From assembly GCA_020746105.1 (NCBI GenBank), contig CM036618.1, forward strand, positions 97,892,122-97,956,121: a DNA stretch of 64,000 nt, read 5' to 3'. This document shows positions 1 to 64,000 of the stretch, in pieces (position 1 is the first letter of the stretch; every line of letters starts with the position of its first letter). The notes under the pieces are model-generated. The model saw only the letters and a program-made list of their open reading frames with translations. It had not been told where the DNA came from and did no database searches. Position numbers and translations under genes: made by a program. This DNA comes from Trogon surrucura (Eukaryota > Chordata > Aves > Trogoniformes > Trogonidae).

Positions 1-3000
1 TCCAGCTGTGCCCTTGTCTATTCCCCGTTTCTCAACAAACACTGCCTTCCTAGGCTGAATTTTCAGGTGAAGTATTTAGATCCAAGTGCATGTTGTAGGT
101 ACTGTTCCATACCGGGTGTTTTTATGCACAAGAATATCAGTAGATATCAAAATAAATATAAAAACACGATAGCATTATTTGCTAATAGAACATCTCAACC
201 AATACGCGTGGCATCGGTCTCTGTAGCTCACTCTTTTCTGTTTTCTTTGAGCGTTTTATCTGTTGTCCTATTTGTACATTTATGAGTATCTTTACACATA
301 TTTTGATGTGGGAACAAAAGTCTCAGAGTGCTTTATTTGGTTTCTATGCATGTACTTTATGTTCAGCAGTATGCTTCTTGCAAACCACAGATAGTTTCCT
401 GGAAAGCTCATTAAATGCAAAGGTGACAATTTTTATGAGATTGATTGATTTAACTTGCACTAGCTTAATATGACAAAACAGTGTGGGGAAGGGGGGGAAA
501 TATCTCTAATGTTTTTTCATCACAAATAGCTGTTCGAAGAAAAGAAAACACAGCTCTGCAGCAAACTGACAAAAGCCAAGAAATGTAGGATTAAATATTG
601 ACACACATGACATAAGGGCTAAATATAAACTAAACATCCTCTACTCAAACAACTAATGCTATAATTTAGCAATGATTATATATTTAAAATTACTTTTTTT
701 AAGGGAAAAAAAAAAAAGCATGTGAGCTGTTAAGCTTCTTGGAATTTAAAATTGCTTTCCAAATCAATTTACTGCCTAAATACGAGTTAAGAAAAATTTC
801 TACTAGATAGTCAGACTGCATGCGGAATTCAGTCCAAAGCTTATCAGGGTTGTTGATTAGTTTTGCTGACTTTGACAAGCAGTGGATGAGACTGGGCTTG
901 TTAATTCCTTTTTACTGGGCTTGTGTTCATGGGAGTGCTTCTGAGAGCCTGAAGACGAAAACATGTTCATGTCATTGATTTGAGATGTCTTACTTAAATC
1001 AACCAACATCCAAAAGACTTTTTAACATGTTAGAACTAAGCTAAGTTTAAAACCTAACTGGTAACTATTATATTAAAGTTAATGTGCATGAGAAAAATCA
1101 AGACTGTTGGAAGTGGAATAGAATTAGTATTTAATACATATGTTTTTAAGCAAAATACATTTTAAAGAAATTCTGTTGCTTTGCTGCTTTCAAAGTATCT
1201 CTCCCTTTTCTGGGTTTATGCAGTTCTTTGTCAGGGACCATGTCAAGCTCACGGGTGGATTTGTGCTACAAAAGGGCAGAATTGTTGTCTTGAGGAAGAT
1301 GGGCAGATTTGATTCAAGGCATCAAAATACAGTATTACATACCTCCTACGACAGAAATAAAAATTAATGGAATAGATTCTATATATATAAAGTCAGGAAG
1401 GCTTCCTCATGCAATGTCTACTGCATCTTGCCATGAGAAAATTGTCTGTGAAAATTTTATTGGGTTAAAAGTTTTTATGGGAAATTACATTTATTTTTAA
1501 ACAAAATACACTGTTGATTTTTATCCACTGATTCTGTCCAAATTATCCAAAAGCAGCTGTCCACATTGCAGATTTATGACATACAAAATTATCAGGTTTT
1601 TAAAACAATGTTTTTTGAGGGATAGGAGTTCACCAAAATTTGAAACCACTAATTTTCTTTTCTTTCTGAACTATTTTGGAGCTTGAAAGGCCAATCCATT
1701 AAAAAAAAAAAAAATGGTTAAAAGAATTGCTCCCAAGTGGTGACTTCAGTTGCCAAGCTTTAGGCTGGAGCCAATTTTTATGGCTGAATTAGAAACCCCT
1801 GAAAAATAGGGGGTTTATAATGGAAACACTGATGTAATCTTTACTACAGTGGCACAAATGGTACTGGTATGATTGATTTATGGCATTTAACATCTTAACT
1901 TAAAATTGTACAACTTCTGTAAAGTAATTGGAAAACATCCTACTGATGATTTAACACACTCTGCAGAGGAGCAAAACATTTTTGTCCGTAGTTTCCACAC
2001 TGTCAAAGTTTGCTCGGCCTTGCGTATCGACCAACCTTACAGACACCTCTACATCTTATGAATCAGAATTTCCTAGAAGTTTAATAAAATAGAAAAATTT
2101 GGTGGGGAGTATATTTTTCTGCAAAGCGGAGCTGTGTTTTAAGTTTCTGAAGGGTCTATATGTGAAAACCAGTTTAGAGTGGCAGACTCTTCTATGTACG
2201 ATTAATACAGCATGTAGAGCATATCCAGTTTCTTGGTACATATTATAAAAGAACTGGTAGGAAAACCAAGAAAACGTTTAAGATGTCCCAAGGAGTTACA
2301 ACCAGATTATGCTTATAAACCAAAACACTGGAAAGAGAATGCAATGTTTTTTCTTTGTTGTATCAGTCTACTGGGTGCAGTTGGTTTCGTATGACTGAAT
2401 CTTAACGTTTACTGATTTTTATTTAAATCTCGTAAAAATGCTCTTTGCTAAAGGCTGGCACTCAGAGCGTGTGCTTCCTGCTCATAGATTGCAGCATCTG
2501 GCAGACAGGTTGTATTTTAGTCTGCTCTAGAAATATTTTACCAATATTTATAAAAGATCTGAAGTTGCGGTTTAGCATAACGGTGGTGAGGATCTTCCTT
2601 GGCTTCCAGGTTTAGGACCTCACCTGGTAGAGGGTAATACTGCTCACTGTGGTTGGTTGTACCTTAAGGAGACGTTTTAGATGTACTGGGCAGAATGATT
2701 TTTTTTTGCAGTAAAGATTCATGTCTCGCCCTTCACTGTGTGCTGCTAATGCTGCTTAATATCCCCCGGAGGACTTCAGAATCTCAGGAGGATTCAGCAA
2801 AGCACTTGTTCATGTGCCTGTTCTTCACCAAAGTAAAACACTTGGATTTGATGTTCACTTCAGCAAAGCATTTGGTGATAAAATTTTATAATCCATTACG
2901 GATGGATTGATCGTTTTTCAAACCTCTTTGGTGTTTCTGCTACTCTTGACACGGGTGGGTGTAGCAGGTGATCCGTGATATCACAGTCTATGCTGAAAAG

Positions 3001-6000
3001 CTGCACTTGCTAGTTTTGAAGCCAAGCACTGACACATAAGAAAAGGCAGAAGGAAAAGTTTTGTTTAGGGAGAGACCACCAGAAGAAACAAGTCTTCCTC
3101 TTCTGCCCTTTTTACAACTGCACACTTGTCCTCTGACGATGTTTCCAGCTCTCTGCCGGGCTGCCTTGCCTTGCCCAGGTCCCCTCGTTGTCACTGGGCA
3201 ACTGAGGCAAGGCTTAAGGGGAACAGAAACTGAGAAGGGAATAGTTACTTGGTATGGTGACTGAGCAGTGAGAAGCAATTGTTGTGTTCCATTTAATAAT
3301 GCAGTCTACATGTGAATATTTTACAGAGGATGGGAGTTTTTACTGTGGTAGGATGCCTTTCCTTAAATTCGCTACAAAGTCATCAGAAACAGCATTTGTA
3401 CATTCAATAAGATTGTATTTGCATCTACACACACTCGTGTTTTTAGGTATTTAAGCTATTTAATGTACGAAATATTACTTTACGGTGAAGTCTTAAGTTT
3501 CTTTTTTAAAAGGCTAAAAAAAGCTAGATAACAAATCCTTATGACTGTTTTCAACAGGAATTAGCTAACACTAACTAAAGAGAATGCTTGCAGAATTAGA
3601 GCCATTAAGTCTAATGAATAACAGTTCATATTCATCACTTCAGAAGGCCAGTTTATCCACAGGTTTGACTATTAACTTAGTAGCTGAATTTTTAGAGGAC
3701 ATATTTTTGAAAGTTGTCTTGTCAGTAAATAGAAGAGCAGAAAAGGCTGTCACTGCTTAGTGCCATCCAATAAAGACATTTTAAAACTTTTATATGATGT
3801 AAAATACCCAGTTAATAAGAATGGTTAAAAGAACTTGAAAATAACAGAGAATTATCCTCCGGTTGCACTATAAATACTAGACCCATAAATCAAGTGGTAT
3901 TTTTTTTCAGTTGCTGCAGTTTTTGTAACTTACATAGCCTCCTACCGGTTGCATTTTAAAACAAGTACCAAGAAAATAGATTAACTCTTGTATGGAATGA
4001 TCTTCTTTAATTGTAGTGCTAGTTATTTGTGGATAGCTAATTGTGTAGCACTATTTAGTATCTCAGGTTATGTGTCAGTTTTGTGATATATTGGTAGTCA
4101 TGAAAACAGCTAGCAGCAGCATGCCTGATGGTGATCGAGTGGCTATGCTGCAGTGCAACCGTGTCTGAATTTCTTTCAGTTTACAAACTCATTGTTTCTT
4201 AAATCTATACATTCAAAATATCATAAGCTGAGTGCTTTCTCTGGTCTTCTGCATGCAGTCAGACAACCTGTAATATTAGTAATCTATTCATTTGAGGAAA
4301 AACATGTTGGTTAAATGTCATCATCTGGCTGAAACACATAAGTAGTTTTAAATACATTTGAAACTTTAACTTCCCATGCCGAGCAACTATTTACAGAGAG
4401 TAAAGCAGAAATATTGTTTGATATATAATCTGCATCAGTAATCAAAAATTGAGGATCCTTATCACTAGTGAGAACAAGAAGAATCAACATCTGCATTACG
4501 CAAATAATGCTTTTGTGTTTCAAAACATTACTAAAAACATAAATGTCTGCATAATTTAAGTTTGCTACTGTCATGAATGTACATTTTACCTAGCAAAGCA
4601 CACGCTAATGCAAAGTTGTTTTGTTTTCAGAGTGATTATGTTGCATTACCATTAATTCATGTGTGCACTGTGACAAGATGTAATGGCGTATCATGTTGCT
4701 TTAATGTAATGAATCCAGTACTCCCAGCTCTTAAGTCGTGTTGCTGGAAATGATTACATAAAACAGAAATCACTGTGACTAAAGCCCTCGCAAAACTTTA
4801 GAACTGCACACTGTACGAAGCTTTTGGGGCGTTTAAAGTACCTTCTTCAAAATCTACCGGAGGCTTCCCTTGGTAGTAGTTCTACTCTTTTCTGAGTGTT
4901 TTTTGCATTCCACTGAAATTTGCATTATCTTTTAGGTATTGCAAGGGCTGTGCTATAATTTTGTGCAGATGTGTATGTTAAGTGAACATGATGTGCTTAT
5001 TTGTTACATTTATGCTACTTTTCTTATTTTATCTGGGTAAGATGGATGAAATTATGTATTAAATAAAAACATCAGTGATTTAGCCATGACCATTTTCTGC
5101 AGGTTCTGTAGGACTGCAAAGGTTGCTTTTAAAACTAAGGTGGTTGCAGAGGTTTCTGAGTGTCCTCTAAATATCCAAACCATGAAATTCAAAGTCTCTA
5201 AACCAGCTAAATTCTTCACTTTTCTGACTCTCCTAAGACTCTGGAAGCTTTTATCTCAGTTGATGTGCCTGAAACAGAAAGTTCTCCGTTCACTCAGGCA
5301 CTCAGCGTTTGAGGAAATAAGGATAGTATATCTTGTAAGAATGACCTCACGTCAGACAAGAACATCTCCTCTGTTCCATTTCCATTTCTGTTGACTTTTC
5401 TTTAGGTTTTATCTTTCTAATAGATAAACGTAGCACTTGAACTTCTGCAACATGTTAGTGAGTTCGTTCACATACGTAGCCAGGAAAAGACTAGAGGAGC
5501 TTTCATTTTTGCACAGGTCACTCCTGTTCTTATGTCATGCAGCTGGAACTGTCCTTTACAGATTGGGTGACATATTGCAAAGATTGTAGTGAGATAGTTT
5601 AACGTTAAGAAGATCGAAATGTGTAAATTAAGGGAAATCTCTTTTTCCTCTCCCCATAGCCATATCCCAGTCTTATTACAGACTATATTGTTTTTTTCTG
5701 ACCTTGAAACAACTCTCATAGGAAGTTGTTGGGTTGCTTTTTTTAATAAGGAACCATTTAACTTTGTTCTTTGCAATGACATTTAAAAATAGAAATGATC
5801 AATGTAATGCGCCACTGTTCAGTCAGAGATTTGTGCTCTCTATTGATTTTTTTATTCTAAGTGCCCTCAGGCTGTGTTCATTTGAGTGAAAATGATACAT
5901 TAAATGTGTAACTAGATTCAACAATATTTTCAAAAACTACATCTGTAATCACTAAGAAATTGCCTTTATTTGGAAATATTTTAATACATAGGTTCTGCCA

Positions 6001-9000
6001 AAACCTAGCCTAAAAAGGTAAGAATTTCCAAAACAGAAATGCATTGTTTCTGTTAAAAGATTATTTCTTTTGTGTGTATGTGCATGCTGGATCTTAAAGA
6101 CCTTTTTCTTTTAAGTGTATGTTCATGCTGGACTTTGTTACAATGCTCTGTTCTGCCTATAATATAGCTCATAATTCTGAAATATTCTTAACCAAATGCC
6201 TGATTTTTAGAACATTAATAATTCTGCTTAGGTTGGTGGAACTTCTCATGTGCTTGACTTGGGCATGTGTGGAAGCATCATCTTCAGATGGAGCCAAAAT
6301 TTTATTCTGAGCAGTAACCATGTTATTTAAACAACTGTAGCTGATAACAGAGGGCCCAAACATACCACCCTTGCCTAGATGAGGACTACTTTTTTACTAC
6401 CAGCTAAATACCTTGACTGGGATTTCCGGAGGATGAGGAGAGGCAGAAGGAGCAGGGGGTGAAATAACTTTCATGAATACTAGTCGAGGGCTCAGGCACC
6501 TGGGTCGTGTTCTCTTTTGGACTGATTTTCTTCCCAGCAGCCTGCACGTAGCACCGTGCATTCTGATTGCATTATCCACACGTTGGACCATTTGGTACTT
6601 AATGGGGTATTTTTTAATACATCGGTGCCTGTTTTGTGTGGTTGCACTTATTAGCAGCGAAACCCACTCCGTTATCAGTTTACAGAACGAGTGCGTTTCT
6701 GTGAGATCCTCGTGGTGAGAAAATGTTACTTGGAGGTACTCGAGCTGAATTTCCATTTGAAGTGAAATAAAGCCAAGTATGTGAATGTCAGCAAACTTGT
6801 TTATAGGGGCGAGCGGTAGGGCGTACATGATCGAGAAGGTTGAGTCATGAGGCTGGTCGGGTTTGTCGTGGTACATCTGGCACGTCAGTCAAAGCGGGGG
6901 CAGCTGCCGCCCGTCACGGGGGCTCTGCTGAGGCATCATCCATCCATCAGCGCTGGCAGCCCCGAGTTGCTGTGTGAGAAGCTCTTTGCTGGACCCCCGC
7001 GTCTTCTCGACGTTATTGTTACAACCACTTTTGGTGCTCTTTTGAGACCAACAGGATGGTTTCACAGAAGGCCTGATATTTTTCCTTTACTAGACAAAAT
7101 ATGTGAAGAGTTACTAGCGTTTTCTTGTTAGTTTACAGAAAGTAAAAACTTGTATTTGATATTATAAACAATTCTGCATCTGTTTTCATATTTTCTTTGT
7201 TTCCAAACCGCCTCAAACTACTTGAAAAAGTGATGTCAAAAGTTGAACTGTGGTCAATCAAATCAAAATTCAATGAATCCCAAGAACAGTATCATCCACA
7301 GAATTTCTATTAATTTTTTTCTGCCTGCATTGCCACATGAAAGTTCTGTATGCATTAAGAAAATTAATATCAAAAGTATATCTATCACTATTAAGTGCAA
7401 ATTTATGTATTTGAGCTAACAGTATCACAATGCTTGCATTTGAATTCAGTAAAGAAGTCCTGACTGCCAGTTTTAACAGACATCCTCCTTTTGGGGAAAT
7501 TATTGGACATTTTGGAGTGAATTTGCCTTTGTGCTCAAAGATCAATTTGGGGCTTTACCGAATGCTGGATTTTGCTTTAGTTATATTCCTTTAATTTATA
7601 TTTTCTCAAAATGAAATTTAATTTTGTATTTAATTGCTTATAACTTTTTATCACCACCTGAAACGTCGGTTGGGTTCCTCAAGTTAAAAAAAAGAAATCG
7701 ACCAACCAAAAAAACCACTGTGTCTCCTTCGAAAAGCAATACTAGCTGCAAGCTTTGATAAAAGCACAGCATATATTTTTGAGTAGAGAAAGTGTGTACC
7801 AGAGGCTTTTGCTTTTTTATGGAGCTAGGATGTATCCCGCCACTCCCAAGTGCAGGGCATGAACCTGCTGGTGAGCACTTCTTTTGTGGCTTGTAATTTG
7901 CACCTGTCTTGAAGTAGGATAAGGACAGGAAGAAGGGATCTCTTTTAGGAATTTAGAAGGAACATTTAATCAGATTCTGGAGGACAGGGACAATAATTCT
8001 ACCTGTCTACTGTGGTGCAGAACATTCCGCCCTCCAGCAATAAGGGACATGATGAAGCAGAGTAAAAAAGGCTTATTCATGGTGAGATGTCTGGCAGGGC
8101 AGAAGGACACGTATCTGAAGTGCCTACTGAGAAAATGACAAAATGCTTTAGTTAGTACAGTCTGGCTCAGCTTCTGTGAGCTACACGCTCATTTTCATTG
8201 GTTTATGTTCTTTAAAGACTTGTTTTGTATTTTTAAGTCCTTCAGTAAAAGAAGGACATTTATTAAGTGCCAAATAAACATTGCCTAAGGCATCACTGCT
8301 GATAATGAGTAGGGTCTGCGTGTGGATTTTTGTCATCTATTCCTTGCACTTGTCAGTGTATGTGCCGACATTGCTGAACTAAAAACCTCAGTAAGTGTTG
8401 TTTGTGGTTTTTATTTTTAAAAAAGAGGTCACGGATCAAGATATAATTATTTTCAAGTATTTATTTTCAGCCTTTTTAGATGTCAGTCCAAATTTGTCTC
8501 AATCTGTTATGTATGTATGTGACAATAGGGAAGCATAAAGGTGTTTGTGTTGTGTAACTACTTCGACTTGATAATTTCCTAGTTTCTGAAAAACTAATTA
8601 TTCTTAATCATGCCATTCACAGACAAGTATGTAATTTTTTTCTTAAATTTGGTTAAAGTTTCTTCATATCAATTTATTCATTGTTTTACTAAATTGCCAT
8701 TTATTTTGATTTGAATGAGTGTGACAATAAAATAACAGTATTATAGAACTGTCACTTATTTCTAGCACATTTTCGTGGTGAAAGACATCTTTCAATCGTA
8801 ATCAGATTCAGTTTTAGCATGAGAGGAAATCATTGGTCTAAGTGATTTACATTTTGAAATTTTTCTTCTAGAGAAGATACCTGTGTACAGAGAGACTCTT
8901 AAGCTTCCATGTATGTCTCTGATCAGTGATGAGTTGAGAGGATATGCACTTGGAAAACTGTTGGCTGTTCGTTGTTTGTTTCTTTTTATCAGAAGTTTTT

Positions 9001-9109
9001 GCTCAGACATCAATGCAAAAGTAATTAAAAACCCTAAATATGGCAAAAGTTCATTTCCCACTAAAGGATGTTACAAATCTCTCTCTGCATCTTCATTTGA
9101 ATTTCCCAG
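1..9109 (+). other. SRBD1: SRBD1 intron upstream of the penultimate coding exon
   Basis: This stretch lies upstream of a clear splice acceptor (AG at 9108-9109), so it is intron if transcription is from the left. I looked for the preceding SRBD1 coding exon, which in the family carries the helix-hairpin-helix part and the segment just before FLSxIGG, and did not recognise it in any frame. That exon is probably further left. The sequence is mostly AT-rich with stop codons in every frame. One patch at about 6420-7060 is richer in GC and CpG and holds overlapping open frames on both strands (6397-6876 minus, 6847-7131 plus), none resembling a known protein. There are homopolymer A tracts near 1700 and 7687. 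No mobile element was recognised. Confidence 0.75.
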
Positions 9110-9294
9110 GTTTTTATCTTTCATTGGGGGAAACGCAAATGACATAGGAAAACCAGATATGCAGCAAAAAGTAAATGCAGTAGTTCAAAAGGAAGGACTG
9201 GAAGGCACAGCCAAAAGGCTGAATACGACAGTGCACACACTGCAGCTGATCATTGATGGTCTGACTCAGCCTGAAAGCTTTGACATCCGAACAG
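9110..9294 (+). CDS. SRBD1: SRBD1 penultimate coding exon (Tex-like, region before the S1 domain)
   Basis: SRBD1 is a eukaryotic relative of bacterial Tex, with a Tex-type N-terminal part, a YqgF/RNase H-like fold, helix-hairpin-helix motifs and a C-terminal S1 RNA-binding domain. This exon encodes about 61 residues between the HhH part and the S1 domain. It starts FLSFIGG and runs through a variable stretch (KPDMQQKVNAVVQKEG) to TVHTLQLIIDGLTQPESFD, which I recognise as close to mammalian SRBD1. It has an AG acceptor at 9108-9109 after a short pyrimidine tract and a GT donor at 9295-9296 (ACAG|GTAAAC). Its first base completes the codon before F and its last base (G 9294) begins the codon finished in the next exon, giving Asp and an in-frame [12 protein letters not shown] junction. 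The frame is open a further 227 bases upstream, to 8883, but that part has no family resemblance. The molecular role of SRBD1 is poorly known; nucleic-acid binding is inferred from Tex. Confidence 0.93.
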
Positions 9295-10809
9295 GTAAAC
9301 TTTTGTTTTTGAAGGCTGTAACCTCAGTTTGATTGTTCTATATGCCAGTTTTAAAATAGCACGTTTTCTTCTAAACTTCACGGATGTGTAAGTCCGTTTC
9401 TGTCTCGGGCAGGATAAAGGCTGTATCATAGTCAGATGTTTTTTTTCCAGCTCCGTAGGAAAGAGTGTGAATCCTGTCTGAAATCATGGCATTTTTAGCC
9501 ATAGGAAGGGGAGTTGTATGGCTGTTAACAAATGAAATAGTTTCAATATGTTGACTCTATGCTGATTAAATCTCTGTTGGCTCTCCATCACAAAGAGGAA
9601 TGCTGAAACCAAGCTGAAACAGTAGTAATAAAGGTCTGCGGAGCAGTAGTGTAGTAGTGTGTAGTTCAGATCTTTTAGTACACTAGTTCCTGGAGACAAG
9701 TGTAATTGGAGCACATGGCTCATGACCTGCCTTGGTTAAAATGTTTCAGTAGTGCTGAGCAGTTTTGAGATGGAGGGGAAGACAGATGAGGTAAGCAACA
9801 AAGCAAAACATCTGGAGATGCTGCTGTTTAATGAAACTTACATCTGGATTCTCTTAGGGCAGCAAGAGATAAAGGTGGGCAGCAAAGATGCAGGCTTGTA
9901 ATAACAGAGAATATACTTAAGTTTTAAAAAACCATTTCTGTCCCTCTTTTCTGTGAGGGTTCATCAGTAATTTTCTTGTAGATTTTATCAATATTTCCCA
10001 CTAGTGATCTAGAAAATGTATATCCTCTCTGTCTTTGGTTTGTTCTGTTGCTCTCACATCTGAGTTACAGTACGATAGACTACTGCCATATGAAGAGATA
10101 AAACTAAAGGCAAATAGGGGAAAAAGTTGGAATTCTGGTTTGGTGATGCTCTCTGTGGAAAATCTTGGTCCTGTTGGATTTTGGAAAAGATAAAACAGCG
10201 GTAGGAAAAGGTTGATAGGTTGAGATGGCTTAAAGGGTTTTCTGCAGAAGTAGAAAGTGGTAAGCAAGTAACAAGAGTTTAAAAGATCTGCCTGTGCCTT
10301 TAAATGCAGAATATTAGTGTGTTGGCATATTACCTGCACATAATCATTTGCTTGTGATTTTTCAAGTTGTCCATGCGAAGCAGCAGTTGCTTGTGTGGTG
10401 TCATGGGAAGCACTTGATTGATTGATGCACAGTGAGCCTTGTGGATTTCTCTCTTTAATGTGTGATGAGACTGAATATTCTCCTTCCTGTGTGCAACTTT
10501 GTATCGGAATAGAATTTTACGATTTGTGTAGCTCAAATAAGAGTTACTTCGAGGCTTTAAGAAAATTTAAAGAATCTTTCAGTCACTATCTAATATATTA
10601 TACGCTTCTGATCCCTTTGTGATAGTTTTATGTCATGGAGTTCACTATACTTATTACTCCATTAACCATAGTCTTGTAAAGTGATTCATAAAATGCCAGA
10701 AATCAGTCATTTATTGCAGATGGGTCTTTATTTAAAAAAATGTAATGAAGCACTAGAAAATAAGCTTTTTCTCCAGTGTCTTATTTTTGTTTCTTGTTTC
10801 TTATACCAG
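9295..10809 (+). other. SRBD1: SRBD1 last coding intron
   Basis: A GT-AG intron of 1,515 bases. The donor is GTAAAC at 9295. The acceptor AG at 10808-10809 follows a long T-rich tract starting near 10767. Both ends agree in phase (phase 1) with the flanking exons. Inside are only stop-rich frames, and I saw no repeat or RNA gene. Confidence 0.88.
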
Positions 10810-11099
10810 ATTTTGATAAACCTGACTTCAAGAGAAGCATAGTCTGCTTTGAAGATTTAAGTGTTGGTACTATTCTGACTGGAAAAGTTGAAAATGCCAC
10901 GCCGTTTGGAGTTTTTGTTGATATTGGTGTGGGAAGAGCGGGTTTGATTCCCATGCGAAACATAACAGAAGCAAAACTTTCTAAAGTGAAGAAGAGAAGA
11001 AGCCTGGGCTTAGGTCCTGGAGAAAGAGTGGAAGTTAAAGTGCTTAATGTTGACATTCCTCGATTGAGGATAACGTTGGATCTTATTCGTGTTTTATGA
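10810..11099 (+). CDS. SRBD1: SRBD1 terminal coding exon with S1 RNA-binding domain and stop
   Basis: This exon encodes the last 96 residues, starting with the split Asp codon (G 9294 plus AT 10810-10811) and continuing [16 protein letters not shown]. The S1 domain (OB fold) begins at about residue 17 with [22 protein letters not shown], followed by [14 protein letters not shown]. It shows the usual S1 pattern: the GxV strand, a Phe-Gly-x-Phe-Val turn (aromatic residues on the nucleic-acid face) and a conserved glycine after VDI. A basic KVKKRRS stretch, then [16 protein letters not shown] and the closing strand [10 protein letters not shown], end the protein at TGA 11097-11099. The end matches the ending of mammalian SRBD1, so the C terminus is complete. 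There is no frameshift or internal stop. Identification is very secure; the biological role is not well established. Confidence 0.96.
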
Positions 11100-11771
11100 G
11101 AAGGTTTTTTATGATTGAGCTTTCATTTTAAAGGTTAAGTAGAAGTAGTGTCATCAAAGTTCTGGAGATTCAGGCATTTAATTAGTGTTGAAAATGAACC
11201 AATTTTGAAACCTTCAGCCTTGCTGCTTTTTTTTTATTATTTAACATTTTTTTCCCATGTTTCTTGAATCCTTTCTGTTAATAGTTGTTGGAACAGTTTA
11301 CTGGAGTACCTCCAACTAACCTTGTTTTTTCGTCTGCAAGGCAAATGAAATTCCAGTGGACTGTTAGACAGATCTCTCGTCTGTCTGTGTAAGATTTGCT
11401 GTCTCAATCTTTAGGCAGTACTGCACTAGTAGGTGCATCTACTGCTCCCACTCATGAAACAGGAGTTCGATTTGCCTGTTTGCTGGTTCAGAGTCTAAAA
11501 GAGGGTACCTAGTTGTAGAAAAAAAGTGATTTTTTAAGTTAGTCGATGATGACATGACTTCAAAGGTAGGCTGAAAAAAGACCATCTACTAATACCATTG
11601 ATGGTTCAGAAATATTTGGCTTTAATTTATTTGAGCAACATTATCAGGTCTGTTTACCTGACATTATTGCTTGTTCAGTTAATTGATTAACACACTTGAA
11701 TGTACCTTGGGGATTAAGGAACTTCGCTCAAAGGTGTCAAAAGACGTTTATGTTGTTCTATACCTGTGCAA

Positions 11772-11777
11772 AATAAA
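11772..11777 (+). terminator. SRBD1: Candidate poly(A) signal AATAAA (proximal)
   Basis: A perfect AATAAA lies about 670 bases after the stop. It is followed within 15-45 bases by a T/GT-rich stretch (GTCTTTTCTCAGTGTATTC), as expected for a cleavage site. Confidence 0.5.
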
Positions 11778-11987
11778 ACCATTTCTGACCGTCTTTTCTC
11801 AGTGTATTCTTTCTACAAGTGATTTAACAGTCGTAGTTCTCTTTATTTTCAACATGTGCTCCATCAGTAACACTTTAGCTGAAGGATGCAGCTTGTGAGG
11901 ATGCACTTGTCTGACCTTCTGAATGGTGCGCACTTCCTGAGCTTTAATACCAGACTACAGCCCATGGCCTGATCTTATTCCCGATTT

Positions 11988-11993
11988 AATAAA
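11988..11993 (+). terminator. SRBD1: Candidate poly(A) signal AATAAA (distal)
   Basis: A second perfect AATAAA is followed by a T/GT-rich stretch (CTAGTCTGTCTTGACTCC). It could be the main or an alternative end of SRBD1. Confidence 0.45.
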
Positions 11994-12011
11994 AATAGTT
12001 CTAGTCTGTCT

Positions 12012-15000
12012 TGACTCCTTTAAAACTTGACTTTCTTTTTCCCCCGTTTTTGATAAAAGGGTGTTTTTCTGCCTACTTTAAGTAGAGAACAATTTTTCAA
12101 CACTTCTCTTCACATGCTGTGCTTGTGAAGACATGGTTCTCCATAAGAAATCTTATGCTGTCTATAGATGCTTGCAAATCTTTTCTAGTTCAGAATGCTC
12201 ATTGTTTCCTACTAAGAGTGCCTAGCACATGAGGTTTTTCTTAAGAAAAAAACTTTTTGTTTTGCTGGTCTTTCAAAGGGTTTACCAGTTTGGCCTAGTT
12301 TACAAGGACAGGCAGGGGGATAGTGGCAAAAGAGCCTCCAGCAGTAACAGGTGTATGAGGCCTTTCCAGGGAATTTTTGGTGTATTGAACACTTACTCCT
12401 TTGAAGTCATCAAACTCACCTGTAAGTTGGCGGGAACTCCTGTTTTTAACAGATGAGCATAGACAACACCCATAGCAAGTGTCGAACATCTTTGACAAGG
12501 TTTCTAACTACGAATGTCCAAATAGCTTCTGACACATCTTAGTTAGGAAAAGGTCAGCACCATTTAATCTCCCAGCTCTGTACTTTAATTTTCAAAATTG
12601 GCAACCAGCTGTAGACAGTGTACTTTGGAGATTATGGAATCATTTAGCAGGTGGAAAAAAGGAGACAGATCTTAATAGCTTCACTGCATTTGTCTACCAC
12701 ATCAAAAAAGATCATTCTTCATGATATGAACGTCAGCACAGCTTGGAATCATGTTTCTCAGACCTTTTGAAATTTTCCTGTAATACTTTTGCAAAGGAGA
12801 TTTTGTTGGTATGAAATTAGAAACTGTGATACCATGTTATTGTCTTCAGAAACACAGGTGCAAAGCAAATAAGCTGAGATTTTTTTTCTTCTGCAAGTGA
12901 TGCTTTCACTGATAACGCTGCAGTATTTTCTGCCATATCCATCAGTAGAGTTATCTGACTTCTGCTGAGCTTCATATATGATCTTCACAGTATCTAAGCA
13001 CTTAACTAATAAATTGAATTTGCTTAGCCTTTGCTAAGAAGGAGATAAACTTGATCTTCTCCTGAAGTTTATTTCAATGACTAAGATGAGTATTTTTTTC
13101 TTTTTGTACTATTTTGTTTGTTACCCAAGTTAATTTTTTTAATCTTTAATATTATGAGGACTGTAGCATCTTCTGCATTTTTCTCTCTGTCTCTTGGATG
13201 ATCATAAAATTCTCTAAATGAAAGACATTTCTTTGAGACTTTCTCTCACTGTTAATTCATAGGAGCCTTTTACTCAAAGGACTGTCCTACAAAACAGCTT
13301 ATGTACTCATGAACTAGTCTGGTTTCTCACTGGTGGAATTCAGAAGCTTATTCTGTGGCATCACAGGGACTATTGGAAAATGTCATCTCTTTGAATTTTT
13401 TTAATCACACTAAAATGGTAAGTTTATGAATCTTAAAGGTCTGTAGCTCTGTAAATGTAAACTCTTTACTTAAATGCTTCGAAGTACAGTTTCCAAGGAA
13501 AGAATTAAATGTAAGTCTTTAAGCGTTGCTAAAAATTTCACTTTTGCCTTAAGCTGCAGATTCTGAGGTGCATCTACTCACTGTTCCAGCTTTCCACAAG
13601 AGAATCCAGCCCACTGATTTTAGCTGACAATCTGCTTTTTTAGTCCCACCCTCACTCAAATAGTCTGGTATTTTGCAATCACCTTCCTCCAATATGCAGA
13701 CCCGTAAGGAGAGCTTCTAAAGATTTCCTGTGCTTTAGAAGTTACACAAAAGAGAAGAATTCTACCAAACAAGATGGCACTTGTATTCCTGGCTGTAGTA
13801 ATGCAAATCAAGAGCTTAAAAGAAGCCATTTGTTTTGGTTTTATTCCTGCCTCAGGCAGTTTTAGACAGCATATATCAATTTTCCAGAAACTTGTCAACC
13901 TCAGGAATGATTTAGTATGCTGTTAAACATAATAAAATCAATAGGAAAACAAATAGAATTTCCATGAGGAGCAGACGGTTGGAGAAGCTTGTCCATATGG
14001 CATATAGACACGCTGGAATTTGGAGCTTTGTGGTGTACTTGCATAGAAAAATTGCATGCCAAGCAAAGGTGATGCATAATTCAGGAGAACAAATAATGTA
14101 GCAGCTTTGTGGTAGTGCTTCTTGAGCTTGGTGTCTGTATTTACTTAACAACAAATACGCTTGGAAACTCTATGCTTGGCAGCTACAAACCAAACACGAA
14201 TCGTATTTGCCTAGTTTTGGAGCTTTATATTAAGGAGCCTCACCCGTTCTGAAGGAGTGCTGCATTCTTGGTTCAGCCTGAATAGCACCTTTGCTTTTCT
14301 AGCCTTTCTCAGGGTAATTTATGTAGTTACTTGGCTTTGCTTAAGGACATCCAACTTCAAGACTATTTGTCCTGTAAGAAAGCGGGGGGAACCAGTCAGT
14401 TACACCAGTCCATGTTACTCTATGTCACTCTCTTTTGTTCGAGGTTTTCTGAAGAGTTGTGAAAGAACTGGTGTTTCTCTGGGCTTATGTAAAATCTAGG
14501 CAAGTCAGTATTTCCACTCCTCTGCATCAGACACCTTCTTGAGGTGCGAGAGCACCTTGGATTACTGGTCCAAACTGTTCTTCACCCTCCCCAGAGGCAT
14601 ATAGAAGCTGTGTTTCAAAGTGTTTCATCTTGAGAAATCCGTCTGAATTCATACTCCATAAAGCTTCACAAGTAACTAATATTCCTGTATTTCTTACAGC
14701 AAGTCTCAGTGACTAGATTTTAGACAACTTTGGTTGCCTGTTTCCAGCTGAGCCTCTAAATGGTCCCTTCAGTAGATGTTGCAACTGTGTGCTGGCTACG
14801 GGTACCTCCTGTGAGGAGGATGTCGAAGTGCTGCTTATTCAGAGGTGTCTCTGGGAGCTGACCGTTTGCTTCCATCTAAGTCATGTTGGAACTTTGACTG
14901 GCTGTGTATTTTTCCAGATGGACATGAATAAATCACTTGTGGCAGGTCATCCTATTTCGGAAAGCTTTTCTGCAACTGATGGCAAATTCTAGAGAGCTAG

Positions 15001-18000
15001 AGTTGAACAACAAATCATAAGAAGTCTGTGTATTGCACCACAGGCTTCACTACGACTTCTGCAACTTGGAGATCAACAGTCAAAATTCTTCAGTCTGGGA
15101 AGGACCAGTGCTGGAATATTGCTTCTGTGTGAGCTTGTACAAGGAGACTTAATGCTGTTAATGAATCTGCTGGTTTTCATGCTGTTTCTATAGCTGTTAG
15201 GTCTCCCCTGGGCATGTTCTGGCTGCATCATAAGAGATTCTCCACCTGGAAGTGAGAGACGAATGGTGACCGTCCAGCGCCAGAGGAATGTCGTCACACT
15301 GAGAATTTTAAGTCTAACCAAAAGTTCAGGGTGAAGCACTCAAATCTCATCTCACTTGCTCTCCGTCCCTGACTAGGAGCTAATATGCTTTGGAAATTGG
15401 ACTACTTACTCCGTTTTTCACTGGTTACAGCTTTTACCTTATTTGGCTTCTAGAACTGAAGAAGATTAAAGCATGCTCAACACAGTAGTCTGCTTAATGT
15501 TATTAGAAACTTGTGTTTGTTAATTGTGTCTCCCTCCCTTGTTCTCCTCCACAAGGAGCAACAAAGAAGAAAGCAGTAAACTGAGAAGCCACATGATTTC
15601 TTTAGCTTTATTAAATCTGGTTGAGGTCAGGCTTTTTCTTGTGAAGACGTTTTTTGTCTTCGATAAATAATCAGGAGACCACCACCTCAGAAAAGTTAAC
15701 GTGATATTTTCTCCATATCTTACAGATCCAGTTACCCTACTACACTTGTATGCTACTAAATGAAAAATGTGTTCAGTGTGCAATCAGTTTTGCATTCTCA
15801 GATCTCATCATCAGTCATGTTTCTAGTAAAGAAACATGCTTTTATTTGTGGTCAAGCAGTGAATTTTTTTTGCATGTGACTCACAATGAGGTATGTGGGA
15901 ATAATGTCACGAGAAGAACTATTATGCTTGGGGGTCATGTACAAAGACTGAATAGAAGTGAAATCTTAGGAAAGTATTTTCACCTCAGAATTATATGTGT
16001 GGAATAGCTTGGCAGAGGGTGGAAATTGCCACATACCAGCAGCTGTATATTGGCACTGTGAGTGCTTTTTTGTGTGATGGAGAGAGGGAGGGGCAGGAAA
16101 GGAGAAATGGAGATGGAAATTGAGGGATTTAGGGAAGAACATCCTGGTGATGTAAGTGGTCTTATGGGAGTCAAGTTAAGATGATGAAGTGGAAACAGTA
16201 GTAATGTAATGGTAATGTAGTAGTAATGGAATCTGAACTCGGTTATGTCTTGCTCCTTGTACCCCACATGAGGGTAAAAAGAGCAAGTATAAATATTTGT
16301 TACAGCTAACGGAAACTGCATGTCTCATATCAGTGCATATTGCTACTAAAGCATGGTATGGATCTATTTGACTTCAAGTGGAAGAAATGCAAAGTATGTG
16401 CTGTTAATTGATTTGCTTCTCATTTCCCCGTGTTGCTGTTTCTAACTAGCTTATTACAAGTAGATCAATCCTTGCTCTTCAGCACGTCAGGGTGAGGGAG
16501 CGCAGCTGTCATGTGTAGCATATGTGTCATCAGTCAACATGGAGAGGGTGGGAGTGCTCTGGTGCTATGGACAATTGGAACCACCAACATTTTTACTCAT
16601 TTATACCTAGTGAGAAGAATCCTTGAAAGACTGGAGTTTATTAAAGCTTTTTTGATCCCTTGAAATTAGCGTGCTGCTATCTTCATTGCACAGGGATGGA
16701 TACAGAGCCAATCAGAAGCTGAATATAGCAGAAAATCCAACCATTTGTATACTGGGTAGAGGTTTTTTCTAAGACCACACAGTATCAGTGATTTAAGATC
16801 CACACTGGTGTTTAACTTTTTTTACGTCAGCATGTGCTTGTTAACCTCTAAAGAAGTCTTTGCCTACCCTGCAATACCATCTTTCCTGATGTGCTCCATG
16901 GCTGATATAGTTATTATTCCATTGCTTTCAGACTTTGCCGGAGCAGTGACAATCTGGCCCTTTTTAGAGGTCAGAGAAACAATGGTAAAACCCTCCTATG
17001 GGAGTGGAACTTCAGCTCATCTCCAAAACTAAGACTGCCCAAAGTCAAAACCCTCTGACATAGTTCTGCTCCTTTTCCAGTTGTGAGAGGAGTGACTTCC
17101 TTAGGTACTCTGTTGTCTTTGTTGAACAGAAAGTCACTGCTTTATTATTTTGCCATGACAGTCGTTTTGAGGGGGTGGCGGTGTTGTTTGTTTTTCTTAA
17201 TGCTCTGCAGTGAGTTATTTACTCAAAGTGGAGCACTGCAGAGCTTTGTTTTCAAATGTAAGTACAATTTCAGTACTTCTGCATGTGTCCTATGTCCTTT
17301 CAGTGTAACTTTTATTTGAGTTTGTTGTGAGAAATAGTCCGAATGCTTTCCTTATAATCAGGGTGACAGTTACGGTATTAAGTGATTTGGTGGTTATCAG
17401 ATCACAACCCTGTGGGAAGACCTAAGTTTCCACAGAGTGTCTCTATTCAAGGAGAGCTTCTTGATATCGTACCATCTTTAAATGTGGGAAAATGTAGTAG
17501 AAGGTTGGTGCTTAAATTGACAAGTCAGGCACCTAAAAGTTGTGTTTAAGGGTGCCCTTTGGAATGCCCATCCTCTGCGCTGAGCAAGATACGGCATCCA
17601 CAGGAGAAGTGTTACATGATTACCTTGTCTGAGGCAAAGCAATGGTGTGGTGGATATTCATAGCCTAACTGTGAGGCCAAGGGTAAGTATAAGTAGCATT
17701 TTCTACCCTTAAGTGCTTGACTTTGCAGCCTGAAGGAAGGTCTTCTTCCAGAGATGTTATAATATCATTTCCTGGCTTGTTCTTTAAATGAGAGACTAAA
17801 AGCTGGTTAGTAGCAGAAAGCAGGACAGCAGTCCTGAGTCCAGGTTCAATCTCGTTCCATCACAGACATCACAGCACAGGATCCCTCTCATGAGCTTACT
17901 GAGTCCCTTTTTAAAACCCATTCGGCAGTGTTAGTCAACAGAAGCTGATGATTGTGTTGTGTATAAAAAAAGAAATAAGTAGAAGAGACCCCAACCGAAC

Positions 18001-18119
18001 TTAGACCCACTTTCAGTGAACTGGGATTTCAGTTGTATCCAGATGGGAGTGTGACTGTTCAGATAGGATTTACGTGAAGGTGGCATGTTTTGGTACAAGT
18101 AAAGCTGTGCTTCAGCAGT
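12012..18119. other. Intergenic sequence, no gene recognised
   Basis: All frames carry short random-looking ORFs with no family resemblance. Apart from the low-complexity patch at 16075-16232 I see no repeat, RNA gene or clear regulatory block. Confidence 0.6.
16075..16232. repeat. Purine-rich tract and cryptic GTAATG/GTAGTA simple repeat
   Basis: Bases 16075-16140 are almost all purine (GAGAGAGGGAGGGGCAGG and similar). A degenerate run of GTAATG and GTAGTA units follows at about 16198-16230. It is low-complexity DNA with no coding potential. Confidence 0.55.
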
Positions 18120-18620
18120 TTCTAATTCACAGAAGCTAACAATGTGGGCTGTAAATGTAGTTTTAATTACAGCATTAACATTGTTAGTGTTTCAAACTGA
18201 ATCTTTAGCAGCCATAATAAAATAAGGGACCCTGGTCCTGAAGGCCAACTTACATGCATTGCATGTTAGCAATTACAGCATTCCAGGAGCTCCTCTGTAT
18301 CTTGCTGACTATAAAAAAGTACAATTGTAGCTGAAAAATGAACATCCGATATACTCATCTCAGAACAAAAATATAAATATGTAAGCAATCTTTGTTCCAT
18401 TATTTCATTTCCGTTTGTAAACTATGTTCCTAGACAAATCTATTTTGTATGTGTTTGGCTAACTGCTGGCAAGATAGACATAAACAATCTATCTAGATTT
18501 TTAAAAAAAATGTATTTTGGTGATTTTAAAAATAGGATGATTTTGGTCAGCAGCTCTTCACTTTGCAGATCAGCATATCAACATGCTACGTAATGCTCGT
18601 TCACATTTCGTTTGATTGCG
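18120..18620. promoter_or_regulatory. Candidate conserved non-coding element rich in dyads
   Basis: The block holds a TTTAATTAC homeodomain-type site and a stem-forming nested inverted repeat at 18136-18187. It also holds the 15-base palindrome ACATGCA-T-TGCATGT at 18252-18266 and the 10-base palindrome TACAATTGTA at 18320-18329, which could be an inverted pair of SOX-like ACAAT sites. This density of dyads and developmental motifs resembles vertebrate developmental enhancers. Conservation was not tested. Confidence 0.35.
18131..18192 (+). other. Nested inverted repeat able to form a 17-bp-plus hairpin
   Basis: The outer arms CTAACAATGT (18136-18145) and ACATTGTTAG (18178-18187) pair perfectly. 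The inner arms GCTGTAA (18148-18154) and TTACAGC (18167-18173) also pair, leaving a 2x4 internal loop and a 12-base terminal loop. A few weaker pairs, including G-U, extend the foot to 18131 and 18192. The shape resembles a small pre-miRNA, but the stem is short and no known miRNA was recognised; it could equally be paired DNA-binding sites. Confidence 0.35.
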
Positions 18621-21600
18621 GATGCAGTTTCATAGTTTTCTGCTGGTGCAGAAAGCAGAGACAAGGTTTTGTTATTTTTTTTTCCTGTAACTATTTGCAG
18701 AAATTACTTGTTTAAAGAGTTCGTTAAATGGAGCTGCGCCTTAACAACGCCTACTCCTGATTCTCTGGGTGACTTTCCTAAATTTTTCTTTTATCCTCCC
18801 AGTGGCTTTAGCACTTGTAAAATTCTGATATTGCATGCTTCTCCTAATAGCATCTTAAGGGAGCAAAGATAATGTCACCAGCAAAAATAAAACGGGGGAA
18901 GGAGAAGGCAAGATACACAAGTGTACTGTGTTATTTAGGTGTGTGCAGTGTTACTACTGTAGCCTGCAGAAACACCTTCGTTATTTTTTCGGTCAAACTC
19001 TGCTAAGTAATCCTTCGCTAAAATAATTCTTGAAGGAACTTACACCGAACAGAATAGAAAAATTTTAGTAAGCAAAATGTTATCAATGGAACAGAGATTG
19101 ACTGCTCATCATGCCTGGTATATATTGCTTTGTCTAACAACTTGCCCCAGCAGGCTTGCAATTGTGCTCTCTCTGAAGACCCTCCCAGCTGCAAGACCTG
19201 ATTGACGGAATCTGTGGGCAGATGCGCTTGCCAGACTCCAATAAAGACGGGGCCTTGGGAAAATCTAAGGCAATTATTGATGGGCAGCAATCCACTAATC
19301 AGACAATTTCAAAATTAATCCCACAGTCCCTTACTGTATTAGCTTTCCTCCTTGTTTGTATTTATACAGCAAATTCATGACTTCAGTGAATACTCTCCCT
19401 TCCAGCCCAATTATGTCTCTCTGAGGGTATTAAATTAAAAACAGAAGAAATATTGAAAGTGGCTTGCAATTAGTTCCTTTAAGAGGTAGTACGGCATTCT
19501 CAGGCTGGAGTTTTTAATATGATGCTTGATAATAAAAGTAAACAGGATTTTTTTCATCATGCAAGAAAGGCAAGTATTCCTAATATGCCTTATTATAAAG
19601 TGGCCTATATATAATGAGAGCAAAAAGTGATTTGATTTTGGAGTTTAATTATATTTTCATAAAATTCTTCTGGAGTAACTGACAAGTCCACAGCGTCTCC
19701 AAATAACATAAATAGATTTTGGGTTGTGCATTTTGATTTATCTTTCCCTTGTTTTATTTTGATCACTTTATAACACAAAATTGCATTGCATTTGATTGTA
19801 ACCTGTCTTTTAAATGAAGACTGATCCAAACAGAACATTTTTTTTTACATGGAAATGAAATATAGAACCATCTTCATGGTGTAACTGTTAGAGTAGGAGT
19901 CACCACGCCTAGGCTCCTTGTCTGTGTTGAGTGTATCTCATGCTTTTGAAATTTGGAATTCTCTATTGAGTTCTTTCAGTGGCTGCAGAGTTGTTTCTAC
20001 AGATCTGAACCTGAATGTAGAATTTCCTTTTTTATTATCAAAAAGAGGCATCCAAAGGGAGATCACATTAATTGAATTATTTTGCATCGTTGCATTGCAG
20101 ATGGCTGTTGGCTAAGGTAGTAAGAGCACTGTGCACTTCTCCTGTTTCCCACATGCGGTAGGAAGCGTGCAAGATTACTTTTTTGTTTATTACTGATCAG
20201 TTTGCTTCCATGAATAGAGGAATGAAATTAAAATGAGCAATCTACTTGGAAGTCAGTGGATAAACTCAGCGTATGTATGGGTTGGAGAGTAGATGATGCA
20301 GTGCTAATTGTAAAACGTGTAAGAAGTATTTCTGAATTGAGGAGTATTTGCAGCAGAGATTTGATTGTAGAGGCTTAAGGCTCAAACTCTTCCTAGGTAA
20401 CTTTGGTAAGTTCAGCCCATTTCTCCATATCTCAGATTTCCATCTGTACACCACCTTGAACGGATGCTGTGGAAAAGAAAGGATGTGAAAGTTTTATTGA
20501 GTCTTATCAAAAGTGTTTCATTGGTATGATTTTCAAGTAAAAAGGATAAGTAATTCTACAAGTGACAGCAGACATGGTTAACTCTCATCTTCTTTGTAAA
20601 TGTATGGTTTGTGTACCTGGTGAAAATATAGGTACAAATGCTTAACCTCATTTTCTACTTTGAAGTAAAAGATTGACTGAACAGTGTCCATTTCAAGCTT
20701 TTGTAATCAGGCACAAGTTTGGATTGATTCACAGGTATGGAGGACATATGAGGCAAGAGTTATACCCCAGGTAAACTATTTTCTGATTACTTGAATGATT
20801 TCTCTAACTCTTTCCAAAGGTATGCAATCACTTGTCACAGAAAAAGGGCTAAGGTAATGTGCTGGTACACAAGAAGATGAGGCTCAGGAGACAAGGGTAA
20901 AAGTTCCTGTGCTTCCTTTATATGCCAGTGTCTAACAACACACCTGCGATGGTGCCAAGCTGCCTTCCCTAGTGCAAGCAAAATCCAGGATGGAGCTACT
21001 GGTAGGCCTTGTTTTATTTTGCTTTTATTTGATTTATTGCAGAAGTTGTTAACACCCCATGGTTCTCTGAATAAAATAAAACAAGGAAACCTGCAAGAAT
21101 CAGCAACAACATACAACATAAGCCAGGGAGCCTTTCATCTTCGTTATGAACTAATTAAGCTGTTGATTACCTAGGGATTAACACCCCCACATGTAACAAA
21201 AGATGAATTCTGTGTGGAGGAAGCTCTACAAGGTAAGAGCTCGTGTAATTTGGCATATTTTGATTGAGCTCAGGGAGGACACAATGTGAAAAGTGGGAGT
21301 CTAGCAAACATAAAAGGTTACCCAGTTTTCTGCCTGTTCTCATGGAGGTGTCTTTTAAAATCTGTTAATTCGTCAAATACATTTCACATGAATTGATGGA
21401 AAAGTGCTTTAAAAATCACGGTGCTTGTTAAGAAAGTAGTACTTGATGAATTCAAGGTCACAACTCGATGATGCTGGTGGGGCTTTGCCCTTTCTTTAGG
21501 AAGGGGCTGAGCTTCAAGGCTTCAAAGCCTGAAATTCTTTCCTGTAACTAAATCGTATTTTAGTAAATGAGGGCAGCCCTTGAATCCAAATCCGCTTAGA

Positions 21601-22429
21601 GGGTTCCTCCTTAGACATGGGTACAGTTCAGTTGCCCTGCTCACGCTGCAGTTCAGCCAACTACTACATGCTGCTATTTGTGGGCATTCCTTTGTCTTCA
21701 TTTTATACGTGCAGGTGGATTCAGACTGTCGGCTTTACATGTGCTACCAGGTGGCAACAGGTTTTGGCTGTGATTGACTGAGGTTAAGTTAGAGCTGGTG
21801 ACCAAAAGGTACAAGTTGGTGTTACCAGAGCCTGAAGTTACTCGTTGCCTTTCGGTGGCTGCTGGTTCTAAAGCAGGAGCAATTGGGTTTGTGTGACACA
21901 ATAAACAAAAATAGAAAGTACGTTCATATGGATAATGTAAAGATTAAAGCTCTTGCACTCTCAGCTGCGCACTGAATAGCTCGCGTTTTTATATGCTTTT
22001 AAATAAGGAAAGCTGTGTAACATGACCCTCTAGTTGAAAGGATGCAGAATCGCAATACTCCCATCTGGATTATTACATTCAATTTGGGCCACATGAACTC
22101 CTGTGCTGAAGGTGTACATCTAAGAAAATGGTTGTGAATTGAGCGTGACTTGCATAAAAGAGCAGGTTGCACCTATTCTCTCTTGAAAAGCATCTGCTTT
22201 TAGTTAAAATCACAGTTGGCTTGCCAGTCAGCCATGGGGCCCCCATCTTCTTTTCTGTATCACCCCACATTCACATGCTTAATATACTAGTAATTTTATT
22301 GTGGAGCTGTGGTCAAGACTCTGTGGCTAAGGTTGCAATCAGGTTCTTTTATAAGTTCTGGTTTTTGTCTGCCCCACTAGAGTTTTTGCTGGGAAAATTG
22401 ACTTGAAAATTGGCAACATTTGCTCTGCA
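18341..22429. other. Intergenic sequence, nothing further recognised
   Basis: After the tail of the candidate element ending near 18620, this is ordinary AT-rich sequence with short meaningless ORFs. I saw no mobile element or RNA gene. Confidence 0.55.
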
Positions 22430-22600
22430 CTTCATATCCATATATTTACATTCTCAGGCATGTTTAATTGTCATGCTCACTGCTTTACTACTCTTTTGAC
22501 TTTAATGTTAATTATCAGGCTCTGCTTAAAATTAAGCCTTTCTTGGTGTCTTTTAATTATAATAAAGCCCTAGGCAGCTGGGTTATTATGACCACGGTAT
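22430..22600. promoter_or_regulatory. Candidate conserved non-coding element (homeodomain-site rich)
   Basis: Within about 170 bases there are several homeodomain cores: TTTAATTGTC, TTAATGTTAATTATC, AAAATTAAG and TTTTAATTATAAT. ATTTGCTCTGC nearby is a loose half-POU match. The texture is like developmental enhancers flanking transcription-factor genes. This is a judgement by eye. Confidence 0.3.
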
Positions 22601-24050
22601 ATTGCACAGTTCTTGCTTGTGGCCCTCAGTTGCCTTGGTAGGGCTTATTTGTATATTGGAAGCTCTTTGACTTTCTGTTGAGTTTGTTTGAGCATGTTGA
22701 GGGTCCCGGTCTGCAATTCAAATCTCTTCCTATTACTGCAGTAAAAATAAGTCGTAATAAACATTCAGACAACTTGTAGACTCAACCTGGCTCCAGGTGA
22801 AACCAATGCCAAAATTTTCACCAACATCAATAGGAATGAGGTGCCGCTGTGGCTCTCATTTTGTGAATGACCATGGGTGCTAACTCATCCTACTGTCTAA
22901 ACTAAACCAGGGATGTTTTCCAAGCATTGTTTCCTGATCATTGTAAAAATAGAAATCTCCGTTTTTGGCAAGATGCTGAAAGTCTGCATGCTTGAGTGTA
23001 GGGAATGTGCGTGTAGCAGAGTTGTTCACTTATAAGTAGCAAATTTGTTCTGAAATTGATGCTGAAGTTGAAGAAGTAAAATTCGAGTAGTTGCTTATTT
23101 TCTTTTTAAATTTGTTTTTCTCATCACTTTTTAAATCCAAAATCCAGTCTTGCTCATAGAAGCTAATTAGTTGTAGAGTATCTGCAAGTATATTGTTGAC
23201 TTTGGCACCTGAGTCTATAATGCAAAGTGAATCCAGATTATAGCAAGGTGGCAAAGTCTCAATTTAAAATGCAGTAGCTGTTGTTACTCGATAAGAGGAG
23301 GATGTTTTTCCTGTTCATTCTGGTCCACTTTCATGCAATTTCTAAATAGTTATTCCTGGCTATGTATAGGAAAGCTGTCGAGAATCCTATATCCAAGTCA
23401 CTTAGTAGCATCCAGACGTCTCAGTAATTGACATTTTCACATTCCACATTCTCAGTGTATGATTCATTATTGAAAATCAACCAGGATCTTCTAAGTCCTG
23501 TGCTTTTTTTTTTCCAAAGTTTTACCTAGGTTCTATAAATACATAGGCTCTGCAGTCAGAGACGTTTTAAATTGGTGAAAGTTCAAAAATTATCTGCAAG
23601 AAACAAGTCCCATGATATTTGCAAAAGAGATTTGATGAAAACAAAAGTCTGCTGTTAGAAGAGAGAGAATGCATTTAAAATAGGACTAAGTGGATGATGG
23701 TGAAGGTGATAAGGGGAGGCAAGTCTGAAGGGAAGTGTGGGGTGTGGGACAGGAGGCATTTTCAGGCAAAGGGAGAATGGGTAGACATGAATACTCTCAG
23801 GAATTTTAGTTGGTCTGTAATATCTTATTTTGAAAAAAGTGATCTTTATTAAAAGTATTTAGATTTTTCTCCTGTTCCACTGAACTGTTTGACGTATTCA
23901 TTACCTCTTTTGTGCAAATTTCTCACACTTACAACGCATTAATTATTCTTAATGTGAAGTGCAGTATCCTTGCCTCTTAAGTATAAATTCACATGCACTT
24001 GGGGAAAACCCTGTCCATTCTTCTAACAGAAAGAAAAATGTTCTAGCTTA
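22601..24050. other. Intergenic sequence, nothing recognised
   Basis: Unique-looking sequence with a T tract near 23504 and a purine-rich patch near 23690-23790. No gene or repeat was recognised. Confidence 0.55.
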
Positions 24051-24690
24051 TCATAGAAGCATAGAATCATAGAATGGCCTAGGGTGGAAGAGACCTTAGA
24101 GATCATCTAATCCAACCTCCCTGTCACGGGCAGGGACGCCTCTCAACTAGATCAGGCTACTCAAGGCTCTGTCCAACTTGGCCTTGAACACCTCCAGGGA
24201 GGGGGCAGCCACAACATCTCTGGGCAATTTATTCCAAAGTCTTGCCACCCTCGTACTGAAGAATTTCTTCCTAAGACCTAATCTAAATCTATTCTTCTTC
24301 AACTTAAACCCATTTGCCCATGTCCTATCAGTGGACACTCTTGTAAGAAGTCCCTCGCCAGCCTTCCTGTAGGTTCCCTTCAGGTATTGGAAGGCAGCTA
24401 TTAGGTCCCCCTGAAGCCTTCTCTTTTCAAGACTGAACAATCCCAGCTCCCACAGCCTGTCCTCGTAGCAAAGGTGCTCCAACCCCTGGATCATCTTTGT
24501 GGCCCTCCTCTGAACACGCTCCAACAGATCTATGTCCCTCTTACGGTGGGGACACCAGAACTGGATGCAGTATTCGAGGTGGGGTCTCACAAGAGCAGAA
24601 TAAAGGGGGAGAATCACCTCTCTTGACCTGCCGGCTACGCTTCTCTTAATGCATCCCAGGATGCGGTTGGCCTTCTGGGCTGCATGAGAG
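24051..24690 (-). mobile_element. CR1 LINE, 5'-truncated, well preserved
   Basis: Read on the minus strand, the element opens inside the C-terminal part of ORF2, just upstream of a long uninterrupted frame. It then has a short 3' UTR and ends with the CR1 hallmark: tandem ATTCTATG-type octamers (plus strand TCATAGAA, GCATAGAA, TCATAGAA at 24051-24074). CR1 copies are usually 5'-truncated and lack target-site duplications, as here. About 540 bases of coding remnant without a stop or frameshift suggest a fairly recent insertion. It is a dead copy because the reverse transcriptase core and endonuclease are missing. Confidence 0.93.
24147..24689 (-). pseudogene. CR1 ORF2 C-terminal fragment (end of reverse transcriptase and C-terminal tail)
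   Basis: The fragment has about 180 codons up to a stop at 24147-24149. It contains the typical CR1 run [35 protein letters not shown], then [19 protein letters not shown] and [24 protein letters not shown], and a basic tail ending [22 protein letters not shown]. This is the region after the catalytic palm; the catalytic Asp motif (FADD in the family) is absent because of the 5' truncation. The first eight or so codons of the open frame (24690-24713) do not look like CR1 and are probably flanking DNA read through by chance. It is not an expressed host gene. Confidence 0.9.
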
Positions 24691-25959
24691 CATATATATA
24701 ATAAAGAAGCCACATCTGAGAAGTCTGCGCAAAACTGATCACCTCAAAAGCGTAGTGCTGAATCTGTCAGTGGTACCAGTCCAGAGAAAGATCTGTCTTT
24801 TGGGCATGACACTGTGTGTGTTCAGAGGAAGGTATTGCAGGCTGGAGACGGCAGTAACTGCAGCTTCTACCTTTAGACATGTCACAGTATTGTTAATGGT
24901 GTAGGAAGCTTTTGGCTGTGGTTGTAGCTGGATGAATCCAGGCATCTCTCCTGTACGGGAAGGACTTGGGGGATTACATAGAAATTGGCTGTTCCTACTC
25001 AGACTAGTACAGCTAAACATTGAAAGTCTCTGGAAATTCCTCTTTCAAACTTGTTACAGTTCATTCCTCTGATCTGAGAGGTAATATGAAGTACTATGGT
25101 ATTACTGCTAGGCTGTTGATTGAACTAGTACATTCCCTATCAAATTGTGCTTTGTTTTATTGAATGTGGGAAGTATTAACAAGTTCTCTGACAGCAAAAC
25201 CCTCTGCAAAGCAAGAATCTGGGATATCTTTATTGCATACCTACCACAGAGAGTTGTCACTAGTCTATACTCTGCAAAGACAGTACGAGATAGACAAATC
25301 TCTTTGAAGATCAGACTTTATAGGAGGCTGCACAGTGAAAGCTGCCTCGTTGGTTTATTTGTGTGTATTGCAGTTGTAAAATTAGTGATGCATATATTAA
25401 AATTCACGTAATTTAGTATGATACTGTTTACTAAATTCATGCAATATAGATCAGTTTAAAAAAATCACTCACATTACGTGTAAATGCTAATAAAATGAAA
25501 TCCCTTAGCAGTCAAAGAAATTAGCCCATATATGAGTGAAATACTAAGGCAGGTCTTGTTATTTTTATGAAACTGTGAATAATATAAGTATCCAATTGAT
25601 AAAATTTTATTAAAGCTGACAGCCCTTAAGTGATCTAAGTGGTAAATATTGAAATGAAGTTTCAACAACACTGTGGTACCAAGGGAGGCCTAAGGCAGTA
25701 ATAAGGATTAAACAATGATTTAATGTTGTTCCTTGGGGGTAGGGATTGTTGTTTTAATGGAGAGCAAAAGCTCACTTCCTTCTAAATAATTAAACTGTGA
25801 TTTGAGAAATTGATCTAAGGTAGTTGTAGTGGTTTGTTAAGTCCGAAAGAGATAAATGAAGGCAGAGTGTCCTGGGGCAAGGCGAAGTCAGGGGAGAGTA
25901 GTGAAGAGATAGTTTTGCAGGATGGATTCATGACAAGTGTCCCTGGGGAAGGGGGAAGC
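24691..25959. other. Intergenic sequence, nothing recognised
   Basis: Unique-looking AT-rich DNA with short stop-bounded frames only. Confidence 0.55.
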
Positions 25960-26290
25960 TGGCAATGAGCATATTTTATCTTTTATTTGTAATGTAAACA
26001 GACTTGTGCTGCCTGAGGCTGGGTAATAGCTAATGAGCAGGGGGTTTCCGTGGGGTGCAGATTTTATTAGCGCAGCTTATAAAAAACAGAGCTAAATTAA
26101 AAATGTGGTGTCTTCTAGATAATCCCATAATCAGTGATGCTACAGGGAGCACCTCTGCCTAAGCAGAGCGAGTGTATTAGCATATGCATATAAAATTTCC
26201 AAACAATTTTTTCAGCAGTTTTTGTGAGCTAAATGGCTTTCCCATCTTCATAACAGAAGGCGGATTTCACATAATGGGGCTGAGTATTTT
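25960..26290. promoter_or_regulatory. Candidate conserved non-coding element with PITX/OTX-type and HOX-type sites
   Basis: Motifs include ATGTAAACA (forkhead type, near 25990), TTTTATTAGCGC and TAATAGCTAATGAG. A TAATCCC core at 26120-26126 matches bicoid-class PITX/OTX factors, and GCATATGCATAT lies near 26181. The block is more motif-dense than its surroundings. Conservation is untested. Confidence 0.3.
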
Positions 26291-28020
26291 GGGCTGTCTT
26301 AGGAATGCAGGAATGAAGGAATTTTGTAATCTGTTTCAAATCTGTCATTTGTGTGTAAGCAGTGGGAGACTTGGCCAGAGAACTTCTCATCGTATATGCC
26401 TCTTGGGCGATAGTTACAAATGAGATGACAGCTAGGAGGGTGGTAGAGATGGGATATAAGTGGAAAGGAGAGAGGGAAAACTCTGCCTAATTAGATAATT
26501 GCTTAAGGTAATTTCCTTGGGGTTAACATGATACACAATCCTGAATAGTTCTAGACTACCGATGCAGAGCTTCCAAAATTGTGGTGGATGGTTTCCAGCT
26601 AACCTCCCCTCTCAGTGTGCATGCACATAACAGTTTAGAAACACAATTAAATAGAGTTAGGATCCTAGAAAACGTTGGAATTCCCTCTACTAACGGGAAA
26701 AGACTGTCTCTGTGCTCATTCCATACCTTCAGGTGTAAATATGAATTGGCAGGATACATGCAATTTGTTCAGAGTAATGTTGTATTTGGGCTATAGCACA
26801 TCAAAGACAGGATAAGTTGGAACATCAAAAGCCCTTAGAACACACACCACTGTCCAACAAAGTCTCGTGACTACCATTGCAAACCCCTCTGTTTTTCTCA
26901 GTATCCAAGGCAAAGCTCAGAACGCAAATTGAATGCAGAGAGTGAATGGCAAAATTCTTGTAGACCTTCAGTTTTATGATATGTGTAGTTTCCATCAGTA
27001 AGAGAAAAGGATATTCCGACAACGTATAGCTATAAGGAGCTTTGGGACTTACTGAGTGAGGTCCACTGAGAGAGGAAAAAATAGCAGAAATTCCTTGTTT
27101 ATCTTGCTCCAGGCTCTAAGACCTGTGACTAGTAGTGATAAAGCTAAGATTACACAGCCAGAAACATATCTTTGACCCACCTGCTCCTCTCTGTGCAATA
27201 AAATGAAGAAATGGAAGTGAAACCATGCAAGCAGATAAATGTGTATAAAATTATTTGCTGGTTTGACTTTTCCAAGCAGACTGTTTTATGTTGCTTTATT
27301 TTGGATATGTTTTACTGTAATCAAAGGAAAATCTCAGGACCACCTGGTGTAAAATCAGCTTTATCATTCCCTACTCCTCATGGTAGCAGACAGAAGACGT
27401 TGGACAATGATCAAACAATCATTGTGATTATTTACTGATGATTTTCCATAACTTCTAGGCAGGTTGCAAGTTTTAGTCTACACAGCTTCTTAGACTGTAT
27501 CCCCTGATGCACTCAAGGATGCATCTTTGGGTCTAGGTGTTCTCCAACTGTTCAGTCTGATGGTTGAAATCCATCATGTGTCTGCACTCATCTTCTGTCA
27601 GAACGAAAGTGCGTAGGATACTTTGTTTTGATATATTCTTTTGTCAGGTTGGATTTGGATTTACATGTGTACATCTTGCCTTTTTTTTTTTTCTCTTGGA
27701 GAACACAGGTCAGAAGAGATGTCTTGCACTTAAAGCCAGAGATGGTAGAACTAAATCCGAGGACATAGCTTTATCGTTCCCATGGGAATTCACTCCATGA
27801 GCTCAACCTGTCCTTAAGAGGATTTCTGTCTCCCTAAAAGGCAAACTGATTTATGGAGAACTCTATTGTATGAGAGAAGGGATACACACCTAAGGATTTT
27901 AGGAAGCCCTTTGAGGAGATAAACTGGGAATTGTGAATGTGACTCAAGTTCTGTGGAGAGCCAGGATAGGGTTCTGGGCTGACATGCTTATGGTAACTCA
28001 GGTAAGTGTGGAGATGTTAT
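26291..28020. other. Intergenic sequence, nothing recognised
   Basis: A poly-T run lies near 27680. No gene, repeat family or RNA was recognised. Confidence 0.55.
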
Positions 28021-28110
28021 CACAGCGTTTTGAGGTTGGAAAATGTCACTGGAGATTGTCTAGTCTGATCTCCTTGCTTAGAGAAGTGACCTGTTCAGGG
28101 CCATAGATTT
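28021..28110 (-). mobile_element. Degraded CR1 LINE 3' end
   Basis: On the plus strand it reads GAGGTTGGAAAATGTCACTGG, then GATTGTCTAGTCTGATCTCC and TTGCTTAGAG. This matches the usual reverse-complement CR1 3' UTR order (GGTTGGAA, a GACC-like patch, TCATCTAGT, CAACCTCC). It is considerably more diverged than the 24 kb copy, and the terminal octamers are nearly gone. Confidence 0.6.
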
Positions 28111-30738
28111 TAGTAGTTGACATGACCTGGAGTTTCCAAAGGTCTGAGTACTTGCTGTGTAGGTATGTCATGTGGCTTAGTCCATACCCAAGAAAAGAAC
28201 AGAGTAATAGGGTAATGATAGAAGCATTACTTGTTTGTTATTGCATTCAGCTGATATCCATGTGAAACACCAGAGTATTTCTAAGATGTGGAACTAAGCA
28301 AGTTAAAATATTAAAAATAATTTCCTCTGTACCCAAGATGTACTTCTGCTACCAAGTATTCACCCATGAGCTTATCCTATGTATTGAGACTTGCCAACAG
28401 TAATGACAGGTAATACTGCTGAATAGTAACTAAAACATTTTAGATAATCTTGATCTCGCTGGCATATGAGTTTGTATTGTCAGTTCAGCTGCTTCAGAAC
28501 AGAAGGAATTGGTCAAAATGAATAAGTGAAGCATTTTACAACTGGAAAATTATATTTTGATCCTCTAGAGAGTCAAGGCCTCAATCTATTTCCGTAGACC
28601 AGAACTGTTTTGTGAATAGATGTGGGCAAGGTGAGACCCGAGATATCTACTCTATGGAGAGCAATATTTTATGTTTCATCTTCTGCAAGAGCACAGTCCA
28701 AATTATTGAATATCACAGCATGGCATTTCATGATGTTTGTTCAAGGAGAACAATGCTCTGTTTTAGATTATCAGGTGGTACACATCACTAATAAAAAGGT
28801 CAATACTGGCTATTTGCTTATTCAGGGTATCAGTAGACAGTTCCATTCCTGTCTTTGCCCTGTTCCTCCTGAAGAACTAGTGTGCAAATCACTTGTCCTT
28901 TCAGGCTTCCATTGCCATGTCTACAACAGTAGTAAGAGCAGTTCCTCTTTTAATGCTTTTCTAATCTGAATTCTTTTCTAACCTGACTGTCTTTATATAA
29001 TCACTTCTTTTGTGCCGCGACATTTCTCTGCATCTGAAATGGAGTTGAAAAAAGAGCTCGAAAATTAATGTGAAGAGCTTTGTCACTGTTGGCTTAAAAC
29101 ACATTTTTGCCATGGTCAGGTTTCTTACAACAGCTTTTCTGTGGCAAACATTGTTATATTTTGACTTAAATATAGCAAAATCTTCAACATGATGAAATGG
29201 CAAAAAATGTCACAGTTCATCATGCTACAAAGTATAAACAATCATCAAACAGGTGAAAAATACATTAAAGAAGAATAAAACTTCAAACAGGTTTTTAAGT
29301 AGTTCACTTTTAAGTTTTAATAGCTCTTTAGGAGCCTGTAAATAGAAAGTCAATTGGATTTCAGACTTGTTTCCATAGTTATATTACACACAGGGAGTAT
29401 TCAATAAAACAAATCTTTTATTTAGTTCCTGACAGGTAATTAAAATGTGCCTCTGCATATTTTTGTCTGTTACAGTAAGAACTAATATCAAAGATTTCTA
29501 GAATTTACAAGTATTCACAAATATATTGCAACTTAATTTTATCTTTTGGGCTGCAAAGCTAGTGCTAACTGGAAGTCTTTAGTTAGTGGAAAGTTTGAAT
29601 CCTGTTTGGCATTCCAAACCTAACATTTCTTTTTTCCTACAAAGATTTACTCTCAGCTTCAAAGATCCTGAGTCCCATTTACATGTTTTTTAATGTAATA
29701 AGTTGTAGGGAAAGCCTAATATGTAGAAAAACAACATCTAGAAACAGGTCACATTTAGAGAGAAAAAAAAATATATATACTGTTTCAACATTTCTGAAAA
29801 TATTAGGGAGAAGATGTTCTTGAAGGTTAAAGTAGTACAAAATTATTTGTATTTCCTAGTAGTCAATGAAGTTGTTTTTGTTTCAAGCATCTGATATTTT
29901 CCTAAGTATTATTCCACAAAGGACCATTCCATGCTGTGGTCTAGGTGCTATATTTTTAGCAGGTTTAGAAGACAGCACCTGTGAATGTCAAAGAAAAGCT
30001 AGAGAGTAATTTCTCTTTATTGCTGATATGCTACCTGGATCAGTCTGGCTAAATCAGAAACTTTCAGTCATTGTGTTTTTATAGGATTGTACGTGATGGC
30101 ACCATGAAGGTAGGATTTCACAGCTGGGGATCATATAAAGAGTAAGCTGCCTTGTACCAGCCTTATATTATTGGTTTTTTCTGGTATATCATTGTAGTCT
30201 CTTGCCCTTAAAATGTTTTAATACCCACTACAGGGCATGGTGACCAGTAGACCTACCAAGATTCCAAATAACTGTATCAAAATCAAAATGCCTAAATTAG
30301 AAAATGCTCACTTTTACAGAAAACTGCTTCTGTGCTATTCCTTGTGTATCTCCCAGGTACGCGGAGGAAGATTGCTTGGGGGAAGGGCTTTATCAATCAT
30401 ACTGATTAAGAACAGGTTTATGATGATTAAGATTGATTTGCATTTGGTAACTTTCCTCTGTGATGGATTTCTGCCTTGATAACCAACTTGCCCTGCTCTT
30501 TGTGCAATGCTAAGCATGGGTTCTTCTCCCTGTGTTTTATCTTACACCATTGTAATTTTTCTTCAGTCAAGCTTGCTTAAAGCAATATATAATTTTTCAG
30601 GTGTGTTGGGTGGATTTTCCTGTTAGCAGCATTTGTATAAGACTGTGCCATATTCCACAGTTCTGGACCAGCTTGGTACTATCAGGGGATGGTTGATGGG
30701 CACAGGAAGAAAATGCTGGGGTTATTGATCTAGTTCAT
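28111..30738. other. Intergenic sequence with one AT-rich candidate element
   Basis: Bases about 29230-29560 are very AT-rich, with motifs such as TATAAACAATCATCAAACAGG, GGTAATTAAAATG and CAATAAAAC that could be part of a regulatory element. The rest is unremarkable. No gene or repeat was recognised. Confidence 0.4.
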
Positions 30739-30815
30739 GATGCCCCTGCAGGACAGTTGGACTAGATGACCTTTAAAGGCTCCTTGCAGCCCAACACATT
30801 CTGTGGTTCTGTGAC
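30739..30815 (+). mobile_element. Degraded CR1 LINE 3' end
   Basis: In plus orientation it shows GTTGGACTAGATGACCTTTAAAGGCTCCTTGCAGCCCAA-type sequence and ends in two octamer-like units (ATTCTGTG, GTTCTGTG). This is the standard CR1 terminus. It is an old copy with several substitutions, 5'-truncated; the upstream limit is uncertain. Confidence 0.78.
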
Positions 30816-31679
30816 TGTGGTCATTAGAAGTGCTCTTGGATGAAACAGAGTCGGGAGCGATGGGGCTTCCCAACCAGATATGGGAAGGCTACATGAAGAT
30901 ACTGTTGCCTTCCAGATGGCCATGTCTAAATGGAGGCAGCAGTGTCCAAAGGGAAGGATATCAACTTCTCAAGGATTGCCAGCTTGGGCTGTTAACTATC
31001 GCAGGTCTGTTGAATAACGTGACTAGTTATGGCTATTCCTTTACATAAAAATACATCGCTGCCCCTTGCTGAGGCTTGACATTAGGAAACGGGCTTATGT
31101 TTTATGAGTATTAAAATATCATAGCCGTAGTAGTAACTTGCACAGTTTTTACCCCACCCTCACTTCTTCTTTTATGTTGGAGTTAGAAAAATAGTTACAG
31201 GCTTTAATGTCTTTTAAAAATGAGCTTGGAGAAATTATTAGAGAAGTGGTGTAATCTCAACAAAATTGTAAGGTTTGCAGTATTGCTGATGGACTCAGTT
31301 AGTCCAATAAAATTATAGAAAAAAACCCTAAGCTGCAAGAATTTACAGGGACTTAGGAATTCTTGGCACAATTGGGAGTAACTGTTTCCATGAATGGCCA
31401 TTTTATCAGAAAGAAAAAATAGAGAGTTGTGTAACACAACATGTTTGCTACAGTGGAAGAAGTCCTCATTTCTGGATTACTCTTGGCTCTATCTGTTGTC
31501 GGAGCTACTCACACTGAGCAGTTCATCTGTTTGTTACCTTAATGTTGTATTTACTGCATGGATAAACAGAGCTCTTTTTATATTAAGCCTGATAGCCGCT
31601 TTAAATCTGTCTTTTATCTGTTGCTCTTACATTTCTAAGGCACTTATTGCATTTGCAGATACTGCAACAAATTTATGTG
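30816..31679. other. Intergenic sequence, nothing recognised
   Basis: Short random ORFs only; no repeat or RNA was recognised. Confidence 0.5.
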
Positions 31680-32480
31680 TTTTATAAAGCTAACAGAATG
31701 CTTTGTGTACTGATTGATGGAAAATCAGTTGTTCAGTTGCCAGGCAATGATTGATTTTCCAACACAGCTGCTCCAGCTGTGCTACAGATGCTATTTTTTC
31801 TTATAGTAGATGGTGTTGTAAGCTATTGAATATGATCCTTAATTGTAAAGATCTCTGAGAAATCAGTCATTCCAGCACTTAATGACTGTTTGGTCACCAT
31901 CTTCAGCCATACTTTGTATTTTTAACTAGTAAGCCTGCAATTAGCACTGCCACTTGGAGGTTACTTTGGTGTATTTTGCAAGAAGCTGATTTCAAATCTG
32001 ACATAAGTAAATGCCTGTCACAGAAAATTACGGTTCATTACAAAATGCTGTAGCCAACAGCATGTGCTGATGACAGTGAGCCTTTTTCCTGGAATGCATT
32101 TCAGATTCCAGTATTTTATTTCAAACCTTGCTCAGCTGTGTATGACTAATAAATAATAGAGGAAAGTATAACTCAACAGAAAATTTGCAGACCTTCTTTT
32201 GATCTGGGGAAGCAGACTTCAGTTGCTTTGGCATTCTTTTAGATGACCTTCATAATTTAGTTGCAGGCTGTGATTTGGCTCTGCTATCCGTTTTCGCAGC
32301 GGCATAAAATATTAAAGTCAAGCAATATCAGTAATTCATTGTGGCATTGGGGGTATCAATAAGAGGATCATTTGGATTTGCTAAAATTAAAAGTGCAACT
32401 CTGCTTAAGGTACAAGTGCAAGTTTAAGGCTTTTAATGCTCATTACGAAAGAGGAAATTAAGCTAAGTCTCACATTTCAT
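31680..32480. promoter_or_regulatory. Candidate conserved non-coding element with four inverted repeats and an RFX-like X-box
   Basis: Perfect dyads are TGGAAAATCA/TGATTTTCCA (31718-31727, 31752-31761), CACAGCTG/CAGCTGTG with two E-boxes (31763-31770, 31774-31781), CAGTCATT/AATGACTG (31864-31871, 31881-31888) and ATGCTGT/ACAGCAT (32045-32051, 32057-32063). Inside the first, GTTGCC-A-GGCAAT resembles an RFX X-box. Further right, 32280-32470 carries GGTATCA (32352-32358, a SIX-type core), CAGTAATTCATT, AAAATTAAAAG and GCTTTTAATGCTCATTA. This is an inference from motif content only. Confidence 0.38.
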
Positions 32481-34484
32481 AGAAAGAGGAGCCGCAGTTG
32501 GTAGGTGCCTTGTCATTTGTACATTAGCCTCCTATTCACGGCAGGGTAATGTGTCCACTTGCTAAAACAGACAGACTTGTTGGCAAACTGCACCCTTTTC
32601 CCCAACCTTCCTCAAAAAAGCATTTCTCAGAGCTTTCTCCTGGTATGAAGTCTGACTATTTTCAAAAAGCCAGTTACTACTGGCATTGAGAGCGTGGCTG
32701 GTTGAAGAGCAGAAAGAACTGGAAAAAGGGCATAGTCTGGCTTCTGAACCTGTTTTGCCACTGTCCTGTGGGCAAATCGCTTTGGATGTCCTGCCATCTC
32801 CTGCATTTAATTAGAAGCTTCTCAGGAAGGAGAAGTGTTTTTCAGTGTCTAGTCCCACGGCCCTCTGATTTCAGTGGGCTGAAGCAGTGAAGTAATATGA
32901 GCAGGAAATTAAAATGCAATTCATTCCCACTCCAACTTCTAGAACATGATATTTTCCTTGATGTTTTCTCTTTTAAAATTAACTTGATGTCTCTTTTGTC
33001 TAGCCTTGTCTTCCACTAAATACATTTCTAAGTGGTATAAACTGCTAGATGACTTAATAACCTGGTAGACTTCCATGCAATAATTTTTGGAATAGTTGTT
33101 TCCACTTGCCCTGTGTGTTAAAGTAATACTCTCATGCACATCCATTTCTTCAGAACTGATATTCTTCCAAAGTAGCATAAAAAGTCCCTTGCCTTTTCAG
33201 TTGTGACTGATTCCTTTCAAAGCCAGTCTACCAGAGACATTTTAGAATAAATTTATACTTTCATGCTTTTCTTCTCCGAGTTTTTTCTAGTGTCTTTTCC
33301 TTCAAGAGAAAGGGACATACAAGGATTGCCTCTGCTTCTTTTCCTTTCATAGATTGCTCAGCTTTTCAGCAAAGACCCATCTAGCAAATGTAAAATGCAA
33401 TTACAGGAGAAGCAGTCCCAAACGTAATTCCTGTCGGGATTACTAGTTCTTGCTTAAGCAAGAGCAAACTTCCCTTAAAGTTAAATACCTCCCTCTTTCC
33501 ATATAGTTGGTGCAGAGAGACCCTGTCATTTTTAACATTTCTGTTACAGTCAGATAGGCTTCAAGCTATACTCACTGCACAAAAAAATAGAAAAGACTTG
33601 AAGTTATGGTTGTGTGATGATGTCTGGGTAAACACTGAAGTAACACAAATCCCAAACATGACATAGTGTTTTCCCTTTCCCTCCAGCCCCCCACTCTCGA
33701 ATAAATAGATGATTCCAGCTACCTCTAGCTCCCCCCCCTCCCCCTGTTCCTTTTAGGATTTGTAATGTTGAAGATATGTGGTGACTGCTGAGGAAATTGC
33801 CCTAAGTGATATTAGAGTAATTCCCCTTAGTTTCAGTAATAAAGATTGCATATGTTTTATGAGAATAGCACCCCTGCAGTACAGAGAGCTACTGTGATCC
33901 ATCACTTTAAATCAAGAAATCATTTGACACGTTTATTTCCTGAACAGGAAGTGTTCTGTCAGATCAGCTGGAAACCCTGAAATCTGTGCATGTTAAGATG
34001 AAAGTCAAAATAGCAGACACTGTTATTTTACTGGGCCAGTACCGTTTTCATAGGGAGGCCACTCTACCGATGGGATGCTGAAGAAATATCTCTTTCCTTT
34101 CAGAGTGTGTATGTCTGAAAAAATCTATTAAAATAGATGTTGTAGCTGGTCATTTTTAGATGGCTGTACACATGAAAAATTATGTGATAAAATCTGGTCC
34201 AAAATAGAAATATACTTCAATTGTATTGTGTATTACATAAAAATGGGTTTAGCAGGGGAAAAAAAAAAGTGAGAAAATTTCCCATGTTACTTTCATCAGA
34301 GACTTTTAAAGTTGATTTTGCAAGTTTAGTGCCAATCATTGTCGACTCACAAATATATACACAGCAAAACCGAAACTGGACAGATTGAAAGCCACTTGTA
34401 AGCTCAAAGGCGACAAGAATGGCCAATTGCACTTCCCTTGAAAGCATCAGCTCTAGAAGCGGCCTCCCACCAGATTACTGATTG
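32481..34484. other. Intergenic sequence, nothing recognised
   Basis: A C-rich run lies near 33730-33745. No gene, repeat family or RNA was recognised. Confidence 0.5.
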
Positions 34485-34725
34485 TACACGTGTTAAAGCT
34501 AACCGAATATTCTCAGTCTGGGTCAACTTTAGCTTAAACATTACTAATATAAAAAGAGCACTGGAATTGTATAAGCCATGCATGCCAGCTGCGTTTTTAT
34601 TGGCCGTCTGCAACTTCAAAGGCTTTCCTGCTCTGAAGCCCAGGCAGGTACCGTAGGCTGCCCTCCAACCTGCCCTTGCTGGCTTATTGATTCTCAACAT
34701 GGCTTTACCTACAAGTTGGTGGATT
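34485..34725 (+). repeat. Duplicated non-coding element, copy A
   Basis: The core at 34586-34664 aligns to the reverse complement of 36422-36497. By eye about 66 of 74 aligned bases match, with two 1-base gaps and one 5-base gap, including 17 identical bases (TTTTTATTGGCCGTCTG at 34594-34610). Weaker but ordered similarity continues on both sides to about 34485 and 34725. Frames are open on both strands across this copy, but the indels do not keep a shared frame between copies, so it is not coding. The TTTTATTGG core resembles a HOX/CDX site joined to a reversed CCAAT box. It could be a duplicated enhancer or an unrecognised old repeat. Confidence 0.7.
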
Positions 34726-36359
34726 TGTTTGCTGTGTGAAATTATCTTGAAAGTAGATTCTTCTTGACCTGCTTAAGACTTTTTAATTTTTTTTAAGTCA
34801 TCAATAAATATGCATCACTGTTTTCCCCCTTCTTTGATTCTGTCTGTTATTTCACCTGTCGGAGAGATCTGTTTGAGTAACAGATGCCTGAAGTATTTTG
34901 ACAGGGTGTTTGTTTCTGTTTCCAGCGTAAAACTCATGTGATGACAAGCAGACAGTAAAAAGAGATTTGCCCCAAATGTGCTAGGGCCCCACTTTTCCTC
35001 TTCCCTCTCCCACTTGAAAATTAGCTTTAGTGTTATTACTTTGGCACGTGCCTTGCTGGGAAAAAAAAAAAAATCCCTCCCTGCACAGGACCAGGGAATC
35101 CTGATCTTCCCTCTTCTTCAACAGATATTCCATGACAAGATACTTTGTGTGATCAGAAAGAAATATTACTTCTAAGTATTGTTGAAGACAGGAGTTGCAT
35201 CCATCTTCTTGAATGCCTAACTCTTGAACAGCTGAGGAGGAATCTCTGAGATACCTGCTACACTCTTGAAGATCCAAGTATGTCTTGAATTTCAGTTAAA
35301 GAATTCACTTTCAGGGCTGTCTGAAAAAAAAGCAAAGATACTGAAGCATAGCAATGTTTAAATTTGCCCTGGCATGATGCTGGTGCCAGATATTCAGTAG
35401 AATGATTCAGTTGTTTCAGGCAACTCCACTGAGTTCCTGTATTTTAGTTAAGATCAAAACCTAATATTTTGCTGATATTAGCTGTCAAATAAGCCTATAT
35501 TGGTTACTGTATGAGATGAAGTCACTGCCTCTTTTAGCTGTCATTTAGAAATATATGAGACTTTTGTCTCTAGATTATCTTTGCCTTCACTAACGTTTTA
35601 TTACAAAACTAACTTCAATGAAGCTCCTTATTTTCAATAGTAACTCAAGATGAGAATTCGTAAATTCAATTAAGTCTAAGCATCTGCAGCATTTTGGAGC
35701 CTTCTACCTTGTTTGTACCATGCAATGGAATAGGTTTAGGGATGCTCCAGTGAACAGAGCTCAGACTGGTTATGAAAGCAGGTGGAAAATTGCCCTGTGT
35801 GTCTCAATTAAATAATCCCTCTGATTTCATGCAGCAAGGCAAATGTCATTAAATGATGTTAGCACCACAAGTTTCTTTGCAGAACTGTGGATGTACGCAT
35901 ATGTGCAGAAGGTACCTGAAACATTACACTGGCATGTAATTCTGCCCCTCGGAGTGCAAGCTCTCTGTAGTAAGACCTGTCCCTTATTATGCCAAAGCAG
36001 CAGCTAGTCAAATGGGGTCCTGATCTGGGGTGAGGGCTTTAGATACTCTTATAAAACAGTGTAGTAAAGACCAGGTTGCTGAAACTGAAAAATACATTAA
36101 ACATCCAACTGAATTTCCTCATTGTTCCTTATTCTTACAAATAAAAACTTGGCACAGCGACAGTATATCTGCTTTTCTGAAGTTTTTGTCTTAAAGTCTT
36201 GGGATTAAAGTATAAACTATGAAGTTTTACATGACTACAAAAGAACATCTTTACTACATGTTTTCAGATGAACCGTCCCCTTACTGATTGTCAGCGCTAT
36301 AGCTGGACTGCAAAACGCTGAAATTCATTTCAGCCCCAGTATGTTTCAGCTTAATTTTC
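34726..36359. other. Spacer between the two inverted copies, nothing recognised
   Basis: It contains an A run near 35059 and short random ORFs. I saw no transposase, LINE or LTR signature that would explain the flanking inverted copies as ends of one element. Confidence 0.5.
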
Positions 36360-36590
36360 AGGCAGAAGCCTGTGGATAAAATCACTTCAAAATCCGTAAG
36401 TCAGCATAGCAGAGAGATTTCAGGGCAGCCTACCTACCTGGGCATTAGTGGAGGAAAAGCCGTTTGAAGTCACAGACGGCCAATAAAAATGCAGCTGCCA
36501 TTCAAACTTTAAATGGCTCCAGCATTGAGCTTTTACCTTGCTGTTACTTAAGCAACAGCTGAAATTTTTGCAGAAGGTGCCTTTGAATGC
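36360..36590 (-). repeat. Duplicated non-coding element, copy B (inverted)
   Basis: This is the partner of the block at 34485-34725 in opposite orientation. The core is 36422-36497, with the shared 17-mer at 36473-36489. In the flank, the near-perfect 18-base palindrome CTGTTACTTAAGCAACAG (36541-36558) contains the GCTTAA that aligns with 34531-34536 of copy A. The two copies differ by small indels and no coding frame is kept. Function unknown. Confidence 0.7.
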
Positions 36591-38259
36591 TGGCTGACAG
36601 TAAGTCTGCGTACCCATGGTGTGGCCCAACCCCATCACCCACATTTCCTTGTTATTAAAGACAAATAGTGAGAAGCACTCCAGATAACTCACGATGCTGA
36701 GAAATAGGAAAGCTCTGGGCTGCTGTCATGCCTGGGGATGAGGATGGCAAGACCTGGCAGCAGTTCATGGTTCCCTCTCTGCAGGGCAGGACTCTGGCTT
36801 GAAGAGCTCCAGGAGGCCTGTCTGTGCCGAGGCTGGGCAGTCACCCAGGAAGGGCCAGGGGAAGCTCCTGCTGACATCTCAGAAATGGGGACATGCATCT
36901 CACAGGCTGATACATGGGCTATGTGAGTACTTTGGGGTTTTTTTGCGTTTTAAGTCACCTGACTTTTCCTTTTCTGTAGAGGTGAGCTCTGCTTCCCCAG
37001 CCTGCGGTGGGAACTGGAAGGGCTCGCACGCTCTGTCTCTTCTTTGACGCTTTGGTGGATGCAAGCGCTTTCCAGGGCTTTGTGCAGCCCCCAGTACAAT
37101 GATACAGGGGTTTCTGAGCTTATTGGCACAGCTGGAATACAAAGACTTATGAATGAGGCTGGGGTGGCTGGCTCTCAAATAGAATTAAACATAGCCCTCT
37201 GCTTTCTGAGTTATCCACTTTTATTGGTTCTTGAACAAGAAAACGATTTAAAGCAGACACATTAGATACCCTTAAGGATTTAGCTAATTTTGCCTTTCCA
37301 CATTATAGAATGTGATGTGTCTGTTCCTAATCCTGGAAGGACTTTAAATGCTGTTCTTCTGGCTTGTAAGGATATTCCAGGGAATCTCAAGTAGCTTTCT
37401 TTTTCCTGTGGACAGGTTCAAGGGTGAGAGATGGGGGGGAGCAGGCAGGAGTGGTGACATAAAGCTGTTCTTTTGTTTTAATAGGATCACAGTATGGAAG
37501 TGGTTGACAACCACTGTAATTGGATTTTACAGGGAAATTCAAATTATCACACTAAAAAAAGAACCCATTTTTATCATTCACAAGTCCTGAAATAGCATGT
37601 CATGGGTGTAAGCACTGAGCATTGCTTGTGCTTGGCCTCAGGTTAAGCTAATTTGGAGGAATAATGGATAAAATTTTATTGCTGGCATTTGTTGGATTTT
37701 TTTTAAATGACAGCTGTTAGCAGCTGCTTGGTGGTTTGGAGGGTTAGAAATGGCCCAAGCACAGACCAGCTAGACCAGCGCACAGAGTTCGGGTAAAGCA
37801 GCAGTTGAAGATGTGTGGAGCTTTGCCATTTCCTCATTGAGTAACCCCGTACATGGTGTAGGTGAATAGTTTAACCAGTTTATTTCCAGATAATTTATAC
37901 TTTTACCCAACTACAGAGCACATAATAAAAAAAACCCTCCTTAAAAAATGTTTGCAGATGTTTCCCTTTGGCTTTTGTTTCATTCCAGTTGCAAACTTCC
38001 TGCATTTCCCATGTAGTGCGGCTTCTTGTCTTTGAGAAGGAAAGAACATTTTAAACGTTGGAGCTACTTCTGCACCTCACAAATGAGATTAGCTTCAGTT
38101 TAGCACAGTCATTTCATTCTGGAGGGAAAAGTCTTATTACTCTGTGTTAAAACCTCACCTGATTAGATTCTAGTTTTGGGTAGAATGAAAAAACAGAAGA
38201 AAATCAAACGTTGCTGTTTACAAATGGCATGATTTGCTAGCCTGACAAAAACTCGCTGT
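36591..38259. other. Intergenic sequence, moderately GC-rich then AT-rich
   Basis: Bases 36720-37060 are relatively GC-rich with overlapping short frames on both strands, none resembling a protein family. Bases 37620-37760 hold TGACAGCTGTTAGCAGCTG (a MEIS-type TGACAG plus two E-boxes), a possible small regulatory element. No gene was recognised. Confidence 0.45.
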
Positions 38260-38540
38260 TGTAAATAAACACATCAAGCATTCATTGGATTAGGAGTGTA
38301 GAAAAGCAAACGTGTTCAAATCTTAAACACATCATAATTTTAAGCGTCCACAAGTGTTTAAAAAGTGTTGGTAGGAATGAGCACATATATCCATTCACTA
38401 GTTAAATATCATAACCTGTTTCTTTTCTAAACACATGCGCAAGGGAACAGAACACATTTAAAATGTTAAACACATTGACATGTTTACAATGTGTTGCAAG
38501 AAAGTGTTTAACTTCTTGCGCTCCAAAGCTAAACACTTTG
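38260..38540. promoter_or_regulatory. Homotypic cluster of TAAACAC / GTGTTTA motifs
   Basis: Seven copies of TAAACAC or its complement occur: plus at 38266, 38324, 38428, 38467 and 38530, minus at 38354 and 38504. Related TGTTTAC (38481-38487), GAACACATTTA (38450-38460) and GTGTTG sites lie among them. Nested perfect inverted repeats join several: GTTAAACAC/GTGTTTAAC (38465-38473, 38504-38512) and AACACATTG/CAATGTGTT (38469-38477, 38487-38495). TAAACA is the forkhead core, so a FOX-bound enhancer is the simplest reading. The factor is not known. Confidence 0.5.
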
Positions 38541-41500
38541 GAATTAGAGGGTTTACTAATTCTGCATTTATTCAATATGACCATCACTTACTGACACTTA
38601 TTGAATAAAGTCTGAATGGGTTCAGAAAAGATTAAAAAAATGAATTGGAGAGGGAGGAACAATTTGGCTTTGCAACCATCAGGGAAAAAATGTGAGTTAA
38701 GAGTCTACAGTGTTTTGTAGTTTATGCATATGTCCCAGTGAGCAAATAATTAAAAAAAAATTGACCCCAGATTTATGAACTGTCCCATATCTGGTTCCTG
38801 TAAATACTGGTACTGATCATTAGTTCAAATTAGAGGTCAAATTAGAATTCATTTACAAGGTGTATTTAAAATAAACCTTTAAAAATAAAATCAAGTTTTA
38901 AGTAAAAGCCTATCTCATTGGACTCCCAGATCACAAAATTAACCCTAGAGATCCTGGATCAGTAGAGCTGGCACAGCAGTACGGTTGGGGCAGGGTGGGG
39001 AGGTGACAGTGCTAGCCTTTTCAGGTGGGATTTTTAAAAGTACGCTGTCCTGACCTAGTTTTGTTTTTTATTGACCCAGTTCTGAGGATTTATATAGTTG
39101 AACTTACCATTACCTTGGAACCCAAGATAGGCCCAGTGCTTTTGGCCCAATCTGATTTGCGTGGAATTTGATGTGGGAAGCCGGATCTAATCCCGTTTGG
39201 TGAAGCAGAGGCAACCCTGACGTTTCTGGTGCGAGCCTCTTGGAGCTCCCCACGATGCTGTGCAGGAGCTGAAGCTGCCGACTGGGCATTTGTTAGACCC
39301 CAGATATGGGCCAAATGGCTCAGCTGTGCTGCAGGGCACCATGTGGTTACCCAATGCTTAATCCAGATGTAAAATGAACAAAATACCTGAGTGAAAACGT
39401 GGAGCTCTTAAAACCTGACAGAGGTTGAAAGACTCCAGAAATGTGGAGGATAGCTGAAGATAGCTTAAGCAGTGCTTCGCTGGAGCTTTAGGCAGCAGGT
39501 GCCCTGGTAAGGGAAAACAATTAGGGAGATGGCTTTATTGCTGACATCCCTTCACGTCTTTTTCACAGGTTTAGCTTAACTTGAGCAATGAAGGCTATTG
39601 CTCTGTATGGCATACATTTGAGAAGTACTGCATTCCACAGTACTCCTCCTCCCAGCCTGTGAATGATATATTTTAAATGGGGATTACAAAAACAAAAGTG
39701 AAAAGTCAGTGTAACCGATCTCAGGTTAAGAGCTACACTTGGGAAGTTAAGACCACTTACAAACCTCTTGCATGAGAGGTCCATCCATCCATATTGCCTT
39801 GTTTTCTTCCCAGAAAGAAATTCTTGGTAAAACACAAGATAACTATGTGTGCAACAGAAAATCTCAGGATTATATAAGGATACCTGAGATAAAGATCTGT
39901 GGATGTCAAAGGCTGTTGAAAGCAATGGATGTCAGAGTAAGTGTAGCATGGCAAGTGGTTGATGATGAACTGCTTGCAATATGAAAGGACCTCTTCATAG
40001 GAGTATGGTAGCAGAATAGGACTTTAATCTGAGAGTAAATGAACATTTCAAATATTCTCTTGCATACAGGTGCATCAGTCAAGATCACATTTGTGTAATA
40101 CAAGGACCTTTGGTTAAGAGGAAAGCTAATTTTGCATGGCAGTCTTATTCTAAGGTTAAACATAAACTTGGGAAACTGTAATGTATCAAAAACAATGGAA
40201 ACATAGTTGTTGAAAGGTTGTCTAGGCTGTTGTTTCATGGACAGAGTGCCATCACTGCAGTGGTAGGAAATACAATTTTGTCACTTGCCTTCTGGACTGT
40301 GCTGGCCACTGAGATACTGGGATACCCAAGATATGTGAAGGTTTCCTTTCCTTATTAAAGAATACCAAAGGCTACCTGATGGTAATATGACCCTATTTAA
40401 GATAGGTACATATACATATTGCCCTTAAATTAGCTGTGAATGTCTCCAGGGCAGTGCTAGTGTGGAGGTTGTACTTTTTGAATATTGTGGTTAAAGTTGG
40501 AGACTAGGTGTTTATGAATCATTTAGGAAAAAAAACGTGATGATCAAAGTGCTCACACAGATGATGAAGTTTACTCATTCTATCATCTCTTTCCTTCCTG
40601 CAGTTGTTCTTTTCAGCTACGTAGGTATAAAGTGCACACTGAATAACAAATCAGGAAGAGTTTTGGTGTTACTGATTCTTGCTAGATAAACTATGTGCTT
40701 ATGCAAGTGAATATCTGCCACTTCTGGTTCAGTTTCAGATTAAATAAGGACTGATGTTGCACCTGCAGAGGACGAGACTTTCAAATTTTCAGTGCAGTCA
40801 AACTTTTTAGCAGTCTGTGGGCCATATAATATGCTACTGGACCTTGTTAGAGTGTGAAGGGAGAAATCTTAGTTGTTGATGGAATTTTGCTTAAAGGCAT
40901 CAGGACTGTGATTCCTGGGGTGTTACAGGCAAGTGTATAGGAAAAGACATGTGAAGGTCATTTAGTGATTGGAAAACCTTGGTGAAGGGTCAGAAATGCT
41001 TTTACTGATCTCAAGTAACAGTCACATTGAGGAAGTTGTTCAGGTCTGTTTCTTGTGCCAGAAATATAAACTAAGTGAAGTGAAGTGGCCTATGTTGATG
41101 GTATAGGAAAAACTGGCTTCTGAAGCAAAGTAGGGGGGTTTGTTTGCCTTGGCGAAGAAAAACTATGTATGTGTTCCAGAATACAATTCTGCTTTTTATG
41201 TGATGGCTTTACTAGAAGATGCATCTGAGTAGAAGGCTCAGTACACTGAGCCCTGGGTTGGTCATCACTGAAGTGTGTGGAGAGAGAGAGATGCAACCAC
41301 CACTCCACATTACACCCAATTTCCAAGCACTGACAAGTGGGTGCCAAAATAATAAGCCGAAAAAGATTGTAGTATCAGATTCTGGTCGGTGTTTAGCATG
41401 AAGAGGGGCAGAGTGCAGACAGAGAAAGTTAAATTAAATAAGACTGCATGAAGTGTCAGAAGCAAAAACTAGCATCACCAGAGGTTTGCAGAGTGCACAG

Positions 41501-41908
41501 AGAGTCAGTGCCACAAAATCATGTGATTTGAGACCCCTGTATCAACACCTGTTTGTTGAAAAGAAATACCCACTATGTCTAATATTTGATATTCTCCATG
41601 ATGACAGTAGGCAGTAGTGTCAATTGAGGCCAACACATCCAGAAGCACGGAATAGTCAAACACCCCTCCCAGCACCCGCTGGGGGAAAGCAGCGATGGGC
41701 ACAGTGGGGCCAGGCAGCTGGCCAGGCTGGCTGCCTCACCCAGGCCAGGCTAGTGCACACCAGTTTCACAAGGAAGGTTGGATATTATGTCTGTTGGGTG
41801 TGCTGTGCGTTTGCCTCACGCTCAAAGCAGGAGTTTGGACACGGGATAGGGAAGACCTCTCTCCGACTCCTGGGCTCACACTGTTTCCTGAAGAGCTCGA
41901 TGTATATG
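38541..41908. other. Intergenic sequence, no gene recognised
   Basis: Bases 38720-38910 are AT-rich with AAATAATTAAAA and TTTAAAATAAACC. A GC-rich patch at 41700-41755 has a small inverted repeat (AGGCAGC 41712-41718, GCTGCCT 41730-41736). Nothing else was recognised. Confidence 0.5.
41904..41908 (+). repeat. Target-site duplication ATATG, left copy
   Basis: ATATG directly precedes the LTR start (TGTCC) and is repeated directly after its end (CGACA) at 42761-42765. Five bases is the length usual for ERVL-type integration. Confidence 0.85.
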
Positions 41909-42249
41909 TGTCCTGGGTTTAGCTAAAAACCCAGTCCTGTTTAGTGATTTTTACTTTCCAGTTTAGTGTCTTCTAAAAGGCTGCACTTTCTGAAGTCAGC
42001 AGCGTGTTTTTGCAGACAGTGTGTGCTACTGGCAGTGATAACACCTGATGTTTACAGTCACTGCCTGGGACTGGTATGTAGAAAGGCTCTTGCTTATACT
42101 TATTCCTATAGTGACCAAGGCCACTGCTGGCTCTGGTGTGCCATGCTGGGGGTGCTGGGTAGTAAGAGGGGGGCACAAGGAAGTAAAAGCTGGCACCTCC
42201 GGAGTGTAATAGACAGGACAGGTGACCAACGAGAGTATTCCATCCCATA

Positions 42250-42270
42250 TACGTCATATTTAGTATAAAT
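42250..42270 (+). promoter_or_regulatory. LTR core promoter: CRE-like site and TATA box
   Basis: TACGTCAT (42250-42257) lies just upstream of TATAAAT (42264-42270). This pairing is common in LTR promoters, and transcription would run rightwards toward 42300 and beyond. Confidence 0.6.
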
Positions 42271-42284
42271 TGAGTGATCATGAG

Positions 42285-42360
42285 AGTTTCGTCCCTTTTT
42301 TCCCCTTTTGTTCGGCCTTTTTCGGCCCTTTCGCCCTTTTTCGGCCCTTTTTGCCCTTCT
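42285..42360 (+). repeat. Short pyrimidine/CGG microrepeat inside the LTR
   Basis: Several imperfect copies of TTTTTCGGCCC (also TTCGGCC and TTTCGCCC) lie in tandem just downstream of the TATA box, probably in the transcribed R/U5 part. Confidence 0.7.
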
Positions 42361-42615
42361 TTTCTGCAATGACCGGTGTCCAGAGAGGACTCCATCTGAT
42401 CTCCTGATTTTGATTCGGATCCTGAGTTCCCGAATCCAGCTCCCTGTATCCAGCTCCCGCCGCCGCTGAGCCTGGGGTTTCTCCAGTGCCTCCTGCTCTG
42501 CAGCACCAGTGGGGATTGCTATCGGGGGAGGGAGTCGGGTTTGATATCGGGCTACTATCTATAGTTGTATATAGTTCTTTACTTTTATCTTTTTACCATT
42601 ATTTCTATTACTTTC

Positions 42616-42621
42616 ATTAAA
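42616..42621 (+). terminator. LTR poly(A) signal ATTAAA
   Basis: ATTAAA is followed within 15 bases by a long T tract and CT-rich sequence, at the expected R/U5 position of the LTR. Confidence 0.6.
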
Positions 42622-42760
42622 GCTATTCTAGTTTTTTTTTTTCTCTCTAACTCGTAAGTCTCTCTGCCTCATTCCCTTTTCCCTTCCCGTTTGGGGGGGG
42701 AAGAGGGGGTTAGAGAGCGTCTGTCCGTGTTAGTGGCCGGCCCAGCCCTAACCTGCGACA

Positions 42761-42765
42761 ATATG
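42761..42765 (+). repeat. Target-site duplication ATATG, right copy
   Basis: This is the direct repeat of 41904-41908 and closes the LTR insertion. Confidence 0.85.
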
Positions 42766-45279
42766 TCTCGGAGAAGCGGCTTAAAACAAAAATCTAGCAC
42801 TCAGGCTAGCACAGCCTGCTGCTGCTTCTTGCAGCTTGTGGCTTTCAGCGACGTGTTCTAATGTCTTCTTCTCTAAGAGTTCTTTCCACAGAGCACAGAT
42901 CATTAGTAATTGCTATTCTGCTGAGCCTCAGGCCATTCAGTGTTCCACTTGTAGGTCAATTCATTTTTTGACTACAGCATCCTCTAGTTCGTGGCAGTGC
43001 CCTGATAGTCCTGCTCTCTCTGGAGACACTGGTCTGATCAGTCTAGTGTTTTCTTGCTCAGGGTGCTCACTGATGCTGAAACAGTGTTGATAAGGCTTCA
43101 CCTTTTCATCCTGCAAGACGTTGCCTTGTGTTTGCGAGAGGCTGCTGAAACCTGTCCCTGGGTGCTTGGCAGCTGCAAATCACTCTGAGGTGCAGTCAAA
43201 GGCTCTGGTAGCACCACAAACCCTGTCTTTTCCCTTCATACTCCATTCAGGTATTTTTGTTGGCACAGAAGTGACAACAGGTGCAAATCAATATAAAGAA
43301 GCATATGGGAGATATCTGCTTCAGTGGAAGGTTTTCTGGCAGAAAATGTGTCAGTGACACTAGCAATTAAGATGTTACTCTCATCTCATACGCTCTTCAC
43401 CTGTCTAATGGAGTTTGAAGGAAACCTTAGCATCTAAACATATGGGCATAAGTATGGGAAGCGAAGAGGGATATGGATGATGTTTAAAGCCACTGGGGAC
43501 GGCAGACTTGCTGCCTGCCAGCAGGATCTATTTCTGAGGAAGCGACAGAGTTATGATTTCTCAGCAAAATGGAAACACTGTCAGAAATGGAACCACTTTC
43601 ATTACAGAATTATGAGAATCGTTAATTCCCCAAGTTTCAGCGTTTTTCTGAAGCTGCATGCGGTCTTTCTCTGGGGAAGGGCATCTGTGTGAGTGAACAG
43701 GGGAATGGAAAGGAATATGACAACTGGAAGTGAATTCCTTGTAGGAATGTGAGGAGTCAGCCATAAAATATTTCCCCTCGTGACCGTAAGGCTAGAGCTA
43801 CAGGAGGGTATTAGGAAGGCCTTAGGTCACGCATGCAATGCAACAGCATGGATCGGGCAGAAGAGTGGCATTCCTGGAAATTTTAACACTGAGGGAAAAG
43901 CCCATTGCAACCAAACTAGAAGTGTGTGGACAATGAGAACAAAGGTGGTTAAAAAAATAACTGAATGAAATCTACTTTTGCATTAATCATTTTGAATCCT
44001 CAGAGACTGTTTGTGCGCTGATATTTCTGTTGGAAAAACCCTAGAAGTAGAAAAAATATTTTAACATATTGGAAAAAAAGATGGGCTAAACTGGAAGGGA
44101 AATAACAAGACAGAAAAAGGTTTTTAAATAGAATTAATTTTGAAGGTGTTCGTTTTTTTAAGATAAGGCCAAGAAGTGCGTTTTTCAGTATGGGAGCAAG
44201 AAAATTCCTTCAAGTGAGTGAGTTCCTTTCCTTTTCCTAGTCCTCAGTCATTGATTTTGGATATCTGTCACCTTTTGGTCAGTCAAATGATCAATAATTT
44301 GATAAATCTGTTATATTATCATCATTTCTTTACAGTATGTGTTTTCTGTTGCCCACACAAAACAGCAGCAGAGATTGTGTGTTTACTACTAGTTTATTGA
44401 TGGTAATTTGAATATCATGCATGTTCAGGTTCTTGTTGAACCAGTCAATGGCAGATACTCATCAACACCTTCTTTCTGAAGTCTGTTACCCTGCGCATAG
44501 TTATTTACTATGGAGCCCATCAATCATACCCAGTGCTAATTAGAATATTTGTGGTACTGATTCAAATGCTTTGCAAAAGTTTATAGATACTACTGCTTTT
44601 TGCTAGCATTTTATTTTATGTCAATCACATTCACAACGCTAATGGAAAACGAAAATAGACTTCTTATAAATGCTTTAGTTATGTTTTTTATCTAGGTCTG
44701 TTGTCCTGCTTGTTTAATAACAGCATGATATGGTCTTTCTCTATTTGAACTTGCCTAGTGCTGCAAAATCTGGTCTACTTTTAAAAGGTTCAGTTTGTTC
44801 AGGACAGCAGGTTTTAAAAAAATTCTTCTAGGTGATGTTTAACTTTGGCATTTGCTATCATAGGGCCATATCCCTCACTTAACTGTTAAATCAATACTTG
44901 ATTAACCACTCATACTCTTCCTTAATGTTATTTATTAGCTATATATTTTTAATTACCTATTGACTTGACAGTAAGTTTTGGTGTCTTTTTCACCAAAGTT
45001 GTTCCCTCTCCAAAATGAATGGAACATTCATTAAATCCTTACTAAAGCAGTCTCAAAGTCCTTTAGACATGGACTTAAATGAAAGCAAGACTGGACTCAG
45101 CTGATGCTCTCTAGGTTTTTCTCATGGTTGTTCTCTTTTTGAGCACAGAATTGGCACCTTTCCCATTCACAGGGGATGAAAGAGAAGTGGAAAAGTACCA
45201 AGCAGGGTATGAAGGGGAAACTTAGGAAATCTGAGCTCACTTCCTCTCTCTGCTTCAGACATCCTGTCATATGTGGGCA
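42766..45279. other. Intergenic sequence, nothing recognised
   Basis: Short random ORFs; no repeat family, RNA gene or clear regulatory block was recognised. Confidence 0.5.
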
Positions 45280-45410
45280 AGTAACACTGACCCTCTGTGC
45301 CTTCCTTCCTGCACAATGGAAATAACACTATGACATTGCCTCTGGAGGGGTGTGGTGAGAGGAAATCTTTAATGACTATGAAGTGCTTTGAAGACACTAT
45401 GGTGAGTAAC
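45280..45410 (+). repeat. Possible ancient MIR/CORE-SINE-like relic
   Basis: Elements appear in the order known from old amniote SINEs: CTCTGTGCCTTCC, then CACAATGGAAATAACACTATGAC, then GTGTGGTGAGAGGAAATC, then GAAGTGCTTTGAAGACACTATGG. The match is by memory of the family pattern and is strongly diverged. Confidence 0.4.
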
Positions 45411-46379
45411 AGGTAAATAAAACATTTACAGGAGACATTTCTATGCCTTTCTCCTGTCCTGCCTTAGTGACATGAGGCATCAGTCTCCACGCACAAAATC
45501 AAGTATTTTGACTCTGGTGACCATGGATGGAAGGCAATAATGGGTAGGAGTTTCAGTGTCTCCTTCATTTTGTGGCCTCTCGAGGCACCTTTTCTCATCC
45601 TTGGAGGATGTCTTTTGGGGCTGGCTACCATTTGCTCAAATCTTCCATTGGTGTAAATTGATGTATTCTTTTGGTCTGCAAGTTGCTTGCATATTCTTTT
45701 GTGCTCCAGTTCTGTTTTCCTAGTGCCATCAATTTTTAGGCCTTTTGTTTTGTCATGTGTCCAGCATTATACTTTTTCACCCAGCTGCTGATCCTCTCCC
45801 AAGTGTTGCTTATGAAGGGGACAGGAAGATGTGTGTTGATACACTGCTTGTCACTTGCTGCCTTGAGCAATGTCTCAGCCGCACTGCCAGGACCATACCG
45901 CAGCACAGACCTCCTTGGTGTGAGACTGTCTCTCCTCCCTCACACCTGTGCAGACAGGCACGATTTCCAGAGCCATATACACTACACAAATTTGTAGTTG
46001 CACATGTATAGGTATGCACACTTCTGTGCTGGAAACACAGCAGGGCTGTGATGAACTGCGCCTGGTTCAGAATAACTTTCTTTCTGATGTGTCAGGGAGA
46101 AGGTTTAAATTAACGTGAGTTTGTAGATCCCATTCACTGCACAGTTCCCCAAATTTAAATGTCTCAGCACAGCTGGGGCTGCACAGCACAACCATGTGCG
46201 GATGAAGCTGGGATTGCTCCTGGATACCCTCTATAATGAAACCCTCAAGCGCTAGAGGTTAAATAACCACCTTTGCTTTTGTCAATTCCTTAATCACTTT
46301 CTACTCATACACATTACTTGGGCATTTTTTGGCTTTAAACCGTTTACGGTCCTCTCTGGACTAAGTGCCTTTCCACTCC
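45411..46379. other. Intergenic sequence, nothing recognised
   Basis: Overlapping short frames near 45745-46019 do not resemble any protein. No repeat was recognised. Confidence 0.5.
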
Positions 46380-46900
46380 ATTTGTGTCACAGCAGGACGC
46401 TTCGCAATCTCAAGTTACATCTTTTTTTTTGCTGCATCAGTGGTGTGGGTGTAGTTTACACTCATCCAACAATTTACAGCAATTCTCTTATTGGCATGGA
46501 TTTAGCTCGCAGCTAGTCAGCGCAGCAGATTCAAGCACAATTCCAAAGCATTTATGTGGAGATAAGGAAACCAATGATGAGTCTTTATTTCAGTAGCCCG
46601 TTATTGTGAATATAATGTCATGTAAGTGTGGTGTGTTTTAATAGAGAGTAAAAGACATAAATTGTATACAAAATACTCTTGACATAAATTCCTTTTTAAC
46701 TGCTCATCTCATTCTTGCATGACCCCGGGTAACTTGACCTTCCTAATTGCATATTTACAGTAGAAATTTGATACTGGACTGATTGCAAATGTATTTCTAA
46801 TGGATTTTCCCCAGAGATATTTCAATAAATCTGGTGAGAACCTTTTCATTGCTTTTTGTACTACTTGTTAAAATGTTGTTCTGAGAAGCAGTTGGTTTTA
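46380..46900. promoter_or_regulatory. Candidate conserved non-coding element
   Basis: A motif-dense block with few simple repeats holds CTTATTGGCATGG, GCATTTATGTGGAGATAAGG (GATA core), AACCAATGATGAG, CTAATTGCATATTTAC and GATTGCAAATGTATTTC (POU-like). The texture fits an enhancer. Conservation is untested. Confidence 0.3.
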
Positions 46901-48544
46901 ACAAATGGTCATCCGTTTGCCTTTTTTTGCCTTTGATTTCATTGTTTGACTTTGTGTCCTTCGGAATTTCTTGTACTAATAACGGTATAAGGGGTTTGTT
47001 CCAGGGGACTTTTGTTATTTTGAAAAAATGACCCTAATTTAAGTTTTCCATAGTTATTGGGGCCTTAACTCAGGACATCTTTAAGATGACAGTCAGTCAA
47101 ACTGAATTAATAAGTAAAGTAAAATTAATTAGACAGTAGAGAGGGGAAAAAAAAAAGTATTCACAATTCTGAAGTTCATTATGCCTCAAAACCAGTAACC
47201 TCTATGGATGTCAATGCCAGCATTGCCTACCTGTGTTAGCAGTTGCACTGGTTTAGCTGGTAGCTGTGATACAGGGGAAAAATCCTGTCTAAATGGAGAC
47301 CTGATGAAAATTTATGCAAATCATAATTCTAGGAAGATTTTGCTTGGGGGTGTTGACAGGTTTGACAGAACAACAGTCAAAAAGAAGAGATGGGGACCTA
47401 TCAAAAATGAAGTAATAATCAATAGCAGTGGGATGCTGAGATTTGGACTTCGAGGAAAATGGAAAGAACCTAAAAGAGACCAGACAGGGAAAGCTTTGTA
47501 GGACTTCTTGGAAAATCATAAAACAGAAATACGAACTAGAAAGCTATAGGAAACCTTAGAAACCAAAGAGTGAGACAGCAGAAAACTATGGATCTTGGGT
47601 GGGAGAAGTTGTGACTTCTGAGGGAAAGAACAACAGTGATTCTAGAGAAGGATGCATTTGGAAATGATCTGAAGAACCTGAAGGGAAGGAATTGCAGCAT
47701 TAAGATAATGTTCTACCTTCTTTGAGGATAAGGGGCTGAGTTTGTCCTCATCAACCTGAGCGAAAATGTTTTCTCCTAGTGCAAGTGCTGCAGGAGCCTT
47801 GTGGTCTGACACCAAAAAGAGTCAAAGCTGCACAGAGGGGAGGAGGCTTCTGGTACCAGGAAGTGTCGAGGCGCCAAGGTAATATCTAACTGTAATAGAC
47901 TAAGCCTACAGCGAGGCCAAATTCTACTCCCAGCTTGCCTAGGAAACTCAGAACATTTACCAGTTTCCCTGATAAAACTCCCAGAGGCTTACATGATCAT
48001 CATAATGGTGTCAGTGAGACCAGAGCTTGTTTCCAGTGCCAGACATGAAGTGCTCATGCTGAACCTCCAACACAGAGAAATTAATTTAGCTGGACTGCAC
48101 ATAGCTTCCAAACAGGGTATAAAAGCGAGTGAAATTTATAAAAAGTACCTGGATAGGAATGTACTGTTTTGTAAGATTTTTTTTTTTGTTCAGGGTGTGT
48201 GGGATTCCTGCTATCTATATTAATTTATTCTTTGTATTTATTATTTCTCCTAGAAAGATCCACAACCCATTTTTGTTTAAAATCCTTTCATATTTCTAAC
48301 CTGCTGTCTTTTTTTTACTGTCAGCTCACATCATTCATGTCAATCCCAAAGATGTCTTAACTGAGAGAATGTTGTGAGGTTAAACACTGTGAGAACTTGA
48401 GGCAAATAAAGATCATAAAGTTTGGAAATATTAAACCACAAAAAATGTTGTTGTTAATAATGTAGTTAGCAAAGCATTTGAAAGGTAAATATTTAAACGA
48501 CTTTGCTCTGATATTAAGATTAATAAATATTCTGAATTTTACAG
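46901..48544. other. Intergenic sequence, nothing recognised
   Basis: Short random ORFs only. Confidence 0.5.
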
Positions 48545-48635
48545 TATCGTAGAATTATAGATTCATAAAACAGAATTGTTTAGGTTGGAAAAGACTTTAA
48601 AGATCATCAAGTTCAACTGTTGAATATAAAGCCCA
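48545..48635 (-). mobile_element. Degraded CR1 LINE 3' end
   Basis: The plus strand reads CGTAGAATTATAGATTCATAAAAC-like octamer remnants, followed by TTTAGGTTGGAAAAGACTTT and AAAGATCATCAAGTTCAACT. This is the canonical reverse-complement CR1 terminus, older than the 24 kb copy. Confidence 0.8.
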
Positions 48636-51419
48636 GTAGAATCAGACATGCAGTTCTTGAAAGGAATATTTTGTTCCTGTCAGTATAATTCAGTGAGGTG
48701 TATTCTACAAAACATTAATACACTTCACATTTCAGAAGCACTGGAGAAGAGAGTGGCTGTTTAACATTGAGCGTAATTACACATAAGATAAACATCTCCC
48801 ATCAAATAGGACTGTTCTTTAATGAAAGCTTCTTCAAAGTTATTAAAACAGATAGAGGGATTCCTGTAATAAGATGCTGGAGTGAAGCCCATAGCTCAGT
48901 TCTGTCTATGAATGATGTTTCTCTAACTTTCACTTATTTTTAAGTTGTTATTTCAAATATAAAATCCTAGCTTCAGAAAGCACAAAGTGGTTGCTGGAAA
49001 CATGCAGAGAACCTTCAGCCCTCTCTGGGCTGATCTACTGGATTTGGTGCTTTGTGGTAATGGGCTATCTAAATAACACAAACCTGTTGTGTAAAAAGTG
49101 TACTGAGGTATTATTTAACCATAATAATACTTTAAAACTTCATTTTCATACCTGTAAATCAAAACGATGTATCTCTGAGTAAAACTTAAAGGAATATAGA
49201 TCTATTAGCCCTTGGATTTTCTTAATTTTTTATATGAATTTTAACACAATTAATGAAGAAAATTCCAGGATGGTGGAAGAAAATATTGGGATATTTTTAG
49301 GTGAAAAGGATGTTAAATACTTGTGTAAAGATCTGTATCTGCTGATTAGGTTGCTGGCTGCTTAAGATCTAATTTAGTTTTATTTTCACTGCAGTGTTTA
49401 CTGGAAGGCCATTAAGAAATCCACTCAACATCTTTGATTAACAGCAGCCAAACAGACACCGGCCACAAGCCTTCTTTATTTCAATGATTTCAGTGAGAAA
49501 ATAAAGTCTCACCTGAAATGGTGACATTGCCCAAGTCCAAGATTTTCCCCCTCCTTTCAACTAGGGGTTGTGATCATATTTTCTGGTTTTTTTCAGTCTT
49601 ATTAATGGATAATCTTGGCTCACCTAGGACTATACGCTGGGTATTTCCTTCCCTACTGACCATGTCATCTGATGTATTTGTGCAGTCCTGCTGGGACTTG
49701 TTCACATGCTGGATAAACAAAGCTTTTTTTCTCATTTTCTTGCTTCACTCTCATTTCCTCCTTGTCTTTAAATGGTCCCTTTAACTCCATTAGAGCTCTA
49801 TAATGGATCTATACATAGCCTTGTAAAGCTCAGTATTGGATTATAAAGTTGCCACATGATGAATGTCTTGCACTGATGGTATTACCTTTTCCCACCCAAA
49901 TTTGTAAGAAGTTCATCTGGCAGGTAAAGGGCACATGACGGTGGATCTTGTCCGTGAACGTCTTTCTGACAACCTGTAATAGTTTAGTAGTAAGCTGGGA
50001 GAAATTACCTCCTAAATACAAGATGAAACTCCAAAACCATAGGAGTGGAAAACTCCTTGGACCATTGCCATTTTTGAAAGGAAGAATATGGGTCAGTGTT
50101 CATTCTTCAGGATAGATTGGATAGATACTGTGTGTTAGGAGGAAGTATGCTTATAAAGGATTTTCCATAGTTATAAGCTAAGCATAAAAAAAGTAAAGTT
50201 ATTCTACCCTACAGCAGTATAAATTCAGCTGCTTGAAGAAACTCTAAACCGGTGACACTGGTCATGCAAGTTGCCTCGTCATGTTCTGTCTTTCTAAATG
50301 ACTAAAAAATTGCCAAAGAAGGAGAGATTGTCAGGTTATTTAGAGTAAAGTCATTATCTTAGCAATTTCTCCCTTGATCTTGAGGCTCCTTCCTGTCTCT
50401 GGGTTAATAATGTTTTTAAATTTAAGAAAATGATTGTGACAGATGGCTCCTGTGTACGGTTGTGGATGACCATGTGTGGATGTGTGTGCATACATACAAT
50501 TGTGGTCCTTTGAAACATAAGGAAATGTGATTTTTTGCATTGTGTGCAGTACTTGAGCAAGAAATACAAAACCAAGGCAGTGTCAGTTGAACGTTATTTT
50601 TACCGATATATCATATCACCAGTGAATGCCATTAACAGGGAAGGTGTCAGTTCAGGAACCTGAAGGCTATAAATATTCTGTGCAGCAAAGGGACAGTATA
50701 GGGACCAGAAAGCATAGTTCTCCTGCACTGGCTTACTACTCTTTTTAACTTTCTTTAGGGACTTATGAGAACTTGACAAATTGCTTCCATTTCAAGCTAC
50801 ACCACGTGTGCTTTTGAGGTGGGTGTGTCAGCGAAGATGTTACCAAGAGGCAGTTTTGTAGTGCCTGGAAATAACCAGAGAGGAACGGAGTAAATGCCGC
50901 TGGTAAAAAAAATGCCGGGGAGGGGTGTCCGCTAATTTGTGATACCTGGACAAGCGAGTCAGATTTTGTGACTTTAACTGGGAAGCAGGTGATTCCCCCT
51001 CCAATCTCCCCAGCTTCTTGCTGATGGTGGCGCTTCTTGTTCAGAGTGTGGTGGTGAAGTGAGAGAACAGAGACATGCATCAACTACGGTGAGAAAGAGG
51101 GACTTCTAAGCCTTGGCGTGGAGCTGTAGTCTTTCAGCAGTTTGATGGATACGGTCGTGATTTTCTTAAACATCGAGGCTGAATTTTTGGCTATGTTTAA
51201 AGTCCTAGAAAACCAGTAATTTTGGTTTGGAAATCACATGACAGATTTGTCCCAACTCGCTGAGTGGCTCTCCCTTCTCCCCAAGAGCCTTTTTTTCCTT
51301 AGGATGGTCTCAACAATTACACTTTAATTTAAACTTGAGGCCTGATCTTCCACTGGTAAAGTCAAGGGAAGCTTAGCACTGATATGCTGACAGAAATGCT
51401 ATGTTTTGCAGCAGCAGGT
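48636..51419. other. Intergenic sequence, nothing recognised
   Basis: No protein-like frame, repeat family or RNA gene was recognised. Confidence 0.5.
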
Positions 51420-51500
51420 CTTAAAAATATTTGCATGCATTAAATGGTAATTTATGGTATGTATAATTAATGTGCAATGCGCATTTATTAATTACAGTTT
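51420..51500. promoter_or_regulatory. Candidate regulatory core with POU and paired homeodomain sites
   Basis: ATTTGCATGCATTAAATGG at 51429-51447 contains a perfect octamer-like ATTTGCAT. It is followed by an imperfect palindrome at 51465-51493, with arms AATTAATGTGC and GCGCATT-T-ATTAATT. The TAATTAAT and ATTAATTA cores on each arm are typical homeodomain targets. Confidence 0.4.
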
Positions 51501-52649
51501 CAGAAGACAAAATCTGTTCACAAGATTTTTATTACCCTTTTAATCCAGCTCTGTAAAGCAAGTAGGTGACTGAGCTTAAGTCCAGAGAGGCCCCAGAAGA
51601 CACATTCTTTGATCTTACATCATCACAAGGTATAGAGAACTCAATTCTGAGATTATTTACTATGTTCTCTTTATTGAATACTGTTCCTCGTATTGCTCAC
51701 TACATCAAGTTTTTGGCTGAGTTTATGATTTCTTTTAAGATGTGTTTATGTTTCATTTATGTGATTTTTCTTTCAATGTTGCTTTAGCAATTTTGGTAAT
51801 GACATTATGAAAGACAGAGACAGAAATAGTCCCAGCAAGTTCTGTCAGTCCTGCACAGAAGGGTTTATGCTTCTCGGTCCAGACCCGCCAAACACATATG
51901 TGGATAATCTCAGCCTGCAGCAGAAACCAACATGCCTATAGCACATGACAAAAATTCTTGTCAGTGATGGAAGTAAGTCACTTTCTGCTCCTATGTATTG
52001 TTGTTGTATCAAAATATTTTTACAATAGTTGGTAGGAATATTTTCTGAGATGAGCAGATGCAATTATATTTATTAAAAGCTATAAAAACCTCTGTCTTTC
52101 AGGAAATAAAAACTATATTTAAAAACAAGCAAACAAACTAAGGAGAAAAAAAGTATTTTTATAGATTTGGGGGTTTTTTTTTTCTGAGCTGCTTTCTTTA
52201 CAGCACTTGGATAATCACTTTCTGCACAAGATTTTCATCTTAAAAAAAAATTTCCAACTTCATTCTGATGGAAACTTCCTCTAACGTGAACCAGGCTTCT
52301 TTGGAAAGGAAAGGAATGTTTTGGTAAAAAACTGCTTCCTGAAAAAAAAGCTAATCAGTATAAAAGGGAAATGGTCAGCAGCATCTGTGTAAATTTTGAA
52401 GAAAAACCGGAGTAATCCAAGTGTGTGAGATCTTTTTCAGCAACAGGAAAGCATGTTATTTTCCTCAACCATGTACACTCTACCACTTGCTTCTCCCTTG
52501 GGGAAAACTGTTTTGCTTTTTTTTTTTTTTCTTTCTGTACCTCGAAAGATTTGAGAAAGGAAATAAAATAGGAGCAAGTAAGTTATAAATTGAAAATGGA
52601 TGTATACGCCGACATTTTTCATCTTTGCTCTTCAGTTAACTGTACTGAT
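51501..52649. other. Intergenic sequence, nothing recognised
   Basis: AT-rich, with a long poly-T tract near 52518-52531. No gene or repeat family was recognised. Confidence 0.5.
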
Positions 52650-53000
52650 CTTAATCAGCAGAGGAACTACGTCTGTGCGACGGATCCCCGTATTCCCTCA
52701 GTGCGTGCGTAATCCCACAACTTTGTTGTGCCTTTTCCTCAGGATCTGTAAGAGGGTTAGCTGCAGCGGAGATGGCAACGGCACGCAAGCATCTGTCATC
52801 ACAGTGGGGTCTCACGCTCAAGCCGGAGCCATCGGAGGTCTCTCTTTGATCCCCGCCTCCAGGGAGGAGGAGCGGCTGGTGGGGCAGGAGAGCGGTGGCA
52901 AAGCCCAGGTAGGATGGTGGAGGTGTCAGGTGCTCCCCAAGGGGTGGGAGCACCTTCACAGCAATGGGTCCTCCTTTACCTTGTGCGGAACGTCTGCTAT
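52650..53000. other. GC- and CpG-rich island in AT-rich surroundings
   Basis: About 16 CpGs lie within roughly 250 bases (for example GTGCGACGG, GTGCGTGCGT, GGCAACGGCACGC). Frames are open on both strands (52600-53127 plus, 52651-52959 minus), with no family resemblance. A donor-like CAG|GTAGGA is at about 52907-52915. It could be an unannotated non-coding transcript exon or promoter, or chance. Confidence 0.3.
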
Positions 53001-53878
53001 AGAGAATAGTGAGAAACTAAGGGAATGGGAAAGACAAAAGGCTCTGAGGGTCTCAACAGCACTGACAGTGATTTGGCCATGGCCTCTAGAAAAACCAGAG
53101 GTAAAAAACCCCACTCTGGTGAAGTGACTCATTTCCAGCTCTGGCCTGGTGTGCAGTCTTGAGGAGGTCACTTTACCTCCAGGTCTTGTCTGCTTCTCGC
53201 CACCACTCTCCTTTTCTTCCAGCCTCTGCTCTGATTGCAGACCCCGTAGGAGTGGGGCAGTCACTCCCCACATACATAAAACACATTGCAGAGGTTCTGT
53301 TCTCCTGCCCCTGAACCTGGAGACAAATCTGTGCCTGAAAAAAAGTGCTTCAGAAGATGTATTTTGGGAATCTGAAGGGTGTAGCCAATGATCTCTTTGA
53401 GTGCTCCTGAGTTTGTGTCCAAAAGGGCTCAGTACTCAACTGTGTGGCTCTGACTGTGGTTTATTTTTTATCATCTAATCCTACTCTTTCATACAGAAAC
53501 TGAAAATTACTCAAAGATGTATTTTTGAAGAAACACCATAATCACGCAATTCTGGTTTCTGTCACACCCCTGAAGGGACATTTTCTGATCTCGCTCCCAC
53601 CCTGACAGGCAGGAAGATTTTACTCTAGCTTTGTAAGCTGAAGCAGGCTGGCCAGGAGAGAGATGGAAACTTCAACTGTTTGTTATACAGTATACAGTTA
53701 TTGTGGTGCCTTTCCAGCAATGCAGGAGCACCAACAGATGTTGCACAGGTGACTAGAGCCTACGCAGGTAAAAAGAAGGAAACTATGGGTTATGATTGGC
53801 TGGAATTTCTAGCCTTCGGTTAAATTGCTAGAACCCTAGGTAAAATCCACCTACCTGAAAATACCTTGCATTTGTCGT
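53001..53878. other. Intergenic sequence, nothing recognised
   Basis: Short random ORFs; no repeat was recognised with confidence. Confidence 0.45.
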
Positions 53879-54378
53879 TGTCTTGGGTTGAAAATGAGGG
53901 GATGGTGCTTGTAACATTGGTAGAGAGAGCCATATTATTATTTTGCAAAGAAAACATTGTCATTTTCAGGGAGAGCAGTGGTTACTGATAGAAACACGGC
54001 ATTGCTGGCTTCCAGATTTGGAAAGCCAGACAAGTTGTATATGCTTTCTGGTGTGCAGCATGTTAACTTTGACTATAAAAAGGCAAGGCTAAGCCTTAGT
54101 GGGGGCAATGGCTGGCTTTGAAGGGCAGAAGTGAGCCTGGGGAGATGGGGCAGCCTAGTCTGTAAGGCTGGACTTCTCCAGGCTTGCGTTTTCTTGACAA
54201 GGCAACCTGCCTGGTTCTCTCCTCTGGGCCAGACATGCTACATACTGCAGCTGATCAGGCCGCTTAACCAAGGTGGAACATGTTCACATTTTCGCTTGTC
54301 TATTTATTTCTGTTCAATAAGAAATAATAAGCAATAGAGCCTGCTCCTAGATCAGAAAGTGCCGTAGCTTATGCGACA
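53879..54378 (+). mobile_element. Possible solo LTR, about 500 bases
   Basis: It begins TGTCTTGGGTTG, carries a TATA box (CTATAAAAAGG, near 54073) and an AATAAG signal near 54316, and ends TTATGCGACA. The TGTC/GACA ends resemble the clear LTR at 41909-42760. No matching target-site duplication was found (GTCGT left, GAGCA right), so the boundaries and the call are tentative. Confidence 0.35.
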
Positions 54379-57300
54379 GAGCAGGCATAAGGTGGCAGGG
54401 GGTTTCACCAGGGGAGTTTTGGGAATGACAAGACTTCCCACGCACCCCGCTCCCTCTGCAGCTGTGCCTCCGCTCCACGGTGCAAGCCTTGAATTCAGGA
54501 GACATTCAGGGCTACCGTTAATTCCGGTGGGAAACAGCACAAATATTAAGTAGAAAATTGCATGGTAGGGAACTGCTGAGTTATACACATTGACTTCAAT
54601 GGGGTCTTTCATACTGCTGGAAGACCAGAATCTGATCCCATGCTTCGCTTTCGCTTGGATGTAACCTAAGAGGAAAAGTGGGAGACTGAACGTTACTTTT
54701 TAGGAATCTGGCCCTTCGCCTTTGATTTTATTCCAGAGCGGAAGTAGCAAGGTTTGCAGCTCCCACGTTACCGGTGTGTATGTCATTCTGGACAACAACT
54801 TCTTTGTTTAAAGACACTTTTAGATGTAGGATTGAGTGCACTGATGTTTAGCCTTGTTTTTTTTACCCATGTACCTGCAAGTCTTTCATGGTTGTAATCT
54901 TCTGTTGATGCATATGTTTCTGGTCTACAGGCAGGCTTTCACAGCATCGTTAACTGCAGTATGCTCTTTAACAGAGAGCCATGGGAAACACCTGCCTTCT
55001 ACAGTTGCCAAGTTTTTTTCAGATGTAGTCGTCATTGCATTATGCTTATCTGTTATATAAACATACATGTATATATACATAAAAACATGCACATATACAC
55101 ACATAAATATTTCTATATAAAGGTATTCTGACGGTTGTCATGAAATAATAACAGTCCATCAGCAAATACCTTTAATGTCATTACTCTCAGCAATTTCATA
55201 TTGTGAATTTATATAAATTGATTGTTTTCCATGCTATTTTTTTTTAAATTGTCATGCATTTTAATGGGCACCAGGAGATTAATGAACAAGTACCTACATT
55301 CCTCTGTAGCATATGTCCATTCAGTTCTATTTTAGCATAATTTTAAAGAATTTAAATTACTCATTTTTTTAGTTAATGGACCAGAGCTTTTGCTTTCATG
55401 GTGCAGAATCTGGGTATATCTTTGTAGGTGTAAGAGAAAAGATTAGACAATAGCAAATGAATACGTATTTCTGAATAAGGTTGTGGGGTTTTTTTGTCTT
55501 GGGCTACGGTGTTATAGCATGTAACTAATCTAGTTTGTATTTGGCATGACAAAATTGGACTAAGTATGGGGAAATGAAAATTTGGCGTGTTGAAACCTGG
55601 ACAGCGGTAAGGTCTGGTGAAAATTTCATAGACTAGGAAAAACTGGCTTTATGAATTGATATTTAAAGAGAATACTCTGTCTGAAGACCAAGAATAGGTT
55701 ATCTTAGGATGTGTGCTTTCTCCACCAGTTTTCTAGTCTTAGTATGAGAAATAGAAGAGCTCTACCTTGTCTATCAAAGCAGTTGATGCCAAACAGCTCT
55801 GCCAATGGGTAACTGGGATGGTACTAAAAGGTGCTGCAACATCCCACTGCAACTGCCATCTTGGAAAGGAAGAAAATGTTACTTCTCTGACCTAGAACAG
55901 AGAAGTCATCCCAAAGAGAGGGGGCAATGTGGAAGAATGCATGAAAACAAGAATGGGAGGTATTGCATGTCACTGAAAAGTGCCAGAATTTGTAGCAATA
56001 ACGCAAAAGGTCTTCCTGTGTTTTATTAGGTACCATGGCTTTCCAGCCAATATTGATGTTCTCCTGCTAGGACAGGCTGGCAGCCGCCAAAGTGCAGTTC
56101 CTCCAGATGACTGTTTGCATTCACCTGTAACACATTTCCCATCCAACTGTTCCAAGATGCCTTCCAGTTTAAATACAGCCCCAGACCAGCCTTTCACAGG
56201 GAGCTGTTGCTGAGCAAACATGCTTTGAGAACAAGCACAAGCCTGCAAATTTCATCTCCAACTTGAGAAAGCACTTCAAATGCCTCAAAACCAAGAAGAA
56301 ATAACATAATCTTCTAGGTGGGGTTATTTGGGTTTCCAAACACGTCTGTCACTGCTAAGCCCTAGACACATAGAGAGATGGCATGGAAATAGTGTCTCTG
56401 AGTTAAGGCTGATCAGCATCATGGAAAAGCTAGTGTTGAGGATAAAATATTAATGAAACAGGAGTTTGTCAACCAGTACGTTGTGAGCTGTGATTACAAG
56501 ACTGTTAAAAGCCAGACGTGAAGGTCCTGTAGAAGCACCCCCTTGGGTAAGGAGAGACAGCTTGCTGAAGAAGCTACGAGCTGTCAACAGGAATAGTTAA
56601 TGGAAGGGCTTGCGAGGGTGCAGCTTCCCCCGCAGATGAGGTGGTGACATTTCAGAGCCATTTCATCAGGGGAGGGGAGTGAGATGTACAAGGCAATGAT
56701 CTTAGAGCGTTGTGATAGCATTCCCTGAAGGGAGAAGAGAAAATAAATTAGATCAGTGATCTCGCTGAGCAGAGCTGCCAGTTGTTTGCATCTCTGAAGG
56801 GAGCACACAAGCCAAGATGACACCACTGAAGGAAAAGGAGGAACTCATTTGTCTAAATGTACAAATGTATTATTTTTATTGCACCTGTGCTGTGGGCCCC
56901 TGCTGCAGGAGGTCAGAGCTTGACAAACGCTGGTTAAGCAGGCCTTTTCTGCTGATAAGCTGTTGCAGAACAGAGCAGATAGGACTGAAAGTGTTGTTTT
57001 CCTCGAGGTAGTGCATGTGGAAGTGTTGGAGCCCTGGTGGCCTTTGCTGCTGCCCCTTTGCTAGAAGAACCCTCAAAATTTCCGAAGGTATCATTATGCC
57101 TTAAAATGCCGTTGTAGTCTTGGCTAGCACTGGTGTCCCTCGTTACCCTGCAGATGCAATGTAATCTGAACTCACGCTTTTTAATGGAGCGTACGCTACT
57201 AATCACTAAAAAATCAGCAGATTTTTTTCCTCTTTGTAACGAGACTGAGCTTTTATTTGTATGTGGATGGAGTTTTGCCAGAAAGGCTTATGTCAAGTGG

Positions 57301-59499
57301 TTTCTTTCAGCAACGTGAAAACTTGTGTGCTTGTCTCTGCAGGTACAGAGAAGTGGAAATCAGGCAGTTGCAAAGAATGTAACTAGTGACTTTGCTTCTG
57401 TATGTGAATTTTTTTATTTATTTTTTTTTCCCAGGGAGCAAACTGGTGTGTAAGTCTTTGAATATGTGACTCAAAATGAGACAAAAGTTTCTTAGCCTGA
57501 AATGTTTTAGTCTGCCTTGAAACATAAGTATCGCTTTGTGGGACCACCATGTGCTACTGTATAAAATTTTACGGGGGATAATTAATTGGGGAACTGGGGC
57601 TAATAATTTTCATAAACTCTTCATGACTTTAAGCTATCTTGATTAGAAAATCAGAAAACAGTTTGCATTTAACTTGCAACCCTAGTGCCCCTTGACTTGA
57701 GTGGGTTGTAGACCAGGCCCAGAGTGACTGGGACATTCCTGTTGTGCTGAGGTCAGGGTTTCCCCAATTGTGCAAGGTCACCCACATTTCCTTGCAGCCA
57801 TCACCTGCAAGCATGGCTTTGCCTTGTCAGGCGACTTTAGTTTCTGGCAGGAGAAGGTGATGCCCAGCTGAACCTTTACAAAGGAATTTTGTCTTGGCAT
57901 GGTCACAGGTTGGTCCTCTGTTTTCCTGCATCTTCTGCTGGCCAAAGCAAGTGTAAGTGCTGCTGTCTACCACTATTCACGACAAAGTTCAGAACCACAG
58001 GAAAAATGACTTGGCGCATCCTGTCCACCTGTGATGGCAAGGGAATAATGGTAAGGAACGATACCTGTCACATGATTTTGACATCTGGATTTTAGTGCTG
58101 CAGCTTGCGGTGGAGATGATCTGAAGCATGTAAGAGCATACCATGTGGCTCAGGAACATTAATAAAGTTTTGGAAACTTTCTTCATCAGACCTGTCCCCA
58201 AGGTGGGAATACATTTGCTCCTGCAGACCTGGGCTGTCTCCTCAGCAGCCGTATCTGCCTTTTCCCTCAGCTAGTTAATGTTCCAGGAAGGCAGGCAAGG
58301 TATGGCAGGGCTTTTCTTCACTGCAACACTTTTGGTGCTGTGCTGAGTTTTGTCATGCCTAATAATTGAGCTGATTCGGCCTTTCAGCAAGATAGTGGTG
58401 GTCTGAAACAAGGAATTATTTTAATATCTTATGACAGAACTGATGTTAACACTTTTCTTTTCCCACTAGCAATATGGAGTCTTCACTTGTCCTTGCCACT
58501 GCCAACAGCTTTCCCAGCTCATGGGTGACAGCCTTCCTTCTTCATACACCAAAAAAAAAATGCAGAATTTCTCCCTTTCTTAAACAGGGAAATGAAAGAA
58601 TTAACTATGGAGCCAGCAAAGATCAGCAACCATGAGAGAGGAGGACTGCAGTATTTTGGTAAGATGTTTCTTTGAAGAGATGTTTCTAAAAGAGATTGAT
58701 GACAACAAGGGAGCTGAAGGAGAAAGACTATCCATTAAAAAAGATCTAGCATGACCCCAAGTAGAACCCAAATTTTTTTGAAGGTAACTGCTTTTTAGTT
58801 TTGATTAATGACTTGGCACCAGAAACTGGACATTTAACAGCGCTGGGTCCACTGTGGGAATGAACTCACTGGGAATCACTGATGCAAAGCTAAAGCTTTA
58901 GAGTAATGACTAGACAAGCCAGCTATTTTACCTTTTTGTATTTTCTCTGTGTGCGTGCAAGGAGTCAGTGCTGCTCTTTACCTGACAGCCTCTGGGTCAG
59001 AGGCTTTTGTACTCAGAACAGTGCAGCAGCGTAAGTGCCAGTGTAAGATCAAATCTAGACGTAAGTAGAAATGTATTGTTTCCGTTTGCAATCATGTATT
59101 TCAATGGGAAGCATATTCTGCACACAGTAGATGCTTAGGAAAATATTTGACATCAAAAGAAAGCAAATTAGATAGACAGTATTTCTCTCATTATATAGGC
59201 AAACTGCCCAGCAATTTGAGCCCAGTTCAGTGCAGAAGTTCACTTATCTTGTTCTTCGCAAACAGACTGTATCTTTGCTAATTTTCCTGAAGAACTGATA
59301 GTCAGAAACCTTAGATCTTAATGCCAAAGAGAAAAGAAACAGCTTAGGAAATATTATGAACTTATACAAGGCTAAGCATGTCTAAAAAGTCATTTCAGGC
59401 TTGAATTTCATGAAGAGAGGAGTATGGCTTTAGCGAGTGCTGGGTGATGCACTTTCTCTCTCCTGGCTGGGTCGGGCAGGGAGTCCACTGTCAGAGACC
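54379..59499. other. Intergenic sequence with simple repeats, no gene recognised
   Basis: Bases about 55055-55120 form a TA/ACATA-rich simple-sequence patch. Bases 55150-55400 and 57560-57650 (GGATAATTAATTGG, GCTAATAATTTTC) are AT-rich with homeodomain-type cores and might be regulatory. No protein-like frame, LINE or LTR was recognised. Confidence 0.4.
55055..55120. repeat. TA / ACATA-rich simple-sequence patch
   Basis: Irregular ACATA, TATA and CACA units run across this interval. It is low-complexity DNA. Confidence 0.6.
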
Positions 59500-59720
59500 G
59501 TCACTGTTTGCAGACATTTTACTTTTTCCCCGCGTTTTGCTCTAATCTGCTCACAGGCATTCATATGCCTCAGCACCTGCACGAGGGATGTGTGTTAAAA
59601 TCATGTAATGGCTGCCCAGGCCTTGTTGCAATTAGAGTTTCTGTGAGCTGTTCTCCAGAGAGTCAGACTCGGGTGAAAAATCTCCTCCAGGCAGATTGGA
59701 AATAGCTCAGGAGCTTGTTT
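59500..59720. promoter_or_regulatory. Candidate conserved non-coding element
   Basis: A balanced, repeat-free block with AGGCATTCATATGCCT (6-base dyad), CAGCACCTGCACG (E-box), AAAATCATGTAATGGC and TTGCAATTAGAG. It looks unlike its low-complexity neighbours. Conservation is untested. Confidence 0.25.
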
Positions 59721-62700
59721 CCCTTTTCTCATTGAGTTTTGGATAAAAAAGGTGAGTCTGAAAGCTGCTAATACTTATATTTTTGTACTGAGCTGCTCTC
59801 TCTGAAGGTGATATCAGTTATCAACACCAAGATACAGACAAAAGAAAGGTTAAAAAAAAAAAATAAAAAATTAAAACTGATATTTTGAGCTCTTTCCTTA
59901 AGTGTGGGAGGGAGGGAGTTAGGGATTAGATGTGTGGGGGTGTGCTAATGGAGGTATTTCTTCACTGACTTCAGCCAAGATCTCTGAAGGCTCATAAATT
60001 TGACTAGCAGGGCTTTTGTTTCTGTTGTTGCTGAATGATATGGATCACTGGGTAGCTTTTTTCCTTTTTTTTTCTTTTTTTTTCTTTTCCTTTTGTTCTA
60101 CTATTTGCAAACTCTCTCATCCCCGATAAAAAGAAACTGCCAGAATAAAGAAAGCAAAATAGCCAGGCTTGTTTAATTTCACTTAATTTCACACGTTTTA
60201 GCAAAATTCACATTATTCGTCATGGGTGGTTTTCCTCCTGAACTAGCGAGGTTTTTCCTTCATTATGAAAAAGGTCTTGACAGTGTTCTTCTGGTGTATA
60301 TTGTTTCTGCCAAGTCGTTTTATAAACTACAGTAAGACTTCAAGGCCCAAGATCAGGCCAGTCCGTGCCGATTCTATAGATTCCCCCAGCCCACATTTCT
60401 CTTAGCTGAGCAGGCTTAGCCCCTCCTGGCTGTGTCCGCTGATGAATTGAAACATCCAGGACCTACAGGTTGCGGAACTGCTGAAGTTAAACAGTAGCAA
60501 AGAAGAGAATCTGCAGCTTCCTTTTCTTTCAGTAGAGAAATCTGTATTTCCCTCAAGAGACGTTTTAAAAACCTTCATAATAAAGCTCAGGAGACTGAAG
60601 TGCCATCAATTAATCACAAACTGAGTTCCTAGCACAAGGCACGCTGCAGCTTTCAGGATTGATGTTTGAAATCCTCAGCCTCTTTTGCAGAAACACCTGT
60701 CTGCTGTGTCTTGGGGTTTAAATTTGCAATCTATTTTTTTTCCCCTTCGTATTCTCTAATGATGATTCACCCATCATTTGAGTCATTATTTTGGCATTAT
60801 TATTCACTGAAGGGAATATTTGAAAGGGAGATGAGGTTTACTGAGAAGAGAGTTTTAAGAACATATATTCTAAACAGACTCTTTTTAAGTGTGTGGCAGA
60901 CTCAGTTATCTGGTTTAGGAAATGGCTTTTATGTAAAAGCTTTTTATTTGAAGAAAACTATTTGAGTTTTGTAAACAGAAGCACCTATTCACTTCACAGA
61001 TCTTCATGTTCAAGAAGATTTGGGCACGTAGGGCTTTTTTCCTGGCTTCTACTTTGGTACTTTTCTAGCATGCTTGTTCTTATTAAAGCATATTTCAGGC
61101 AGATTTGTTATACCTACATTTCAGTATGCTTTGAGCTTTCCATAGGTCTCTTTCTTTAACAGGTAAATGATGTAATCCCTCTTGTCTGCACCAATAGCTA
61201 TTCCCTCCAGGTCAGCTTCTCACTATTTTATGAATGTGCAAACACTCACAGATTAATAATAAATAAAAAAAAAGAATTTGTCAAAATTGTATGTTTGGAC
61301 TCAAATGAAAAATGAAATGCAATATGATGTATTTTAAATCTCTTAATACATAAAATATAAGAAGTGTACTATGAACTATTTCTTTACTCAGCCAGACGCA
61401 TGACACTAGGACAGGAAGGTCACAACTTCAGACAGAGAGGCACAGGACAGCGGGAGATTTCCACAGCTCATTTAAAATAAGTTCATAGTTTTCTGGCATC
61501 TCTAGAATTTTGGGTCTTGTTGCTAAGGGGAAAAAAAAGAAAATGAAACTAAAGGACAAAGGAAGTTTAAAATCTGTTGTAGATTTCTGAACTTTTTTAC
61601 TGATCCGAGCTTTCCTGTTTGAGTTTCAGTTTATTACCAGTTTACCTCTCCGATTATTATCTACGACTCCATTGAAGAATTGATGTTCGTGTAGGCATGC
61701 AGCTTCATTCAGTGTTGGGGAGTTTTGTGACATTTTAGTCATTACTTAAATGTTAACATCGTCTTCCTGTTCAACCTGTATCTTCAGAGTACAGTGACAG
61801 CAACTGCTGCACAGTTTCTTCACTGGGAGAGGGGGTGAGTGTTATTAACAGTAAATACTTAACATCAGCCCTTCACTCCTGAATTTTGGTGGCGCAGCTA
61901 ACGCAAATCACCAGCCAGTGCTTGAGCTGTTGTGCATTGTGGACTGGAAGCACAGTGAGTTGTAATAACCATTTAAAATGACAGAAAATGCCTGCCTACC
62001 TGCAGGCTCTGTGTTGTCCTTCTTTTCCTCATTGGTGAGGCCGTGACTGCAATTTTCAGAGAGAATTTAGGAATTTAGGCAGCTGTGGCAGCCAAATGCT
62101 TTAAAGGAAGCAGAGGAAAAGGCTGCTTTTTTTTTTCCTTTTTTCATTTGAGGATGATGATGAACTACATCCATATGCGTGGAACAGAATGGCCCAGTGT
62201 TTAAAAAAAACAAGTGACACCGATTGGCATAGAGGTACCTGCTGAGGTGTGGAAGGGGGAGAGAAGAGTGAGAGCAATCTCACAAAAATACCGCTCCTAG
62301 ACATGCCCATACCACATACGTTGGAGCTACCTTATGTAAAAGCAAAGAAAAAACACCATCAGAAAGAAACGCTGCTTTGTGGGCATCTTGCATACAAATA
62401 CATCTGTGCGCACATCTGTGCTGGAGTACAGACATAGATACAGATCATTAACATCTATTTTCTGAAGGTGATCCAAAGTATCAATCACCTGAATTACTGC
62501 AGTAAAACCTGTCTTTTAATGAAACAAAAGTGAGACGTGAAAATAAAAGGTAACCTACTTTTAAATGTTTATAGAAGATAAAGGTTTAACCACAAGTCTT
62601 TCATCAAATGGAAGACAGTAGGAAAAAAAAGTTTAGAAAATGCCCTTTGGCTGCTCTTTACTGTGTGGTGAAACCTCACAGTATCTCACCTCATATACTA

Positions 62701-64000
62701 TATGTGCCCTAAAGGCAGCTGGAAATGTTTAGAAATACGTCTATTTTGGTACATGGCTGCCTCTCTATCTGTTATATCCAGCAGTGTTTCAAGGAAGGGA
62801 GATATTTGCTTAAATGAAAAGCCCAGACCAAAGTGTGAGATGGTAAATGGCGCTCGAGGGTATACAGCAGTCTAAACGGTGCCCTCTGTTAAAAGAATCA
62901 GCCACCTGACTGCTCATTAGTTAGCAGTAAATAATGAGGAATAGCTTGAGGCAGGAGCTCAGAAGTGCAGATGTCCCAAAATATTCACCCAGTTCGTGGT
63001 GTCGTGAGATCTGTAGTGTCGTAAGGTAAAATACACTTAATCCCTCTTCTGAGTGAAGTAAAGCATTTTACAGTCTTTGTGGAGTCTAGTAATTTTGTAT
63101 AATCTTTTCAGAGAGGATATCAGAAGAGGAAAAGCAAGGTCCATGGGATCACCAATGACTGCATAATTTCCTTCTTCCCCATTACGTTGCACACCCAAAA
63201 GGCATCTGGCAAGAAGTGGACACCCCTGGAAATTCTCTCATAGGAATGCTGCCCTCTCCTCCCTCTCAAAAGATAGTAGGTGTTGGATTTTAATTAGACT
63301 AATAACAAATCTAAGGTTCTCAGTTGGCTCCTGTTGTTTTAATGGGAAGACTAGCATCTCAAGCCAGAATTACCCTGAAAAGGAGCGGGACTGAATGAGG
63401 AGGGTGAGCAGTAGCAAGGCTGTGGGAAAAGCCCGGTCATATTTAACAGCGATGGTGCCATTGTAAAGTACTGTAGAAATATAGTATGTTTGAGTAGAAA
63501 TTAATTTAAAAATCCATGGACAGTCTTAAAAAGGGTTGTATCTTTTTCTGTTAAGGCATTTTTATACCTTAGAGACTCTCTCTCTTAGAGAGTTCTGTAG
63601 CAAGGCTGATTGGTTTCTTTGCTAAATTTTAGGTTGCTTTCTATTTTGGTGCTAAGGTAAGAACGTATTTGTTGTAGAGTTCTTATAAGCATTTCAGTCA
63701 CAGAGAAAATTCAGTCCCATTAAATTTTAATGAAGGTTGGGCTTCTGAGTGCCTATATTTCTCCTCCTTCTCCTTTTTTTCTGTTCTTTCCACAGTTTGA
63801 GTACAGCTGTCCAGTTGTCTGAGGCCACATGAAGCAACAATCTTGTGAGGAAGATCGGAATAAAGACAGATGCCAAGGTCTGTTCTCCATACCTAGCCCG
63901 ACACAACAGCCCTAGCTCTGGTGAGTCAGGGAGAGCTCTTTTCTGAGTCTGTTCTCGCTTCTCTCCATCTCCTTGACCCTTCAGCAATGCATCAGAGCTC
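59721..64000. other. Intergenic sequence to the window end, no gene recognised
   Basis: It contains an A-rich tract at about 59850-59870, a pyrimidine tract at 60058-60096 and a T tract near 62127. Bases 63285-63530 hold TTTTAATTAGACTAATAAC and AAATTAATTTAAA, possible homeodomain sites. No SIX-family homeobox exon, repeat family or RNA gene was recognised. Confidence 0.45.
60058..60096. repeat. Polypyrimidine tract
   Basis: T runs interrupted by single or double C over about 40 bases. Simple repeat. Confidence 0.8.

Follow-up and report, generated by a model that had tools for sequence, protein, structure and literature searches.

The window analysed here is a stretch of 64,000 nucleotides from Trogon surrucura (contig CM036618.1, assembly GCA_020746105.1), which was examined together with the 200 kb beyond it in the same assembly (264 kb joined). 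An open frame in the window encodes an S1 domain (Pfam PF00575, E 1.2e-10), and we take it to be the last coding exon of SRBD1, the name being given from synteny. The NCBIfam matches to this frame were all of S1 type and under the cut-offs, and the coordinates given are those of the open frame. Another frame at 8823-9332 was without a Pfam match. Beyond the window, a single SIX-family match was obtained at E up to 1e-5, and this gene bears a SIX1_SD domain (E 1.8e-50) and a homeodomain. Its identity of 98.9% over 178 residues to a SIX2 query peptide and the synteny led us to assign it to SIX2, not to a paralogue. The main features are as follows.

10764..11099, plus strand: S1-domain open frame, presumed to be the last coding exon of SRBD1
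34523..34713, plus strand: copy A, supported extent ~190 bp (local and two-sequence alignment; flank tests)
34579..34664, plus strand: core of copy A (blastn within the window, 80.7% over 88 columns, E 2.5e-16)
36371..36562, minus strand: copy B, in the opposite orientation (local and two-sequence alignment; flank tests)
36422..36504, minus strand: core of copy B (blastn, reciprocal)
213148-213681 (joined coordinates), plus strand: SIX-family gene

The likely SRBD1 and the SIX gene share a strand and are separated by ~202 kb, so that a gene desert lies on the 5' side of the SIX gene. From the end of the S1 frame at 11099 and the SIX match at 213148, the pair of copies is placed ~23.5 kb downstream of the presumed final SRBD1 exon and ~177 kb upstream (5') of SIX2, inside the desert, where GC content is 39-45% per kb around the pair. 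The initial annotation had already supposed an SRBD1-SIX2 locus from the window itself, and the SIX gene was indeed found ~177 kb further on.

Copies A and B are homologous and inverted relative to each other, exactly where a block at 34586-34664 had been noticed to return in reverse at 36422-36497. When 34400-34760 was aligned with the reverse complement of 36330-36620, as had been proposed as a check, the local score was 93, and none of 500 dinucleotide shuffles exceeded 32. The control with real windows was uninformative for this score, its best rows overlapping copy A. The pair ranks first among the 11 inverted pairs listed for the window. Its inverted arms are 88% complementary over 42 nt (34579-34620 / 36463-36504) and 84% complementary over 19 nt (34653-34671 / 36415-36433), and the spacer between the 42-nt arms is 1842 nt. 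With a 42-bp arm of 88% and a spacer of this length, the cruciform suggested in the initial annotation would be unfavourable, and the looping suggested beside it gained no support from the results. A 46-base inverted repeat, 98% identical with a spacer of 108 bases, is situated ~19 kb past the SIX2 start (L019, about 7958-8003 / 8112-8157) and is a much better hairpin candidate than the A/B pair.

The alignment of the copies has 131 identities in 185 ungapped columns. The mismatches comprise 33 transitions and 21 transversions, and gaps occupy 13 more columns, a pattern that would be expected of decayed homologous copies. Shared coding is disfavoured by the gap lengths (1, 1, 5, 2 and 1 columns), which are mostly not multiples of three. 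Of the flanks, the right one stands out: none of 200 shuffles equalled its similarity, and one of 200 real windows did. The left one is borderline, being equalled by 8 shuffles and 3 real windows out of 200 each. The ordered similarity claimed previously for about 240 bases thus holds over ~190 bp (34523-34713), and the figure of 240 was slightly generous.

Identity is denser in the core than in the flanks. The best 40 columns of the 352-column alignment hold 35 identities, which was reached in 25 of 5000 column permutations, a lenient figure because local alignment itself prefers dense cores. The core has 67 identities in 78 ungapped columns, in agreement with the "66 of 74" of the initial annotation, whereas the flanks have 64 in 107 (Fisher p 1.4e-4), though these figures are optimistic because the core limits were picked on the same alignment. 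The description of a strong core with fading flanks is therefore upheld. Such uneven decay may fit selection on the core, although the uneven identity of one pair can partly reflect how local alignments get chosen, and a cautious reading of the sequences would be an old duplication whose core has evolved more slowly than its flanks. Flank divergence is ~35-44%, and distances between A and B range from 0.37 for the whole alignment to 0.66 for the left flank. Assuming neutral change at about 2e-9 per site per year, the duplication might be roughly 90 to 165 million years old; this is a rough guide only because the alignment of the flanks is uncertain.

The conserved sites in the cores are listed below.

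34586..34592, plus strand: CAGCTGC, E-box-like, copy A, one base from the 17-base run (conserved runs)
34594..34610, plus strand: 17-base identical run, copy A (exact pattern search; conserved runs)
34653..34664, plus strand: second conserved block GTAGGCTGCCCT, copy A (conserved runs)
36422..36433, minus strand: second conserved block GTAGGCTGCCCT, copy B (sequence reading; alignment)
36473..36489, minus strand: 17-base identical run, copy B (exact pattern search)
36491..36497, minus strand: CAGCTGC, E-box-like, copy B (sequence reading; alignment)

The 17 identical bases in a row, as reported in the initial annotation, are exact in both copies. The run reads CAGACGGCCAATAAAAA on the other strand and includes CCAATAAAAA, which we take to be a posterior-HOX-like site. 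Allowing up to 3 mismatches, the run had two matches in the window, both of them exact, and at least two matches appeared in 3 of 100 shuffles. In the 264 kb, CCAATAAAAA occurs twice, both times at the A/B pair, and GTAGGCTGCCCT also occurs twice; CAGCTGC is common (91 occurrences). Identical runs of at least six bases are GCTTAA, CAGCTGC, TTTTTATTGGCCGTCTG, ACTTCAAA, TTTCCT, GCCCAGG and GTAGGCTGCCCT, and a TCF-like ACTTCAAAGG of copy A is broken up in copy B. We also regard CCAATAAAA as a HOX13-type site and CAGCTG as an E-box. The HOX reading of these motifs depends on one short AT-rich site. In the available texts, the HOXA13 site from SELEX is AAATAAAA with the core ATAA (PMC3148250), from which CAATAAAA of the element differs by one base, and the HOXA/D11 motif from ChIP is CCATAAA, in a study that performed ChIP-seq of posterior HOX proteins in chMM cultures (PMC5289628). 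Such cultures are chicken limb micromass cultures. CCAATAAA has no occurrence in the available text of PMC5289628, and CCAATAAAA as a HOX13 site was absent from the literature matches listed and from the available texts of both papers. The 13-base string TTTTTATTGGCCG likewise had no match in the literature searched, which was mostly without subscription papers.

To the depth of our searches the element has two copies in the window's own assembly of 1.17 Gb. The 79-base core of copy A had two matches at E up to 0.001, namely A itself and B (E 1.4e-11), and 120 bases of copy B had two matches at E up to 10, B itself and A; these counts are lower bounds, as the genome search skips very common words and scores the best candidates only. 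Since A finds B and B finds A, sensitivity is demonstrated at 81% identity over ~80 bases, and since the matches are limited to A and B, no dispersed family is visible at this sensitivity. The 25-base pattern CAGCTGCRTTTTTATTGGCCGTCTG with up to 3 mismatches had three matches in the whole assembly, A and B without mismatch and a third with 3, and its reversed control had none. The third match shares 19 identical bases with copy B without any extension and stands in promoter-like DNA of 68% GC. This place (97415-97439 of contig C47), the sole other close match to the core string, contains repeated GGGCGTGTCC units.

A third copy was found neither in the window, where the best extra profile match had E 0.9, nor in the 264 kb, where the best (E 0.22, ~6 kb past the SIX2 start) was judged to be chance. 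The core patterns also had no match in prokaryote and viral contigs, searched for stray vertebrate DNA. Self-comparison of the 264 kb at E 1e-6 gave 33 matches, in which the A/B pair was 26th by score; the remainder are one short local hairpin and 31 matches joining scattered places, including a CR1-like stretch near 24 kb. This stretch has a 198-aa open frame (24147-24743, minus strand) without a Pfam match that resembles the terminal part of a reverse transcriptase from a CR1 LINE, and sequences akin to it appear again in the 200 kb that follow the window. Apart from these, a TTTCGGCCCTT-like unit is tandemly repeated in a short array at 42287-42364, in a kilobase with an AT skew of -0.25.

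Signs of a mobile or RNA origin were sought around the copies. Direct repeats of at least 10 bases flanking either copy were absent from the spans searched; the best flanking repeat had 8 bases at A, where 0.65 were expected, and 9 bases at B, where the expectation was 0.16, so that no target-site duplication of a dispersed family was recognised. A SINE (MIR) origin was rejected, as both copies score at the background mean against a MIR consensus. The same comparison does detect a MIR-like stretch elsewhere in the window (~45151-45490, minus strand; top score 34.8, where the background averages near 12), which is probably an old MIR-like SINE relic. A structured RNA gene was likewise unsupported: Rfam had no match at gathering score in the whole window and one weak match between the copies (E 1.3), and the fold z-scores for both strands of each core region were -0.42, -1.52, -0.20 and 0.46.

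How the two copies arose and why they persist can be read in several ways. They might be two relics of an old and nearly extinct repeat family, the rest of which decayed past detection, with no present function. The flank divergence suits such a great age, old families can shrink to few recognisable copies, and our genome counts are lower bounds. We nevertheless regard this as unlikely, because either copy used as a query returned two genome matches at a sensitivity reaching 81% over about 80 bases, in place of the hundreds of dispersed copies that the initial annotation had named as the mark of a repeat family. Moreover, two survivors 1.8 kb apart in 1.17 Gb would be improbable under dispersed insertion, the flanking duplications are only near chance, and 31 of the 33 self-matches in the 264 kb join scattered places, unlike the local A/B pair. 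The inverted layout with its 1.8-kb interior would, on the other hand, be natural for the terminal inverted repeats of one 2.1-kb DNA transposon. Compared with each other in inverted orientation, the halves of the interior score 18.6, slightly above the 17.9 that was the highest among 100 simple shuffles, and four-base matches at the mapped outer edges are in mild excess (32 against a mean of 22.8, reached by 2 of 40 shifted pairings). Five-base matches were at chance (5 against a mean of 5.6, reached by 24 of 40), and matches of 8 bases with up to one mismatch numbered 4 against a mean of 2.6 (reached by 12 of 40). Exact target-site duplications of 6, 7 or 8 bases were absent at the mapped outer edges, no more than 4 of the terminal 10 bases coincide at the candidate edges listed, the best conservation is inside each arm and not at the outer ends, and the stretches searched (79 bases of A and 120 of B) had no further genome copy. 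Thus a transposon is, in our opinion, the least credible origin of the pair.

Two readings remain. In a neutral local inverted duplication, the similarity of the core could be due not to function but to gene conversion between the copies, for which inverted copies 1.8 kb apart could serve as partners, and the identity is gathered in one tract. Gene conversion usually leaves a clean tract, however, and the core contains scattered substitutions and several gaps, which makes this explanation rather improbable. It is still less probable, we think, that A and B represent promoters facing outward, or exons, of non-coding transcripts not yet described, in which a CCAAT box would precede AATAAAAA as a TATA-like element. 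The third genome match in GC-rich promoter-like DNA, with its 19 bases identical to copy B, is in favour of such promoters, but the pair itself has no Rfam match at gathering score, no unusually stable fold and a surrounding GC content of only 39-45% per kb.

We therefore favour, with some confidence, an old inverted duplication, local in extent, of a cis-regulatory element that lies in the SRBD1-SIX2 desert and probably serves SIX2, with its core kept. The parts of this reading differ in strength. That the duplication was local is very probable. A regulatory function of the core appears probable. The duplicated enhancer under selection proposed initially stands as a duplicated element with two genome copies and with uneven decay that would fit selection, while enhancer activity stays a candidate property. 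SIX2 as the target is slightly favoured on balance; against it, SRBD1 is nearer (23.5 kb) than SIX2 (177 kb). HOX input to the pair is conceivable but tentative. According to the favoured reading, an ancestral element in the desert would have been duplicated locally and inverted long ago, and both copies would have been retained while their flanks decayed. The core would most likely be a cluster of transcription-factor binding sites, in which the posterior-HOX-like CCAATAAAAA stands one base from the CAGCTG E-box and is followed by the ACTTCAAA and GTAGGCTGCCCT blocks. The two copies may act jointly, as partly redundant or dosage-adding enhancer modules ~177 kb 5' of SIX2. On the motif evidence, including the confinement of CCAATAAAAA to the pair in the 264 kb, we propose A and B as a candidate pair of HOX-input cis-regulatory modules for SIX2. 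As a bolder and unlikely extension, the inverted HOX-input enhancers, paired since before modern birds, could form a two-module dosage device for SIX2, with the 25-base HOX-plus-E-box string intact genome-wide only at both modules.

The pair resembles several known systems in part. As with shadow or redundant enhancers, two elements whose site content looks alike stand next to a single candidate target gene, but unlike A and B most shadow enhancers described so far are not known to be duplicates in sequence. Closest in kind are the duplicated conserved non-coding elements (dCNEs). The available text describes dCNEs near paralogous genes (PMC2781166), and like A and B they are short non-coding elements in two homologous copies near developmental regulator genes. 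In contrast to them, A and B share a single locus, in which 1.8 kb separates the inverted copies, and are known here from one genome. The only extended genome matches are A and B themselves, both in the SRBD1-SIX2 gap and not beside paralogous genes, so we do not class the pair as a dCNE, though it may work alike. A paralogous 32-nucleotide CNE of HOTAIR and ncHOXD11 also has two short conserved non-coding copies in inverted syntenic position, but these belong to two HOX clusters that go back to genome duplication, and birds are reported to lack them (PMC7139118, compared by description of the available text only). With regard to Six2 itself, the available text on the mouse distal enhancer (Six2-DE) places it ~60 kb upstream, with a span of about 2.3 kb and a required Hox motif, and mentions no duplicated inverted structure (PMC5805373). 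Both Six2-DE and the A/B pair are upstream of Six2; by distance and description, ~60 kb in mouse against ~177 kb in the bird, the identification of A/B as the bird Six2-DE is not supported. The pair was not named in the literature on SIX2, SRBD1 and related topics among the matches listed from the accessible texts.

Finally, SIX2 is a gene with reported Hox control (PMC5805373; PMC4506574, as far as their available texts describe), and mouse limbs deprived of Hoxa/d9-11 show raised Six2 (PMC4506574). Should both copies prove to be conserved, the pair would provide a clean natural test of duplicate enhancer retention, with one gene, one landscape, a common core and flanks that have decayed. The pair would likewise contribute a candidate distal element of SIX2 that is farther out than the mouse distal enhancer.
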